Source of the DNA: Pseudomonadota bacterium
GTDB taxonomy: Bacteria; Pseudomonadota; Alphaproteobacteria; Micavibrionales; CSBR16-224
Reading direction: 5' to 3'
Assembly (NCBI GenBank): GCA_013285465.1
Contig: CP053449.1
Location: 2,256,735-2,320,734, forward strand
Length of the DNA: 64,000 nt
Part shown: positions 1-64,000 of the stretch, piece after piece
Layout: every line of letters starts with the position of its first letter
Numbering within the stretch: the first letter of the stretch is position 1
The notes under the pieces: model-generated
What the model was told of the DNA's origin: nothing
What the model saw: the letters and a program-made list of their open reading frames with translations, nothing else
Database searches by the model: none
Made by a program: the position numbers and the translations under genes

Positions 1-1
1 A

Positions 2-232
2 GACCAACCCATTCTTGTGAGATTCAGCCGACCTCACGGCAAAGAAAACAGAATCTACAAGTTGGCATGGTGGAGAATTTGGCATGAACATGTAGTAATA
101 ACCGATGCTAGGGAAACATTCTGGATCTCCGCAGATAAAATTCCGGGAACGGATTATTACGATGCAGAATTTCTGGGCACAGAGATGACTGCAACGATTG
201 ACTATCTACGCCAAAAGCACGAAGAACAATAG
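2..232 (+). CDS. hypothetical protein, 5' end outside the window
   Basis: The frame is open from base 2 to a TAG ending at 232, so the gene probably begins before the window and only the last 76 or so residues are seen. A GTG at 17 could serve as a start, but no good ribosome binding site precedes it. The visible part is Trp/Tyr-rich (KLAWWRIWHEH) and ends in a charged helix. No family is recognised. It converges on the uup operon, about 70 bp away. Confidence 0.45.
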   Translation, partial: DQPILVRFSRPHGKENRIYKLAWWRIWHEHVVITDARETFWISADKIPGTDYYDAEFLGTEMTATIDYLRQKHEEQ

Positions 233-276
233 AAGCAGTATGAAGGGGGATAGGGTATGTTGCGCGGGGATAACTG

Positions 277-306
277 AAAAGGCCGTATAGGAAAATACGG
301 CTTTAA
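277..306 (-). terminator. rho-independent terminator of the tamA-tamB-uup operon
   Basis: A 7-bp GC-rich stem (GCCGTAT/ATACGGC, 282-288 with 295-301) with a 6-base loop follows the uup stop codon almost directly. On the minus strand it is followed by CCTTTT. It may also stop the truncated rightward gene. Confidence 0.6.
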
Positions 307-2153
307 CGGGTGACGGTTTCCGCCGCTTCGGAAAGTTCCAGCCAGCGCAGCTCGTAACGCTCCAGCTTGGCCTCCGTTTCCGCCAGTGCTTTGACGGCGG
401 CGTGGAACTTTTCAGGGTCGCTGGCGTATAAATCGGCATCCGCCAATAACTCTTTTAATTCCGTAATGGTTGCTTCGGTCTTTTCGATTTTTTTCGGCAG
501 TTGATCGAGCTCGCGCTTGTCCTTATAGGTCATTTTTTGCGGTTTTTGTTGCGGGGCGTTTTCCTGATTTTTATCTGCGGCGGCTTTTTTCTGTGCGGGT
601 TTTTGCGGCGCATCCAGCAGCTCGCCTTTTAATGCCGCGAGGTAATCGCTATAGCCGCCGATCACACGCATCACCTCACCGCTGCTGTCAAAGGCCAGAA
701 TTTGCGTCACGGTCTGGTCAAGGAAATCGCGATCATGCGACACCACCAGCAGCGTGCCATTGTAATTGACCAATGCCTCCTCCAGCATATCCAGCGTATC
801 CATATCCAGATCATTGGTCGGCTCGTCCAGCAGTAGCAGATTGCCGGGATTGGCGAGAATTTTCGCCAGCAGCAAACGGTTTTTCTCCCCGCCCGATAAA
901 GTGCCGACGGCGCGGTGAATATCGGAGGGGTCAAACATGAAATTCCGCAAATATCCCGCAACATGGCGCGGCTTGCCGTTGACATCGACATATTCGCCGC
1001 CCGACGGGCACAGCGTTTTCCACAATGATTGCGTGGGCACAAGGTCCTGCCGTTTCTGATCGAAATAGGAAATTTCCGCCGTTTTTGACAATTTCACACT
1101 GCCGCCATCGGGCTGAATCTCCCCTGTCAGAAGTTTCAAAAATGTGGTTTTGCCCGAGCCGTTCTTGCCCAGAATACCGATACGGTCGCCGCGTTTTATT
1201 TTGATGCTGAAACCGTTCATCACCGGAATGCGCCGCCCGTCTTCCGTCCGGAAGTTTTTCGACACATTGTAAAATTCCGCCATCACCTGCGAGGTTTTTT
1301 CGATATCCGCCAGCGGTGCCAGCGTCACCTTTGCCGTGGCGCGGCGGTAGGAGCTTTCATCCGCTTTTAATTTCGCGCGCATTTCCTGCACCCGCGCCAT
1401 GCGGCGCATATTGCGTTTCACCCGCGCCTTCACCCCGCGCGAGGCCCATTCGATTTCCTCGGCGACAAAGCTTTTGCGGTTCCGCAGTTCCCGCGCTTCC
1501 TGATCCAGCAGCTCCGCCGACCATTCATCAAAATATTTAAAGCCGCGCGGCGAGACTTTGACCGCGCCGCGATCCAGCCAGAAAACCTTATCGGTGACAT
1601 TGCTCAAAAATGCCCTATCATGCGATACGCACAGCACCGTGCCGCGATAGGCGTTGAGATAATTTTCCAGCCATTCGATGGTGGCAAGATCAAGATGGTT
1701 GGTCGGCTCGTCCAGCAGCAGGATATCCGGCTCCTCCACCAGCACACGCGCCAGCGCGGCGCGGCGCAGCTGCCCGCCGGAGAGCCGCTCCATCGGTGCG
1801 GTTTTATCCAGCTCCAGCGCCTCCGTTACGATGTCGATTTTATATTCATGCGCAGCTTTTTCATCTGCCGTAATTTCCTCAAGGATATAGTCAAAAACCG
1901 TTTCTCCGGCTTTGGGAATGATATCCTGTTTCAGATAGCCGACAGCGATGCCCGGCTCCTGCCAGCGCTCGCCTGCATCCAGTTCCTGCTCGCCGGTAAT
2001 CATCCGCATCAGGGTTGATTTGCCTGCACCATTTGCGCCGACCAGTGCGATTTTATCTCCGGCATGAACATGGAAAGACAGCGATTCAAAAACCGGTTTG
2101 CCGGAAAAGGCAACGGCGGCATTTTCAACGCTGAGGAGAAGAGTGGAGGCCAT
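303..2153 (-). CDS. uup: ABC-F family ATPase, Uup type
   Basis: Soluble ABC-F protein of 616 residues with two ATP-binding cassettes and no membrane segment. The first cassette has Walker A GANGAGKST near residue 40, signature LSGGQ and Walker B LLLDEPTNHLD. The second has GKNGSGKTT, LSGGEKNR and LLLDEPTNDLD. A basic linker joins them, and a charged C-terminal region of about 90 residues (KMTYKDKRELDQLPKKIE onward) matches the coiled-coil DNA-binding domain of Uup. Members of this family act on ribosomes or on branched DNA intermediates; which applies here cannot be read from sequence. The ATG lies 2 bp after the tamB stop, so it is probably co-transcribed with tamA-tamB. Confidence 0.93.
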   Translation of the reverse strand: MASTLLLSVENAAVAFSGKPVFESLSFHVHAGDKIALVGANGAGKSTLMRMITGEQELDAGERWQEPGIAVGYLKQDIIPKAGETVFDYILEEITADEKAAHEYKIDIVTEALELDKTAPMERLSGGQLRRAALARVLVEEPDILLLDEPTNHLDLATIEWLENYLNAYRGTVLCVSHDRAFLSNVTDKVFWLDRGAVKVSPRGFKYFDEWSAELLDQEARELRNRKSFVAEEIEWASRGVKARVKRNMRRMARVQEMRAKLKADESSYRRATAKVTLAPLADIEKTSQVMAEFYNVSKNFRTEDGRRIPVMNGFSIKIKRGDRIGILGKNGSGKTTFLKLLTGEIQPDGGSVKLSKTAEISYFDQKRQDLVPTQSLWKTLCPSGGEYVDVNGKPRHVAGYLRNFMFDPSDIHRAVGTLSGGEKNRLLLAKILANPGNLLLLDEPTNDLDMDTLDMLEEALVNYNGTLLVVSHDRDFLDQTVTQILAFDSSGEVMRVIGGYSDYLAALKGELLDAPQKPAQKKAAADKNQENAPQQKPQKMTYKDKRELDQLPKKIEKTEATITELKELLADADLYASDPEKFHAAVKALAETEAKLERYELRWLELSEAAETVTR

Positions 2154-2155
2154 CT

Positions 2156-5100
2156 TTAATAATCCCGCTTCCAGAACACACCGACACCCGTTGTGCCTGT
2201 CGTGCCGGTCTTGCTTTCTACCGTAATATCAGGGGTGACTTCAATCTGAATCTTGGCCGCGCCGCCTGTTTCTCCGCTTCCCGTCTCTGCCTCGACATAA
2301 ACTTTATCCGTCACATATTTCCCTGCACCGACCGTGACCCCGCCTTCCGCATCGCCGCCGACGCGCAAATCATCCAGCCCTGCCGCGCTGCGAATATCAC
2401 CGACCGGATCAAAACCGCTGCGCTCCCCCGTTGTTAAACGACGGATGGCCGATGCCAGCTGCACCGCCTGAAAGGGCGAAATCGCGCCCGCATCCCGTCC
2501 GAACAGCAATTGCGCAATCACCTCATCCTGCGGGCGCGGCGGATCGGAGGTAATGGTAATTTGCGGCGCTTCCGCCGTGCCGGTAATGCCTATACGCGGC
2601 TTGATATCGCCTGCTTTGGTTTCCGTCAGAATATCCAGATAGGGCGATGGCGGAATTGTGCCTTGAAAGCGCAGATCGGCGCGCAAAATATTGAAATTCT
2701 TGCCCAGTTCTTCATAACGGCCGCGCACAAGGCCCAGCGTGCCGCGCACATCCGGTTCTTCCAGCGTGCCTGTCACCGCCAAAGCGCCTTTCAGTTCCGC
2801 ATCCAGACCCCAGCCGCGTATAAAGACCTTATGATCGGCTTTCAGCGTTAAATCCAGCGCGACGCGGTCAAGCATACCGGCTTTTTTTTCTTCGTCCTTT
2901 GTCACGATATTCAGCGCAGGAATGGATTTTTCAAACCGCTCCGGCAGCGTAATCAGAACCGTATCCAGCAGCACATTGCCTTTCACAAGATACAGATACC
3001 GCCCGCGCTGCGGCAGAACGGAAACATCACCGCTGAGTATGGAGCTGGCATGTGTTGCGCGGACAAGATGCATGCCTTGTAAATTCACCTGCGCCGTGAC
3101 ATCCGGCACATCGCGCCCCGCACCCATGCCGATTGTGCCGGTCATCGACATCTTGCCTGTGCCGCCATCCGTTGCCGTCAGGCTTTCCAGCACCATTCCC
3201 GCCTGATCAAAATGCATCGCGCCCTTCATATCCTTTAGCAAAATACCCGTTTCGGCATCACGGAACGCCGCTTTGGCTAAGGTCAGACCGCCGTCATAAA
3301 CAGGCTCTGCAAGGCTGCCGGATAAGGAAGCATCCAGCTTCACCGCGCCGGATAAATCCTGCCCCGCCGACAGGAACGGTGCGATCACCTGCTCAAGATC
3401 AAAATCACCCTTGGCGCGGCCTGTGATTTTTGCCGCCTCAGGCAGATCAAATGCAAACGGATACAGCGATAAAGACACCGGCAGCGATGCCGCCGCTTCA
3501 AAACGGCGCACGCCCTGCCCTTTTCCGGTTAGCGCGATTTCCGCCGCGCCGTTTTTATAATGCCCTTCCGCGCTCAGTCCCGCATCGCGGACAGCGCGCA
3601 TCCGTCCGGTGATATTTGCCGATACCGCCAGTTCCGGATTTTGCGGCGTACCTGTTAATGTGATCTTCCCGCTTGTGATTTTCGCCGGATAGTTTTCCAG
3701 CGCGACAAAAGGCACAGCATCGGGGGAAATATTTTCCAACACAGCATCCAGCGCCAGCTTTTCCATGCCGAGACTGCCTGAGAGAGCAACGCTTCCTTTA
3801 CCGAGCATCAAATGCGCTTGTTCCAACATGGCTTCCCGTGCCGTCAAATCGGCAACCAGCGCCCCCTCCGCCTTGAAGGGCGCCCGATCATATCCCTCAA
3901 CTGTAAAAGCGGCATGATGACGTCCGTCCTCCTGCGCGGTCACATGTATTTTGGCGTTTTTAAGAGATGTGCTGCCATATTTCACATCCCGCAAGCTGAT
4001 ATCCCCTGCGATTTCCTGCCTGTCCTGCGGGTGGGTCAGCGTTACGGCGAAACTGCCGCTGCCTTGCAGGTTCTTGACACCAAACAGCGCTTCCGCCAGC
4101 CCGAAATGCGCCGCTGTCAGTTTGACCTCTCCCTCTGCCAGCTGCGTTTCGCGGTTCAGTCGTAATGTCCCTGCCGCCTTTATACCGGGAAGCTGTGCCG
4201 CAAGTGACGGCAATTCCAGAAAATTATCCCGCAGCGCAAAGGGCAGAACGGCAGAGATGTCCTCGCCCGCCATCTGTCCCGCCAGTTTCAAAGCACCTTC
4301 CGCCGCATCTGTTTTTCCTGCCGCATTCAGCTCAACGCGCACTTCCTGCCCGATTTCGCTGCGTATCTGCTGACGGAAGGCTCCTTTTGCCAAAACATCA
4401 AAAACCTGCTCTGCGCCGTCATATCCGCCTGCCAGATCAAACACGTACAACCCGCGTTTCTGTACGCGTGCATTCTCCAGTTTCAGTTTCGTGCCGCCCC
4501 ATTGCCCCGCCGCCTTGTAAACAGCCTGTTCCGGCAAATACTGTGCCGCCGTACCTTGCGGGTTATCCAGCACAATAACAGCTGTCAATTGCGGCGCGTC
4601 ACCCAAAGACAGTTTCTGTACGCTTTCCAGCCCCAATATCAAACCACCCGCCACGACCTCCGGCGACAGCCTCAAATGCGGCAAACGCAAATCCAGTGAC
4701 AGGGTGTGAAAATAGATATCCGGTTTTTCCGGCAACTTAAATGCCGCGCTTTCTCCTGCATTTTCCTGCACTTGCGGCAAACGCAGCAGATCAAGGGAAG
4801 CGGCATCAATATTGACGGAGATGTGACGCAAGGCCAGCGGAAAAACATTCAAACGCAGATCAAGGTTTTTCGCCGTTGCAAAAATACCCTGCCCGTCCGC
4901 AATACCCAGATAAGACGCACGTACACCGTACGGCCCGTGCAGACGAAAATCCTGCAGCGTTATTTGATAACCCGTATTGCGGGATGCCGCCGCCAGTTTT
5001 TGCGCCAGCCAATCCGCACCGCTTTGCGAATTCAGCCAGAACAGAAACAGCTGTAACGTGACACTCGTCACAATCACTATCAGCAAGCATAGCGAGAATA

Positions 5101-5209
5101 TGCCCCAGACCAGCTGACGGAACAGTTTCAACCCGCGCTTTTTTTTCGGTACGGCGACTGCGCCGCCCTGCTTCCGTTTTGCTGTCATATCCTTTTGCTT
5201 TATCATCAA
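2156..5209 (-). CDS. tamB: translocation and assembly module inner-membrane component TamB
   Basis: 1017 residues. A basic N-terminus is followed by one membrane anchor at about residues 33-55, then a long series of beta-rich repeats typical of the AsmA-like/TamB bridge proteins. The C-terminal TamB domain (DUF490) is clear: GITGTAEAPQITITSDPP, PQDEVIAQLLFG and a final beta-signal ending in VFWKRDY. TamB spans the periplasm and works with the Omp85 protein TamA in outer-membrane protein or lipid transport. The start overlaps the tamA stop by 4 bp (ATGA), showing translational coupling. The length is a little below that of enterobacterial TamB (about 1260), which is common outside that group. 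Confidence 0.92.
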   Translation of the reverse strand: MMIKQKDMTAKRKQGGAVAVPKKKRGLKLFRQLVWGIFSLCLLIVIVTSVTLQLFLFWLNSQSGADWLAQKLAAASRNTGYQITLQDFRLHGPYGVRASYLGIADGQGIFATAKNLDLRLNVFPLALRHISVNIDAASLDLLRLPQVQENAGESAAFKLPEKPDIYFHTLSLDLRLPHLRLSPEVVAGGLILGLESVQKLSLGDAPQLTAVIVLDNPQGTAAQYLPEQAVYKAAGQWGGTKLKLENARVQKRGLYVFDLAGGYDGAEQVFDVLAKGAFRQQIRSEIGQEVRVELNAAGKTDAAEGALKLAGQMAGEDISAVLPFALRDNFLELPSLAAQLPGIKAAGTLRLNRETQLAEGEVKLTAAHFGLAEALFGVKNLQGSGSFAVTLTHPQDRQEIAGDISLRDVKYGSTSLKNAKIHVTAQEDGRHHAAFTVEGYDRAPFKAEGALVADLTAREAMLEQAHLMLGKGSVALSGSLGMEKLALDAVLENISPDAVPFVALENYPAKITSGKITLTGTPQNPELAVSANITGRMRAVRDAGLSAEGHYKNGAAEIALTGKGQGVRRFEAAASLPVSLSLYPFAFDLPEAAKITGRAKGDFDLEQVIAPFLSAGQDLSGAVKLDASLSGSLAEPVYDGGLTLAKAAFRDAETGILLKDMKGAMHFDQAGMVLESLTATDGGTGKMSMTGTIGMGAGRDVPDVTAQVNLQGMHLVRATHASSILSGDVSVLPQRGRYLYLVKGNVLLDTVLITLPERFEKSIPALNIVTKDEEKKAGMLDRVALDLTLKADHKVFIRGWGLDAELKGALAVTGTLEEPDVRGTLGLVRGRYEELGKNFNILRADLRFQGTIPPSPYLDILTETKAGDIKPRIGITGTAEAPQITITSDPPRPQDEVIAQLLFGRDAGAISPFQAVQLASAIRRLTTGERSGFDPVGDIRSAAGLDDLRVGGDAEGGVTVGAGKYVTDKVYVEAETGSGETGGAAKIQIEVTPDITVESKTGTTGTTGVGVFWKRDY

Positions 5210-6942
5210 AATGCCTGCCCGATACTGATATAAAACTGCCAGTTGCGCTGCGTCTGGTCGCGGTTATTCAGCGGCACGGCCAAATCAAAACGCAGCGGGC
5301 CAAAATCCGTGTAATAACGTGCGCCTACCCCTGCACCGATATAATACCCCCCTTGAAAATCAGGGAATTCCGCATCATAAGCGCCGCCGCCATCGATAAA
5401 AACCGCGCCGCCGATTTTTTCCTTTAATTTAAAACGCAGCTCTGCCGATGTTTCCAGCACCGAGCGCCCGCCCAGCGGATCACCATTTGCCGCAACAGGC
5501 CCTGCCTCCTGATAACCGAAACCGCGTACCGAGCCGCTACCACCGGCATGGAAACGTTTGGACGCGGGAATATTGCCCGTACCGCTGCCCAGAATACTGC
5601 CGAGCTTACCGCGCACCGCCAAAATCGTATCCCTGTCCTGATCCAGCCCGAAATATGTCGCGGCTTCGATTGTGCTTTTTAAAAACGGATCAGCTTCCCC
5701 GAACAGATCAAGATTCGGCTCGCTCCGTAATTTAAAGAACATGCCTTTTTTCGGGTCAAGCTTGTCATCACGGTCATCAAAAGCCAACTGCCCCGAGAGA
5801 GAAAACAACGCAAAATTCCGTGAAAGAGTCGTTGTTTCATCACGGATGCGGCTGATTTCAAACCCTGTACCCAGCGCCGCCGTCATTTTTCCCGACAGCT
5901 TGCGTTCCACATCCGCCGTATTTTTAAAACTGAGCTTTTCATAAGCATCGGTATCCTCCCGCCCGAGTGTCGAGGACAGTTTCAGCTTTTGATCATCCCG
6001 CATAAAATAGGGTTTTGCAAAAACCGCACTGGCGGCCTGTTCCAGAAAATTCCCGTTCACGCCAAGGGATAATTCCTCGCCGCTGCCGAAAAAATTCCGG
6101 TGCCGCCATTCCGCTGTTAGACCGGGGCCTTCATCTGTGTAAAAACTGCCGCCCAGCAGCAATGTCCGGCGCGCCGTTTCGCGCAGGACAAAACGCACCG
6201 CCACTGTCCCGTTTTCATCCGGCACCTCCGGCAGAACTTCATTCACCGTACTAATCAGCCCCGTGCCGATCAATGCCGCTTTTGTTGCTTCAATTTTCGC
6301 GGCATCCCAGCAATCACCCTGCTTATATTTCACAAAACGGCGCAAATGTTTGTCATCTATAAAGGGCGCACCTTCAAAAACCGTGTCGCCAAAAACCGCA
6401 GATTGTCCCGCATCCGCCACAAAGCTTACCTCCGCGCTCCGGCTGTCATGGTCCAGCACGACCTCATTGCGCAGCTTTAGACGGAAAACACATTTTTCCT
6501 TTCGAATCGCCGCCGCCAGTTTTTTTTGCGCCGCCAGCACTTTTTCCGCTTCCAGCGCATCCCCCGCCGCGATGCCTTCCACGGTCACGCCGTCTATTCC
6601 CTCCAATTTGATCGCCGCAATCGTGTAAAGCGGTCCTGCATCAATCTTCAAGACATTTTGCGTTGCGGCGGTAAAACTGATTTCGGGACGGTAATAACCT
6701 TTGGCATGCAGCGCCTTTTCCGCATCGCGGCGGATACCGGCATAGCGGATGGACGGTTCCGCCCCTTCGGGCAGTTCGCGGTTTTTGTATTTTTCAATCA
6801 CGGTTTCGCTGAGCCACCGGTAAAGCGGCGTATCCGGCGGCACACCGTCAAGACGCACAGGCTCCTGTGCCAATGCCACAGCAGTTAAGACCCAGACAAG
6901 CAGAACGGGCAGAACAAGAATGTACAAAACCCTCATTTTCAT
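5206..6942 (-). CDS. tamA: Omp85-family outer membrane protein TamA
   Basis: 578 residues with a signal peptide (about residues 1-25, ending ALA-QEP). POTRA-like domains cover roughly residues 30-250, including YAGIRRDAEKALHAKGYY. A 16-strand barrel domain follows, with the family motifs RFHAGGSGSVRGFGYQ (L6 loop RGF) and GGRSVLETSAELRFKL, and the C-terminus ends in aromatic IGQAF. TamA is the outer-membrane partner of TamB encoded directly downstream. A perfect dyad lies just upstream in the divergent promoter region. Confidence 0.93.
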   Translation of the reverse strand: MKMRVLYILVLPVLLVWVLTAVALAQEPVRLDGVPPDTPLYRWLSETVIEKYKNRELPEGAEPSIRYAGIRRDAEKALHAKGYYRPEISFTAATQNVLKIDAGPLYTIAAIKLEGIDGVTVEGIAAGDALEAEKVLAAQKKLAAAIRKEKCVFRLKLRNEVVLDHDSRSAEVSFVADAGQSAVFGDTVFEGAPFIDDKHLRRFVKYKQGDCWDAAKIEATKAALIGTGLISTVNEVLPEVPDENGTVAVRFVLRETARRTLLLGGSFYTDEGPGLTAEWRHRNFFGSGEELSLGVNGNFLEQAASAVFAKPYFMRDDQKLKLSSTLGREDTDAYEKLSFKNTADVERKLSGKMTAALGTGFEISRIRDETTTLSRNFALFSLSGQLAFDDRDDKLDPKKGMFFKLRSEPNLDLFGEADPFLKSTIEAATYFGLDQDRDTILAVRGKLGSILGSGTGNIPASKRFHAGGSGSVRGFGYQEAGPVAANGDPLGGRSVLETSAELRFKLKEKIGGAVFIDGGGAYDAEFPDFQGGYYIGAGVGARYYTDFGPLRFDLAVPLNNRDQTQRNWQFYISIGQAF

Positions 6943-6954
6943 CGCTTTTATTTT

Positions 6955-6976
6955 ATAGCACAGCGGAGTGTGCTAT
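6955..6976. promoter_or_regulatory. perfect 8-bp inverted repeat between divergent tamA and the DUF2939 gene
   Basis: ATAGCACA (6955-6962), a 6-base spacer, then TGTGCTAT (6969-6976). It lies 12 bp before the tamA start and 40 bp before the rightward gene. The position suits an operator shared by both promoters. A short terminator-like hairpin is possible but has no T tract. No known regulator motif is recognised. Confidence 0.4.
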
Positions 6977-7016
6977 CTATAGACAAAAGGCACAGAGTTT
7001 AAAGGAGAACCGCCGC

Positions 7017-7631
7017 GTGTTGCGCATTATTATCGCCCTTCTTGTCACATTTAACCTGACCGCAGGCGCGGTCTATTTTTTCAGCAAAGACCGTGTGATT
7101 GCAGAGGTCATCGCCGCCGCCCATGCGCGGAACGCCACCGCTCTCTCCGCCCGCATTGACTGGGAGGGTTTGCGTGTTTTTCTGAAAGAGGATATCAGCA
7201 AAATGAAGCGCACACTGGGCAGCAAAGGCGGCAATGTCGGCCCGTCATTGTCACAGGTGGATGCGGTGGTCGATTACTATGCACAGCCTGAAAATCTCGG
7301 TTTGCTGTATCATTACCGCGATCTGCTGTTTCCGAAACTGCCGGAAGAAGCCTTTATCGACAGTATCGGTTTTTTTCCGCCTTACGGATTTTATATTGTG
7401 CTGGCCTATCCCGCCGCGGGCGGCCCCGCTTTAGGTGATATGGGAGCCCTCATGAAAGACCGCCTGAAAGCACGTGTCGTTTTTCGGCTGGACGGGCTGA
7501 CATGGAAGGTCAGCGAATTGCATCTGCCGATTTTCCTTGTCCCGCGCCAAAGTTTCTCCGTTCCCGCCATCGAATATTTCGGACGCGGCGTGCATTTTGA
7601 CAAATACTGGCCGGAAGAAGCGGAGGAATAA
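7017..7631 (+). CDS. DUF2939-like membrane-anchored protein
   Basis: I place the start at GTG 7017 because AAAGGAGA (7001-7008) precedes it with good spacing and the next residues form a signal anchor (LRIIIALLVTFNLTAGAVYFF). The frame is open further upstream but would run into tamA on the other strand. The protein has 204 residues. After the anchor, the segment VIAAAHARNATALSARIDWEGLRVFLKEDI matches in style the DUF2939 family, whose members have an N-terminal anchor followed by 'A..ARD..AL...VDW..LR..LK'. Function unknown; probably periplasmic. It is transcribed divergently from tamA. Confidence 0.75.
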   Translation: MLRIIIALLVTFNLTAGAVYFFSKDRVIAEVIAAAHARNATALSARIDWEGLRVFLKEDISKMKRTLGSKGGNVGPSLSQVDAVVDYYAQPENLGLLYHYRDLLFPKLPEEAFIDSIGFFPPYGFYIVLAYPAAGGPALGDMGALMKDRLKARVVFRLDGLTWKVSELHLPIFLVPRQSFSVPAIEYFGRGVHFDKYWPEEAEE

Positions 7632-7634
7632 GAC

Positions 7635-8744
7635 CTATTCCGGCGCCGCGCTGTTCCCGAGGCTGTAGCTTTTGAAAAAGCGCCACATCATTTCATTGGC
7701 ATCGAAATCGCGGCTGGTTTTGCCGACAATGGCGCGATGCGCCTGACAGAATTTCTGTACCGGCAAACAATCTTTCTCCGGTGAACCCGGCCATGTATGA
7801 CCGCCTTCATAGATCGTGCAAACCGCAACGGCACTGCCGCCCGTGCAGTCTGATGAACGGCGACACAGCGTATCGCCGTTTTTGAATGTTACTGCGGCCT
7901 CCGCGCTGCAGCCATTCACTTCGCGCCAGAACATATCCTGCTGCGCGACCCCCATACAGGGAAAGGGCTTCTTTTTCGGTGTCAGCTTTGTCGCGCCTGC
8001 AATGGCATCTTCCCAGCAACCGCCGCAAGCCTCGCCGCCTTCATAAAGCGCACATTTATCTGCCGTGCCGTGAATAATCATCACCGGAACCGGACGGGAC
8101 GGCTTGCATTCCGGCGGCATACCGGGGCCGCCGACCGAAGAAATAGCTGCAATTTTATCCGCTAATTTGCAGGCCAGCACATTGGCCATTAAACCGCCAT
8201 TCGAAATACCTGTTGCATAAATGCGGGCAGGGTCAAGCGGGTAGTTCTGCGCTGCTTCCTCCAGCATTTCCGCAATAAAACCCGCATCATCAATATTTTC
8301 CTCTGCCGCCGCACCGCAGCAAAATCCGCCATTCCATGTCGCCAGTTTTTTCCGTAGCACTTTCTTGGCCGTGCCTTCGGGATAAAACACCAGAAAACCT
8401 TCGCGCTCCGCCAATTCTTCAATCTGTACATGATCGCGTATCTGCAATGCGTTACCGCCGCCGCCATGCAGCATCAGAACGGCGGGATAAGTTGCGCCGT
8501 TTTCTCCCGTTGCCGATTCAGGAACATAGACGTAATAAAGCCTTTCCAGCCCGTCTTTTGTTTTGATGAGATTTTCATGCAGACCGGAGAGGTCTTGTTC
8601 TTCCGCCGCCGCCTCTTCCATAGCAGTAGCCTCAACAACTGTATCACCGGCAACATCTTCCGGCATTTGCCCCCATATTGCCGTTGACGGCAGGCAGAGT
8701 GATATAACAGAGAAAAAACATAAAAACAGGGCTGTGCGCAGCAT
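7635..8744 (-). CDS. secreted PHB depolymerase / LpqC-like alpha/beta-hydrolase esterase
   Basis: 369 residues with a signal peptide at about 1-25 (cut near IWG-QMP), then an acidic linker of about 30 residues. The alpha/beta-hydrolase domain has the oxyanion strand VLMLHGGGGNAL (about 89-100), the nucleophile elbow GISNGG (Ser181), an aspartate candidate in IIHGTADKCALYEGG and the catalytic His region EGGHTWPGS. These are marks of the PHB depolymerase/feruloyl esterase group (esterase family CE1-like). Many cysteines in the domain suggest disulfides in the exported protein. The real substrate (polyhydroxyalkanoate, aromatic ester or other) cannot be decided. It converges on the DUF2939 gene with a 3-bp gap. 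Confidence 0.8.
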   Translation of the reverse strand: MLRTALFLCFFSVISLCLPSTAIWGQMPEDVAGDTVVEATAMEEAAAEEQDLSGLHENLIKTKDGLERLYYVYVPESATGENGATYPAVLMLHGGGGNALQIRDHVQIEELAEREGFLVFYPEGTAKKVLRKKLATWNGGFCCGAAAEENIDDAGFIAEMLEEAAQNYPLDPARIYATGISNGGLMANVLACKLADKIAAISSVGGPGMPPECKPSRPVPVMIIHGTADKCALYEGGEACGGCWEDAIAGATKLTPKKKPFPCMGVAQQDMFWREVNGCSAEAAVTFKNGDTLCRRSSDCTGGSAVAVCTIYEGGHTWPGSPEKDCLPVQKFCQAHRAIVGKTSRDFDANEMMWRFFKSYSLGNSAAPE

Positions 8745-8825
8745 CAGAATCCTCGCTTTATTTTTGTCACAGGATAATGTGCCGACTATAACATTCCGGT
8801 CAAAAGATGAAAAGAGTGCTACGCT

Positions 8826-10724
8826 TCACCCGGATTTCAGCGCCGCTTTTTCCGTACAGATGAACAGTTTACGCGCCCGTTTCAGCCGTGCCTCGATAAT
8901 GCGGGTCTGCGCCTCCAGCGCCAGTACCGGATTACCGGTTGCCAGCGCTGCGATTTTTTGCGCCGCCGCGTAATAAGCCTCATCCGCGTCAATATCCGCC
9001 AGCTTTTCTTTCAGGCTGGGTTTCGGCAATTGCCCCGTTTCCCGCATCACATCTTCAAGAAAACCGAACAGTTCTTGCGAATCTTCCGGCATTTCAATGG
9101 CGCGGACGATAAATTCCTGCAGCAGGTTCCCGACAAAAACCTGATGCAGAGGCGATTGCTCGGCCACTGCCGCCAAGGCGGCATGCAGATGACGCGCTTT
9201 CAGCCAGCCGCCGTCATTGATACGGGCGAAAATGCGGGCAAATTCCGCCGTATCGGCACGACCATCGCGGATCCCTTCGGTCAAAACAGCCACAGCCGTG
9301 TTTTTGCGCCGCCCCTCCGGTGACAGCAGTGCCGCCGCGAGGCACACCCGCGACATTTCCGTCCATGGGCGGTTAAATTCAAATAACGGACGCAGGAATG
9401 CGCCATCCGCACCATTGCCGCCGCTATTGATGCCATCCATGATATTGCGCAAGCCGACGGTAAAATATCCGTCCAGATTAAGCGGCCACAACATCGCCAG
9501 CCACGCCACAGCCCAGCTGCATGTCAGATCGGTGCCGCCGTCTTCATCCCGCAAAATACGGTGCATCGTTGCGGTGGGGATGCGGCGGTAATCCGTCGGC
9601 AGATCCCCCAGAATCATTTTCTTGGTATTGCGGAACAGCGATTTCGCCACACCGGCAAGCAGAGAGCCGGATTGATAAGCATCCCAGACCCGTTTTGCCT
9701 CATCCGGGCTGATATAGGGGTCAATATGTACATGAATACGCGGGATCGTATGGGTTTCACCGTCTTTGTCAACTTTACCGGAACCTGCCCGCCAAGAATA
9801 TTTCGCATGTTCAAGACTGTCCGGCAGTTTGTCTTCCAAAAGCAACCCGGCAAAATCATTTTGAAAATCCCCTTCCGGGTCGCGGGCGCGCGCTGCTGCA
9901 ATCCAGATATCATAATGCAGCGCATCTTTTGGCTGCGGTCCGTCTTCCGCCCCCAGCGCCCAGCGCAGAACACGTGCCTGATGCCCGGGTAAATCCTGCA
10001 GCTTTTCCAGTGCCGCAACGCGGCCATCCGGTGCAAGCCGCAATAATGCCTGCATAAAATCCGCCCGTAAAATAATCTGTCCGTTTTTGCGCGCCTCTTC
10101 CAGACGCTCCACCATTCTTTCCGGTGCAATCCAGCCGTATTCATGCGTCGGCAGCGACAGCAACGGCGCGGGCTGCTTCTTTTCAACCATTTTGCGGATT
10201 TCATGTATGCGGCTGATAAAGAACGTAAAAGGAACGCTTTCCCGGCTTTGGCGCTGTTCATCGCTGTGATGGTGCTTGCCGTCCAGCCATGTCAAAAGCA
10301 AATCCGACAATGCCGCCGATAATCCGGCATTTTGCGCCAGCAGGCCTTTACCGTCAGCCTTTGCGGTTTTCTCCTGTGCGATTTTGCGGCGCAAATCACC
10401 GGTGCGTCCGGTCAGATTCTTGACATCCGCTGTGCTGCAAAACCGCGCGATACCGTCAAGAAGACGTTCCACATCCAGCGGATTTTCGACATTTTCCAGC
10501 GCATCTTCCAGCGCCGCCAGCACATCATCAATATCTTTAAACGGCTCTACGGGGCGGATATCCGACAAAACAGCGACATCCGTCAGCCGGTATTGCAGCG
10601 GCAGAATATCGGAAGACTCCTCCGGCGGATTACCGATCAGGCCAAGCCCGATCATTTCACGCACCTGAATTTGCAGCCCCGATAATTCCTTGAAAATTTT
10701 TTTCTGAATATCTTCTGTCGCCAT
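8826..10724 (-). CDS. large hypothetical protein (632 aa)
   Basis: Long, well-formed frame with coding character and an ATG start; no signal peptide or membrane segment. The sequence is rich in Ala/Leu/Glu helices throughout, including a helical stretch at about residues 60-100 (DIDDVLAALEDALENVEN) and a His-rich loop (WLDGKHHHSDEQRQ, about 168-181). A central segment near DTHTIPRIHVHIDPYISPDEA-like text has several short strands. The last 150 residues are again helical and resemble alpha-solenoid repeats. No family recognised and no catalytic motif seen. It stands alone, with its own upstream region shared with the divergent pseudopilin operon. Confidence 0.75.
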   Translation of the reverse strand: MATEDIQKKIFKELSGLQIQVREMIGLGLIGNPPEESSDILPLQYRLTDVAVLSDIRPVEPFKDIDDVLAALEDALENVENPLDVERLLDGIARFCSTADVKNLTGRTGDLRRKIAQEKTAKADGKGLLAQNAGLSAALSDLLLTWLDGKHHHSDEQRQSRESVPFTFFISRIHEIRKMVEKKQPAPLLSLPTHEYGWIAPERMVERLEEARKNGQIILRADFMQALLRLAPDGRVAALEKLQDLPGHQARVLRWALGAEDGPQPKDALHYDIWIAAARARDPEGDFQNDFAGLLLEDKLPDSLEHAKYSWRAGSGKVDKDGETHTIPRIHVHIDPYISPDEAKRVWDAYQSGSLLAGVAKSLFRNTKKMILGDLPTDYRRIPTATMHRILRDEDGGTDLTCSWAVAWLAMLWPLNLDGYFTVGLRNIMDGINSGGNGADGAFLRPLFEFNRPWTEMSRVCLAAALLSPEGRRKNTAVAVLTEGIRDGRADTAEFARIFARINDGGWLKARHLHAALAAVAEQSPLHQVFVGNLLQEFIVRAIEMPEDSQELFGFLEDVMRETGQLPKPSLKEKLADIDADEAYYAAAQKIAALATGNPVLALEAQTRIIEARLKRARKLFICTEKAALKSG

Positions 10725-11014
10725 TTTCTTCGCTCCCGGCCTTTAAACGATTAAGCGTGTTCGCCATTCTCCGTCGTTTTTCCTCTCCTTCCCCTGTGAA
10801 GTTACATAGTAAAGCCGCTTGGTTAACATTCCATTAAAAATTCAGTAAATAACTAATAATAAACATATTTTTAAATTATTTCTCTTTTTGCTCATGGAGA
10901 ACGTAACCTATTGTTAACCTGTTGTTGCTAAAATAAGGATAGTGTAAACTATCTGCAGAAGTGCATTTACGACAGCACATGTGTTCAGAGTTATTCAAGG
11001 AGTGTAATAAGTCG
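10725..11014. promoter_or_regulatory. AT-rich divergent promoter region with dyad
   Basis: 290 bp without a gene, much more AT-rich than its surroundings, with several TTAA and ATTTTTAAATT tracts. A perfect inverted repeat GATAGT-GTAA-ACTATC (10938-10953) lies about 60 bp before the first pseudopilin gene and could be an operator. AAGGAG at 10997-11002 is the likely ribosome binding site for the start at 11015. Confidence 0.4.
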
Positions 11015-12259
11015 ATGATGACAGAAAAGGGGGAGGACTGTAGTCGCAAAGGCTTCACCCGTATAGAAGGCTTCACCCTCATAGAGCTGGCAATCGTTAT
11101 CGTGATTTCCGGTTTCATTATGGCATCACTCTCGGCGGGCATATCCATGTACCGCAAGCAAGCCGTATTAGATAAAACAGACAATAATATCGACTCGGTT
11201 TCCCTGGCCGTCAAACAGATGTTTAATGAAGGTCTGGGCGGCCGTTACCCGCGCCCGGCCGGACGCAATCTTGATCCGACAGACCCTAATTACGGTGTTG
11301 AAATCAGCGCAGCGGCTGCTGCGGCGCTTGCCGTCGGTGACTGCACCGCCTCCATGGTTTGCAAAGTGGACGGCGCGCGTGATGCGGATGGGGACGGTAA
11401 CCCCGACCCCGTTCTGATAGGATCCGTTCCCGTCAGAACGATGCGGGACATGCTGTTAACCTTTATTGGTCAACAATATCAGCTATATGAAGGTGCAGGA
11501 TTGCTGCACAGTTTTACGGCAGGTATTAAAGTGACGGAAAGTGCCTCCTATGATTTCAATATTGACGGATGGGGACGCATGTTCACCTATGCCGTCACGG
11601 AAAATCTGACCGACACAACAACCTATGATGACCTTTACGGCTCGATTGCCGTTGAAACGGAAAACGGCGACAGTCTGCTGGGTGAACCGGGTTCAGCGCA
11701 TGTGCTTTTCATTTCGCACGGGCCCGACGGCAAAGGTGCCTACACGCCGGATGGTAAGCTTTACAAAGCATGTAACGCAACCGCAGGCAGGGATCAGGAA
11801 AATTGCAATGATGATTCAACTTTTATCAACGGTCTGATTTCTCTTGGGCGCAATGCCGACTACTTCGATGATTTTCTACGCTTTTTCACCCGCGGTAGTT
11901 CCACAATATGGCGTCCGTCATCAAGCGTTGGTGCCGGTATCTACAATACCAATCCGGGAAGGGTCGGCATCGGTACCGATGCCCCGACGCAGAAGCTGCA
12001 TGTTATCGGTGATGCGCAAACGGGGAATGCCCATGCCAACTCCTATTGTGACCAGACAGGATCGGACTGCCTGATACCTGCGACCATTGGCGGTGCCGGT
12101 ATCAACTGCAGCAGCGGAAATACCATGACCGGCATTTCCTATAACAGCGCCGAATGCGCCGCATCTCCAACTGCGCCTGTTGTTCTTTCAACCACCTGCC
12201 CCGCAGGGGAGATTCTACAGGGCATCAATGCCGACGGCAGTTTGAACTGCGGAGGATAA
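11015..12259 (+). CDS. pseudopilin-like protein with tail-fibre-like C-terminus (first of three)
   Basis: 414 residues from ATG 11015 (ATG 11018 is the alternative); AAGGAG at 10997-11002 supports it. A class III (prepilin) signal is clear: basic leader, then G/FTLIELAIVIVISGFIMASL with the Glu at mature position 5. The middle holds a domain shared with the next two genes: GSVPVRTMRDML, DGWGRMFTYAVTE, LFISHGPDGKGAYT, ENCNDDSTF, FDDF. It is followed by VGIGTDAPTQKLHVIGDA, which resembles the beta-strand motif of phage tail fibres and large adhesins. The end has IGGAGINC and one repeat CPAGEILQGINADGSLNC. Likely cleaved by a prepilin peptidase and placed in a pilus or type II secretion-like fibre. 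No pilus assembly genes are in the window. Confidence 0.8.
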   Translation: MMTEKGEDCSRKGFTRIEGFTLIELAIVIVISGFIMASLSAGISMYRKQAVLDKTDNNIDSVSLAVKQMFNEGLGGRYPRPAGRNLDPTDPNYGVEISAAAAAALAVGDCTASMVCKVDGARDADGDGNPDPVLIGSVPVRTMRDMLLTFIGQQYQLYEGAGLLHSFTAGIKVTESASYDFNIDGWGRMFTYAVTENLTDTTTYDDLYGSIAVETENGDSLLGEPGSAHVLFISHGPDGKGAYTPDGKLYKACNATAGRDQENCNDDSTFINGLISLGRNADYFDDFLRFFTRGSSTIWRPSSSVGAGIYNTNPGRVGIGTDAPTQKLHVIGDAQTGNAHANSYCDQTGSDCLIPATIGGAGINCSSGNTMTGISYNSAECAASPTAPVVLSTTCPAGEILQGINADGSLNCGG

Positions 12260-12262
12260 GCC

Positions 12263-13585
12263 ATGAAAAATTATAAACAGCGCCTTCATATCAACGATAC
12301 CTTCCGCAACGGCCGCGCGGGGTTTTCGCTGATTGAACTGGCTGTATTGATGGCGATTGTCGGCGTGATTATGGCCGGTCTGCTGCAGACATACCGCGTC
12401 CATGCGCGGGCATCGGAAATTAATAATACCAAAGGCCGTCTGAACGAAATATCTTCGGCCATGCAGATTTATTATTATAAAAACAGAAGACTTCCCTGCC
12501 CCGCCTATCGCACAAAAGCGCAAGATGACCCGCTTTACGGCCACAGAGCCTGCCCGGAATTCAGACCGGGTGAAATGGATTTTTGGCCCATTCCTACTTG
12601 TGTTGAAGGACTTTGCCGCGTTGCGGGTCAGCGCTCTATCGACCATAACGGCGCGGATAATGCCAGTGGAACGCACCAGAATTTCAGCGCCGTCCTGATC
12701 GGCAGTGTCCCGTTCAAAGAGCTGAATACGGTTCTTAACTTGTCACGCCAGAATGTTTTTGACGGCTGGGGGCGGCAATATACTTATGCCGTGACGGAAC
12801 GCCTGACACGCGAAGAAGGAGATGCTAACGGAGGTTACGGTCTGACTCTTGGAACAGTCGGCTTGAATATCTGGTCTCCGAAAGCAGGTGATGAAGATGA
12901 CCCGACGCAAGATATTCCCGGCACAGTTCCCAATCCGCCCGGCAGTCATACGGCGCTTGTTATTTCCCATGGTCAGGACGGCATGGGTGCCTATACATCC
13001 AATGGCGTATTGGTGAAACCATGTGCATCGGGAGCAGATACAATGCGGGATTCGGAAAATTGTGACGATGACAGCCAGTTCAGTATGGTCACAACCGGCG
13101 GGAGATATACTTTGATGTCGCGTCAAGCTGGCCCCTATCACTTTGATGATATTGTACTTTACCAGTTTAGCGCCAACACCTCTTCCTGGCAAACTTCGGA
13201 TGTTAATCCGGACAATATCCTTACCAATCCGGCCTATAACGCGATCGGTATCGGCGAGGAAAGTCCGCAGGCCAATATTGACGTAGCCGGCAATATTTTA
13301 CTGGATGATGATGCAGGTACCCAGACAGGGCGTCTGCGCACCGACCAGCTTTGCAACACAACAACCGGTTTCGGCGCCGGAGACTGTTTTGACCCGCATC
13401 TGATTGGCGGTACGGGAATGGGCTGCACTCTTCCCGGGCAAGTCATGGTCGGCATCGCCAATGGCGCACCGATTTGTCAATATGCCGCCATGCAGGGCGT
13501 CAACCCCGGCACATGTCCGTCAGGGGAATTTATTACAGGTTTCAATGCTTCAGGAGATATCATATGCGCACCACCCGGTTTATAA
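12263..13585 (+). CDS. pseudopilin-like protein with tail-fibre-like C-terminus (second of three)
   Basis: 440 residues, starting 3 bp after the previous stop. The leader is followed by G/FSLIELAVLMAIVGVIMAGLL (class III signal, Glu5). It shares the central domain (GSVPFKELNTVL, DGWGRQYTYAVTERL, LVISHGQDGMGAYTSNG, ENCDDDSQF, FDDIVLYQF), then IGIGEESPQANIDVAGNI (fibre-like motif), IGGTGMGC and CPSGEFITGFNASGDIIC. It is a diverged paralogue of its neighbours, most likely from tandem duplication, and is translated from the same message. Confidence 0.8.
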   Translation: MKNYKQRLHINDTFRNGRAGFSLIELAVLMAIVGVIMAGLLQTYRVHARASEINNTKGRLNEISSAMQIYYYKNRRLPCPAYRTKAQDDPLYGHRACPEFRPGEMDFWPIPTCVEGLCRVAGQRSIDHNGADNASGTHQNFSAVLIGSVPFKELNTVLNLSRQNVFDGWGRQYTYAVTERLTREEGDANGGYGLTLGTVGLNIWSPKAGDEDDPTQDIPGTVPNPPGSHTALVISHGQDGMGAYTSNGVLVKPCASGADTMRDSENCDDDSQFSMVTTGGRYTLMSRQAGPYHFDDIVLYQFSANTSSWQTSDVNPDNILTNPAYNAIGIGEESPQANIDVAGNILLDDDAGTQTGRLRTDQLCNTTTGFGAGDCFDPHLIGGTGMGCTLPGQVMVGIANGAPICQYAAMQGVNPGTCPSGEFITGFNASGDIICAPPGL

Positions 13586-15858
13586 CAAATTGTTCAAATG
13601 GGCGGCAAAATCTTAGCTGCGGCATGCGCGCGGGTTACACGCTTGTAGAACTTGCCGTTGTTTTGCTGATTGCGGGTATGTTTGTTGCTTCCGGGCTGCA
13701 GGTCCTGAAGCTATATAACAAGCAGAAGGCTTTCAGGACGACGGACACGAATATGTCTGAAACCGTCAACCAGATACACGCCTATCTTGAAGCAAACGGC
13801 CACTATCCTTGTCCGGCGCGCCTTGATGCCCCGCGTGACAGTGCGGAATACGGTATGGAAGGCGACTGCGATGACACATCCGTCGCGGTCGGCACCTGCG
13901 CAAACGGTATTTGCGTGGAGGAAAGTGTTGACCCTGTCGATATCGCCGGCACCCCGACATACGTACGTGTTCGGCGCGGTGCCGTACCGTTCCGCGTCTT
14001 AAGCTTGAAAGGTAACCCCGAAGCGGTCGCCTATGACGGCTTTGGCCGACGTATTGAATATGTTGTTACGGAACGTCTGGCATCACAAACACTCCTTGCA
14101 GATTTTGACCCTGCCGATGGCGGTATTAGCGTCGTGGATTCGGAGAACCGTCCGATTATTCCGGAAATGACGCATATGCTGCTACTGAGCCGCGGCGAAA
14201 ACGGTGTCGCAGCATGGTCACGTGACGGCGTGCAGCTTTCCGCCTGCCCTGCAACAGGTAAAGAAAAGGAGAACTGCAATACGGACAATACGGCACCTGA
14301 AAATCAGGCCATCTACATGTCGGATGTCCGGAACCTTTCAGCGGCAGATTTCTTTGATGATGTCGTGTCCTACCGTGCAACGGTTGACCGCCCGCTTTGG
14401 AAGGCAACGGATGCCAGTAAAATCGATATTACCGACCTTGTCGTCGCAGGCGGCGGTGTCGGCGCGGGCGGTGACCCTGATCCCTTTGCCGGCGGCGGTA
14501 TTCCCAAACTGAAAACATCCAATGCCAGTAACGATATCCGCGCACAAGGTGATATGATGATTTCGGAACTGTGCGATGAAAATCAGGATGCTTGTTTCCC
14601 GACACGGTTGATCGGCGGCTCCGGCATGCAATGTCCGGCCGGGCAATATATGATCGGTATTCAAAGCGGGCTTCCGCAATGTATCAATATTCCGGCGCCG
14701 ACCTGCCCCGCAGGGCAGTATATGTCCGGTATTGACAGTAATCTGCGTCCGATTTGCAGTGACCCGCCAAACTCGTGTGATGCGACCAATGTCACATTCT
14801 GTAGTGTCACACAGGCATTGCCTTCGGCATTTCAAGGCACACAGATTTACCTTTATGCCGGTGATACGCGCTATCAACGTTACCGTTGCGGCAGTTCCGG
14901 CTGGTATCAAAACGGCTCCGGCGGTTCTTGTACCTGTCCTGCCTGTACACCTGACACATGGACAAATATCGCAAATTGTCCATCTTACATGACAGGACAG
15001 GATACAACAGATTGGGAGCGGGCTTGTTTCCCGAACCTACCGCCCGCAGCCTCATCCACGGATTGCTCATATACATGGCAGACCGGTGGTACAAACACCT
15101 GTGAATGTGATTGTGCGGATGGTGGCATGGACGGCAACGGTTATCTGTGCCGCATTAACGGCACAGGCATGACTAGCAGCACAAAAAATTGCCCGAGCGG
15201 TTTTAATATCGGACAGCAAACCCGTCAATGTCCGCGAATCTGTAACAGTTCCGGAAGCGGCACACGCAACCCCGCCTGTTCCTATTGGCAATCCTCTTAT
15301 GGCGGCTATGGCTGTGAAGCGCTTGGCTGCACACCTTGGGACGACAGTGCCTGCCAATGTGGTACACAAGACGAACAAGTTCAGCAGGACAGTTGCCCCT
15401 GGGGTTACGCCGGTACCGGCGAACGCCGTGAGAAATACTGGAACTGCCCCGGCGGACCGTCTGCACCCGGATCATGGGATGCAAGCTGGACAGTCGTGTC
15501 CCCCGCCAACTGTACCTGTAATCCGCTGTCGGAAGAACGGGATATCAGTTGCGGTTCCTCCGAGGCAAGCAGTTACGGCTTCGGTTCAGGCTATGGCGGT
15601 ACCATCCGTCTGCGCCGCGAAACCTCGGCCTGTCCGAATCCGACATGGGATCCGTGGTTCGTGAAAAACCATACCTGTTACACGCTGCAATGTAACCGCC
15701 AGCCCGGTGCCAGTGGCTCCGAGCAAGGTACGGACTTCGTCGGTGTTCCCATTAATACACCCTGTACCTGCGGTACCGGTACGTCAGCTTGTTACCGTAT
15801 TAACGGCCAGAACGACTACACGAACTACTATGCGTGTCCTTGTTCGCCGGTCAACTAA
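13564..15858 (+). CDS. large Cys-rich pseudopilin-like protein (third of three)
   Basis: I choose ATG 13564, within the end of the previous gene (22-bp overlap), because AGGAG (13552-13556) precedes it by 7 bp. This gives 764 residues. The class III signal is GYTLVELAVVLLIAGMFVASGL. The shared domain follows (GAVPFRVLSL, YDGFGRRIEYVVTERL, LLLSRGENGVAAWS, ENCNTDNTA, FFDDVVSY), then IRAQGDMMISELCDE, IGGSGMQC and two repeats CPAGQYMIGI...C and CPAGQYMSGI...C. Its last 360 or so residues are unique, with more than 30 cysteines plus many Trp, Gly, Ser and Asn (for example CTCPACTPDTW, TCECDCADGGMDG), like a disulfide-rich tip domain. It could be a minor-pilin adhesin displayed at the tip of a fibre made with the other two. 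Confidence 0.8.
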   Translation: MRTTRFITNCSNGRQNLSCGMRAGYTLVELAVVLLIAGMFVASGLQVLKLYNKQKAFRTTDTNMSETVNQIHAYLEANGHYPCPARLDAPRDSAEYGMEGDCDDTSVAVGTCANGICVEESVDPVDIAGTPTYVRVRRGAVPFRVLSLKGNPEAVAYDGFGRRIEYVVTERLASQTLLADFDPADGGISVVDSENRPIIPEMTHMLLLSRGENGVAAWSRDGVQLSACPATGKEKENCNTDNTAPENQAIYMSDVRNLSAADFFDDVVSYRATVDRPLWKATDASKIDITDLVVAGGGVGAGGDPDPFAGGGIPKLKTSNASNDIRAQGDMMISELCDENQDACFPTRLIGGSGMQCPAGQYMIGIQSGLPQCINIPAPTCPAGQYMSGIDSNLRPICSDPPNSCDATNVTFCSVTQALPSAFQGTQIYLYAGDTRYQRYRCGSSGWYQNGSGGSCTCPACTPDTWTNIANCPSYMTGQDTTDWERACFPNLPPAASSTDCSYTWQTGGTNTCECDCADGGMDGNGYLCRINGTGMTSSTKNCPSGFNIGQQTRQCPRICNSSGSGTRNPACSYWQSSYGGYGCEALGCTPWDDSACQCGTQDEQVQQDSCPWGYAGTGERREKYWNCPGGPSAPGSWDASWTVVSPANCTCNPLSEERDISCGSSEASSYGFGSGYGGTIRLRRETSACPNPTWDPWFVKNHTCYTLQCNRQPGASGSEQGTDFVGVPINTPCTCGTGTSACYRINGQNDYTNYYACPCSPVN

Positions 15859-15885
15859 GACGGTAAGTATCACTTAAACAACAAC

Positions 15886-15926
15886 GAAACGCCCCGTTCT
15901 TTTACAAGACGGGGCGTTTCTCTTTA
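15886..15926 (+). terminator. strong rho-independent terminator of the pseudopilin operon
   Basis: A 12-bp perfect stem GAAACGCCCCGT/ACGGGGCGTTTC (15886-15897 with 15909-15920), an 11-base loop, then TCTTTATT. It lies 28 bp after the third pseudopilin stop codon. Confidence 0.88.
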
Positions 15927-16016
15927 TTGTTTTAAACTATCCAAAATATGCGAAATGGGTTAGAATGAAATTCCTCGCCTATGGGCGGTAAACCCCTAAC
16001 GAACCGTTCCTTTTCT

Positions 16017-17750
16017 ATGCCTGAAAATCTGCACCTTTGGAGCATTCTTGAAGACGTCATGCTGATTCTAGCCTTGGCGGGGCTGGTTATTCCCGCCCTG
16101 CAGCGTTTCAAAGTCTCTCCGGCGCTCGGCTATCTTGTTTTTGGCCTGATTATCGGCCCGCACGGTCTCGGTCTGATGACCGAACGCTATCCGGCGCTTT
16201 CCTCCTTTGTGATCGAAGATAAAGCCCTCATCCATCTTTTGGCCGAACTGGGGGTTGTTTTCCTGTTGTTTATGATCGGGCTGGAGCTGACTTTTGCGAA
16301 ATTATGGCAGCTAAAACGCTTCGTGCTGGGGCTTGGCGGGCTGCAGATTATTGTCACGGCGGCGGTGATTGTCCTGATTGTGCTGAATCTCGGTTATGCC
16401 CTGCCTGTCTCCGTCGTTCTGGGGGCGGCGCTGGCGCTCTCTTCCACCGCCATTGTCATGCAGATTATGATGGAACGGCACATGATTTCGCGCCCGACAG
16501 GCCAGATATGTTTCTCCGTACTGCTGATGCAGGATCTGGCCGTTGTTCCCATTCTGGTCATGGTCGGCGTGCTGGCCGGACAAGCCGATGGCGGTGTAGC
16601 ACTGGTGCTTGTTAAGGCCGTTGCGACCGCAGTTGTCGTGATTGCCGTGATGTTCTTTCTGGGGCGCACGCTGTTACGGCCCGCCTTGCAGCTTCTCAGT
16701 TTCGCCAAAAACGCCGAATGGCTGCTGGCGATTACATTATTCTGCGTCATCGGCGCGGCAGGGCTGACGCAAGCCGCCGGATTGTCGGCGGCGCTGGGCG
16801 CTTTTCTGGCCGGGCTTCTGATCGGCGAGACGGATTTCCGCTATGAAATCGAGGTTTTGGTGGAACCCGTCAAAGGCTTGCTGATGGGGATTTTCTTCCT
16901 CTCCGTCGGTATGTCGATTGATCTTGCCGCTTTCCAGCAATATCCCGTCATGCTGCCTGCTGCCGTTGCCGGTATTTTTCTGGTCAAAGCCGCGATTTTC
17001 TTTCCGCTGGCACTATTGTTCAATATCCCGCGCAACCAGGCCATCAAAGCCGCCGTGATGCTGGCGCAATGCGGTGAATTCGCTTTTATCGTTATCGGCC
17101 TTGCCGTCACAGGCGGGCTGTTGCCGCAGGAAGATGCGCAGTTTTTCCTGATGCTGGCGGCGATTTCCATGCTGTGCACACCGCTTTTAAGCCGGCTTGG
17201 CCCTGTTTTGCAAAATCTTTTGCGTGAAAAATATCAGGAAACCGACCCGCAATACACGGTGCCGACGGAAAATACCGGCCATATTGTCATTGTCGGATTT
17301 GGTCATGTCGGACGGTCACTGGCCGATATTCTGGAGCGCCAGACAATTCCCTATATCGGCATTGATATGGACGGGGAAAACGTCAAGGAAATGAAAAAAC
17401 GCGGTTATCCGGTTATTTACGGCAATGGCCGCCATGTCAAAATGTGGAAGGCGCTGAATGTTGAACATGCCGGAGCGATTGCCGTCACCGTTTCCGCATA
17501 TGATGACACGAAGGCCATCATCAAAATGCTGCGCAAATACCATCCCTATATCCCGATTCTGGCACGCACGCAGGAAGATAAACAGCCGCGTTTCCAAAGC
17601 GGCGACAACACCGTCTTCATTGCCGAACAAAGCGAAGCCACGCGGCAGATTGCCCGTGTGTTGCTGGATTATGTCGGTCTGGAAAAGGATATTATCAATT
17701 CCATCATCGCAACCCATCGTGAAGGCGGCGACACCCCCGAAGAGGCTTAA
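16017..17750 (+). CDS. KefB/KefC-type monovalent cation:proton antiporter with RCK domain (CPA2)
   Basis: Inner-membrane transporter of about 577 residues. The membrane part has roughly 12 helices, including the family segments LGYLVFGLIIGPHGLGL, LFMIGLELTF, ALALSSTAIVMQIM and GAFLAGLLIGETDF. A C-terminal cytoplasmic Rossmann domain starts at HIVIVGFGHVGRSLADIL and continues with IYGNGRHVKMWKAL and AVTVSAYDDTKAIIKMLR; this is a TrkA-N/RCK nucleotide-binding module that gates such antiporters. I start at the ATG of MPENLHL; an in-frame ATG at 15981 would add 12 polar residues, and neither has a clear ribosome binding site. The exchanged ion (K+ or Na+) is unknown. Confidence 0.87.
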   Translation: MPENLHLWSILEDVMLILALAGLVIPALQRFKVSPALGYLVFGLIIGPHGLGLMTERYPALSSFVIEDKALIHLLAELGVVFLLFMIGLELTFAKLWQLKRFVLGLGGLQIIVTAAVIVLIVLNLGYALPVSVVLGAALALSSTAIVMQIMMERHMISRPTGQICFSVLLMQDLAVVPILVMVGVLAGQADGGVALVLVKAVATAVVVIAVMFFLGRTLLRPALQLLSFAKNAEWLLAITLFCVIGAAGLTQAAGLSAALGAFLAGLLIGETDFRYEIEVLVEPVKGLLMGIFFLSVGMSIDLAAFQQYPVMLPAAVAGIFLVKAAIFFPLALLFNIPRNQAIKAAVMLAQCGEFAFIVIGLAVTGGLLPQEDAQFFLMLAAISMLCTPLLSRLGPVLQNLLREKYQETDPQYTVPTENTGHIVIVGFGHVGRSLADILERQTIPYIGIDMDGENVKEMKKRGYPVIYGNGRHVKMWKALNVEHAGAIAVTVSAYDDTKAIIKMLRKYHPYIPILARTQEDKQPRFQSGDNTVFIAEQSEATRQIARVLLDYVGLEKDIINSIIATHREGGDTPEEA

Positions 17751-17759
17751 AAACAGCAG

Positions 17760-18950
17760 ATGGATTTTTATAAAAATATCCCTCCCGTTAATGATTTCCG
17801 CGCCGTTTTAAATGACAGTCATTATCACAATGTGCCGCAGGACTGGCTGATTGCCGTCGCGGATGTCGAAGGCTCAACCAAGGCGGTTGCCGCCGGGCAG
17901 TATAAACAGGTCAATGCGCTCGGCGCAGCGGCGGTCACAGCCGTTTTAAATGCGCTGGGCGATCTGGAAATCCCCTTTGTTTTCGGCGGCGACGGCGCAA
18001 GTTTTGTGTTTCCGCCCGCAGCGGCAAATGCCGTCTGTGCCGCTTTATCCGGCGCGCAGGACTTGGCGGCAAGCGTTTTCTCGCTGGAGCTCAGAGCGGG
18101 AATTCTCCCTGTGTCCGCCGTCACTGACAGCCGCCACAGCGTTAAAATCTGCAAATTTAAAATCAATGACAGCCTTTATCTGGCGATGTTTGCCGGCGGC
18201 GGGCTGGCGCGGGCGGAAGATATGATCAAAGCCGACCCCGCCCATAGCGTCCGCCACTTTGCCGATGCGGATTACTTAAAGAAAAACCCTGCCGATTTTA
18301 CCGGATTTCAATGCCGCTGGCAGAATGTCAAAAGCGAAAAAGGCGAGAATGTCACATTGATGATCAAAGCGCATCCGGCAAAATCCGCCACCGCCGCGCT
18401 GATTTATGATGAAATTCTCTCCGGCATCCGGAAAATTTACGGCATGGATGAGGCGGAAACGCATCCGCTGCCGCTAAAAAACCTGAATCTGACACAGGAT
18501 AAAAAACTGCTGTTTTCCGATATCGGCATCAATAATTACCGGAAATCAGCCGTAAAGAAAGCACTCTATGCCGCAGGCATCCCGCATGCCATGAAAATCG
18601 GGCAATGGCTGATGGATAAAGGCAAAAAAATGGGAGATTTTGACGGCGCCCAGTACCGCGCCGCCGTGCGCCGCCAAAGCGACTGGCGCAAATTCGATGA
18701 CACATTGCGCATGGTGCTGGACAGCGCACCGGAACAAACCGCCCGGCTGAAAGCCTTTCTGGACGGGCGCAAAAACGAAAACCGCATCTTTTACGGTATT
18801 CATACCGCCAAATCCGCGCTGCTGACCTGTATGGTCTTTGACCGTGCCGAACGGCATTTGCATTTTGTCGATGGCGCAGATGGCGGCTATACGCTGGCTG
18901 CCGCACAAATGAAAGAACAAATGGCGCAGAATATGCGCGATAGCGGTTGA
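17760..18950 (+). CDS. DUF3095 family protein
   Basis: 396 residues, soluble. The N-terminal part shows the DUF3095 pattern: a [19 protein letters not shown] segment and the glycine-rich [14 protein letters not shown]. These recall the metal-binding and substrate loops of class III nucleotidyl cyclases and GGDEF enzymes ('D.EGST' and 'GGDG'). That relation is my inference; no activity is established for the family. The C-terminal third is basic and helical. The gene starts 9 bp after the antiporter stop, so the two are probably co-transcribed. Confidence 0.75.
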
Positions 18951-19008
18951 ATCGGCACAGAATTTTCAATATAGTGCTGCATTGCAACAGAACAAACACC
19001 GGCATGTT

Positions 19009-22000
19009 ATGACCGCAAGACAATCAGACCTAAAGCAGGCATTGAAAACCCGTATCCTTGTCCTTGACGGCGGCATGGGAACGATGATTCAGGACTATAA
19101 GCTGACGGAAGAAGACTACCGCGGCACCCGTTTTGCCGATTGGAAAAGCGATCTAAAAGGCAATAATGACCTGCTGTCGCTGACACAAGGCGAGATTATC
19201 GGCAAAATCCACGAAGCCTATCTGGAGGCCGGTGCCGATATCATCGAAACCAATACTTTCAACGCCAATCATATTTCCCTTGCCGATTACGGCATGGAGG
19301 ATCTGGCCCGCGAAATCAATTATGAATCCGCCCGCATCGCACGCGCTGCCGCTGACAAGCTGTCCACAGCCGAAAAACCGCGCTATGTCGCCGGTGCATT
19401 GGGACCGACCAACCGCACGGCGTCGATTTCTCCCGATGTGAATGACCCCGGCGGCCGTAATATCACATTCGACGCGCTGACCCGCGCCTATACGGAAGCG
19501 ATTGACGGGCTGGTCGATGGCGGCGCGGATATGATCCTGATCGAAACGATTTTCGATACGCTGAATGCCAAAGCCGCCATTTTCGCTTTCAAGCAATATT
19601 GCGAAGACAAAAAAATTGATCTGCCGCTGATGATTTCCGGCACGATTACCGATGCTTCGGGACGGACGCTTTCCGGCCAGACCACCGAGGCCTTCTGGAA
19701 TTCCGTTCGCCACGGCAATCCGCTGAGTGTCGGTTTAAACTGCGCATTGGGTCCGAAGGAACTGCGCCCCTATATCAGCGAAATGTCGCGCATTGCCGAT
19801 TGCTATGTCGCCGCCTATCCGAATGCCGGATTACCGAACGCCTTTGGCGGTTATGACGAAACGCCCGAGGAAATGGCGGAGGAAATGCGCGAATGGGCGA
19901 AAAAAGGATTTCTGAATATTATCGGCGGCTGTTGCGGTACAACACCCGACCATATCCGCGCCTTTGCCGCGGCTGTTGACGGCCTGCCTCCGCGCGATAT
20001 TCCCGAAATCCCGCCCGCATGCCGGTTGTCGGGTATGGAACCTTTCAATATTGTCGACGGATCGCTGTTTGTGAATGTCGGTGAACGCACCAATGTCACA
20101 GGATCGGCACGGTTCAAAAAACTGATCAAATCCGGTGATTTTGAAACCGCGCTTTCCGTTGCCCGCGAACAGGTGGAAAACGGCGCGCAGGTGATTGATG
20201 TCAATATGGATGAAGGGCTGATCGACTCCAAACAGGCGATGATCACCTTTCTGAATTTGATTTCGGGCGAACCGGATATTGCCCGCGTGTCGATTATGAT
20301 TGATTCCTCGAAATGGGATGTCATCGAAGCCGGATTGAAATGCGCACAAGGTAAATGCGTTATCAATTCCATTTCTATGAAGGAAGGCACGGAAGAATTC
20401 ATCCGCCATGCCGAGCTGGCGAAAAAATACGGTGCCGCCGTTGTCGTGATGGCTTTCGACGAAGACGGTCAGGCCGATACGCTGGCACGCCGCAAAGAGA
20501 TCTGCAAACGCGCCTATAAAATTCTGACGGAAAAAGTCGGTCTGCCCGCCGAAGATATTATTTTTGACCCCAATATTTTCGCCATTGCGACAGGGATTGA
20601 AGAACATAACAGCTATGGCGTTGATTTTATCGAAGCCGTGCGCTTTATCAAAAAGGAGCTGCCGCATACGCTGGTTTCAGGCGGCGTTTCCAATGTGTCT
20701 TTTTCTTTCCGCGGCAATAATAAGGTGCGGGAGGCCATTCATGCCGTCTTTCTTTATCACGCCATCAAGGCGGGGATGGATATGGGGATCGTCAATGCCG
20801 GACAATTGGAAGTTTATGACGATATTCCGGCGGAGCTAAAAACCCGCGTTGAAGATGTCGTGCTGAACCGCCGTCCCGATGCCACAGACCGGCTTTTGGA
20901 AATTGCGGAGAAATACCGCGGCGACGGCAAGGGTATGGAGAAAAAAGAAGACACGTTATGGCGCGGATTATCGGTGGAAAAACGTCTGGAATATGCGCTG
21001 GTGAAAGGCATCACCGATTATATTGATGACGACACGGCGGAAGCTTATAAAAACGCCGACCGCGCTCTGGATGTGATTGAAGGCCCGTTGATGGACGGTA
21101 TGAATGTTGTCGGCGACCTGTTCGGGTCGGGAAAAATGTTCCTGCCGCAGGTTGTGAAATCCGCACGGGTGATGAAAAAATCCGTTGCCTGGCTGCTGCC
21201 GCATATGGAACGCGAAAAAGCGGAAAACAAAGCCGCAGGCATCAAAACAAAAAGCGCCGGCAAAGTGCTGATGGCCACCGTCAAAGGCGATGTCCATGAT
21301 ATCGGCAAAAACATTGTCGGCATTGTTCTGCAATGTAACGGCTTTGACGTTGTTGATCTGGGCGTGATGGTGCCGTGCGAAAAAATCCTGAAAACGGCGA
21401 AAGAAGAAAAGGCCGATATCATCGGCTTGTCCGGTCTGATTACGCCCTCGCTTGATGAAATGGCGCATGTCGCAAGCGAGATGCAACGGCTGGAAATGGA
21501 TCTGCCGCTGCTAATCGGCGGTGCAACCACATCGGAAATGCATACGGCGGTCAAAATCGCGCCGCATTTCAGCTCTCCCGTTGTGTATGTGCCCGATGCC
21601 TCCCGCGCTGTCGGCGTTGTCAGCAATCTGCTGAGTGATGATCTGCGTCCGGCTTTTCTGGCAGGGGTGGAGGAAAAATACGCCGCCGCCCGCGCCCGTT
21701 TTGCAAAAAAAGCGCAAACCAAAACACTGATTCCGCTTGAAGAGGCGCGCGCCAACCGCATGGTGACCGATCCCGCGGATTACACCCCCGCCTTACCGCT
21801 GAAACCGGGCGTGCATGAATTCAAGGATTTCTCCTTTGAAACCCTGCGCGATTATATCGACTGGACGCCGTTTTTCTATACATGGGGTCTGCGTATGCAT
21901 TATCCGAAAATTCTGGATGATGACAAACAGGGAGGCGAGGCACGTACCCTGCTGGCTGATGCCAATGAGATGATCGAACAATTTATTCGCGATGAACGCA

Positions 22001-22704
22001 TCAGCGCAAACGGCATTGTCGGCTTGTTCCCGGCAAACAGTCTTGATGACGACATCATCATCTATACGGATGAGACGCGCAAGGAAGAGCGCGCACGGCT
22101 CTATGGTCTGCGCCAGCAATCACCGAAACTGGGCGGTAAAAAGAATATGTGCCTGTCCGATTATATCGCCCCCGCCGATAGCGGGCTTCCCGATTATATC
22201 GGTGCCTTCGCCGTCACCGCAGGAATGGGGCTGGAGGAACTGGTCGCGGAATTCGAAGCCGAACATGATGATTACCGCGTGATGATGGCCAAGGCGCTGG
22301 CCGACCGTTTTGCCGAAGCCTTCGCCGAATGCATGCATGCGATGACACGACGCGAGTTATGGGGCTATGCGGCAGCGGAAAAACTGGATAACACCGCACT
22401 GATCCGCGAGGAATATCAGGGCATCCGCCCCGCCCCCGGCTATCCCGCCAATCCCGACCACACGCAGAAAATTACGCTGTGGGAACTGCTGGATGTCGAA
22501 AACAAAACAGGCATGAAACTGACTGAAAGCCTTGCGATGTGGCCGGCCTCTTCGGTCAGCGGTTTTTACTTCTCGCATCCGCAATCGCGCTATTTCGGCG
22601 TCGGCAAAATCGACCGCGATCAGGTCGAAGACTACGCCAAAAGACGCGGCATCCCCCTAGAGGAAGCCGAGAAATGGCTCGGCCCTGTTCTGGATTATAA
22701 ATAA
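19009..22704 (+). CDS. metH: cobalamin-dependent methionine synthase
   Basis: Single-chain MetH of 1231 residues from ATG 19009, close to E. coli MetH (1227). All modules are present in order. They are the homocysteine domain with zinc cysteines (GLNCALG and GGCCGT), the pterin domain ([25 protein letters not shown]-like segment, [17 protein letters not shown]), the cap, the B12 domain with [11 protein letters not shown] (cobalt-ligating His) and [13 protein letters not shown], and the reactivation domain ending in the SAM-binding RPAPGYPA and [16 protein letters not shown]. It transfers methyl from methyltetrahydrofolate to homocysteine. An upstream ATG at 18982 would add 9 residues. The 58-bp gap before it is too short for a cobalamin riboswitch. 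Confidence 0.97.
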
Positions 22705-22720
22705 AATCCGTTATAGAGCA

Positions 22721-25246
22721 TTATTTTATAACGAATGCATTCGCATTTGGCTCAGATTGGAAGCTGGTAATCTTTTTCCCGGTTACGCCGTGAATGATGT
22801 ACTCCATCCTATCATAGCCATATCCGCATTTAACAGTATTGGTGAAATTCGGTCTCTGCCAGGATTTATCATCGCGCCTATAGTTACGAAGCAGGCCGTA
22901 ATTATACACTTTCACCCCTCGCGCTAAGCCTTCTACATCCTGATTATCCGCCCCGCTAATAATCACTGCGGCAATTTTCGTTTCATGCTCATTTTTAATA
23001 CGCCAGATTGTTGGTTCATTGGTCGAAACCACCAATATGATAGGCACACCCGTTTTCTCAATAATGACCTCAACGATTGCTTGTTTGGGCACTCTATTAT
23101 CTGCCCGCTGTTTATTCGTATAGCTACGATCTGTCGCAACCCCGTAGATCTCAGCACTGAAAGGAAGGCCATGAATTTTGTTGAGGAATAGAACTTCCGG
23201 GTCAATGTGCTCAGTATACTTTCTTCTGCTATAAGGGTTTACTTTCAGCATACCATGCTCATCAGGGTCAAATCCCTCTGGAAACAAGGTGCTTTCATCA
23301 TAAATCGCTTTATCAAGATTCGCGTTATCAAACCGCGTTTCTAATAATCTGGCAGAACGAAAATCCGCGCTTGTAAGGTCTGCATTGGTGAAATCTGCCC
23401 TATCCATCACGGAATTCCACAAAACAGCATTGTTTAATTTCGCATCTTTAAAGTTAGCTCCCACAAGATATGATGCACCTATAGCCGTAGAGACTAGATT
23501 AGCGCCGGAAAAATCCGCCGCCGGAAGCCATGCACCGAAAAATATATGTTCCGATAAATCTAAATCACGGGCTATCAGTTTATAAATGTCATTGCCATCA
23601 GCTAATAATTCCGCCGAAGCGGGCCCCTTACGGTTTAACCATGTACAATTACCTATTTCATCCGCAGAGAAACCTCCTCCAAATGGAATAAATTTGTGGT
23701 CATTATATTTAAAATCGGCAGGGAATTTTACATTTTGTCCCAGTAACGCCCAACCAAAATTGGCATCCTCCAGCTTGGCTTCTGTGAAGTCCGTCTTATC
23801 CAGAACTGCACCAGAAAAATTAGCGTCGGTCAGATCGGTTTGTTTAAATTTGACGCCTGATAGCTTACAAAAAGAAAAATCCTTCTGAGGAGGCGCATTT
23901 ACATCGGGTGCGTTTTTACCTATTGCCCAGATTGCCTTTTGATCCAACTTACATTTCGAAAAGTTGCGCAACCGATATATATTCGCGGATTTGACTGACG
24001 CATATTTCTCTTGCTGTTTTTGATACTCTCTAAACTTATTGTGTGAAGAGCATTCTTCAGTACGCCAGTTCTCTCCCGCAACCAAACCCTCCCCTTCATA
24101 ACCATTGGGGAGTGATAAATTTGCGAGAGAGAAATCCGTATTCACAAAAAATGAGTTTTGAACCCTATCCAGCTGCGTATGCGAACATTTAAATGAGGCC
24201 GCAGAGAAGTCACTCTCATAAAATTCTGCTGTCAGCTTCGCATCACGGAAATTCGTATTATCCAACTCTGAATTTTTAATAGAGGCGTGACCAATTTGTG
24301 CGCCTCTAAAAATACCTCCTGTCAAATCGGCCTTCTCTATAACCAAGTGATCGATAACAGCATTCGAAAAATTCGCGTTTCGTAATTTCACATCTTTTAA
24401 ATTCAGTTCTTTGATTTTGTAGCCAATAAAACGATAGGGGATATCCGGCATTTCTTTATACCCCAATTGAAGAAGCGCCAATATCCGCCACGGCACTCCA
24501 CTTTCCTCTGTCGCAATCTTTAAGACTTCCTGATAGTCCCCAAGATTATACAATACGGCAGACAGCATATTACGGATTTCGTCATAGTTTTGGCCGCTCT
24601 TAAACAAAGCGTCATAAACCTCTCTGGCTTCCTGAAGTTTGTTTTCTTCTTCAAACAGTTTTGCCTTTTCAAGCATAAATGCCGTATATTCCCGCGTTCC
24701 GGCTTTCAGTTCCTGCATATAATATTCGTACCCTTGCAGAGTATGCTCCAACCGTTTATCTTCATCCGGAATCAGCTTTGCAGATAAATATTTTTCTAAT
24801 TCAAGAATATCGGTTTGCCCTTTATTCTGCACCACATAGCCCGCCCATTTCGATGAAAAAGGTATAACCCGCGAACATGCTCCGCTGTTCTTATCCTTCC
24901 CAACAAAGACGATATATTCTTGGCCGGCCTTAAATCTTTTTCTTGAAGAAGATACGGTAAAATATTCTCCGATATCTCCCTTATAAACTTTAGACACACG
25001 GAATGTTACCTTTGCGGAGGCATGACCATCCCCCAGCCATGAATCCCATAAAGCCGCGATTGAGAACATACTCCAGACAGCCTCACCTCTGAAAATATAT
25101 GATGAATCTGAATTTAAATACCTTTCGACCGGAACAATCATGCAAGAATTAGCATATGCCGTTGCCGGGTACATGCTGAAAACATGAAAAGTAATAATAA
25201 AAACAATGATAGCTTTTAGCTTACAAACATCCTGAATATTATTCAT
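22721..25246 (-). CDS. exported pentapeptide-repeat protein with TIMP-like N-terminal domain
   Basis: 841 residues with a signal peptide (hydrophobic about 12-30, cut near AYA-NSC). Residues 33-150 resemble TIMP/netrin-like domains ('C-ACS' type): YIFRGEAV, AKVTFRVSKVYKGDIGEYFTV, AGQEYIVFVG and ACSRVIPFS. A helical part follows, then two blocks of pentapeptide repeats A(N/D)(L/F)xx at about 280-400 and 460-680 (LKDVKLRNANFSNAVIDH, ADFTNADLTSADFRSAR), which form a right-handed quadrilateral beta-helix. The last 130 residues form a separate domain (TGVPIILVVSTNEPTIW, AAVIISGADNQDVEGL). The gene is clearly more AT-rich than metH beside it, suggesting transfer. Role unknown; likely periplasmic or surface. 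Confidence 0.8.
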   Translation of the reverse strand: MNNIQDVCKLKAIIVFIITFHVFSMYPATAYANSCMIVPVERYLNSDSSYIFRGEAVWSMFSIAALWDSWLGDGHASAKVTFRVSKVYKGDIGEYFTVSSSRKRFKAGQEYIVFVGKDKNSGACSRVIPFSSKWAGYVVQNKGQTDILELEKYLSAKLIPDEDKRLEHTLQGYEYYMQELKAGTREYTAFMLEKAKLFEEENKLQEAREVYDALFKSGQNYDEIRNMLSAVLYNLGDYQEVLKIATEESGVPWRILALLQLGYKEMPDIPYRFIGYKIKELNLKDVKLRNANFSNAVIDHLVIEKADLTGGIFRGAQIGHASIKNSELDNTNFRDAKLTAEFYESDFSAASFKCSHTQLDRVQNSFFVNTDFSLANLSLPNGYEGEGLVAGENWRTEECSSHNKFREYQKQQEKYASVKSANIYRLRNFSKCKLDQKAIWAIGKNAPDVNAPPQKDFSFCKLSGVKFKQTDLTDANFSGAVLDKTDFTEAKLEDANFGWALLGQNVKFPADFKYNDHKFIPFGGGFSADEIGNCTWLNRKGPASAELLADGNDIYKLIARDLDLSEHIFFGAWLPAADFSGANLVSTAIGASYLVGANFKDAKLNNAVLWNSVMDRADFTNADLTSADFRSARLLETRFDNANLDKAIYDESTLFPEGFDPDEHGMLKVNPYSRRKYTEHIDPEVLFLNKIHGLPFSAEIYGVATDRSYTNKQRADNRVPKQAIVEVIIEKTGVPIILVVSTNEPTIWRIKNEHETKIAAVIISGADNQDVEGLARGVKVYNYGLLRNYRRDDKSWQRPNFTNTVKCGYGYDRMEYIIHGVTGKKITSFQSEPNANAFVIK

Positions 25247-25387
25247 TGAGCGAGTATCCTTTGCATCACCTTTTCAGAGGTTCAGTTTCAGAATTATAAT
25301 GTACCGCTTATAAAGTACTTAAGGAAGACGGGAAGGAAGTTGGGAAGCCCAACTGGAATAATCCAGACAAAAAAATGACAGCAGCAC

Positions 25388-26086
25388 TTAAAGTCCGTGT
25401 TTCTTGCCTTTCGGACGTACAGGCACGCGTACGGGCGGGGAATTCTGCGCTGCAAAACGCGCGTTTTCATCCAGCTCCGTTTTCATTTTTTTCAGCATTT
25501 CATAGCTCGGTGTCCAGGGCAGTTCGCCGACCATCTCCTCCACTGCCGCTTTGGCTTTGGCGTGGTCTTCCGCGCTGGCGTTTTCAAGACATTCACCGCC
25601 ATAGCGGCGGGCGATTTCATCTGCGGCATGGCTTTCCGTCACCGCCAGCAGCACGCTTTTGATTTTTTTGACATCGGAATCGTCAATCCGCACCGCTTCC
25701 AGCTGCGGGTTTTTCTCGCGGTAAGCATCCCACAGCTCATAAAAACTCAACAGGTGGAAAGTATCGAATTTGCGTTCATCCAGCGCGCTCGCCGTCTGGA
25801 AAATCGCGGTCAGTTTCTGTGCCTGCTGCGATTCTTCGGGAAAGACGTCATGCACAGGAGATTCAGGATTACCAAAGACCGACAACGCATGTACGCCACG
25901 GACAAAATTAGAAATTTCAACCGCCGTCAAACCGTCAGGCTGCTTGTAGCTGTCATAAGCGCAATCAAGAAAATTTTTCACGGCAAATTTCCGCATGGAC
26001 TCATCCACCGGTTCAAAGAAGTCCGCGCCGCCGCCGCGTTCAACGGTTTTCAGAAAGTTTTTTACCCGCGTTGCCAGATCATCCAT
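25388..26086 (-). CDS. hypothetical protein (232 aa)
   Basis: Soluble, mostly helical protein with an ATG start, acidic in the first 200 residues and with a very basic tail (PVRVPVRPKGKKHGL). No family recognised and no motif seen. It stands between an AT-rich exported protein gene and glmM, both facing away from or against it, with about 140 bp on its 3' side that hold only a weak GTTGGG/CCCAAC hairpin. Confidence 0.6.
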   Translation of the reverse strand: MDDLATRVKNFLKTVERGGGADFFEPVDESMRKFAVKNFLDCAYDSYKQPDGLTAVEISNFVRGVHALSVFGNPESPVHDVFPEESQQAQKLTAIFQTASALDERKFDTFHLLSFYELWDAYREKNPQLEAVRIDDSDVKKIKSVLLAVTESHAADEIARRYGGECLENASAEDHAKAKAAVEEMVGELPWTPSYEMLKKMKTELDENARFAAQNSPPVRVPVRPKGKKHGL

Positions 26087-26296
26087 GATTTTATCCGTTT
26101 CGCCTTATTTTTTCGTTCCTCCTTTATATCATGTTATTTGTCATTATGTCAAATATTATGACGCCTTGCACCTGACTCTGGAAAAATGATAGCATGGAAA
26201 GGCACAAGTTGCTTTTCACGGTTAAAAAGGCTATTCTCCAGCCGTTTCCAAGAAAAACATAAAATAAAAACAGAAATAAGAGAGATTGAGCAGCAT

Positions 26297-27700
26297 ATGA
26301 CGCGTCAGTATTTTGGAACCGACGGCATCCGCGGCACCGCGAATGTCGAACCGATGACCCCCGAAACCGCCATGCGCGCGGCAATGGCCACCGCACATAT
26401 GCTGCGCGGGGGCGACCACCGCCATAAAGTCGTCATCGGCAAGGATACGCGTCTGTCCGGTTACCTTATCGAACCGGCAATGATGGCGGGCTTTATCTCT
26501 ATGGGGATGGATGTGGTTCTGCTGGGCCCCGTGCCGACACCCGCTGTTGCTATGTTGACACGCTCCCTGCGTGCCGATCTTGGCGTGATGATTTCCGCCT
26601 CGCATAACCCGTTTGAAGATAACGGTATCAAGCTTTTCGGCGCGGACGGTTATAAACTCTCCGATGATATCGAACTGCAAATCGAACAGCTGATGGATGA
26701 CCCGCTGCTGACATCTTTCCGCGCCGCGCCGGAAAATCTGGGGCGCGCCGCACGTCTGGAAGATGAAAGCGGCCGTTATATCGAACATGCCAAAGCCACC
26801 TTCCCGAAAGATCTGCGTCTGGACGGGCTGCGCATCGTTGTCGATTGCGCCAATGGTGCCGCCTATAAAACCGCCCCGAAAGTGCTGTGGGAACTGGGCG
26901 CGGATGTGATCGCGCTATCAACCTCCCCAAACGGTTTCAATATCAATAAAAACTGCGGTGCGACCGACCCTGCCGCCCTGTGCAAAGCCGTTGTCCAGAA
27001 CCGCGCCGATATCGGTATCGCGCTGGACGGTGATGCCGACCGCGTTATCATGTGTGACGAAAAAGGCGAGGTTATCGACGGTGATCAGCTGATGGCGCTG
27101 ATTGCCGCAGACTGGCACGAAACAGGCGTTTTAAAAGGCGGCGCCGTTGTCGCCACCGTCATGTCCAATCTGGGGCTGGAACGCTATCTGAACGATCTGG
27201 GCATTGCCTTGAAACGTATGCCGGTCGGTGACCGCTATGTTGTCGATCATATGCGCGGCAACGGCTATAATCTGGGCGGCGAGCAATCCGGCCATATCAT
27301 TCTGGGCGATTACGGCACAACAGGTGACGGTACGCTGGCGGCTTTGCAGGTTCTCAGCATTATGCGCCGCAAAAAACTGCCTGCCAGCAAAATCGGCGGT
27401 GTCTTTACCCCCGTTCCGCAAATTCTGAAGAATATCCGCTTTCAACACAGTATTGATCTGGATACGCCGGAGGTTGCCGGATATCTTGCCCATCAGGAAT
27501 CACTGCTGAAAGGCGCAGGCCGCATTCTGGTGCGCAAATCAGGGACGGAAGCTTTGATCCGCGTCATGGCCGAAGGTGATGACAATGCGCTTGTCACCCG
27601 TATGACGGAAGAAATCGCCGCATGGCTGCTGGAACGCGATATGCCGAAAAGCAGCGAAAAAAAAGGTGAAAGCGCCAAAAGCACAGGCGCAAACAGCTGA
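26297..27700 (+). CDS. glmM: phosphoglucosamine mutase
   Basis: Converts glucosamine-6-phosphate to glucosamine-1-phosphate for UDP-GlcNAc, peptidoglycan and LPS. ATG 26297 gives [13 protein letters not shown], the canonical start; the frame is open upstream but not conserved. 467 residues. The phosphoserine loop is [20 protein letters not shown] with Ser102, as in E. coli GlmM. The metal loop is ALDGDADRV, the sugar loop GGEQSGHI and the phosphate loop [14 protein letters not shown]. It has a short Ser/Lys-rich C-terminal tail. A terminator follows directly. Confidence 0.96.
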
Positions 27701-27727
27701 TAAAAACCTAAAATCGCCGGAATAGCG

Positions 27728-27756
27728 AAAAAAGCGGCAAAAAGCCGCTTTTTTTA
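27728..27756 (+). terminator. rho-independent terminator after glmM
   Basis: An AAAAGCGGC/GCCGCTTTTTTT hairpin with a short A-rich loop and a run of seven T, 30 bp after the glmM stop. Confidence 0.88.
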
Positions 27757-27871
27757 ATGATTTGACGCATTTTTTTCTGGATTCTGTGCCGTGATTATGT
27801 TAACTTATATTTAACAATAAAAAGAAAAGAAACAAGACCTTAAAAAAAACGCTATCAGGGGAGGAAAGACC

Positions 27872-28537
27872 ATGGCATCCAAGCTTTTGGAAAAATTCAA
27901 CGCGCGTGTCGAAAAGGCAACAACCGCTGTTACCGGCATAAAACGCCAATATGAACAAAATCATCCGATGAAAAAACGTATGAGCTATCGCGACAATCTG
28001 CGCCTTGCAAATGCCGCGCAGGATGCCGTACAGGAAAACCGCGTCAAAAACACATTGCCGGTTTTCTATGATCTGGCAGATGAGCTGGCAACAGCGAAAG
28101 GCTGGGCCTTTAAAACCGAACATATCCGTGACGGTGCCGAAATTTCCAGCACAACATTGACCATGCGTTCCGCACGTTTTGACTTGCCGCAAGATCATTA
28201 CGGCGAGGACAATATTTTCGCCCTGCAAATCAATCTGGCCTTTGACGCAAACGGTAAGCCGGATGTCACGGCAATGATGACCGTGCAAAAAGGTATGGAT
28301 CCGGTCTTTGATGATTTCAATGCCAGACCGCGTATCAAATGGCAGGACCGCGTCACCTATGGCGTGACGCTGAAATGTGAAGAGGATGCCGTTGCCCTGC
28401 TGGAAAAATGGACGGCATTGCAATCCACTCCTGATTACGCGGAAGAGAAATCCCGCCTGAAAAAACTGCAGACCGGAACACCGAAACACGCCTTTCAGGA
28501 CAAGCCGCAAAATATGCGTTTCGGCAACTGGGCCTAA
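27872..28537 (+). CDS. hypothetical protein (221 aa)
   Basis: The start ATG is preceded by GGGGAGG (about 27858-27864), a strong ribosome binding site. Soluble; the N-terminal 70 residues are basic and helical, then an alternating strand pattern (GAEISSTTLTMRSARFDL, NIFALQINLAFDANGKPDV, DRVTYGVTLKCEEDAVALL). No family recognised. It is the first of a rightward set of accessory genes that continues with two HExxH proteins; a large stem-loop separates them. Confidence 0.65.
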   Translation: MASKLLEKFNARVEKATTAVTGIKRQYEQNHPMKKRMSYRDNLRLANAAQDAVQENRVKNTLPVFYDLADELATAKGWAFKTEHIRDGAEISSTTLTMRSARFDLPQDHYGEDNIFALQINLAFDANGKPDVTAMMTVQKGMDPVFDDFNARPRIKWQDRVTYGVTLKCEEDAVALLEKWTALQSTPDYAEEKSRLKKLQTGTPKHAFQDKPQNMRFGNWA

Positions 28538-28562
28538 GCCTCTTTAGGAAATCTTAAAACAA

Positions 28563-28616
28563 CCGTCCTATTCTGAAAGCGGGGATACGCTTATCAGACA
28601 GGACGGGATGTTTTTT
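28563..28616 (+). promoter_or_regulatory. long stem-loop with T6 run ahead of the HExxH gene pair
   Basis: Three stacked stems, CCGTCCT/AGGACGG, TCTGA/TCAGA and AAGCG/CGCTT (28563-28606), around a GGGATA loop give about 17 base pairs broken only by small bulges. Four bases later comes TTTTTT. It can act as an intrinsic terminator for the upstream gene or an attenuator for the next one, whose start (28617) directly follows the T run. Confidence 0.6.
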
Positions 28617-29375
28617 ATGGGATTTTTATCAGCACTTGCCGGTTTTTTCGATACATCCACTGCCGCAACCGGCCTTGTTGCCGCCGGATTAACGGTCTGC
28701 CCCGTCCACCCGATCCCGCAGGTAGAAGTGCATTTTGCCGCGCAGCAGCCTTTTTACAGCGAGGATATCTCCGCCCGCCGTTTAACGGAAAATGCCCTGC
28801 AAGACCCCGATTCCACCATGACCCGCCATCAGGGCTGGACAGTACACGGTACAACCGCCCGTCAGATCAGTCACAAATTTTTTCTCAATTTCACGACCAG
28901 AAGCGACAAAGCGGGGAATATGTGTCTCTATTTCTCCCATGCCACATTTGCCATCACTTATTATCCCGCCGTCTTTATCGCGAGAGAGGCTTTGGACAAA
29001 AAATGCTATGCCGATGTCGTCCGCGCGCATGAAATGCAGCATGTCGCCATTGATATAGCGGGTATTCAGGAATATCTGCCCCATATCAAATCGGATATGC
29101 TGCTTTATCTGCGCTCCCTCGGTTATCAGGGTTTCGGGCCGATGAAACTGCAAGCCGCACAAGCCAAACAGAAGGAACTGCAAAAACAGGTGATGCAGGC
29201 GACAATTCCGATGATCGAAAAACTGCGTGTCGCCGTCAGGGAACGGCAAAGCGCCATTGACACACCGGAGAACTATCTCCGTGAACAGGCAAAATGCCCG
29301 GGAGACTTTCCCGAGATCGATTTTGAGCTGCTCAAAAAACAGCTCGGGCTCTCAACCTCTCCGCAGGCGCAGTAA
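28617..29375 (+). CDS. predicted zinc metalloprotease-like protein, HExxH (first paralogue)
   Basis: I choose ATG 28617 over ATG 28608 because it aligns MGFLSA with MGVLSA at the start of the following paralogue. 252 residues. A hydrophobic stretch near the N-terminus (TGLVAAGLTVCPVHP, 19-33) may be an anchor or signal. A strand-rich domain follows (VEVHFAAQQPFY, CLYFSHATFAITYYPAVFIA), then a helix bearing the HExxH motif HEMQH (138-142) in CYADVVRAHEMQHVAID, and a basic helical C-terminus. The layout recalls DUF922-type predicted zinc proteases, but I cannot confirm membership. Little ribosome-binding signal is seen at the start. Confidence 0.65.
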   Translation: MGFLSALAGFFDTSTAATGLVAAGLTVCPVHPIPQVEVHFAAQQPFYSEDISARRLTENALQDPDSTMTRHQGWTVHGTTARQISHKFFLNFTTRSDKAGNMCLYFSHATFAITYYPAVFIAREALDKKCYADVVRAHEMQHVAIDIAGIQEYLPHIKSDMLLYLRSLGYQGFGPMKLQAAQAKQKELQKQVMQATIPMIEKLRVAVRERQSAIDTPENYLREQAKCPGDFPEIDFELLKKQLGLSTSPQAQ

Positions 29376-30110
29376 ATGGGGGTTCTTTCCGCAACCGCCA
29401 TCCTTCTGAAACAACATGCCGCCAGCGGTCTGGTTGCCGCCGGACTGGTTGTCTGCCCCGTCAAACCGCCGCCGCAGGTTTATGTGCATTTTGCCGCTGA
29501 AAAGACCCTTTATAATACCGATTTCTCCGGTGCGCAGCTGGCACAGGGGCTGACAACACCCTCCGGCTCCTCCTTTGCCAGCCATAAAGGAACTTCCCCG
29601 GGCACGGACACGCTGCATGGTGTAACGATGCGCCAGCTGGGGCATCACCTGCGCATGGGGTTTAACACATGGACGGATCAGGACGGCAAAGCCTGTCTGT
29701 ATTTCGAACATGCGACTTTTACCATCACCTATCAGGCCACTGTTTTTATCGCCAAGGAAATTCTGGATGATAAATGCTACGCCGATGTCGTCCGCGCCCA
29801 TGAAAACCATCACATTATCATCGATCTTGATACCATCCACGAACATATCCCCGCCATCAAGACCCAGCTTTTACAGCATATCCGCAATATCGGCTATCAG
29901 GGGGTCGGGCCGGTGACGGCTGAACAAAAAGCCGCCAAGCGCAAAGAGATGAAAAAACAGCTCGCCGCTGCGGCAAGGCCGCTTGTCCGTCAATTGCGCC
30001 TGCAGGTAGCGCAGCGGCAGAATAAAATCGATACGCCGGAAAATCTGGCGCAGGAAGAAGCACATTGCGGCGCGAAAACCGATACGCCCGAAAACACCCC
30101 GCCTAAATAA
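29376..30110 (+). CDS. predicted zinc metalloprotease-like protein, HExxH (second paralogue)
   Basis: 244 residues; its ATG directly follows the TAA of the previous gene. Paralogous over its whole length to the first: ASGLVAAGLVVCPVKP, QVYVHFAAEKTLY, CLYFEHATFTITYQATVFIA and CYADVVRAHENHHIIID, with HExxH motif HENHH (142-146). The conserved Cys and the conserved 'DK/DDKCYADVVRAHE' block mark a real shared domain. Its last 8 bases overlap the convergent oxygenase gene. The pair probably arose by tandem duplication. Confidence 0.65.
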   Translation: MGVLSATAILLKQHAASGLVAAGLVVCPVKPPPQVYVHFAAEKTLYNTDFSGAQLAQGLTTPSGSSFASHKGTSPGTDTLHGVTMRQLGHHLRMGFNTWTDQDGKACLYFEHATFTITYQATVFIAKEILDDKCYADVVRAHENHHIIIDLDTIHEHIPAIKTQLLQHIRNIGYQGVGPVTAEQKAAKRKEMKKQLAAAARPLVRQLRLQVAQRQNKIDTPENLAQEEAHCGAKTDTPENTPPK

Positions 30111-30777
30111 GCGGATCCGCCCGTTCCGCCGAGGAATTGTTACAGCGGAACCAGCCCGCGATACTGCGGCGCACACGGTTTGCGGGTGTCACCTCATGCG
30201 GAATATCCTCGCTGAGGAAAACGGCGATGCTTCCCTCCTCCGGCAGCACAACATTCACAACACGGTTGTGATCATCACGGTCGAACAAGGTCAGCATCCC
30301 GCCGTCTTTTTCCCGCCATTCTTCATTCAGATAGCAGACCGTCGAGACAATGCGGTTTTTGCCGCCCTTCAGCGCATCAATATGTTTCTTGTAAAAACCG
30401 CCTGCGGGGTACATTGCGTAATGCGCTTCATATTCAAACAGGCCCAGAAACAGATCACGGTTCAAACACAGGCGCAGATTTTCCATCAAACCCGTATATT
30501 CCCGATCCGTGCTATGTGCGGGGTCCAGCCAGAATGTGCGGTCCCGGCGGATATCTTCCGCAATGCGGTTTTGATCCTCCCGCCCGATTCCGGCCGGGGT
30601 GAGTGCTTCCGCCTCTTCCAGCTCCGCCATCCGTGTCTTCAAAGCCGCCGCGAGGCCGATACCAAGATAATCGGGCTGTACGGACCAGCCTTTTTCAAAT
30701 AGATCCTCCGCAATCCGCGCATGGAATATGGCGGCGGCATTATGCAGAAGCGGAGGTATCGTTACATTATGTGTCAT
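30103..30777 (-). CDS. 2OG-Fe(II) oxygenase, SM-20/prolyl-hydroxylase-like
   Basis: 224 residues. The double-stranded beta-helix core carries the iron triad HID (in FYKKHIDALKGG) plus the distal His in IPHEVTPANRVRRSIAGWFR, with the Arg of that strand positioned to bind 2-oxoglutarate. FEYEAHYAMYPAGGFYKKHID and STVCYLNEEW match the SM-20/PKHD group (EglN-like prolyl hydroxylases). Such enzymes hydroxylate proteins, for example proline in ribosomal proteins or EF-Tu; the target here is unknown. No partner gene is evident. Confidence 0.82.
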   Translation of the reverse strand: MTHNVTIPPLLHNAAAIFHARIAEDLFEKGWSVQPDYLGIGLAAALKTRMAELEEAEALTPAGIGREDQNRIAEDIRRDRTFWLDPAHSTDREYTGLMENLRLCLNRDLFLGLFEYEAHYAMYPAGGFYKKHIDALKGGKNRIVSTVCYLNEEWREKDGGMLTLFDRDDHNRVVNVVLPEEGSIAVFLSEDIPHEVTPANRVRRSIAGWFRCNNSSAERADPLI

Positions 30778-30874
30778 GGATGCCAGTATTGCGCCCGAAT
30801 ATTAAAAAGCACAAGCAGGAAAATACACAAGCCGCAACAACGCTTCTTTAATAAGATTATTATATAATATTTCC

Positions 30875-32290
30875 ATGGGAAAAAATGTCTTAAAAACACT
30901 GAAAGAGACGTTTCGCAAACTGTCGATCTCGCCGCTACAGCGGCGGATTGAACAGGCCATGCAGAACATGCATCCCGAGGCAGGGGCGCTGATGGAAAAG
31001 CTCGACCATCCGCGCCTGCACAGCCGGATCAAACGCAACGGTCAACAATGTTATCCCGAAGAGGATCGCATCCGTCTGGTGACCAATGAAAAAGCCGCCA
31101 TCGAAACGGAGGCGGATATGGTCTATGCCGCCATGGTTGATATGGCAGAGAAAAAAGGGCTGGGCAACGCGGTTCTCGCAGCTGAGCGGCGCGAGATCAA
31201 CAGCCGGATTTATACCGATTGGCAGGGGGACTGTACGCGTTTTAAATGCAGCGATCTTAACCATGGCGCGACGGGACGGAATGCCGCGCTGCTGCGTGCC
31301 TGTATAAGATTTCTGGAAGAGTCGGAGCTGCCGCAATGCGGCATGGTTGCAAAACTTCTGAAAGAACATGACATGACCGTCAATCTGCGCCCCGCGCAAA
31401 ACAGCGCCCTTAGCGGCAGTTTTTCGCCCGACAGCAAGGAACTGACCCTGTTCTATGACCCCGAAATGGATGATCTGGATATTACCGGCAAACTGTGCCT
31501 GAACATTGTCCATGAAACCTGCCATTTCTATCAGGATCAAAAAGGTATCATGGCTGACAGTATGAAAGATGTGAACGCGTACAGGGAGATTTTTCATTTA
31601 AACGAATTGCAGGCACATACGGCGCAGTACAAAACCGCCCTCCAACTCTTGACCCAAAGCAGCCATTATCAGGATTTTGCCGCCCGCCAAACCGATATTG
31701 ACGCCTTGTCGGAAAAACTGGGAACATCGCCGCAATTGCAGGATCGCATCTGTTTCCAGCATCTGTGTCAAAGCCGGGCCGGCACAACCATTCTGCTCAA
31801 CCTGCAGCAACACAGCCTTGCGGAAGTCATACCGCCCGATCCGGTTTTTTCCGAAGCGCTGGTCAAGGAGGCACTCTGTTTCGGAGAAATTACCGCCATC
31901 ACCGAAAACGGCATCCAATATGAGACGGATCAGCTGTCCCGCATGCAGCGCTATGCCCATTCCCACATTGCGGTTTTGAATTACACGGAGGCGCGCGGTG
32001 ACGGCATGGATTTTGAAACAGCCGTGCAGCAGCATTTTCAAACATCTTTAGGGTTGGAAACAACCGGAAACACCGTCCCCTTTGCAGATAAGGACCTGTC
32101 TTTCGTCAGTCCGGTCACACAGCGCGAGATCAGTGTCGGCGCGATTGAAATGCTGTGGGAAAAGACCGGATTTGAACAAACGGGTTTCGGTAATCTGGGG
32201 CAGGCCAGCGAGGATGTCCTTGCCAAATCAACACCCGAAAAACCGCAAAAAACACCAAAAAACAGTCACCGTTTCAGCGCCGGTGCCTGA
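30875..32290 (+). CDS. predicted HExxH metallopeptidase-like protein (471 aa)
   Basis: Soluble. The central part has strand LTLFYDPEMDD, then a helix with HETCH (213-217) in LCLNIVHETCHFYQDQ, and an acidic residue 27 residues later (Glu244 in HLNELQAHTAQY) that could be the third zinc ligand, as in gluzincins. This resembles predicted metallopeptidases such as DUF6782, from memory and unconfirmed. The C-terminal half is helical with a Pro/Lys-rich tail. It is unrelated in sequence to the two HExxH paralogues 1 kb upstream. Confidence 0.6.
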   Translation: MGKNVLKTLKETFRKLSISPLQRRIEQAMQNMHPEAGALMEKLDHPRLHSRIKRNGQQCYPEEDRIRLVTNEKAAIETEADMVYAAMVDMAEKKGLGNAVLAAERREINSRIYTDWQGDCTRFKCSDLNHGATGRNAALLRACIRFLEESELPQCGMVAKLLKEHDMTVNLRPAQNSALSGSFSPDSKELTLFYDPEMDDLDITGKLCLNIVHETCHFYQDQKGIMADSMKDVNAYREIFHLNELQAHTAQYKTALQLLTQSSHYQDFAARQTDIDALSEKLGTSPQLQDRICFQHLCQSRAGTTILLNLQQHSLAEVIPPDPVFSEALVKEALCFGEITAITENGIQYETDQLSRMQRYAHSHIAVLNYTEARGDGMDFETAVQQHFQTSLGLETTGNTVPFADKDLSFVSPVTQREISVGAIEMLWEKTGFEQTGFGNLGQASEDVLAKSTPEKPQKTPKNSHRFSAGA

Positions 32291-32690
32291 TAAAATTTCT
32301 CAGCGATGTCTGGCGTACGCGTACTGCCGTATTTTGTTCGGCGCGTAATTCCTCCCGCGTTTTCGGTACCAAATGGCGGTATTTTTCCTGCTGGTCTTCC
32401 GGCAGGGCTGCAAAATTTGCGCCGTGCAAAATCAAGACGCCCACTGTTTCTTCATGGTCATTCTTTGCCGCGCATTTCAATGCTTCGTCTTCCTGCGCAT
32501 GAATATCCAGCCCCATCTCAAGCAGCAGTAAAACCGTGGAGGTATAGCCTTTTCCCGCCGCCGCCTGCAAAGCCACATCTTTATAGGCGCGCGGATTCGC
32601 GCCCATGCGCACCTGTTCCCGCAAGTCATCATCCTTGCCTTGAACCGCAGCCATAATCATATGGTTATCCAGCTTTGTCTGTGAGGGCAA
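32274..32690 (-). CDS. small ankyrin-repeat protein
   Basis: About 138 residues with three to four ankyrin-like units: HMIMAAVQGKDDDLREQVRMGANPRAYK, VALQAAAGKGYTSTVLLLLEMGLDIHAQ and EALKCAAKNDHEETVGVLILHGANF. The start is uncertain: TTG 32690 has a good site (GGCGGAG 8 bp upstream), while the first ATG is at 32663 and an upstream TTG (32774) overlaps the preceding gene. Probably follows the HDAC-fold gene in one transcript. Its 3' end overlaps the convergent metallopeptidase gene by 17 bp. Likely a cytoplasmic protein-protein interaction module. Confidence 0.6.
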   Translation of the reverse strand: MPSQTKLDNHMIMAAVQGKDDDLREQVRMGANPRAYKDVALQAAAGKGYTSTVLLLLEMGLDIHAQEDEALKCAAKNDHEETVGVLILHGANFAALPEDQQEKYRHLVPKTREELRAEQNTAVRVRQTSLRNFIRHRR

Positions 32691-32770
32691 TGCCGTGTCT
32701 CCGCCTGTGTTAGAAAATTGGTTTTCCGTTATTTTTCGATGCGTTACCCTAACAATTATTTTCCGTAATG

Positions 32771-33889
32771 TCAAGGTTTTCCTGCTACGGAAAACAACCC
32801 GAATTGCCGCTCCAGATTCAGGATGCTTTGCGCGATGATATGCGCGTTGCTTTTCTGATAGCCGCCGCCCAGCAACATCACGACAGGCACGTCATGGTCA
32901 AAGGCCTGCCGGAACACCATTTCATCGCGTTTTATAATTCCCTCCGCAGATATAGCCAGCGCCCCCAGCGGATCACCTTCCAGAATATCGGTACCGGCAA
33001 TATAAATAACGATATCGGGATGAAATTCCGCGAAGGCCTGCGGCAATGCCTTATCCAGCAGTCCGAAATACAGTTTATCACCGGAAAAGGCGCGCAATTC
33101 GACCGCCTGATCAATTCCCTGTTTGGCTTTTACATCATGCGGATAGATTTCGGTATTATAGGCATCCAGAATATAAACATCCTCATCCTCTATAAAATCC
33201 GTTCCATGACCGTTGCCCTGATGTGCATCCAGATCAATAATCATCGCCTTTTTTATTTTTCCCTCGCGGCGCAGATATTTGATCACCATGCCGATATCCG
33301 CCAATGCGCAAAAACCTTCCCCCCTGCCGGCGGAGGCATGATGAAAGCCGCCGCCCAGATTAACAGCCCAGCCATGTTCCAATGCCGCCAGCGCCGCCAG
33401 CAAGCTGCCGCCGGTCTGGTATTTCATCGGCTCCAACACCAGATTATTTACCAGCTTATCCGGCAGGATGCGCAGGAAACCCAGCTCGGTAATCCGTGCA
33501 ATGGTTCGTGCATATTGTAATGAGTCCAGATAATCAGCTGTATGCGCCAAATTCAGCAATGCCGTATCAGGCTTGGCTGCTGTGATGAAATACTGCACGA
33601 CATCAGGCTTTTTCTGCTTCAGCTCTGCGTAAATCCGCCCGTATTTTTTGCTGTCAAACGGATGCAGATTTTCCAAACCGCGAAAGGAGATATTATAGTG
33701 CGGGCTGTAAACAACCGGGATATTATCCTTAAAAGACTGCGCAGGGTTCAGGAAGTTGTCCTCCGGTGTCACGAACATCCCCACCGCCACATTGATTAGC
33801 AAAGCCAGCAGAACGGGCAGGTAAATATACAGCGCCCTTTTACGGGTGTTTTGATTATACAGCCTGTCCTTCCAGAATTTCTTACCCAT
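32771..33889 (-). CDS. membrane-anchored histone-deacetylase-fold protein
   Basis: 372 residues from ATG 33889, chosen because AGGA lies 6 bp before it; the frame extends 16 codons upstream without a site. A basic N-terminus and one transmembrane helix (YIYLPVLLALLINVAVGMFV, about 21-40) precede a full arginase/deacetylase-type domain. It has the HH pair in LGGGFHHAS, zinc ligands in IIDLDAHQGNGHGTDF (Asp, His), an Asp in YIAGTDILEGDPLG, and the GGGYQKSN end. It is closest in style to class IV/HDAC11-like and acetoin-utilisation-type bacterial enzymes. A membrane anchor on such a domain is unusual; with this topology the catalytic domain could be periplasmic. Confidence 0.82.
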   Translation of the reverse strand: MGKKFWKDRLYNQNTRKRALYIYLPVLLALLINVAVGMFVTPEDNFLNPAQSFKDNIPVVYSPHYNISFRGLENLHPFDSKKYGRIYAELKQKKPDVVQYFITAAKPDTALLNLAHTADYLDSLQYARTIARITELGFLRILPDKLVNNLVLEPMKYQTGGSLLAALAALEHGWAVNLGGGFHHASAGRGEGFCALADIGMVIKYLRREGKIKKAMIIDLDAHQGNGHGTDFIEDEDVYILDAYNTEIYPHDVKAKQGIDQAVELRAFSGDKLYFGLLDKALPQAFAEFHPDIVIYIAGTDILEGDPLGALAISAEGIIKRDEMVFRQAFDHDVPVVMLLGGGYQKSNAHIIAQSILNLERQFGLFSVAGKP

Positions 33890-34023
33890 GTGATCTTCCT
33901 GTTCTTTTACACCGCCTTTATCGTGAAAGATAATCACCTTGCCGTAAACACTCTTTTTACCTTTTTCATATAATATGTATTAAACCACGAAAAATAAGAT
34001 ATAACGGGACGAAGGACGGTATC

Positions 34024-35121
34024 ATGGCAGGCACGGCACCAAAACACAGGCGGGGATATTTGATCGCAACATTCGCAGCCGTTCTGCTGGCAGGCGGTTA
34101 CGGATTAACGCATAAAAGCGATAACGCCGCCCCTTCCGCAGAGCGCGATGAAAGAACCGTCCTTGATATGCAGGAACAAGTGCGCAGCTGGAGCGAAGGT
34201 TTTGCCCTGCAAAAACAAGTTGAAACCGCGCTGCAAAACCGTGACCCCGATCAGGCCGCCGCGTTACTGGCTGATGCCCCTTCTTTTGCCGAGGATGCCG
34301 ACGCTTTTGCCTTTAATATCCTGAATACAGCTGCCGAAGACGGGCTCAGCGATATCGCCCTACTGACCATGGAAAAACTGCCTTATAATGCCGAAGCGGT
34401 GCAAAACGCCGTTGAAACCGCGCTGCAAAACGGGCATCCGGATTTTGCCGAAAATGTTCTGGCCGCCTCCAAAGCTTTTCCCGATGACGAATATGCTTTC
34501 GCCTTCAATATTCTCAGCACCGCCGCCGAAAACGGGCTGGAGCGCATTGCCGTTCTAACGACGGAAAAACTGCCCTATGATGCGGATTCCGTACAGAATG
34601 CCGTTGAGGTCGCCCTGCAAAATGAACAGCCGGATTTTGCCGAAGCTTTGCTGGCCGCCTCCAGATCCTTTGCGGATGATGACGGCGCTTTTGCCTTTAA
34701 CATTCTGGCCATGGCGGGGGTGAACGGGCTGAACCGTGTCGCCGTTCTGACCACCGAAAAACTGCCCTATGACGGTGATGCCGTACAATATGCCGTTGAA
34801 GCCGGTTTGCAGAATGACCATCCCGATTTCGCCGCCGCATTACTGACGGCCTCCCGCTCTTTCGCAGATGATAAACGTGCTTTCGCTTTTAATATTCTGG
34901 TCACAGCGGGGGAAAACGGGCTGAATGATATCGCCCTGCTGACCATGCAGAAACTGCCCTATGACGCCGATACGGTCGAAGCCGCAACCAAAGCCGCCAA
35001 AGAAAACGGCCATCCCGACACGGCGGATACCATCAATCAGGCGGCAAAAGCTACCGCGGGCGCAGAGCAGAAAATCGTGCAAAATGCCGCTCCCGGCAAG
35101 CCGCAGAACCTGCGCGGATAA
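34024..35121 (+). CDS. anchored protein with tandem 64-residue helical repeats
   Basis: 365 residues. A basic N-terminus and one transmembrane helix (GYLIATFAAVLLAGGYGL, about 11-28) are followed by a linker and then four near-identical 64-residue repeats (66-321) plus a partial fifth. Each repeat has two helix-turn-helix halves: VExALQNxxPDFAxxLLAASRSFxDD and AFAFNILxxAxxNGLxxIAxLTxEKLPYDAD. It resembles ankyrin or other alpha-solenoid proteins. The sequence after the anchor is acidic. Function unknown; likely a periplasmic or cytoplasmic scaffold. It diverges from the HDAC-fold gene, with 134 bp between starts. Confidence 0.75.
   Translation: MAGTAPKHRRGYLIATFAAVLLAGGYGLTHKSDNAAPSAERDERTVLDMQEQVRSWSEGFALQKQVETALQNRDPDQAAALLADAPSFAEDADAFAFNILNTAAEDGLSDIALLTMEKLPYNAEAVQNAVETALQNGHPDFAENVLAASKAFPDDEYAFAFNILSTAAENGLERIAVLTTEKLPYDADSVQNAVEVALQNEQPDFAEALLAASRSFADDDGAFAFNILAMAGVNGLNRVAVLTTEKLPYDGDAVQYAVEAGLQNDHPDFAAALLTASRSFADDKRAFAFNILVTAGENGLNDIALLTMQKLPYDADTVEAATKAAKENGHPDTADTINQAAKATAGAEQKIVQNAAPGKPQNLRG
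34219..34986 (+). repeat. four in-frame 192-bp tandem repeats
   Basis: Units begin at 34219, 34411, 34603 and 34795 and encode 64 residues each. Identical protein landmarks recur at the same phase in every unit (AFAFNIL, NGL or DGL, EKLPY or QKLPY). A partial fifth unit starts at 34987. High similarity suggests recent expansion and possible copy-number change by recombination. Confidence 0.9.
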
Positions 35122-35127
35122 CCTTGC

Positions 35128-35970
35128 CTATTCCGCAGGCCGGAACGCCGCAAAGGCCCGCACCATATCACGGTTACAGTCAATCCGCGCCCGTGCCGGT
35201 TTCAGGCAGGGCGTTTCCGTTGTCACAACGCGCGGAATACCCTTGCGGGTTAACAGCCCCTCGAAGGTCGCATCAAAATCATTATGCCAGATGCCGTTTT
35301 TCAGCTTGGGATCAATCAGCGTATCGGCACCGCCGTCTTTGATAATGCCGACATGCTCTCTTAAACAGGTCAGGAAAATCTCGGCAAAGGGGCTGGGTTG
35401 TTCCGCATCTTCACTAAGAAAAATAAAGCCTTCATTCAAACCGTCATCTTCATGCTGGGTGACGAAACCGTCCCGCGCCAATGCCGTAAGGCGGTCGATA
35501 TGTGCCACCAATATCTTTCCCTCGACGGACGGTTCCGTCCTGTTTTTATAAATGTCCTCGCTGTTATCACTTATCAATTCGGGCACAAAACTGCGGTTCG
35601 GATTCTCGCCATACAGATTCAGCCGCGTCCCTGCGGCAAATCCCGTCGGATTGACCAGCGGCAAAAAGGAATGATTCACCGCAGTCAGCTCCGCCGCTGT
35701 TGCCGTTTCAAGATATTCAAGAATGCCCCACACGCCGGCAGGTTCTTCGCCGTGAAAACCGCCCGCCGATAACAGCGATAATTTTTCCGGATCCGGTGTT
35801 TCAGGAAACAGCAGGAAAATATCATAACCCTCAACCTGCCCCAGCGCTTCCAGCACATAAGGGCGGATCGCATTCATACGGGCCGCCGCCGCATGCAGTC
35901 TTTCATAAAACAATCCGATATCATGCAGATGCGGGAAATCCGGCGGTGATTTTTTATCAATCTCTGTCAT
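35128..35970 (-). CDS. M14-type metallocarboxypeptidase / succinylglutamate desuccinylase-like hydrolase
   Basis: 280 residues, no signal peptide. Zinc ligands of the family appear as HxxE in SAGGFHGEEPAGVWGILEYLE (His73, Glu76). The substrate-binding Asn-Arg pair is in LVNPTGFAAGTRLNLYGENPNRSF (NPNR), and the catalytic Glu candidate is in VVTTETPC near the C-terminus. The group includes carboxypeptidases and N-acyl amino acid amidohydrolases; the substrate is unknown. It converges on the 64-residue repeat protein gene with 6 bp between stops. Confidence 0.72.
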   Translation of the reverse strand: MTEIDKKSPPDFPHLHDIGLFYERLHAAAARMNAIRPYVLEALGQVEGYDIFLLFPETPDPEKLSLLSAGGFHGEEPAGVWGILEYLETATAAELTAVNHSFLPLVNPTGFAAGTRLNLYGENPNRSFVPELISDNSEDIYKNRTEPSVEGKILVAHIDRLTALARDGFVTQHEDDGLNEGFIFLSEDAEQPSPFAEIFLTCLREHVGIIKDGGADTLIDPKLKNGIWHNDFDATFEGLLTRKGIPRVVTTETPCLKPARARIDCNRDMVRAFAAFRPAE

Positions 35971-36122
35971 ATGCCCTCCCTTGTCAAAACCAACAGATAA
36001 ATGATGGCGTAAAACAGCCTGCCGGACAATGGTGATGTGCCGGTATTGTCATCAAAGTTCGAATGTCACTGTTTTACCGCAGCAAATCCCGTCGATATCT
36101 TCTGGCGTCCGGCGGGAAAGCC

Positions 36123-36137
36123 GTGTAACTTTTACAC
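36123..36137. promoter_or_regulatory. inverted repeat abutting the moeB start codon
   Basis: GTGTAA-CTT-TTACAC ends one base before the ATG at 36138. It could be an operator or an RNA hairpin masking the start; no Shine-Dalgarno sequence is visible ahead of this gene. Confidence 0.35.
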
Positions 36138-37217
36138 ATGATGAATGATCGTTACAGCCGTCAAACAGTCTTGCCGGAGATTACGCCGGAAGGGCAGAAC
36201 AAGCTGTCGCACGCAGATGTGTTATGCATCGGTGCCGGCGGGCTGGGCTGTCCTGCCTTGCTGTATCTGGCCGCGGCAGGGATCGGGCATCTGGGGATTG
36301 TGGATTTTGATATTGTAGAGGAAAGCAATCTGCAACGGCAAATCCTGTTCAGTACCGATCAAACCGGACAAAATAAGGCCACCGCAGCACGCGATAAACT
36401 GCGCGCGTTGAATCCCGCCATTCACATCACCGCCCATGCGGAAGAACTGAATGAAGCCAATGCGGAAGATATTTTTTCCGGCTATGATATCATTATTGAC
36501 GGTACGGATAATTTCGCCGCCAAATTCCTGATTAATGACACCGCCGTCAAATGCGGAAAACCTCTTATTTACGGCTCCGTTTCCGGATTTGAAGGACAGG
36601 TCTCCGTCTTCAACCTGCAGGACGGGCCCTGCTATCGCTGTCTTTACCCTGCGCCGCCGCAATCCTATATTCCCAACTGTGCCGAGGCCGGTGTGATCGG
36701 CGCGGTTGCCGGACTGGTCGGCACGCAACAAGCCCTGCAGGCCATTCAGATCATTGTTGCCGATGAAAGCTTTGCGCCGCTGACGGGGAAATTATGGATG
36801 ATTGACGCGCATGACATGCAAACGCAGTGCCTGACGCTACCGAAAAATCCCTCCTGCCCCGTCTGCGGCCTGAAAAAAGAGCAGATTGTGCTGGAATACA
36901 GCTCCCCTGTCTGCGGCTTCATTTCGGAGGTTACACCGGAGCAGGCTCAGGAAAACAAAGAGGCTGTTTTCATTGATGTGCGCGAAGCGCATGAATGGCA
37001 GGCAGGACATATTGCGGCGGCACAACATATCCCGCTTTCCGCACTGTCGCAAAATAACATTCCCGATTTGCCGCGCGATTGTGACCTTATTCTCTATTGC
37101 CGCAGCGGAAAGCGCAGCATAACAGCGGCGAGAATTCTTCTGGCGGAAGGCTATCTGAATGTTTACAGCATGTCGGGCGGCTATGTGGAATGGTCACGCC
37201 TAGAAAACCATAGCTGA
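36138..37217 (+). CDS. moeB: molybdopterin-synthase adenylyltransferase MoeB with C-terminal rhodanese domain
   Basis: 359 residues. The ThiF/MoeB/E1-like domain (about 1-250) has the ATP loop GAGGLGCPALLYLAAAGIG, DFDIVEESNLQRQILF with the catalytic Arg, the DGTDNFAAKFLIND segment, CYRCLYP and a zinc motif CPVCGLKK. A rhodanese domain (about 265-359) follows, with active-site loop LILYCRSGKRS (Cys). This architecture matches MOCS3/MoeBR: adenylation and sulfuration of the MoaD C-terminus. ATG 36141 is an alternative start. The gene stands apart from the moa operon, which faces it. Confidence 0.88.
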   Translation: MMNDRYSRQTVLPEITPEGQNKLSHADVLCIGAGGLGCPALLYLAAAGIGHLGIVDFDIVEESNLQRQILFSTDQTGQNKATAARDKLRALNPAIHITAHAEELNEANAEDIFSGYDIIIDGTDNFAAKFLINDTAVKCGKPLIYGSVSGFEGQVSVFNLQDGPCYRCLYPAPPQSYIPNCAEAGVIGAVAGLVGTQQALQAIQIIVADESFAPLTGKLWMIDAHDMQTQCLTLPKNPSCPVCGLKKEQIVLEYSSPVCGFISEVTPEQAQENKEAVFIDVREAHEWQAGHIAAAQHIPLSALSQNNIPDLPRDCDLILYCRSGKRSITAARILLAEGYLNVYSMSGGYVEWSRLENHS

Positions 37218-37979
37218 CCAACGCCACAGCAAACGCAAAGCAACATATAAAATCAATATGGCTGTCAGCAAAGCAACCAGCCGCTTTTCCATTTTTACCG
37301 CGCCCAGCCATGAGCCGATCTGTCCGCCGGCCAGTACGGCCAGTCCCAGCGGCCAGTAACCGGCAAGCTGTGATATAAGCGCCGTACCGTAAAGCTTCAC
37401 GGCATGCCCGCCCAGACCTGCAAGCGAGTTACACAAAATAAATACGGCGCAAGTACCGGCAATGGCTTTGGCGTGATCCCAGCGCAGAATATAAAGAAGC
37501 GGCGCAAGAAAAATACCGCCGCCAATCCCGACAATTCCCGCCAACAGCCCCAGACATAAACCGGCAAAACAGGGCAGCAATACGGGAAAGCGCTGTAATA
37601 TGTTTTGCATGTGCTGCGCCGGAATATCCTTCTTCCGGACTTCAAAATGCATCATATGACCGCCCGCAACCAGCAGTGACATGCCGAGAAGGCCGGTAAA
37701 GAAACTCTCGGAAACCTCCCACACACCTCCCAGAAAAGCTGCCGGAACGGATGTCACAATCCACGGCAGCACGCGCCGCAGACGGATATGTCCGGCTTTT
37801 GAAAACCGCCACACACCGCCGGAGACGACGATCAGGTTGCACAGCAGCGCAATAGAGGGAAAAATGCGGTAATCCGTTTCGGCCAGCGACAAAAGAGCAT
37901 TATAAGTCGAGCCGCCGCCGAACCCTGCCGCCGCATAAAATAATGCGACAATAAAAAAACACAGCGTCAGGAAAAACAC
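37200..37979 (-). CDS. TSUP-family (TauE/SafE) membrane transporter
   Basis: 259 residues with about eight membrane helices in two related halves, for example FFIVALFYAAAGFGGGSTYNALL and LGLLAGIVGIGGGIFLAPLLY. The GGG motifs are typical of TSUP proteins, which export sulfite, sulfoacetate or other organosulfur anions. Last gene of the moa operon, 2 bp after the preceding stop; a link to sulfur for molybdopterin or to oxyanion export is only inference. Its end overlaps moeB by 18 bp. Confidence 0.82.
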   Translation of the reverse strand: MFFLTLCFFIVALFYAAAGFGGGSTYNALLSLAETDYRIFPSIALLCNLIVVSGGVWRFSKAGHIRLRRVLPWIVTSVPAAFLGGVWEVSESFFTGLLGMSLLVAGGHMMHFEVRKKDIPAQHMQNILQRFPVLLPCFAGLCLGLLAGIVGIGGGIFLAPLLYILRWDHAKAIAGTCAVFILCNSLAGLGGHAVKLYGTALISQLAGYWPLGLAVLAGGQIGSWLGAVKMEKRLVALLTAILILYVALRLLWRWSAMVF

Positions 37980-37981
37980 CT

Positions 37982-38314
37982 TTACGACCCCGTATGTGTT
38001 TTACGTGCATCCACAAGCAGCCGTACGGTCGTGCCGCCATCGGTGACGGCAATACCGTCACGGCTTTTTCCCATCGCCTTCAACTGTGCCAGCTTTTCAG
38101 CGCCGACCGTCAACCGCAGCGTTGCGGAGTCTTTGTCCATCTGATATTGCGCAGACATCTCCTCAGAAAAATCCGGTTTAAGATCAATCATCACTGTCAT
38201 AGAGGCAGCACCGATTGCCAGTTGATTAACCACCGGATTTCCTGCCAAAAGCTCTTCCAGCTCGCGATCCGTAATCTTAAAGCGCAAAGATGCCCCATCC
38301 ATTCTTACATTCAT
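37982..38314 (-). CDS. small conserved protein in the moa operon (110 aa)
   Basis: Start at ATG 38314 (MNVRMDGASLRFKIT), overlapping the mobA stop by 4 bp. Mixed strand/helix: an N-terminal strand-turn-helix (LRFKITDRELEELLAG) and strands such as SMTVMIDLKPDF and TLRLTVGAEKLAQLKAMG. It resembles in its first 20 residues the DUF7009-like small proteins, from memory and unconfirmed. Being sandwiched between mobA and the TSUP gene suggests a role in cofactor or oxyanion metabolism, but nothing shows it directly. Confidence 0.65.
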   Translation of the reverse strand: MNVRMDGASLRFKITDRELEELLAGNPVVNQLAIGAASMTVMIDLKPDFSEEMSAQYQMDKDSATLRLTVGAEKLAQLKAMGKSRDGIAVTDGGTTVRLLVDARKTHTGS

Positions 38315-38847
38315 TTTCCGACAACCTCTTTCCATTCCTCCGGTGTATTGGCATTCAGCATGTCATGCGCATATTTCGCCGGAAGTTCCTGTGCGGCGAT
38401 TTTTTCTGCGTCTAATAATCCGCGCATTGATACGGCACCGGCATCCCCGCATAAAGGAAGCGGCACATAAAGCGGGAAAGGATGACCGGAAAAATACGCC
38501 CCCTTCTCTATACCGCATAAATACCGCAAGGCTTCGGCAGAGAGCAGCGGCATATCCACCGGTACGCAAAGCACACCCTGATAGACCTCTCTCTCTGCCA
38601 ATGTCTGCAGCACATGGCGTAAAGCCACCGCCGGACCCGCATATTCTTCCTGATCGGGAATACAGTCATAGCCCGCGTAACGGCCGCTGACAAAGATATC
38701 CGCCGCGCCCGCCTCCTGCAACAGAGCCGTCATATGATCCAGCAGGCTGCGGCCTTCATATTGCAGCAGCGCCTTATTCTGCCCCATGCGGGAGGATTGC
38801 CCGCCGGCCAGAACCACACCGGCAATTTTCCGTTCCGTATCCGTCAT
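38311..38847 (-). CDS. mobA: molybdenum cofactor guanylyltransferase MobA
   Basis: 178 residues with the nucleotidyltransferase signature GVVLAGGQSSRMGQNKALLQY (G-x-S-x-R-M-G-x-x-K), the metal-binding CVPVDMPLL and late NANTPEE. It adds GMP to Mo-molybdopterin to give the guanine dinucleotide form needed by NarG, which matches the nitrate reductase encoded 10 kb away. Lies 13 bp after moaE. Confidence 0.92.
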   Translation of the reverse strand: MTDTERKIAGVVLAGGQSSRMGQNKALLQYEGRSLLDHMTALLQEAGAADIFVSGRYAGYDCIPDQEEYAGPAVALRHVLQTLAEREVYQGVLCVPVDMPLLSAEALRYLCGIEKGAYFSGHPFPLYVPLPLCGDAGAVSMRGLLDAEKIAAQELPAKYAHDMLNANTPEEWKEVVGK

Positions 38848-38860
38848 GCCCGCCTCTCGA

Positions 38861-39334
38861 TTATGAGCATTTTCCGCAACAGATGCTATCTGCGGCCGCG
38901 TCTTCTTTCAGAGAATGGCCGGGAAGCCAGTCGCTTTTACCATCCGTATAATGTTCCTGTTTCCAGACCGGCGCCCGCAGCTTCAATTCTTCAATCACAT
39001 AACGGCAGGCTTCGAATGTTTCCGCACGGTGCGGTGCGCTGACAGCGATAATAACGCTGATACCGCCGACAGGCAGCTCGCCTTTATAATGAGCAACATA
39101 ATAGCGCGTTTCAGGCCACAAACCCTCGGCCTCCGTACAAATATCGCTCAAAGCCTTTTTGGCCAGATTATCGTGAATATCATAGGTTATGCCCGTGACA
39201 TCATTGCCTTCGTGGTTATTGCGGACACGTCCGACAAACAGGTTCGTTGCACCGGCCCCCCCATTATCGACAAAATCACAGGCGGTTTCGATATTCAGGG
39301 GTTTATCCGTTATCTGAACGCAAATATTTTCCAT
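38861..39334 (-). CDS. moaE: molybdopterin synthase catalytic subunit MoaE
   Basis: 157 residues. The MoaE motifs are FVGRVRNNHEG, LPVGGISVIIAVSAPHRAETFEACRYVIEELK and APVWKQEH with the catalytic lysines. ATG 39334 has GGAGG six bases upstream; ATG 39337 overlaps the moaD stop by one base. The C-terminus ends in CCGKCS, an unusual Cys cluster. MoaE inserts sulfur from the MoaD thiocarboxylate into cyclic pyranopterin. Confidence 0.93.
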   Translation of the reverse strand: MENICVQITDKPLNIETACDFVDNGGAGATNLFVGRVRNNHEGNDVTGITYDIHDNLAKKALSDICTEAEGLWPETRYYVAHYKGELPVGGISVIIAVSAPHRAETFEACRYVIEELKLRAPVWKQEHYTDGKSDWLPGHSLKEDAAADSICCGKCS

Positions 39335-39336
39335 CA

Positions 39337-39588
39337 TCAACCTCCGCAAACAGGCGGCAAAATAGACAGTTTCATACTGTTTTCCAGCACGTAACCGTCC
39401 GGCAATATTGCCTCATCATCCGCAAGAACGGACTCAAAAACCAATGCCGCATCCGTATCTTTCAATTGCAGACTGATCTGCTGTTTTACAGTCCCGATGG
39501 TACTGCCGGCCGGAAGGCGCAGCTGCATGTTTTGGCCGTTTTTACGGAACATACCGAAAAGCTTGATCTGAATATCGATATCCGTCAT
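39337..39588 (-). CDS. moaD: molybdopterin synthase sulfur carrier subunit MoaD
   Basis: 83 residues from ATG 39588, which has AAAGGAGA 6 bases upstream; the upstream extension of the frame overlaps moaCB and is not family-like. Ubiquitin-like fold (IQIKLFGMFRKNG, MQLRLPAGSTIGTVKQQI) ending in the essential Gly-Gly (VCGG), the site of adenylation by MoeB and thiocarboxylation. Confidence 0.92.
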   Translation of the reverse strand: MTDIDIQIKLFGMFRKNGQNMQLRLPAGSTIGTVKQQISLQLKDTDAALVFESVLADDEAILPDGYVLENSMKLSILPPVCGG

Positions 39589-39601
39589 TGTTTTCTCCTT
39601 T

Positions 39602-40618
39602 TTAAAATCCCTGTTTCGCGATTTTATCCAGCGCATTTCCCAAAAACGGAATAAGAATGTCCCAGCATTCTTTTACAGCCTTCGGACTGCCGGGAAAGGC
39701 AATCACCAGCGTTGGCCCGATCATTCCCGCCGTCATCCGCGACAGCCAGGCCGTATCGGTATAATGAAGACTTTCAGAGCGCAGCAAATCACCCAGCCCG
39801 TCCATCATACGGTCGCTGATCTCCGACAAGACATCAGGGGTAACATCCCGCGGACCCGGCCCTGTCCCGCCGGAGGCAATCAGCAGAGCGGGTTTTTTAT
39901 CCGCACATATCCGCAGCAATGCCGCAGAGATTGCTTCTTTCTCATCCGGAATAACCTCATAAGCGGACAGCACCGCCCCCTGATCTTCCAATAAGCTGTT
40001 TATGACGGCGCCGGATTCATCGCTGTATTCCCCTTTGGCCGCGCGGTCACTCATCACCAGAACACCCGCCTTTTTTCCTTCGAGACTGCGCGTGGAAGGG
40101 AGTTGCGATTCAAGCCATTCCGGTATCCCGTCCGGATGCGTCCAGATACCGCTTTTTCCACCTGTTTTCGCAAGCAGGGTGATCTCCCCCATTTTAAGTG
40201 CGGGGTCAACGCCTTTGGTCAGATCCCATATCGTCAGCAGCGCCGCATTCACCCCCGCCAGCGCTTCCATTTCAACACCTGTTTTGGCAAAAGCCGCCGC
40301 CTGACAATAGACCGTCACGCAATGCAAATCATCATCCAAAACACAATGGATCGTCACCTGATCCAAAGGCAGCGGGTGGCACATCACCAATAGATCCGGC
40401 GTTTTTTTCGCACCGGCAATACCCGCCGCTTCCGCCAGCGCAAGCACATTCCCCTTCGGTAATGTGCCTGTTTTTATTTTTTCGAACGCCTCCGCGCTCA
40501 TATAGATGCTGCCCGCCGCAACGGCGCGGCGGCGTGTCGGACGTTTGCGCCCCACATCAATCATCTTGAATTGCGTTTCCGTTGCCGGAAATGAAATCAC
40601 CTGTTCTGTTTTTGCCAT
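39602..40618 (-). CDS. moaCB: bifunctional MoaC-MoaB/MogA fusion
   Basis: 338 residues with two enzymes of the pathway. Residues 1-160 are MoaC (cyclic pyranopterin monophosphate synthase accessory step): MIDVGRKRPTRRRAVAAG, the active-site block VMCHPLPLDQVTI, KTGVEMEALAGV and the lysine-rich turn KTGGKSGIW. Residues 180-338 are MoaB/MogA (molybdopterin adenylyltransferase): VLVMSDRAAKGEYSDESG, the LLIASGGTGPGPRDVTPD core and IAFPGSPKAVKECWD. Such MoaCB fusions are known. The gene starts 6 bp after the moaA stop. Confidence 0.93.
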   Translation of the reverse strand: MAKTEQVISFPATETQFKMIDVGRKRPTRRRAVAAGSIYMSAEAFEKIKTGTLPKGNVLALAEAAGIAGAKKTPDLLVMCHPLPLDQVTIHCVLDDDLHCVTVYCQAAAFAKTGVEMEALAGVNAALLTIWDLTKGVDPALKMGEITLLAKTGGKSGIWTHPDGIPEWLESQLPSTRSLEGKKAGVLVMSDRAAKGEYSDESGAVINSLLEDQGAVLSAYEVIPDEKEAISAALLRICADKKPALLIASGGTGPGPRDVTPDVLSEISDRMMDGLGDLLRSESLHYTDTAWLSRMTAGMIGPTLVIAFPGSPKAVKECWDILIPFLGNALDKIAKQGF

Positions 40619-40623
40619 GATCG

Positions 40624-41616
40624 TCAGCCTCCTATTGATGCCAGATGCGGCGTTGCACCGCTATCATTCTGCTGCAGGAAATGTGAACTGCGCTTAAACC
40701 GCATCAGCTCCATCATTTTATCCTGCAGCGCTTCCATTTGGTCGTCACTTTGCAAAAGCTCACGGAGCGAATACCCTCCCGTGCCGAATAAACAAAGATG
40801 CAGCGCCCCCTTTGCCGAGACACGCAACCGGTTACATGTCTTGCAGAAATCTTTTGAATAAGGAGCAATAATACCGATTTTACCGCGGCTGCCGGAATGC
40901 GTAAATTCAACAGCCGGTCCCGCGCCCTCCGCCCGTTCTATTTCCTGCCAGCCGCGCGCCGACAGCCTGTCCCTGACCGTCTGTCCCGATAAATGATGCG
41001 TACCGTAATATTCCTGATTATCCAATGTCCGCATCAATTCGATAAAGCGCAGCGAAAGCGGCTTATCATGCACAAAATCCAGAAAATCATCCAGTTCATC
41101 GTCATTCAGACCTTTCAGCAAAACCGTATTGATTTTCACCGCCTCGAATCCCGCATCAAAGGCCGCGTCGATCCCTTCGAGTATCTCCTCCAGACGGTCA
41201 TGGCCTGTGATTTTGTGAAATTTATCCGCTTTTAAAGAATCTATGCTGATATTGATCGCCCTGAGACCGGCATTATAAAATTCCTCCGCCCGCTCCGGCA
41301 GGCGGTAGCCGTTTGTTGTAAAGGCCAGTCTTTCGATCCCCGGCGTTGCGGCAACGGTTTCGACGATTTCGGTAAAGTCACTGCGTACCGTCGGCTCCCC
41401 CCCTGTCAGGCGGATTTTCCATGTCCCCATTCCGGCAAAGGCGCGTGCAATCCGTCCGATTTCTTCGACGGATAAAAACGGCTCACAACCGCTTTTCTTA
41501 TATCCGTCGGGCAGGCAATAGGAACAGCGGAAATTACACACATCCGTCACGGACAGGCGCAGATAGGGAAAGCGCCTGCCGAAACCATCCGTCAGTACTG
41601 TTTGGTCGTCCTTCAT
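40624..41616 (-). CDS. moaA: GTP 3',8-cyclase MoaA (radical SAM)
   Basis: 330 residues from ATG 41616, chosen because AAAGGAG lies five bases before it. The N-terminal 4Fe-4S radical SAM motif is CNFRCSYC, followed by the RLTGGEPTVR SAM-binding strand. The C-terminal second cluster is FCKTCNRLRVSAKGALHLC (CxxC...C), and the chain ends in the conserved Gly-Gly (ASIGG). First enzyme of molybdopterin synthesis and first gene of a seven-gene operon. Its leader carries a riboswitch and an FNR box; see those entries. Confidence 0.95.
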   Translation of the reverse strand: MKDDQTVLTDGFGRRFPYLRLSVTDVCNFRCSYCLPDGYKKSGCEPFLSVEEIGRIARAFAGMGTWKIRLTGGEPTVRSDFTEIVETVAATPGIERLAFTTNGYRLPERAEEFYNAGLRAINISIDSLKADKFHKITGHDRLEEILEGIDAAFDAGFEAVKINTVLLKGLNDDELDDFLDFVHDKPLSLRFIELMRTLDNQEYYGTHHLSGQTVRDRLSARGWQEIERAEGAGPAVEFTHSGSRGKIGIIAPYSKDFCKTCNRLRVSAKGALHLCLFGTGGYSLRELLQSDDQMEALQDKMMELMRFKRSSHFLQQNDSGATPHLASIGG

Positions 41617-41620
41617 CTTT

Positions 41621-41722
41621 ACTCCTTTCCAAACACGGGAGGCCGCAGCGTTTCCACATACGACCCCGGCCAGACAACCATATTTTCCGGTATTGAAAAA
41701 CTTAGGCGGCAAGGCTCGGAGT
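41621..41722 (-). promoter_or_regulatory. molybdenum cofactor (Moco) riboswitch in the moaA leader
   Basis: On the minus strand P1 pairs ACUCC (41722-41718) with GGAGU (41625-41621), which is the moaA Shine-Dalgarno sequence, so folding would block translation. Between them are AGCCUUGC, then CCUAAG and UAUGG flanking a 6-bp stem (UUUUUC/GGAAAA), which is the 11-nt GAAA tetraloop receptor. A GGCCG/CGGCC helix follows with an inner GUG-GAAA-CGC tetraloop hairpin, then UCCCGU and UUGGAAAGG. The last block matches the end of the E. coli moaA leader as I recall it. A further hairpin (UUGCCA/UGGCAA, 41755-41722) lies just 5'. Confidence 0.82.
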
Positions 41723-41798
41723 TGCCAGATTTCCTATTTGGTGGAAACATGGCAATATCGTTATGATTCGACTATGGAGGAAATATCACCTTTGTCAA

Positions 41799-41812
41799 TT
41801 GATCCAAATCAA
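41799..41812. promoter_or_regulatory. perfect FNR/DNR box before moaA
   Basis: TTGAT-CCAA-ATCAA matches the FNR consensus in both half-sites. Its centre lies 41.5 bp before a predicted moaA start near 41764, with CATAGT (41776-41771) as a -10 candidate, the usual spacing for FNR activation. It lies in a 334-bp gap whose other half leads to the Crp/Fnr gene at 41951; no matching -10 is seen in that direction. Confidence 0.8.
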
Positions 41813-41950
41813 CCCGCAGGGGAAATTATTCCAATTGTTGTGACTTTATAAATAAAAAGACCACAGCAACAAAGCCGTTACAATGCTTTTTTATAGCATT
41901 TACAGCTGTTTTCTTGATATAACTCCCTTATAGTTTTCAAAGGAAGAAAT

Positions 41951-42661
41951 ATGCAGAATATTGTCTCCACACTGCAAAAAAACCCGCTTTTCGGCGGTAT
42001 GCCGTCTCCGGTTCTGGAGGGGCTTGCCCGTCATTGCCGCATACGGGAATTCGAAAGATTACAGGATATTTTTGCCATGGGGGATCCCGCGGATTCCTTC
42101 TTTATTATCGCCGATGGCTGGGTCAAACTTTACCGCACATCACGGGAGGGCGAGGAAACAATCATTCACGTCTTCGGCCCCGGAGAATCTTTTGCCGAAG
42201 CCGCCGTTTTCAGTGAGCGCAATATGTATCCCGTCAATGCGCAGGCGATTGAACATGCCCTTCTTGTTGCCGTGCCGCGCGCAGCCATTCTGCACAATAT
42301 TGAAGAAGACAGTCACTTTGCCTTGAATATGCTGGGCACTATTTCCGCACGGCAACGCTATCTTGTCCAGCAGCTGGAACAGGTAACAACGCGCAGTGCG
42401 CCCCAGCGTATCGGTGCTTTTTTATTGCGCTTCTGCCGCATGCATCCGGAAGGCGAGAACGGCGCCATGGTCGCCAGTCTTCCCTATAATAAATCCATCA
42501 TCGCGGCCAGATTGAATATTCAACCGGAAACTTTTTCACGCGCCCTGTCAAAGCTTGCCCAGCACGGCGTCAAAACCGAGCGGCAGCATATTGTGATTGA
42601 AGATGCGGAAGCTTTGGAGGAGTTCTGCGACTTCTCCTATGATGATATTCCCTGCCGCTAA
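41951..42661 (+). CDS. Crp/Fnr-family regulator, DNR/FnrL-like without iron-sulfur cysteines
   Basis: 236 residues. The N-terminal cyclic-nucleotide-like sensor has GDPADSFFIIADGWVKLYR, HVFGPGESFAEAAVF. A dimer helix and winged helix-turn-helix follow, with recognition helix NIQPETFSRALSKL. The E--SR residues are those by which FNR proteins read TTGAT, so the boxes in this window are plausible targets. It lacks the N-terminal cysteine cluster of true FNR, so it is probably an NO- or heme-type sensor of the DNR class, by inference from its position between moaA and the nar/nnrS genes. AGGAAG precedes the ATG. Confidence 0.87.
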   Translation: MQNIVSTLQKNPLFGGMPSPVLEGLARHCRIREFERLQDIFAMGDPADSFFIIADGWVKLYRTSREGEETIIHVFGPGESFAEAAVFSERNMYPVNAQAIEHALLVAVPRAAILHNIEEDSHFALNMLGTISARQRYLVQQLEQVTTRSAPQRIGAFLLRFCRMHPEGENGAMVASLPYNKSIIAARLNIQPETFSRALSKLAQHGVKTERQHIVIEDAEALEEFCDFSYDDIPCR

Positions 42662-42669
42662 CCGTAACG

Positions 42670-43836
42670 TCAGGCCGGCGCACCGTCCGGACGCGCTTTC
42701 CAGAGCATCGGCGCATAGACCGGCAGATAACATGCGAAACAAACCGCCCATAAACAGGCGGTTGCCGCAATCCACAACACCGCCTGTTCCGGCATAATAA
42801 TCACACCGCCAACGCGGATAATTGCCGCCAACTGCATCAACACAAAAGACAGCGTTGTCAGTTTTGATGCCGTCAAATCCCGCCCCGTATGCCCCAATGT
42901 GACACGGCACATCATCCCCAGCGTCATGGATCCGATTGATCCGACTGTGACCGTATGCAGTGCCACGGAAAACGGGATGAAATCCAGACCCGCGGCCGCG
43001 GCACAAAACAAACCGAAAACAAGCCATGCATAACCCAGATGCAAAATCCAGAGCATCGGATCATGCCAGACACGGTTCGTTAAATAATAACGCATACGCC
43101 ATGCATGGATCATTGCCGCAACAAAAGCTGCCCCCGCAAAAACAACATGTGTTGTACCGAAAACCATCAAACATCCTGCCGTCGCCAGCAGAGAGAACAA
43201 AGCGGCAATATCCGTCTTCGGCTGCGGTGTCGGATAAGCAGTTTCACCTTTGCGCCGCAATGCCGCCACGGTAAAGGCCGGTATGATCCGTCCGCCGATC
43301 AGCGAAATCATCACCACGATCATCAGCACCGCCAGATAAAGCGGCATAATTTTTCCGGTAAGGAAAAAAGCCCCTTCACAGGCAAACAACACAGAGAGCA
43401 GGCCAAGAAAAATAAAATTCCGGATATTCCGGCTTTTTAAAAGCGGCAGCGCCAGACTGACCGCCAAAGCAGGAATAAAGGCGGCTGCAATTCCGTAGAC
43501 CAGCCAGCCGGGCAACCCCGTATTCAGATTTAAGACAATCCGCCCCGCAACCCATAAACAGACCAGCCCGGCCAGATGCATTTGTCTTGCAGGCGCGCCG
43601 CCTGTCCAGTTAGCCACAGCCGTCAGCAGAAAACCGGCCACAATTGCCATTGTATAGCCATAGATCATTTCATGCGCATGCCATCCGACAGGGTCTTGCA
43701 GCACAGCAGGGATTTCCGCATAGCCACCATAAAATCCGCCCCAAAGCAGGACGGAAAAAATCGTATAAACAGCACCGCATAAAAAGAAAGGACGGAATCC
43801 CCGCCCCAGAAACGGATGCTCAAACAGTTTTTGCAT
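42670..43836 (-). CDS. nnrS: NnrS family heme-copper membrane protein
   Basis: 388 residues with about 12 membrane helices. The N-terminus LGRGFRPFFLCGAVYTIF and the block DPVGWHAHEMIYGYTMAIVAGFLLTAVANWTG (conserved His pair) are NnrS hallmarks, as are GGRIIPAFT and the late TLGMMCRVTLGHTGR. NnrS proteins reduce nitrosative stress during nitrate and nitrite respiration. Last gene of the narK-narG operon, 20 bp after the ppiC gene. Confidence 0.92.
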   Translation of the reverse strand: MQKLFEHPFLGRGFRPFFLCGAVYTIFSVLLWGGFYGGYAEIPAVLQDPVGWHAHEMIYGYTMAIVAGFLLTAVANWTGGAPARQMHLAGLVCLWVAGRIVLNLNTGLPGWLVYGIAAAFIPALAVSLALPLLKSRNIRNFIFLGLLSVLFACEGAFFLTGKIMPLYLAVLMIVVMISLIGGRIIPAFTVAALRRKGETAYPTPQPKTDIAALFSLLATAGCLMVFGTTHVVFAGAAFVAAMIHAWRMRYYLTNRVWHDPMLWILHLGYAWLVFGLFCAAAAGLDFIPFSVALHTVTVGSIGSMTLGMMCRVTLGHTGRDLTASKLTTLSFVLMQLAAIIRVGGVIIMPEQAVLWIAATACLWAVCFACYLPVYAPMLWKARPDGAPA

Positions 43837-43856
43837 GGCACACCCCGCTTGGAAAT

Positions 43857-44654
43857 TTACTGCACAAGCGGCGTATCCGCCGCTTTCAAACGGAAACCGC
43901 TTATTTTTGCGTCTCCCGCCAAAATTTGAATATATTGTGATACGGCACGCTGCCAGCTTTGATTTTTTAGATAATCGGCAATCCAGTCTTGCACGGCTTC
44001 ATAGGGCAGCTGCCGCCCCTCAGCATATTCATGCACCTGAATAATGTGGTATCCCACTTCCGTCGCCACAGGTTCGTCAGACATATCGCCGGCACGCATT
44101 TTCAGAAGCACGGCTTCAAATGCCGGAAGCGTCTGTCCTTTACTAATCTGCCCAAGCCTGCCGCCCTCACCGGATGAAGAACAGCCGGAGTCCTCTTTGG
44201 CAATCTGCGTAAAAAGAGACGGATCTTTTTTAATCCGCGTCAGCGCGTCCTGAGCCTTACGGCGTGCCTTTTCCCGCTCTTTTTCATTATCCGGCGGCGC
44301 AAGATATAAAATATGCGACACTTGAAACAAGGGAGAGGTATAAAACCGTTTTTTATTTGCCGCGTAATAACGCCGGCATGTTTCATCATCCGGTTCAGGC
44401 ACAACGACTTCCTGCTTTAATAACCGCGTAATTACATCATCAGCATCTTTAACAGCATGCCCTTTTGAAGAAATACCCAGTGATACCGCCTTTTGCAGTA
44501 AAAGCTCGCGCACGACAAGTGCCCGCATCGCCTGATATTTCGCTTCCGGCAATGTTTCCGCGGGGTGATATTGCACTTCATTATTGATTTCTTCGGCACT
44601 GATATGAACATCATTCACCTGAATGCCCGGCGTAATGGTTTTTGCGGCCATCAT
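43857..44654 (-). CDS. PpiC-type peptidyl-prolyl isomerase of the nar operon
   Basis: 265 residues from ATG 44654, overlapping the narI stop by one base (TGATG). A SurA-like N-terminal helical region is followed by a parvulin domain: FQVSHILYLAPPDNEKEREKAR, ARRKAQDALTRIKKDPSLF, GGRLGQISKGQTLPAFEAVLLKM and PVATEVGYHIIQVHEY. No signal peptide, so it should act in the cytoplasm. A parvulin gene in this place is known from Pseudomonas nar operons; it probably helps fold or mature the nitrate reductase. Confidence 0.88.
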   Translation of the reverse strand: MMAAKTITPGIQVNDVHISAEEINNEVQYHPAETLPEAKYQAMRALVVRELLLQKAVSLGISSKGHAVKDADDVITRLLKQEVVVPEPDDETCRRYYAANKKRFYTSPLFQVSHILYLAPPDNEKEREKARRKAQDALTRIKKDPSLFTQIAKEDSGCSSSGEGGRLGQISKGQTLPAFEAVLLKMRAGDMSDEPVATEVGYHIIQVHEYAEGRQLPYEAVQDWIADYLKNQSWQRAVSQYIQILAGDAKISGFRLKAADTPLVQ

Positions 44655-45328
44655 CAGCTTTCCCTCCGGCGTACGATTTGATAGGGACGGAAAAGAAATC
44701 CTACCGGGGCGCTTAAGGCGTGCACCAGTCGCGTAAAGGGGAAGATAAGAAGAATAAACATCCCCAGCGTCAGGTGGCATTTAAAGACCAATGCAACATC
44801 GCTGACGAATTCATGTGCACCGCTGCGGAATGTCACGATATGCTGCGCCCATTCCATGAATTTCACCATTTCATGCCCGTCCAGATGCTTCATGGAGACC
44901 GGAATCGTCAGCATACCAAGACATAGCTGCGCCAATAACAGAAACAGAATGGCAATATCCGCAAAGGAGCTATTCGCACGAATGCGCGGATCCGTCAAAC
45001 GGCGGTGCAGCAGCAAGACCAGACCGATAAAGCAGAAAAAACCTGCCGTACCGCCGGCAACGATTGCCAAAATCTGTTTTGCGCCATGCGATATGCCGAT
45101 CGCGTCAAAGACGGCAATCGGGGTCAACAGACCGACCGCATGTCCCAGCAAAATTACAATAATGCCCAAATGGAACAGGACACTTCCCCAGATCAGCTGT
45201 TTACGCCTTAAAAGCTGGCTGGATTTGCTGCGCCATGTATAAGGATCACGATCAAAGCGTAAAACACAGCCAAGGATAAAAAACGCAATGGCGATATAAG
45301 GAAAAATCTGAAACAAAAAATAATCCAT
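44654..45328 (-). CDS. narI: respiratory nitrate reductase gamma subunit (cytochrome b)
   Basis: 224 residues, five membrane helices. The heme b ligands are seen in LFHLGIIVILLGHAVG (two His) and CHLTLGMFILLIFPFTRLVHAL (two His). It oxidises ubiquinol at the periplasmic side and passes electrons to NarH. Lies 15 bp after narJ. Confidence 0.95.
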   Translation of the reverse strand: MDYFLFQIFPYIAIAFFILGCVLRFDRDPYTWRSKSSQLLRRKQLIWGSVLFHLGIIVILLGHAVGLLTPIAVFDAIGISHGAKQILAIVAGGTAGFFCFIGLVLLLHRRLTDPRIRANSSFADIAILFLLLAQLCLGMLTIPVSMKHLDGHEMVKFMEWAQHIVTFRSGAHEFVSDVALVFKCHLTLGMFILLIFPFTRLVHALSAPVGFLFRPYQIVRRRES

Positions 45329-45343
45329 ATTCTTGCATACCTC

Positions 45344-46051
45344 CTATGACGACCGTGTTCCGGCCTGATTGACCGACTCTTTCATGCGTTCCACCAGATC
45401 TTCTGCGGCAGGGCAGCCGCCTTCGGGATTGGTTTGCGCAGAATTCTCAAACGCAAACTGCTCGGTCCATTCCCGGTCAAGCTGCTGGTTATCAAGGGGT
45501 GCCCCCGCATCTTCAGCAAGTGCCGCGGCGATCGCCTTATCATCAGGCTTGCGCTCTGCCGCTTCTTCCAAAGCGCCAAATATCGCGGCATAAGGCGTTT
45601 TTCTGTTTTTCAGTCTTGCACCGATGGCGGCAATCACATCAATTGCACCGCTTAGATCATGCGCCGCCTGTTCGGGCGGAAGGACTGACAGATATTCCAG
45701 AAACAGCGGCAGATAATCCGGCATTTCATGAACGGCAATCATCAGCCCCGCTTCCTGATATAAATTATGCAGATCAACAAGTGCCGGACCGCGGTCGCGT
45801 GAATCGCCATGCACATGTTCAAATAAGTGCAATGACAGGGAGGGCGTGCGGTCAAACAGATCGACATATTCTTCCTGCAGATCCATAAGATCCTGCCCCT
45901 GCATCCAGTCGGCAAGCGCCTCAATTTCCGTTAAAGAGGCTTCCGGCAGCCATGTCTCTTTTCGCAACAGCGCCAGACATTCAGGCAATGCCTTGATCTG
46001 TTCACCGGACGGGTACCCCAGCAGCATACCAAGAATTTTCAATGTTCTCAT
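45344..46051 (-). CDS. narJ: nitrate reductase molybdenum cofactor assembly chaperone
   Basis: 235 residues of the TorD/NarJ type: LKILGMLLGYPS at the start, QEEYVDLFDRTPSLSLHLFEHVHGDSRDRGPAL in the middle (the conserved chaperone core) and MPDYLPLFLEYLS. Holds apo-NarGH until the molybdenum cofactor and clusters are in place. Its start is 18 bp after the narH stop. Confidence 0.94.
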   Translation of the reverse strand: MRTLKILGMLLGYPSGEQIKALPECLALLRKETWLPEASLTEIEALADWMQGQDLMDLQEEYVDLFDRTPSLSLHLFEHVHGDSRDRGPALVDLHNLYQEAGLMIAVHEMPDYLPLFLEYLSVLPPEQAAHDLSGAIDVIAAIGARLKNRKTPYAAIFGALEEAAERKPDDKAIAAALAEDAGAPLDNQQLDREWTEQFAFENSAQTNPEGGCPAAEDLVERMKESVNQAGTRSS

Positions 46052-46069
46052 AATTTCATCCTTTCCGCC

Positions 46070-47698
46070 TTAACTGCAGCTGCCGCAGCCGCCGCTGCCG
46101 CAACCGCCGCTTTTGGCAGGAGGTTTTTCATCCTCATTGCGCGTAAATAACGTATTGACGCGATTATCCTTACCCGATGCGCTTCTGCCGCGCCATTTTT
46201 TCGGGCTTTCAAAAAGATCGGTTTCGCTGTTGCTATGCGTTGAACAGCCGTTCCCGAAACTAAAGCCGCAACCGCCGCTTTCGCCGTAAGCGTCCAGCGT
46301 CTCCTCACGATGTCCGGTCGGAATAACGTAACGGTCCTCATAATTGGCGATGGCCATGATCTGATACATATCCTGCACCATTTCCGGCGACAGCCCGACA
46401 TCCTTTAGAACGGCACTGTTATCCGTATTTTCGAACATCTTTCCGCGCATGTAATGACGCATCGCCATCATCCGGCGCAAAGCTTTTTTCACCGGTTCTT
46501 CCTTTCCGGCGGTCAAAAGATTAGCCAGATATTTTACCGGAATACGCATTTCATCCAGATCCGGCATAATACCGGTTTGATCGGTCGGAATTCTGCCGTC
46601 TTCCGCCGCGGCCTGCAAAGGTGACAGCGGCGGAATATACCAGACCATCGGCAATGTTCTGTATTCCGGATGCAGCGGGAATGCGACTTTCCAGTCCATC
46701 GCCATTTTATAGACAGGCGATTTTTGCGCGCCTTCTATCCAGTTCTCCGGAATACCGTCTTTTCTGGCCTGCGCAATCACTTCGGGATCATGGGGGTCAA
46801 GGAAGATATTCAGCTGCGCTTCGTACAAATCCTCTTCATTCTCAACGCTTGCCGCCTCTTCAATCCGGTCGGCATCATACAGAATAACACCCAGATAGCG
46901 GATACGCCCGACACAGGTTTCCGAGCAAACCGTCGGCTCACCGTTTTCGATCCGCGGATAGCAGAACGTACATTTTTCGGCCTTGCCGGATTTCCAGTTA
47001 TAATAAATTTTCTTATAAGGACAGCCGGACACACACATACGCCAGCCGCGGCATTTATCCTGATCGATCAGAACAATCCCGTCTTCTTCACGCTTATAGA
47101 TGGAGCCGGACGGGCAGGATGCCACGCAGGTCGGATTCAGACAATGTTCGCACAGGCGCGGCAAATACATCATGAAGGTGTTTTCAAACTGGCCGTAAAT
47201 TTCTTCTTCGATATCTTTGAAATTATAATCCTTACGGCGGTGTTCAAATTCCGTTCCGAGAATTTCCTCCCAGTTCGGCCCCCATTTGATTTTCTCCATC
47301 CGCTCGCCGGATACAAGAGAACGCGGACGCGCCGTCGGCGGTGTTTTGGACTCCGGCGCTTTCTGCAAATGATCGTAATCAAAAGTGAAGGGTTCGTAAT
47401 AATCATCAATTTCCGGCATATTCGGGTTTCCGAATATTTTCGCCAGCATACGCCAGCGGCCGCCTTGGACAGGCTCAATCTTGCCGTTGCTTTTTCTTTT
47501 CCAGCCGCCCTGCCATTTTTTCTGGTTCTCCCAGTCTTTGGGATAGCCGACCCCCGGCTTGGTTTCGACATTATTGAACCACGCATATTCAACCCCTTCA
47601 CGCGAGGTCCAGACATTCTTGCATGTCACGGAACAAGTGTGACAGCCGATGCATTTATCAAGATTAAGAACCTTGCCGATCTGTGCCCTTACCTTCAT
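46070..47698 (-). CDS. narH: respiratory nitrate reductase beta subunit
   Basis: 542 residues with four iron-sulfur cysteine groups: CIGCHTCSVTC, CEHCLNPTCVASC, CRGWRMCVSGC (Trp variant giving the 3Fe-4S cluster) and CTFCYPRI...CSETC. The conserved GCGFSFGNGC segment is near the end. After it the protein runs on for about 50 residues and finishes with PPAKSGGCGSGGCGSCS, a Cys/Gly tail not present in E. coli NarH. The start overlaps the narG stop by 4 bp. Confidence 0.95.
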   Translation of the reverse strand: MKVRAQIGKVLNLDKCIGCHTCSVTCKNVWTSREGVEYAWFNNVETKPGVGYPKDWENQKKWQGGWKRKSNGKIEPVQGGRWRMLAKIFGNPNMPEIDDYYEPFTFDYDHLQKAPESKTPPTARPRSLVSGERMEKIKWGPNWEEILGTEFEHRRKDYNFKDIEEEIYGQFENTFMMYLPRLCEHCLNPTCVASCPSGSIYKREEDGIVLIDQDKCRGWRMCVSGCPYKKIYYNWKSGKAEKCTFCYPRIENGEPTVCSETCVGRIRYLGVILYDADRIEEAASVENEEDLYEAQLNIFLDPHDPEVIAQARKDGIPENWIEGAQKSPVYKMAMDWKVAFPLHPEYRTLPMVWYIPPLSPLQAAAEDGRIPTDQTGIMPDLDEMRIPVKYLANLLTAGKEEPVKKALRRMMAMRHYMRGKMFENTDNSAVLKDVGLSPEMVQDMYQIMAIANYEDRYVIPTGHREETLDAYGESGGCGFSFGNGCSTHSNSETDLFESPKKWRGRSASGKDNRVNTLFTRNEDEKPPAKSGGCGSGGCGSCS

Positions 47699-50600
47699 TG
47701 CGCCGCCTCCATCGCCGTTTCTGCTTTTTCTTCCAGCCAGTCAATATCCTCATCCGCGACCCTGCGGACGATGACAAATTCATCACGGTTGGAACCGACT
47801 GTTCCATAGTAATTGAAACCGTAAGACTGCTGCGCATAGCCGCCGATCATATGTGTCGGCTTGACCGTTGCCCGCGTGACGGAGTTGTGAATACCGCCGC
47901 GCGCACCGGTAATTTTACTGCCCGGCATATTGACGATTTTTTCCTGCGCGTGATACATCAGCATCATGCCTTCATTGACACGCTGCGACACAACGGCACG
48001 CGCCATAATCGCCCCATTGGCATTAAAGACTTCCAGCCAGTCATTATCCTTGACGCCGATTTTTCCGGCATCCGTTTCACTGACCCAGACAATCGGCCCG
48101 CCGCGCGACAATGTCAGCATGTGCAGATTATCCGAATAGGTCGAGTGAATACCCCATTTCTGGTGCGGCGTGATGAAATTCAGCAATATCGTCGGCGATT
48201 CCTTGCCGTGCTTTTTCATCATTTTTTCCACCGTCTGGGTATTGATCGGCGGACGGTAGGAGACAAGCCCTTCACCGAAATCAATCATCCACGGATGATC
48301 CTGATAAAGCTGCTGCCGCCCCGTTAATGTCCGCCAGGGAATAAATTCATGCACATTGGTGTAACCGGCATTATAGCAGACATGTTCCGATTCCAGCCCG
48401 CTCCATGTCGGTGAAGAGATAATCTTGCGCGGCTGTGCCTGAATATCGCGGAAGCGGATTTTCTCCTCTTCTTTCGGCAGTGCCAGATGCGTATGATCCC
48501 GTCCCGTCATTTTACTGAGCGCCGCCCAGCTTTTGACAGCGACTTCGCCATTGGTTTCCGGCGCAAGTGTCAGCACGACTTCACAGGCATCAATATCGCT
48601 TTCGATCTTGGCGCGCCCGTTCTTTTCACCATTCAGTTTTTTCAGGAAATCAACTTCGTGATCGGTGTTCCAGCCGATACCTTTACCGCCGTTACCGAGT
48701 TTTTCCATCAAAGGACCAAGCGATGTAAAGCGCTCATATGTCGCCGGATAGTCGCGTTCCACGACTTTCATCGCCGGCATCGTCATTCCCGGAACGGCAT
48801 CACATTCTTTCTTGCGCCATTCTTTCACGTCATTCTGCGCCAATTCACCCGGCGTATCATGCTGGATCGGTGTCAGCACAATTTCTTTCTCGACACCAAG
48901 ATGACCCGGAACGATTTCCGAAAATTTCTTCGCAATACCTTTATAAATTTCCCAATCCGAACGGCTTTGCCAGACCGGATCAATGGCTTTTGATAAAGGA
49001 TGGATAAACGGATGCATATCTGATGTGTTCAGATCATTTTTCTCGTACCAGCTTGCCGTCGGCAGCACGATATCGGAATAGACACAGGTCGTCGACATCC
49101 GGAAATCAAGGGTGACGAGCAAATCGAGTTTACCCTCCGGCGCTTTATCATGCCAGACGACTTCCGCAGATGCCCCCGGCCCCTGCTTGCCCAAATCCTT
49201 ACCCTGCACACCATGCTGCGTTCCCAGCAGGTGCTTCAGGAAATATTCATGCCCTTTCCCTGATGAGCCCAGCAAATTGGAGCGCCAGACAAACATGTTA
49301 CGCGGCCAGTTTTCCGGTTTGTCCGGGTCTTCACAGGACATACGCAAATCGCCCTTTTTCAGACGGCTGACAACATAATCGACCGGATCCTTGCCTTTCT
49401 TTTCCGCTTCGCGCACAAGCGAAAGCGGGTTTTCTTCAAGCTGCGGCGCCGAGGGCAACCACCCCATACGTTCCGCACGGATATTGCAATCAATCAGCGA
49501 ACCTTTCCATTTTTTCTTATCTGCCAGCGGCGATAAAATATCATGCACGCCCAGCGTTTCATAACGCCATTGATCGGTATGGGCGTAGAAAAACGAGGTC
49601 GAATTCTGCTGGCGCGGCGGACGCGCCCAGTCCAGACCAAAGGCCAGCGGCAGCCACCCCGTTTGCGGGCGGAGTTTTTCCTGACCGACATAATGCGCCC
49701 AGCCGCCGCCCGACTGGCCGACACAGCCGCAGAAAGTCAGCATATTAATCGCCGCGCGGTAATTCATATCCATGTGATACCAGTGGTTCATTGCCGCGCC
49801 GATGATAATCATCGATTTGCCTTTTGTTTTATCGGCATTATCGGCAAAAGCGCGCGCAACACGAATGACATTCTCTGCGGGAACACCCGTAATGCTCTCC
49901 TGCCATTTCGGCGTATAGGGAATATTCTCGTCATAATTTTCCGCAACATGATCACCGCCCAACCCCGCACGGGCAATGCCGTAATTGGCGCAGAGCAGAT
50001 CAAAAACCGTCACCACAGGTGTTTTTTTACCGTTCAGCGTCAGATATTTTACCGGTAATTTGCGATCCAGAATTTCTTCCTGCGCATTCGGTTCGAAATA
50101 ACCGTGTTCATGATCCAGCCCGCCGAAATAGGGGAAGCCGACCTCCAGAACATCATCATGTGTGCCCAACAGCGTTTTGACGGGGCGGATTTCCTTACCC
50201 GTTGCCGCATCCTGAGGAACGATATTCCATTTTCCCTCTTCACCCCAGCGGAAACCGATAGAGCCGGTCGGCACAACGGGATTGCCGCTGTTTTCATCAA
50301 TACAAATCGTTTTCCATGCGGGATTGTTTTTCTGCCCCAAAGATTTCGCAAAATCGGCGGCACGTATGAAGCGCCCCGGAACGTATTTTTTCCCGCGTTT
50401 TTCCAGTCTGACCAGATGCGGCATATCCGTATAGGAGCGGCAGTAATCATCAAAATATTCCGATGTCTTGTCGATATGAAATTCTTTTAAGATGACATGC
50501 CCCATCGCCATACCCAGCGCCGCATCCGTTCCCTGACGCGGGTTCAGCCAGATATCGCCGAATTTCGACGCTTCGGAATAATCGGGCGTGACGGTCACGA

Positions 50601-51435
50601 CCTGCGTTCCTTTATACCGTGCCTCGGTCATAAAATGCGCATCAGGCGTCCGCGTCTGCGGGACATTCGACCCCCACATAATAATAAAGCCGGCATTATA
50701 CCAATCCGCACTTTCCGGCACATCCGTTTGCTCCCCCCATGTTTGCGGGGAGGCCGGCGGCAAATCGCAATACCAGTCATAAAAACTCATGCAGACGCCG
50801 CCGATCAGGGACAGGTAACGCGACCCCGCCGCATATGAAATCATCGACATTGCCGGAATAGGCGAAAAGCCGATCACACGGTCAGGCCCGTGTTCTTTAA
50901 TCGTATAAATATTGGCGGCGGCGGAAATTTCATTCACTTCATCCCATTCCGCACGGACAAAACCGCCCATCCCGCGAAGCTTTTGATAGCTGCTGCGTTT
51001 TTTCGGGTCTTCCTGTATCGCCTGCCATGCCTTGACGGGATCATCACCGTTATTGGCTTTTTCCTCACGCCAAAGCTGTAAAAGTTTTTTGCGGATCAAC
51101 GGGTATTTCAAACGGTTGGCGGAATAAATATACCAGCTGTAACTGGCGCCGCGCGAACAGCCGCGCGGCTCATGATTGGGAAGATCAGGACGCGTCCGCG
51201 GGTAATCGGTCTGCTGTGTTTCCCATGTGATCAAACCGTTTTTGACGTAAATTTTCCATGAGCAGGAGCCCGTGCAATTCACACCATGTGTCGAGCGGAC
51301 AATTTTATCATGCGCCCAGCGACCGCGATAAGCTTCTTCCCATGCACGGTTTTCACCGGTCGTTATGCCGTGACCGCCGGAAAACTCTTCTTTCCGACTG
51401 GCAAAATAAGTCATGCGATCGATAAAATAGCTCAT
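47695..51435 (-). CDS. narG: respiratory nitrate reductase alpha subunit
   Basis: 1246 residues, close to E. coli NarG (1247). The membrane-facing active site reduces nitrate to nitrite with Mo-bis-MGD. It carries the N-terminal FS0 cluster motif HGVNCTGSCSWKIY...GCSRG (His and three Cys) and the Mo-binding region SADWYNAGFIIMWGSNVPQTRTPDAHF. It lacks a Tat signal, as expected for a cytoplasm-facing Nar enzyme. An FNR-type box lies 62 bp upstream. Confidence 0.97.
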   Translation of the reverse strand: MSYFIDRMTYFASRKEEFSGGHGITTGENRAWEEAYRGRWAHDKIVRSTHGVNCTGSCSWKIYVKNGLITWETQQTDYPRTRPDLPNHEPRGCSRGASYSWYIYSANRLKYPLIRKKLLQLWREEKANNGDDPVKAWQAIQEDPKKRSSYQKLRGMGGFVRAEWDEVNEISAAANIYTIKEHGPDRVIGFSPIPAMSMISYAAGSRYLSLIGGVCMSFYDWYCDLPPASPQTWGEQTDVPESADWYNAGFIIMWGSNVPQTRTPDAHFMTEARYKGTQVVTVTPDYSEASKFGDIWLNPRQGTDAALGMAMGHVILKEFHIDKTSEYFDDYCRSYTDMPHLVRLEKRGKKYVPGRFIRAADFAKSLGQKNNPAWKTICIDENSGNPVVPTGSIGFRWGEEGKWNIVPQDAATGKEIRPVKTLLGTHDDVLEVGFPYFGGLDHEHGYFEPNAQEEILDRKLPVKYLTLNGKKTPVVTVFDLLCANYGIARAGLGGDHVAENYDENIPYTPKWQESITGVPAENVIRVARAFADNADKTKGKSMIIIGAAMNHWYHMDMNYRAAINMLTFCGCVGQSGGGWAHYVGQEKLRPQTGWLPLAFGLDWARPPRQQNSTSFFYAHTDQWRYETLGVHDILSPLADKKKWKGSLIDCNIRAERMGWLPSAPQLEENPLSLVREAEKKGKDPVDYVVSRLKKGDLRMSCEDPDKPENWPRNMFVWRSNLLGSSGKGHEYFLKHLLGTQHGVQGKDLGKQGPGASAEVVWHDKAPEGKLDLLVTLDFRMSTTCVYSDIVLPTASWYEKNDLNTSDMHPFIHPLSKAIDPVWQSRSDWEIYKGIAKKFSEIVPGHLGVEKEIVLTPIQHDTPGELAQNDVKEWRKKECDAVPGMTMPAMKVVERDYPATYERFTSLGPLMEKLGNGGKGIGWNTDHEVDFLKKLNGEKNGRAKIESDIDACEVVLTLAPETNGEVAVKSWAALSKMTGRDHTHLALPKEEEKIRFRDIQAQPRKIISSPTWSGLESEHVCYNAGYTNVHEFIPWRTLTGRQQLYQDHPWMIDFGEGLVSYRPPINTQTVEKMMKKHGKESPTILLNFITPHQKWGIHSTYSDNLHMLTLSRGGPIVWVSETDAGKIGVKDNDWLEVFNANGAIMARAVVSQRVNEGMMLMYHAQEKIVNMPGSKITGARGGIHNSVTRATVKPTHMIGGYAQQSYGFNYYGTVGSNRDEFVIVRRVADEDIDWLEEKAETAMEAAQ

Positions 51436-51496
51436 GAGATTCCACTCCTTAAGAATTACCGTTTGGGCATCCTGTCATTTTTCTTCATTGTTCAAA

Positions 51497-51510
51497 TTGA
51501 TCTCGGTCAA
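51497..51510 (-). promoter_or_regulatory. FNR-type box before narG
   Basis: TTGAT-CTCG-GTCAA, one base off the consensus, in the 88-bp gap between narK2 and narG, centred about 68 bp before the narG start. It could drive an internal narGHJI promoter. No good -10 hexamer is seen at the usual distance. Confidence 0.55.
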
Positions 51511-51523
51511 CTGCCGTCATTTT

Positions 51524-53188
51524 TTACGGGTTTTTATATGTTGCCCCGGGGCGCAAATAAACCCACCAGTTCAGCACGACACAAACCAGATAAAAACCGG
51601 CAAAACCGTATAAAGCGATCTCCGGCGTTGCCGCTTTGATCTGTTCTCCCAAAATTTGGGGAACAATGAATGCACCATAGGCGGCGACGGCAGATGTCCA
51701 GCCCAATACCGGCCCGGCCTGTTCCTTATCAAACACTTTTGCGATTGTGCGGAAGGTTGATCCGTTCCCGATACCGCTGGCAAAGAATAAGGCCAAAAAC
51801 ATCAGGAAAAACGGCACGAAATAGTCTTCCGGCGATGCGGATGCATAAGCCGCCTTCATATAATATCCGGCACCGATTGCTGCTGCGACCATCACAATAG
51901 AGGTAATTTGCGTCACAAGCGCGCCGCCCATCTTATCCGCAATCCATCCGCCGATCGGACGGATCAATGCGCCGATAAACGGTCCGATCCAGGCAAACAT
52001 CAAGGCACTCGGCGCCGCCGGATTGATTGTCGTATGTGTCATCGCCCCGTCGACAAGAATATGCTGGTAACCGAAAATGACTTTAATGGATAAAGCGAAA
52101 GCCGCCGAATAACCGATAAAGGATCCGAAAGTCATTGTATAGATAACCGTCATAATCCATGTATGGGAATGTTTAAAAATACGGTACTGCCTTTTAAGGC
52201 TTTGGCCGATTGTTCCCGGCAGCATTCTTAAGACCGCAACCGTGGTCGCAATAACCGCAGGCAGAATAATCCACTTGCTGATTTCCGTTCCGGCACCGTT
52301 TGCCGCAGCCGGCAGCATCAGCCACAATCCGGCTCCCGCCACAACCAGACCGATCAGCAGCATAACAGCCAGTTTCATCATTGACCCCAGCGGCCCGCTG
52401 ATATCCGGCGACACATGCTCGGCGCGAATATTATTCATGCCAAACCATGCCGCGATCACAAGCGGCACCAAAATGGCCACCCAGATAAATCCCGCATTCT
52501 GAATCCATGTATCCGTTCCCGCCGGGATTTTGCCGATCAGCGTTCCGCTTGTATTTTGCAGCGTCATCGCATCGCCCCCGAATAAGGCAAAGGTCATAAC
52601 AAGCGGCACAAGAATTTGCATTGTCGTCACGCCGAAATTACCCAATCCGGCATTCAGCCCCAGAGACAATCCCTGTACTTTTTTCGGGAAGAAAAAGCTG
52701 ATATTGGACATAGAGGACGCGAAATTACCGCCGCCAAAGCCCGACAGCAATGCCAGCGCCTGAAACACCCATAACGGCGTATCCATAGACTGCAACGCCA
52801 CGCCCGTTCCGAAAGCCGGCAAAATCAGCAGCGCCGTTGTAAAGAACAACGTGTTTCTGCCCCCCGCCAGCCTGATGAAGAAGGAGCTGGGAATACGCAA
52901 TGTTGCACCGGATAACCCGCCGATGGCAGAGAGGGTAAAGAGCTCCGACTGCGCAAAGGGAAAACCGAGATTCAGCATCTGCACCGTCACAATGCTCCAG
53001 TAAAGCCAGACGGCAAAGCCGCATAACAGACAGGGAATGGAAATCCACAAATTCCGCCATGCTATTTTTTTGCCATGTGCGGCCCATTGTTTTTCATTTT
53101 CAGGATCCCATTCCTGAATATCCGCACCGCCCCAACCGGAGGCCTTCGGCTTGCTCACATCATTTGCAACGTCTGTTTCCGTTTTCAT
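51524..53188 (-). CDS. narK2: NarK2-type nitrate/nitrite antiporter
   Basis: 554 residues, major facilitator family with 12 membrane helices. Its nitrate signature is GGNFASSMSNISFFFPKKVQG. LGLNAGLGNFGV is typical of type II NarK (nitrate/nitrite exchange). It has a long N-terminal cytoplasmic stretch before the first helix. It lies 21 bp after narK1; the two separate genes correspond to the two halves of fused NarK proteins known in Paracoccus. Confidence 0.9.
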   Translation of the reverse strand: MKTETDVANDVSKPKASGWGGADIQEWDPENEKQWAAHGKKIAWRNLWISIPCLLCGFAVWLYWSIVTVQMLNLGFPFAQSELFTLSAIGGLSGATLRIPSSFFIRLAGGRNTLFFTTALLILPAFGTGVALQSMDTPLWVFQALALLSGFGGGNFASSMSNISFFFPKKVQGLSLGLNAGLGNFGVTTMQILVPLVMTFALFGGDAMTLQNTSGTLIGKIPAGTDTWIQNAGFIWVAILVPLVIAAWFGMNNIRAEHVSPDISGPLGSMMKLAVMLLIGLVVAGAGLWLMLPAAANGAGTEISKWIILPAVIATTVAVLRMLPGTIGQSLKRQYRIFKHSHTWIMTVIYTMTFGSFIGYSAAFALSIKVIFGYQHILVDGAMTHTTINPAAPSALMFAWIGPFIGALIRPIGGWIADKMGGALVTQITSIVMVAAAIGAGYYMKAAYASASPEDYFVPFFLMFLALFFASGIGNGSTFRTIAKVFDKEQAGPVLGWTSAVAAYGAFIVPQILGEQIKAATPEIALYGFAGFYLVCVVLNWWVYLRPGATYKNP

Positions 53189-53209
53189 AGCGAAACCTTT
53201 CCTTTGATA

Positions 53210-54508
53210 CTATTTCCCCTTTCCCGACAATTCGGGAAGATAAGCCGGTTTTTTCAATTCCGGATGTGCTTTACGTTCCATGATACGGATGGCGAAATGC
53301 ATCCAGGTCAGGGCAATGGCCACAAGCGCAAACAGCAGCATGAAGCAGCTCGTCCAGACATGCGTCAGATCATTCATTATTCCGAACAGAATCGGCAGAA
53401 CAAAGCCGCCCAAACCGCCGATCATACCGACAAGACCGCCGACAGAGCCGACATGGCCGGGATAGTAAACCGGAATATGCTTATATACGGCCGCTTTTCC
53501 GAGTGACATGAAGAAACCCAGAATAAAAATCAGCGCGACAAAGACGGGCAGTGCCATCGAAATGGTAAAAGAAATATCGCGGTCAATTCCTTCGACAACA
53601 TAATGCGTTGTCGGATATGACAGAAAGAAGGTGCAGACGACAGACATAATAAATGTCCAATACATCACGGTACGTGCGCCGTATTTATCGGACAGCCATC
53701 CCCCCAATATACGGAACAGACTGGCCGGAATGGAGTAAAATGCCGCAAGCATACCCGCGGTTTTGATATCCAGCCCATAGGCACCGGTCAGATAGCGCGG
53801 CAGCCACAGCGCCAGCGCGACAAAAGCCCCGAAGACAAAGAAGTAATAGAGAGAAAAGCGCCAAACCTGCAATTTTTGCAGCGGCTTCATTTGCATCCAC
53901 ATCGCTGCCGGTTTTTCGCCTTTTTTACGCCTTTCCACCAAATCAGGGTCATCTTCCGTTGTCAGCCAGAATAAAATCGCCGTCACAAACATCACCCCGG
54001 CCCAGATATGTGCCACGGCAATCCAGCCCATCGCCACCATCACGAATGGCGCACAGAATTTCGTGACAGCCGCACCGACATTACCGGCACCGAAAATGCC
54101 CAATGCCGTTCCCTGTTTTTCTTTCGGATACCATTTTGAAACATAGGCGATACCTGCCGCAAACGAGCCACCGGAAATACCGACGCCCAAGGCGGCGATC
54201 AAAAACTCGATATAGCTATCGGCAAAACTCAAAAACCATGTTGCCACCGCTGCAAGCAGCATGATGCCCGTATAAACAAGGCGTCCGCCATATTGATCCG
54301 TCCAGATACCGATAAATATGCGGCTAAGGGAACCTGTCAGAATAGGCGTTCCGATCAAAAGACCGAATTCCGTATCATTCAGTCCCAGATCCGCCTTGAT
54401 CTGGACACCGATAATCGAAAAAATCGTCCAAACGGCAAAACAAACGGTAAAGGCAAATGTGCTGATCCAAAGCGCACGGGTTTGCCCTTTTTGCTGAACT
54501 TCCGACAT
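53210..54508 (-). CDS. narK1: NarK1-type nitrate transporter
   Basis: 432 residues, 12 membrane helices of the major facilitator family, with conserved FGLLIGTPILTGSLSRIFIGIWTDQYGGR and the nitrate signature GGSFAAGIAYVSKWYPKEKQGTALG. This is the shorter, type I form (proton-linked nitrate uptake). First gene of the nar transcription unit; it diverges from a Crp/Fnr gene with an FNR box between them. Confidence 0.9.
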   Translation of the reverse strand: MSEVQQKGQTRALWISTFAFTVCFAVWTIFSIIGVQIKADLGLNDTEFGLLIGTPILTGSLSRIFIGIWTDQYGGRLVYTGIMLLAAVATWFLSFADSYIEFLIAALGVGISGGSFAAGIAYVSKWYPKEKQGTALGIFGAGNVGAAVTKFCAPFVMVAMGWIAVAHIWAGVMFVTAILFWLTTEDDPDLVERRKKGEKPAAMWMQMKPLQKLQVWRFSLYYFFVFGAFVALALWLPRYLTGAYGLDIKTAGMLAAFYSIPASLFRILGGWLSDKYGARTVMYWTFIMSVVCTFFLSYPTTHYVVEGIDRDISFTISMALPVFVALIFILGFFMSLGKAAVYKHIPVYYPGHVGSVGGLVGMIGGLGGFVLPILFGIMNDLTHVWTSCFMLLFALVAIALTWMHFAIRIMERKAHPELKKPAYLPELSGKGK

Positions 54509-54567
54509 GATTTTTAACCTCCCTCTGGTCTTTTCTGTCCTTTTTACAGCATTCCCCGCTTTGCAAC

Positions 54568-54581
54568 TTGATCCAGATCAA
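54568..54581. promoter_or_regulatory. perfect FNR box between narK1 and the second Crp/Fnr gene
   Basis: TTGAT-CCAG-ATCAA, consensus in both halves. Its centre is 66 bp from the narK1 start and 84 bp from the fnr-like start. Moderate -10 candidates lie at the right spacing on both strands (TAAAAA near 54546-54541 for narK1, TTAAAT at 54604-54609 for the regulator), so one site may serve both genes. Confidence 0.8.
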
Positions 54582-54658
54582 CTCATCTCTATAATGTTTC
54601 CTATTAAATAAAATAATAATGCTATTTATTAACAAATTAATTGTGGAAGCTTCGACAG

Positions 54659-55441
54659 ATGCCGCTAACCAAAAGTGATATATGGCCCACCGGCCTCGCG
54701 CGGAATAACGGCGTCCCGAAAATTTTTTATAATCTTAGTGAAGAGACGTTTCAAAAGCTGCTCAACCACTCCATTTTGCAAAACTACCCGCAAGGCCGGC
54801 TGCTGGTGCAGCAGGGTGACCGCCCGCAATATCTTTATTTTATTGCTGACGGAACCGTCAAAACGCTCCGCCAGGACGAGAACGGACGCGAGGTGACTTT
54901 GCGCCTGCTGCGCCCCGGTGAAACCTGTATGGAAGCCGTCATTTTTATGGATGGGGACTCACCGATCGCGGTGCAGGTCGCCAGCGATGCAAAACTCCTG
55001 TTAATACCGGTTGAAATTATCCGCAAAACCGTTCTGAGTGATGCGCAATTTGCGAATAATCTTCTGAGTATCGTGTCCTATCACTATAAGAACGCCATGC
55101 ACCAGATTGATGCCATGCATATCAAAAACCCTGCGCAAAGACTGGGTTATTATTTTCTACTGAAACATCTGGAAAACGGACATGACAATCTGGAATTCAC
55201 ATTGCCGTTTCAAAAATCTGCGATTGCCAATTATCTGGGCATGACCCCCGAGACTTTTTCACGCACATTGAAAAAGCTGAAACAGCAAGGTATCAGCTTT
55301 GAAGACAACACCATCAAAATGCGCGATGCCTATGTCTTGTGCAATTATTGTGACAGCGATGCGGAAAGTCTTTGCCACAACAGCGAGAAAGATGATTGTT
55401 TTTCCTGTCCGATCGGGAAAAATCAGGGAAATAAAGGATAA
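54659..55441 (+). CDS. Crp/Fnr-family regulator with C-terminal five-cysteine cluster
   Basis: About 260 residues from ATG 54659, with GGAAG upstream; TTG 54641 is the alternative start. The sensor domain has GDRPQYLYFIADGTVKTLRQ and LLRPGETCMEAVIF. The recognition helix is MTPETFSRTLKKL, with the E--SR pattern that reads TTGAT. There is no N-terminal FNR-type cluster. Instead, beyond the winged helix, the chain ends with LCNYCDSDAESLCHNSE and CFSCPIG: Cys228, 231, 239, 247 and 250. This could bind a metal or iron-sulfur cluster. Divergent from narK1, so probably its regulator and autoregulated. Confidence 0.85.
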   Translation: MPLTKSDIWPTGLARNNGVPKIFYNLSEETFQKLLNHSILQNYPQGRLLVQQGDRPQYLYFIADGTVKTLRQDENGREVTLRLLRPGETCMEAVIFMDGDSPIAVQVASDAKLLLIPVEIIRKTVLSDAQFANNLLSIVSYHYKNAMHQIDAMHIKNPAQRLGYYFLLKHLENGHDNLEFTLPFQKSAIANYLGMTPETFSRTLKKLKQQGISFEDNTIKMRDAYVLCNYCDSDAESLCHNSEKDDCFSCPIGKNQGNKG

Positions 55442-56649
55442 ATTTCGACAGGGTCTCCCGTTTTAATCTCCGCTGTCTCTTCCGGCACAACCGCCCAGCA
55501 ATCCGCCGTCAGAAACGGGTGAACCATAAAAGATTGCTGCCCATCGGCAAAAGAGACCCGCAAACGGCTTCCGTCATCAATATGTTGCACCGCTTTCAAA
55601 AACATGGATAAGCCGGTTTTTTTCTGAAAACCGGTTGCGGCAATCGCCGTGACCGGTTCTTCAGCCTGCTGACCGCGCATCGCCCGCAATGCGGCGGCAA
55701 CAAAGAAACGCAACCCCACAGCCGTCGCGGCCGGATTGCCGGGCAGACCGAAATACAGACAGCCGTTTGGCAGGCGGGCAAACAGATTGGGCTTACCGGG
55801 TTTCATCTTCACTTTATGAAATAGAATCTCCGCACCGGCTTTTTCCAGACCTGCCCGCACAAAATCAAATTCTCCGGCAGACACCGCACCGCTGGAAACG
55901 ATCATATCCAAATCCTGCGCCATCAGCTCTTCAAGAGCTTCAACAAACGCCGCTTCTTCATCGGGAATGGTTCTGCAAAGAACACATTCAGCGCCAAGCC
56001 TTTCCAAAACCGCCGCACCGTAAGGACCGTTTGTATTGTAAATCTGTCCTGCCGCCAGCGGTTGTGAGAGATCATCAATCAATTCTTTTCCCGTTGCCAG
56101 AAAGGCGGCGCGCGGTTTGCGAAAAACGCTGACCTGCCCGATCCCCAGACTGGCCAAAGGCAGAATATGCGCGACAGAAAGAGACTGCCCTTTTGTCAGC
56201 ACGTTATCTCCGACCTGAAAATCTTCACCCGCCATACGTATATGCGCATGCTGCTGCGGACAGGATTTAAAAACGGCAGCACCGTCCCGCATCTCCGTCA
56301 GCTCCACAGGGACGACCGCATCCGCACCGTGCGGAACAGGCGCCCCCGTCATAATACGCACACATGTGCCCCGTTCAACCTGCGATACCGCAACAGAATC
56401 GCCAGCGGCAATCATTGCCGCGACCGGCAGCACAGCCATATTGTTTTCATTTGCTTCCGCAAGATCGGCGCGAATAACGGCAAAACCGTCCATCGCCGCA
56501 TTATCAAAAGGCTGGATCGCAAGAGGTGCCTGCACATTTTCCGCAGCGACATATCCCGCCATAGCGGAAAGCGCCACTGTCTTTTGCGTCATAACATGTG
56601 CCTGTGCCGCTTCCGCGACGATCTTCTTTGCCTCGTGATACGAAATCAT
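55423..56649 (-). CDS. moeA: molybdopterin molybdotransferase MoeA
   Basis: 408 residues. Motifs: PFDNAAMDGFAV at about 43-54, RIMTGAPVPHGADAVVPVE, the MPT-binding SSGAVSAGEFDFV, and FGLPGNPAATAVGLRFFV. It inserts molybdate into adenylated molybdopterin, after the MogA-like half of MoaCB. Its 3' end overlaps the preceding regulator gene by 19 bp. It diverges from ubiT, with an FNR-type box between. Confidence 0.94.
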   Translation of the reverse strand: MISYHEAKKIVAEAAQAHVMTQKTVALSAMAGYVAAENVQAPLAIQPFDNAAMDGFAVIRADLAEANENNMAVLPVAAMIAAGDSVAVSQVERGTCVRIMTGAPVPHGADAVVPVELTEMRDGAAVFKSCPQQHAHIRMAGEDFQVGDNVLTKGQSLSVAHILPLASLGIGQVSVFRKPRAAFLATGKELIDDLSQPLAAGQIYNTNGPYGAAVLERLGAECVLCRTIPDEEAAFVEALEELMAQDLDMIVSSGAVSAGEFDFVRAGLEKAGAEILFHKVKMKPGKPNLFARLPNGCLYFGLPGNPAATAVGLRFFVAAALRAMRGQQAEEPVTAIAATGFQKKTGLSMFLKAVQHIDDGSRLRVSFADGQQSFMVHPFLTADCWAVVPEETAEIKTGDPVEIYPLFP

Positions 56650-56698
56650 TTATGTGATCCTTTCCTCTCCATCTGACGCTGAAAATATTGCACGGAAA

Positions 56699-56741
56699 TT
56701 GACTTAAATCAAATCTCTTACAGCTGCGGCGGATTTATACT
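56699..56741 (+). promoter_or_regulatory. FNR-type promoter of ubiTUV
   Basis: TTGAC-TTAA-ATCAA (56699-56712, one base off consensus) is followed by TATACT at 56736-56741. With a start near 56748 the box centre sits at about -42, the class II FNR activator position. It lies 55 bp before ubiT; on the other side moeA has no good -10. Confidence 0.72.
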
Positions 56742-56765
56742 GCGCTGGCAAGATACAGCTAAGAA

Positions 56766-57296
56766 ATGGCCGGTTTAAAAATGATGCAGAGCATAATGCT
56801 GAAAAATTTGCCCCGTTTATTGCTGCGCCCCGCACCGGCGCTGCTTTACCGTCCCGTTTTAAACCGGATTGTGAAAAGAATTATCCGTCTTCACCCCGGT
56901 ATTTTTGAACGTCTGGGCGATAACTGCCGCAAGACGATCCTGATTAACCCGACCAATCTGCCCGTCGTCTTCCTTATAAAGCCCGATCCTGAAAGACCTC
57001 TGGTGCGGGCATATAAAAATACCAATCATCTGCATTTCGATGCCTCCATCACCGGCAGCCTTTTAACGCTGCTGCGTATGGTTGACGGACGGCTTGACGG
57101 CGATGCCGTGTTTTTTACCCGTGATCTGATGATAGACGGCGATACGGAAGCCGTTGTTTCGCTGCGCAACGCACTTGATGATGTCGATGGCAGTATTGCC
57201 GATGATATTGCGGCAAGTTTCGGCTTTGCCGGTCAGGCCGCTTTGAACCTGATGCGCCGCATTGATCTTAAACAAAGGGAACGCACCGCAGGATGA
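56766..57296 (+). CDS. ubiT: anaerobic ubiquinone biosynthesis SCP2-domain protein UbiT
   Basis: 176 residues of the UbiT type: basic, hydrophobic N-terminus (LPRLLLRPAPALLYRPVLNRIV) followed by an SCP2 lipid-binding domain (FDASITGSLLTLLRMVDGRLDGDAVFFTRDLMIDGDTEAVVSLRNAL). It works with UbiU-UbiV to make ubiquinone without oxygen and may carry quinone precursors. The stop overlaps the ubiU start by 4 bp. An FNR-type promoter lies just upstream. Confidence 0.9.
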   Translation: MAGLKMMQSIMLKNLPRLLLRPAPALLYRPVLNRIVKRIIRLHPGIFERLGDNCRKTILINPTNLPVVFLIKPDPERPLVRAYKNTNHLHFDASITGSLLTLLRMVDGRLDGDAVFFTRDLMIDGDTEAVVSLRNALDDVDGSIADDIAASFGFAGQAALNLMRRIDLKQRERTAG

Positions 57297-58303
57297 TGAA
57301 CCATAGCAGCATTCCCGAACTTATCTGTCCGGCAGGAACGCCTGCCGCCTTAAGAACGGCGGTAGACGCGGGAGCCGATGCGGTCTATTGCGGTTTCCGC
57401 AATGCCACCAATGCCCGGAACTTTCCCGGGCTAAACTTCACTGCCGAAGAGATGGCCGAAGGCGCCCTCTATGCCCACACCCATGACGCCAAAATCCTGT
57501 TGGCCATCAACACTTTCCCCCCTGCCGGACAGACCGATTTATGGAAGCAGGCGGTTAAGGACGGCGTAAATGCCGGTGTGGATGCCTTTATCGTTGCAGA
57601 TATCGGTGTCGCCGCCCATATCGCACAGCATTATCCTGACAAAAGATTACATCTATCCGTTCAGGCCGGCGCATCCTCCCCCGAAGCGATTTCTTATTAC
57701 TGCCGCGAATTCAACGTCAAACGCGTTGTATTGCCGCGTATTTTGACGGTGCAGGAGATCAAAGACATACATGAACAAATTCCCTGCGAAATCGAGGCCT
57801 TTGTTTTCGGAAATATCGGCATGATGGCCGAGGGGCGCTGCAGTCTGACAAATTATGCGACCGGCGTTTCCACCAATATGGACGGCGTCTGTTCCCCCGC
57901 CTCCGAAGTGCGGTATGAACATGATAAAGACCGCAATCTGTCATCAAAGCTTGGCGAATTTACTATCGACTGCTTTTCTTGCAATGAAAATGCCGGATAT
58001 CCGACAATCTGCAAAGGGCGCTACACAAGCGATCTGCGCGAAGAGGGGTATTATGCGTTTGAAGAACCCGTCAGTCTGAACCTCTCCGGTCTACTGCCCG
58101 ATCTTATTGCCGCCGGTGTGACTGCCTTGAAAATCGAAGGGCGGCAACGCAGCCGCGCCTATGTCCGTGAAGTCGTTTCCGCCTATCGCCGCGCCGTCGA
58201 TGCGATTGCGCAGGGGCAGCCTCCGGAACTGGATACGCTGCTGGCATTAACGGAGGGACATAAAGAAACGCAAGGTGCCTTTAAAACCAAGGCATGGAGA
58301 TAG
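57293..58303 (+). CDS. ubiU: U32-family ubiquinone hydroxylation protein UbiU
   Basis: 336 residues. Family U32: ELICPAGTPAALRTAVDAGADAVYCG, LSVQAGASS, GRCSLTNYATG, CSPASEVRY, ENAGYPTICKGRY and LKIEGRQRS. UbiU and UbiV form a dimer with a 4Fe-4S cluster each and hydroxylate ubiquinone precursors anaerobically. I see Cys183, Cys200 and Cys240 matching three cluster cysteines of E. coli UbiU, but the position of the first (seven residues before 183) is Gly176. Two extra cysteines lie at 227 and 230 in DCFSCNENAGYP. Overlaps ubiT by 4 bp. Confidence 0.9.
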   Translation: MMNHSSIPELICPAGTPAALRTAVDAGADAVYCGFRNATNARNFPGLNFTAEEMAEGALYAHTHDAKILLAINTFPPAGQTDLWKQAVKDGVNAGVDAFIVADIGVAAHIAQHYPDKRLHLSVQAGASSPEAISYYCREFNVKRVVLPRILTVQEIKDIHEQIPCEIEAFVFGNIGMMAEGRCSLTNYATGVSTNMDGVCSPASEVRYEHDKDRNLSSKLGEFTIDCFSCNENAGYPTICKGRYTSDLREEGYYAFEEPVSLNLSGLLPDLIAAGVTALKIEGRQRSRAYVREVVSAYRRAVDAIAQGQPPELDTLLALTEGHKETQGAFKTKAWR

Positions 58304-58305
58304 TC

Positions 58306-59244
58306 ATGGCCGCACAGACCCCGCCAAAACTAACAATAGGCCCCATCCTGTTCCACTGGCCTGCGGAAAAAAAGCGCGCATTTTACAGCCGCATTGCCGC
58401 AGAAAAATCCGTTGATACCGTCTATATCGGCGAAACAATTTGCGGTAAACGCACGCCGTTTTTTGAAAAACATTATGAAGACGTCACGACAGAGCTGCAA
58501 AAAGCCGGAAAAATCGTTGTTTTTTCAACCCTGTCAGAGGTTATGATTCCGCGCGACCGTGCCCTGGTCAAACGCGCCTGCAAAACAAAACATATCGAGG
58601 TCGAGGCAAATGACGCATCGGCATTGCTGCCGCTTTCGGGGCAGCCGCACCGTATCGGTTCACTGATGAATGTCTATAGTGAAGATACGATGCGCTTCCT
58701 CGCGGAGAAAGGCGCGCATCATTTCTGTCTGGCACCGGAAATTCCGGCAGCAGCGGTTGAAACACTGGCCAAGACGGGACAATCATTAAAAGCCGGTGTG
58801 GAAGTGCAGGTTTTCGGCCGCATGTCGCTTGCACTATCCGCACGCTGTTACCATGCGCGGGCGCATGGCTGTGTCAAAGCCAATTGCCAATTTATCTGCG
58901 AAAAAGACGCAGACGGTATGGATATCCGTACCTTAACCGGACGGCCTTTTCTATCCATCAACGGTATCCAGACGCTGTCTTTCAGCTACCTGAATTTGAT
59001 AAATGAACTGGATATGCTTGCGGAAATGGGCATCACACATCTCCGTATCTCGCCGCATACATGCGACATGTCAAAAACAATTCGCGCCTTTGCCGATGTT
59101 CTGGACAAGCGCATCACCGCCCGTGAAGGACAATCACGTCTGGAACAGTTGCAGATTCAGGCTCCTTTCAGTAACGGTTTTTTCTACAAAAAACCGGGCC
59201 ATCAATGGAGGGAAGATGAGAAAATCTCTGCCACCGCCGGATAA
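58306..59244 (+). CDS. ubiV: U32-family ubiquinone hydroxylation protein UbiV
   Basis: 312 residues from ATG 58306, 2 bp after the ubiU stop, with GGAG just upstream; an in-frame ATG at 58294 is possible. Contains TVYIGETICGKRTPFF (Cys46), EVEANDASALLPLSG, then ARCYHARAHGCVKANCQFIC whose cysteines have the C-x12-C-x3-C spacing of UbiV. It partners UbiU in oxygen-independent ubiquinone synthesis, needed for NarGHI to accept electrons from the quinol pool. Confidence 0.92.
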   Translation: MAAQTPPKLTIGPILFHWPAEKKRAFYSRIAAEKSVDTVYIGETICGKRTPFFEKHYEDVTTELQKAGKIVVFSTLSEVMIPRDRALVKRACKTKHIEVEANDASALLPLSGQPHRIGSLMNVYSEDTMRFLAEKGAHHFCLAPEIPAAAVETLAKTGQSLKAGVEVQVFGRMSLALSARCYHARAHGCVKANCQFICEKDADGMDIRTLTGRPFLSINGIQTLSFSYLNLINELDMLAEMGITHLRISPHTCDMSKTIRAFADVLDKRITAREGQSRLEQLQIQAPFSNGFFYKKPGHQWREDEKISATAG

Positions 59245-60376
59245 AAAACGTCTGGACGCATTACTGAAGCGTACAAAAGATGAAGCCACGCATATGCTAG
59301 GCTACCCATCAACGCACCTACTTGATTTTTCACCGCTGCTACCCTTTATGGATACTTCGTTCAACAATATCGGCGACCCTTTCGCGCCGAGTTCCTACAG
59401 GATTAACACGCATGATCTTGAACGCGAAGTCATCGCATGGTTCAAAACCATCCTGCATGCACCGGAGGATGGCGTCTGGGGTTATGTCACAAGCGGCGGC
59501 ACCGAAGGCAATATGTACGGCATGTATCTGGCGCGTGAATTCCTGCCCGGCGGTATTGTCTATTATTCGGAAGATACCCATTACAGCATCGCAAAAATTT
59601 TACGTCTGGTCGGCGCGCGCAGCATCATGATCAAAAGCCAACCCAACGGTGAAATGGATTATGATGATCTGGCCGCAACACTGTCAATTCACCGCGACTC
59701 TCCCCCGATCATCTTTGCTAATATCGGCACGACCATGCGCGGCGCGATTGATAATCTTGAGAGCATCAAAACCATTCTGAAAGAACGGGCCATACACCGT
59801 TATTATATTCATGCCGATGCCGCATTATCAGGTATGATACTTCCATTTACGGACAACCCGCAGCCTTTCGATTTCGATGCCGGCATAGATTCCATCGCCA
59901 TCAGCGGCCACAAAATGCCGGGATCCCCCATGCCTTGCGGTGTGGTTCTGGCGCGCCGCAGCCATACCGAACGCATCGCCCGCGCCATTGAATATATCGG
60001 TACAAATGATATGACGATTGCCGGATCGCGTAGCGGCATCGCACCGCTTTATTTATGGTATGTGATCCAAACGCTCGGTATTGAGGGTTTCCACGACATT
60101 ATTGCGCAATGTCAGGAAATAGCCGCTTACACAATTACGGCTTTCGCCCGTTACGGCATTAAAGCATGGCGTCACGATAATTCCCTGACCATTGTTTTCC
60201 CGCGCCGGAATGAGGATGTTTTAAAAAAATGGCAAATCGCAACACAGGGAAAAGATGCACATCTGATCTGCATGCCCCATGTTACAAAACTGCATATCGA
60301 CAACTTCCTGCAGGAATGGACAGCCGCATTCCGCAATGCCGAACAAAGAACTGTAAAACAGGCTCATTCCGAATAA
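59216..60376 (+). CDS. PLP-dependent decarboxylase, histidine/serine decarboxylase-like
   Basis: 386 residues from ATG 59216, preceded by GGAGG (59207-59211); it overlaps the end of ubiV by 29 bp. Group II PLP decarboxylase: GVWGYVTSGGTEGNMYGMYLARE, SEDTHYSIAKILRLVGARS, HADAALSG (aspartate for the PLP ring nitrogen) and the PLP lysine in ISGHKMPGSPMPCGVVLARR. This is the block seen in bacterial histidine decarboxylases and plant serine decarboxylases; the size also fits (378 in Morganella). Substrate is not certain. Coupling to ubiUV translation is unusual. Confidence 0.85.
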   Translation: MRKSLPPPDKKRLDALLKRTKDEATHMLGYPSTHLLDFSPLLPFMDTSFNNIGDPFAPSSYRINTHDLEREVIAWFKTILHAPEDGVWGYVTSGGTEGNMYGMYLAREFLPGGIVYYSEDTHYSIAKILRLVGARSIMIKSQPNGEMDYDDLAATLSIHRDSPPIIFANIGTTMRGAIDNLESIKTILKERAIHRYYIHADAALSGMILPFTDNPQPFDFDAGIDSIAISGHKMPGSPMPCGVVLARRSHTERIARAIEYIGTNDMTIAGSRSGIAPLYLWYVIQTLGIEGFHDIIAQCQEIAAYTITAFARYGIKAWRHDNSLTIVFPRRNEDVLKKWQIATQGKDAHLICMPHVTKLHIDNFLQEWTAAFRNAEQRTVKQAHSE

Positions 60377-60454
60377 GCATTCGCAGCAGCATATCTTTCA
60401 TGCAAATTTGCAAAGAGAACCTGCATTATTGCCTATACCTTTATGGATAGAACA

Positions 60455-60481
60455 GTGATATTATGTAATATATAACATCAC
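60455..60481. promoter_or_regulatory. 27-bp dyad upstream of the small membrane protein gene
   Basis: GTGATATTAT (60455-60464) and ATAACATCAC (60472-60481) are inverted with one mismatch over 10-bp arms and a 7-base centre. It ends just before the ribosome binding site of the gene at 60501, so it may be an operator for a repressor. The motif is not recognised. Confidence 0.5.
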
Positions 60482-60500
60482 AATATAAGGAGAAAAGAAA

Positions 60501-60842
60501 ATGAGTACAAAAACAGGCAGCAAATTTGCAAAAAAACTTCTGACAGCATTTCCCGCCGATATTGAAAACAGTAAAACAGTCAAAAATATGGTAAAAACAC
60601 TTTCTGCAGTTTTCCTTGCCGCCACCGTAGGAGCTTACACAGCTTTGGATACATCTGTGGAGCAGCAGGTTGAACCGCAACAAACAACCCATTCAATCAA
60701 CCATAAGACACTTACCGCCAGCTTGGGGATTGCAGGTATGTCAACCGTTGCGCTGGAACTGCTGTTACTCAATTTTGTCAGCCCGAACAGCACAACACGC
60801 CGGATGGTTCAAAAACAGGTGACGCCGCACATCAAGCACTGA
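60501..60842 (+). CDS. small two-helix membrane protein (113 aa)
   Basis: Begins with a strong site AAGGAGAAAAG before the ATG. The basic N-terminus has two hydrophobic helices at about 31-48 (TLSAVFLAATVGAYTALD) and 74-92 (LGIAGMSTVALELLLLNF), joined by a polar Gln/His-rich loop; both ends are basic. No family recognised. It lies inside the anaerobic island with a dyad before it and an FNR-type promoter after it. Confidence 0.7.
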   Translation: MSTKTGSKFAKKLLTAFPADIENSKTVKNMVKTLSAVFLAATVGAYTALDTSVEQQVEPQQTTHSINHKTLTASLGIAGMSTVALELLLLNFVSPNSTTRRMVQKQVTPHIKH

Positions 60843-60860
60843 CAAAATACGCGACTTTAT

Positions 60861-60903
60861 TTGATCTGGGTCAAGATCAATCCATATGAAGCTGTGATAT
60901 AAT
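60861..60903 (+). promoter_or_regulatory. class II FNR-type promoter of a candidate small RNA
   Basis: TTGAT-CTGG-GTCAA (60861-60874) with perfect -10 TATAAT (60898-60903). The expected start, A60910, places the box centre at about -42. Confidence 0.75.
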
Positions 60904-60909
60904 TTGATT

Positions 60910-61024
60910 ATAGAGTGGTTTCTTGAAAAACAGGCTCTAAATATCGTGTATAACCTACGTCTCCTTTAATGACGACATAGTTTTCAGCCCCCGTATCTGT
61001 GCTTCGGGGGCTGAAGCTTGTTTT
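60910..61024 (+). ncRNA. candidate FNR-activated small regulatory RNA
   Basis: About 115 nt with no meaningful reading frame; the longest starts end after a few codons. It begins with a stem-loop (UAGAG/CUCUA with inner GUUU/AAAC, 60911-60939). A single-stranded stretch follows with UCUCCUUU (60960-60967), the exact complement of the Shine-Dalgarno form AAAGGAGA, and it ends in a strong terminator hairpin. Promoter, anti-SD segment and terminator together are the layout of trans-acting sRNAs such as E. coli FnrS. Not a member of any family I recognise. Confidence 0.6.
60983..61024 (+). terminator. intrinsic terminator of the candidate sRNA
   Basis: A perfect 11-bp stem TTCAGCCCCCG/CGGGGGCTGAA (60983-60993 with 61005-61015), an 11-base loop and GCTTGTTTT. 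It may also act on the convergent porin gene, which ends at 61042, but the minus strand has no T tract there. Confidence 0.78.
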
Positions 61025-61041
61025 ACGGGTAAAAACATCTT

Positions 61042-62283
61042 TTAAAATTTTGTCCCGATTGTCAGCCAGATTTTTTGCGTATCCGCAAATAATCCTTTGG
61101 CATGATAGTCCGAAAATTTAAGGCCGAGTGAATATTTCTTCAGACCCATGCCTTCAGGAAGGTCGAAATCACGGGTGATTTGCGCATCCCATTCGCTGCC
61201 GTAAAAACCGCTGCCGCTTTCCGGACCGAAGCGGTGGAGATGGAAATCAATTTTCGTTCCCGCAAAAGCTTTGCCTTTTTCCCCGATTTTATAAGAGATT
61301 TTTCCGTAAAAATCCTCCAGCCCCATAACCGGCGTTGCCAGAAACTTATCGGCCCAACCGTTATGGGCATGCAGCGTCGCCAAAGGCGTTTGCAATGCGT
61401 TCACACCGTTTCCGCCAAGCGACTCGAAACCGGCCTTCACCGAAAGCCCGCCCTGTTTTACACCCAGCGCGGCATGGTAATAATCCTCGCGGTAATTTGC
61501 CGGATTGCGACCGTAATCACTCTGTGTTGCCGCCTCCGCCTCGTAAAATAATGTGAAATCGTGCTTTTGTAACGGAATATCCCCCGTCAACCTCAACCCG
61601 TATGTCTTTGATGCCAGACCCGGCAGCCTGTCCATATCAATCAGATAGCCGTAAGCCGTCGCTTTCAGCCATGCGGCATGGTTATAGGAGATTTGTCCCA
61701 GATGCGTTTTGCTTCCGCTCTCCCCCAAAGGATTATGACGGCTGAAAATACGGTGAACGCGGTCAATATAGCTGTAAAAAACAGTCGTTTTCGGCAAAGC
61801 ACTGTTTTGCAGGACAACGGAATCGAAAACCTGATCATTCTGACGCCAGCCGACCGCCCCGACAAAGCGCTGGTTATCAAGATTAATGCGTTGACGCCCG
61901 ATCTTCGCGGAACTGTCCGGCACGCCTTTATAAGACAGCCACAGCTCATTTAAGTTAAAAATCGTCGGATCGGCGATAACCGGATAGCTGCCTTTTCCGT
62001 TCACCATGTCGTTATGACGGCGCGTGCCGATATTCTCGACCCATTCAAGCTCCGCACTGCCTTGAAAATTCTGATATTCCGCCGTCGTATAACCCAGTTT
62101 TGTGCGTATTGTCGACGCACCGGAATCTTTGACAAAGGCATCATCATCCACATGTTCGTAACGGTAGCGGATATCCCCGTATAATTTTCCGTCTTTCAGA
62201 ATCTCTGCGGGAGATGCCTGAGCTGATAACGGGAAAGTCAAACCGGCCAGTACCATTGCAATGGTTGTTATATTTTTTTTCAC
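61042..62283 (-). CDS. outer-membrane beta-barrel porin, alginate-export family
   Basis: 413 residues from GTG 62283, chosen because GGAGGG lies 8-9 bases before it and it begins directly at a signal peptide (KKNITTIAMVLAGLTFPLSAQA); an ATG-like start further upstream adds 10 residues. The barrel shows alternating strands: GDIRYRYEHVDDDAF, TIRTKLGYTTAEY, LNELWLSYKG, AKIGRQRINLDNQRFVGAVGWRQND. These are marks of the alginate_exp domain. The C-terminus ends in Phe (LTIGTKF). Such porins appear in many denitrifiers; the solute is unknown. Confidence 0.85.
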   Translation of the reverse strand: MKKNITTIAMVLAGLTFPLSAQASPAEILKDGKLYGDIRYRYEHVDDDAFVKDSGASTIRTKLGYTTAEYQNFQGSAELEWVENIGTRRHNDMVNGKGSYPVIADPTIFNLNELWLSYKGVPDSSAKIGRQRINLDNQRFVGAVGWRQNDQVFDSVVLQNSALPKTTVFYSYIDRVHRIFSRHNPLGESGSKTHLGQISYNHAAWLKATAYGYLIDMDRLPGLASKTYGLRLTGDIPLQKHDFTLFYEAEAATQSDYGRNPANYREDYYHAALGVKQGGLSVKAGFESLGGNGVNALQTPLATLHAHNGWADKFLATPVMGLEDFYGKISYKIGEKGKAFAGTKIDFHLHRFGPESGSGFYGSEWDAQITRDFDLPEGMGLKKYSLGLKFSDYHAKGLFADTQKIWLTIGTKF

Positions 62284-62357
62284 AGTGCAGTCCCTCCATG
62301 TTTTCTGCGTCATAACAGAAGTTTCAGCACATCCTGCCCTTTCAGACGATTCTGTCC

Positions 62358-62371
62358 TTGACCTTGATCAA
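62358..62371. promoter_or_regulatory. FNR-type box between the porin and nrdD
   Basis: TTGAC-CTTG-ATCAA, one base off consensus. Its centre lies at about -40 to a predicted nrdD start near 62404, with TATAGG (62392-62397) as -10. It is 75 bp from the porin start, where no good -10 is seen. Confidence 0.65.
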
Positions 62372-62483
62372 GCCCGCAACACGCTATCTTGTATAGGCTG
62401 GATGCAGAAGACACCATATCTGGTAGATCATTCATAACACTCATAAAAACAACACAAAGATTCGACGTATAGGAGAAACAGCC

Positions 62484-64000
62484 ATGACAAAAAACACGTC
62501 CCGCAAAACGGACCACATCAATCTCCCCCTCTCTGAAAAACACCCCGCCCATCCGGAGACGGATCATATCGTCAAACTGACCGGCGGCGCGGAAATAGAC
62601 TGTTCCGAAGCGGTGAGCGAATATATCTCCGGCAGTGACTGGCGTATCAAAGCCAATGCCAATACCGGATATTCCAATGCCGGTATGATTAATAACGTGG
62701 CGGGAAAAGTGATTGCCAATTTCTGGCTGGATGAAATTTACGCCCCCGAAGAGGGGGAAGCTCACAGAAGCGGCGCCCTGCATATCCATGATCTTGACTG
62801 TCTGACGGGTTACTGCGCGGGCTGGAGCCTCCGCGCCTTGCTGAATGAAGGCTTTAACGGCGTACAGGGTCGTGTCTCTTCCCGCCCGCCGCGCCATTTC
62901 CGTGAAGCATTGGGACAAATGAGCAATTTCCTCGGTATTTTGCAATCCGAATGGGCCGGTGCGCAGGCTTTCAGTTCATTCGATACCTATCTTGCCCCTT
63001 ATGTTTTTTATGATTCACTCGACTTTAAAGACGTCAAAAAAGCAATCCGGCAATTTGTTTACAATCTGAATGTTCCGGCACGCTGGGGGCAATCTCCCTT
63101 CACCAATATTACGCTTGATATTACCGTTCCCGAAGATTTGCAGGATCAATATCCGACTTATTGTGACGAGCATTTGTTCAAAGACATCGAAAATGAGGAA
63201 TTACTGGATCGTTTGCGCAAAAGAGATATGGGCATACGCGATCTGGAAGATGCGCGCTTTTCCCATTTCAAGCCGGAAATGGACATGATTAATATCGCCT
63301 ATTATGAAGTGATGACGGAAGGCGATGCGGGCGGACAGCCTTTTACCTTCCCGATCCCGACCGTGAATATCACCGAGGATTTTGACTGGGATAGTAAAGT
63401 CGCGCAGGCTATTTTTGAAAATACCGCAAAAGTCGGCTCTTCCTATTTTCAAAACTTTGTCGGCAGTCAATGGATGACAAATGAAAAAGGAGAGCGTGTC
63501 CGCAATCCCGAAGCCTATTCCCCCGGTGCCGTGCGCTCCATGTGCTGCCGCCTGCAGCTTGATCTGCGCGAATTGTTAAAACGCGGCAACGGCTTGTTCG
63601 GCTCGGCGGAAATGACGGGGTCTTTAGGTGTTGTTACCTTAAATATGGCACGGCTCGGCTATATTTATAAAGGCGACAAAGCCGCCCTTTATCGGGAAAT
63701 TGACCGGCTGATGGATATCGCCAAATCAACGCTGGAGAAAAAACGCATCTTTGTCCATAAAATGTATAATCGCGGTTTTTACCCCTATACCGCACGCTAT
63801 CTGCCGTTTCTGCGTAATCATTTCAGCACGATCGGTGTCAACGGCATGAATGAAATGCTGCGTAATTTCACAAATGACAGTGTTGATTTAACCGATGAAG
63901 AGGGCATCACATTCGCGCTGGAAATACTGGACCATATGCGCAAAAAGATTATCACCTATCAGGAGGATACCGGCAATCTGTATAATCTGGAGGCCACGCC
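62484..64000 (+). CDS. nrdD: anaerobic ribonucleoside-triphosphate reductase, 3' end outside the window
   Basis: 505 residues are visible and the frame is open at the window end. ATG 62484 has AGGAGA (62471-62476) in front. Family blocks: SDWRIKANANTGYSNAGMINN, SGALHIHDLDCLTGYCAGWSLR, NFLGILQSEWAGAQAFSSFDTY, NLNVPARWGQSPFTNITLD and GSLGVVTLNMARLGY. The glycyl radical site would lie beyond the window. The protein begins with only about 30 residues before the catalytic core, so the N-terminal ATP-cone domain usual in this family is absent. An FNR-type box lies upstream. Confidence 0.93.
   Translation, partial: MTKNTSRKTDHINLPLSEKHPAHPETDHIVKLTGGAEIDCSEAVSEYISGSDWRIKANANTGYSNAGMINNVAGKVIANFWLDEIYAPEEGEAHRSGALHIHDLDCLTGYCAGWSLRALLNEGFNGVQGRVSSRPPRHFREALGQMSNFLGILQSEWAGAQAFSSFDTYLAPYVFYDSLDFKDVKKAIRQFVYNLNVPARWGQSPFTNITLDITVPEDLQDQYPTYCDEHLFKDIENEELLDRLRKRDMGIRDLEDARFSHFKPEMDMINIAYYEVMTEGDAGGQPFTFPIPTVNITEDFDWDSKVAQAIFENTAKVGSSYFQNFVGSQWMTNEKGERVRNPEAYSPGAVRSMCCRLQLDLRELLKRGNGLFGSAEMTGSLGVVTLNMARLGYIYKGDKAALYREIDRLMDIAKSTLEKKRIFVHKMYNRGFYPYTARYLPFLRNHFSTIGVNGMNEMLRNFTNDSVDLTDEEGITFALEILDHMRKKIITYQEDTGNLYNLEAT

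Follow-up and report, generated by a model that had tools for sequence, protein, structure and literature searches.

FnrS of E. coli and Salmonella is a short RNA gene under the direct control of an FNR-type box, and its product represses functions that are not needed without oxygen (PMC8139620). Other proteobacterial small RNAs induced by oxygen limitation are PaiI and PhrS of Pseudomonas aeruginosa, AniS of Neisseria and PcrZ of Rhodobacter sphaeroides, the last of which comes from an alphaproteobacterium and requires PrrA and FnrL (PMC8139620). Small RNAs that carry an anti-Shine-Dalgarno motif have also been described: in the Rhizobiales families SmelA075 and SmelA099 (PMC3927594) and in NmsRA/B of Neisseria (PMC5362039) the motif lies in hairpin loops or open stretches, and in NmsRA/B it mediates mRNA repression.

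The candidate element described here occupies positions 60861-61024, plus strand, of the window, by which we mean the whole 64,000-nucleotide stretch that was analysed, and sits amid nitrate-respiration genes of an uncultured alphaproteobacterium. It consists, in order, of an FNR-type box, 23 nt, an extended -10 element (TGnTATAAT) and about 115 nt of noncoding sequence with a 5' hairpin, the segment UCUCCUUU and an 11-bp terminator hairpin (Table 1). The sequence-only reading had proposed these parts, and direct reading of the sequence located every one of them where it had been placed. With FnrS the element shares the short RNA gene and the FNR-type box, but it differs in having FtrB/DNR-like regulators and no Rfam match. 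For PcrZ, PaiI, PhrS and AniS, Rfam showed no sequence family shared with it. The SmelA075/SmelA099 and NmsRA/B RNAs carry three or four CCUCCUCCC loops, or two anti-Shine-Dalgarno motifs, whereas the element has a single UCCUU loop, and their promoter control differs from its own. Rfam covariance models run at gathering and at relaxed thresholds returned no relevant family at the locus. The RNA probably works like FnrS, PcrZ or AniS, as an anaerobically induced small RNA.

Table 1. Features of the candidate element and other FNR-type boxes of the window
Feature	Position	Strand	Remarks
FNR/DNR-type palindrome TTGATCTGGGTCAA, putative activator site, centre about -42 (class II)	60861..60874	+	14/14 in sister; 27 vs 2 genome-wide
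Extended -10 element TGATATAAT	60895..60903	+	sister: TGGTATAAT at equal 23-nt distance, spacer only 11/20 identical
Putative small RNA, ~115 nt	60910..61024	+	92/100 aligned positions identical in sister; no ORF >9 codons
5' hairpin	60911..60939	+	predicted fold; 26/28 identical in sister
Small hairpin CGUC-UCCUUUAAU-GACG presenting anti-Shine-Dalgarno-like loop	60958..60974	+	pair probability ~0.87 in window
Conserved core UCUCCUU	60960..60966	+	kept in sister
Intrinsic-terminator hairpin, 11 bp, 11-nt loop	60983..61015	+	stem arms 60983-60993/61005-61015; 60983-61014 32/32 identical in sister, loop included
U-rich tail GCUUGUUUU (DNA: GCTTGTTTT)	61016..61024	+	weaker in sister: AAUUUAUCU
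FNR-type box	41799		between moa cluster and a Crp/Fnr gene
FNR-type box	51497		before narG
FNR-type box	54568		before second Crp/Fnr gene
FNR-type box	56699		before ubiT (ubiTUV)
FNR-type box	62358		porin/nrdD

The architecture of the promoter is that of a class II site. TATAAT (60898-60903) starts exactly 23 nt past the box and is preceded by TGA, which makes it an extended -10. With this spacing the centre of the box lies some 42 nt upstream of a start at 60909-60910, so that a TTGATnnnnATCAA-type palindrome at about -41.5 from the inferred start is combined with a proper -10; one of its half-sites is GTCAA rather than ATCAA. The box is a member of a real regulon. The pattern TTGAYNNNNRTCAA occurs at 27 sites in the 2.67-Mb genome vs 2 for the reversed control, and the six boxes of the window adjoin anaerobic genes. 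Among these six and 17 others examined, a perfect TATAAT at a distance of 20-25 nt accompanies only the box of the element. No other class II site examined in the genome is as well formed as its promoter, and the RNA should therefore be easily detected in metatranscriptomes. The box at 41799 lies upstream of moaA, which is also directly preceded by a molybdenum cofactor (Moco) riboswitch (41608-41733, minus strand, 65.7 bits), giving two control layers on cofactor synthesis.

The protein that would act at these boxes is probably not FNR in the strict sense. The genome encodes three Crp-type HTH proteins, two of them within the window, whose closest named models or structures are FtrB and DNR, with scores below curated cut-offs. 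None of the three is a canonical FNR/FnrL with an N-terminal cysteine cluster, and two further cNMP-domain proteins in the genome gave no match to the HTH model. The description of the RNA as FNR-activated is thus too narrow; nitrogen oxides, and not oxygen, may provide the activating signal. Two of the regulators (54641-55441 and G000:C1:527530-528285, L040:1063-1818), both devoid of the N-terminal FNR cysteines, have cysteine-rich C-termini, e.g. CNYCDSDAESLCHNSEKDDCFSC, which may form a metal or Fe-S site.

A copy with 82% identity was found in a single further genome, the metagenome-assembled Alphaproteobacteria bacterium M3014 (contig SBHI01000055.1). This sister contig is collinear with window positions 28842-64000 at 82-85% identity and has a box at 6/6 corresponding places. 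The box, the TATAAT and the terminator, on whose conservation in relatives the sequence-only reading had staked its proposal, are all kept there. Change is unevenly spread over the element: 14/14 positions are identical in the box, 11/20 in the spacer, 8/9 in the -10 region, 26/28 in the 5' hairpin, 14/16 in the linker, 32/32 in the terminator hairpin, 5/10 in the tail, and 10/18 and 10/17 in the flanks. Within the RNA, conservation is lowest in the region of the anti-Shine-Dalgarno hairpin (13/16 with 4 gaps). Over the whole RNA, 92/100 aligned positions are identical, as against 53-62% (about 0.59) at four-fold sites of the porin, nrdD, decarboxylase, ubiU and ubiV genes, and the RNA is thus under strong purifying selection (binomial P of about 5e-13 at 0.60, with sites taken as independent). 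Since intergenic regions elsewhere in the collinear stretch also reach 0.67-0.85 identity overall, some of them 0.77-0.85, when the RNA itself scores 0.88 in that alignment, the conservation argument rests on the pattern and not on the overall figure.

The neighbouring gene supplies a further part of that pattern. Adjoining the element in the window is a gene of 113 codons (60501-60842) without a Pfam or NCBIfam match, and in the sister a glyoxalase-like gene on the opposite strand sits there instead, so that the element stands alone and is no appendage of the upstream gene. Exactly the predicted parts have persisted against changes in the spacer, the flanks and the upstream gene, and with four-fold sites of neighbouring genes only about 59% alike; it is therefore likely that this is a true small-RNA gene driven by a class II promoter of the FNR type. 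At the level of sequence, the element has what trans-acting small RNAs generally have, namely a promoter and a terminator of its own, no ORF and conservation independent of the flanking gene.

The distribution of the element is very narrow. At meaningful scores it was undetected in genomes G002 to G006, in 142 genomes of the order and among 385 genomes sampled from the class, and a plasmid collection yielded no copy. One of these genomes (G002) belongs to the same genus and is 88% complete; it lacks ubiU and the porin as well as the element. Filter-off searches around ubiU in G003, G006 and G014 and inspection of the regions beside porin homologues in G003 and G006 revealed no copy. Weak covariance matches within the order were set aside as chance, as they cover just the promoter or pieces of the RNA, and the match in G006 lies inside a coaE-like gene. 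The locus would add an anaerobic-type small-RNA gene outside every Rfam family, in a poorly studied group of uncultured alphaproteobacteria with nitrate reductase and oxygen-independent ubiquinone genes, and would be another case of independently evolved small RNAs attached to the Crp/Fnr regulon.

The ends of the RNA were inferred from the -10 element (5') and from the U-rich tail (3'), and on both strands the transcribed part is free of ORFs longer than 9 codons. Fold z-scores are -2.8 and -3.1, mostly due to the terminator hairpin. In the predicted folds of the window the loop UCCUUUAAU is unpaired at P>0.95, an exposed CU-rich stretch complementary to Shine-Dalgarno sequences. The proposal of an unpaired TCTCCTTT (60960-60967) is borne out for this loop but not for U60960 and C60961, for which pairing within a 4-bp hairpin is predicted (P about 0.9). 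The sister keeps UCUCCUU but not the full UCUCCUUU. AUGU and ACAU flank the same core there by eye, its predicted fold has no clear small hairpin, and its CCUU is predicted to be mostly unpaired. From the sequence, two other roles were discarded: the opposite strand of the segment has no start codon at a distance fitting a Shine-Dalgarno sequence of a minus-strand gene, and the RNA has no GGA motif of the kind a CsrA sponge would require.

These features suggest a course of events that we put forward conditionally. When oxygen is low or nitrogen oxides are present, an activator of the Crp/Fnr family (FNR-, DNR- or FtrB-like) would bind the box at about -42, and the stand-alone gene would then be transcribed on the plus strand from about 60910 to 61024. 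The RNA would fold into the 5' hairpin, the small hairpin exposing the CU-rich loop, and the terminator hairpin. It would most likely act in trans, the exposed segment pairing with ribosome-binding sites of chosen mRNAs and blocking their translation, possibly with Hfq, whose gene is present in the genome. Taken as a whole, an anaerobic-type small-RNA gene acting in trans through Shine-Dalgarno pairing is the reading towards which we lean.

The individual targets that had been proposed, messages with a complementary site that would be repressed, found no support. In the sister, the moaD site AAAGGAGA becomes AAAGGAAA and is broken, and the 60501 gene is absent from the locus. The moaA site lies at the end of the Moco riboswitch. 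The complementary site before the DUF2939 gene, a gene whose domain match is below the Pfam cut-off, does exist and falls outside the stretch covered by the sister contig. Matches of at least 7 nt to the segment occur at 12/133 crudely called gene starts (9%), simply because AAGGAG is the general ribosome-binding consensus. Extended 13-nt complementarity gave 120 and 88 matches in the two genomes vs 286 and 218 for the reversed control, duplex energies were no better than with shuffled loops, and conserved complementary sites rose above background neither in 27 neighbouring orthologue pairs nor in one genome-wide pattern. The strongest predicted duplex in the window is at narI (start 45328, minus strand), with GGUCGUCAU just before the Shine-Dalgarno sequence; narI was rejected as a target, as its duplex drops from -23.4 kcal/mol to -15.4 in the sister.

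A different use of the same loop is conceivable but improbable: a lineage-specific small RNA under a DNR/FtrB-type, nitrogen-oxide-sensing regulator would mimic the anti-Shine-Dalgarno tail of 16S rRNA and, as the cell turns to nitrate respiration, damp the translation of many strongly Shine-Dalgarno-led mRNAs instead of a few chosen ones. Somewhat less unlikely is that the anaerobic small RNA is real but works through another part, a seed or protein-binding site formed by the 5' hairpin or by the unchanging hairpin and loop of the terminator. The distribution of change between the two genomes speaks for this, with these two hairpins nearly or wholly unchanged and the anti-Shine-Dalgarno hairpin region the most altered. 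Yet the UCUCCUU core itself was kept, and known small RNAs often use CU-rich anti-Shine-Dalgarno segments as functional parts (PMC3927594, PMC5362039).

The convergent porin gene (61042-62313, minus strand, stop at 61042) offers two explanations of another kind. Transcription of the element might act in cis, as antisense, by colliding with the porin gene or reading through the terminator into it, and so limit porin expression. Both genomes retain the convergent arrangement, the sister has a weak U tail, and the minus strand has no listed terminator-like site inside the element; with no evident terminator of the porin's own before it, the two transcripts may overlap. Mere collision, however, would not need conservation inside the RNA, and a hairpin of 11-14 bp in this position favours termination ahead of the porin gene, so that we hold a cis role to be doubtful. 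Least probable of all is that there is no RNA gene, only an FNR-type box and a -10 that happen to stand before a bidirectional terminator of the porin gene. Only two genomes carry the element, and short intergenic regions are as a rule fairly conserved in this stretch, but box and -10 keep a fixed distance across a drifted spacer, conservation extends over the stretch from -10 to hairpin, and after the hairpin the minus strand reads AAAAC, with no T run.

The porin itself is of the Alginate-export/Opr-like kind and has the box at 62358 upstream. Its nearest relatives outside the genus, in the genome collection, are mostly from Nitrosomonas and gammaproteobacterial MAGs (43-46% identity), hinting at acquisition by transfer. 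The divergent intergenic region between porin and nrdD (62314-62483) is highly conserved with the sister well past its FNR-type box, possibly reflecting an extended leader or a coding start farther upstream.
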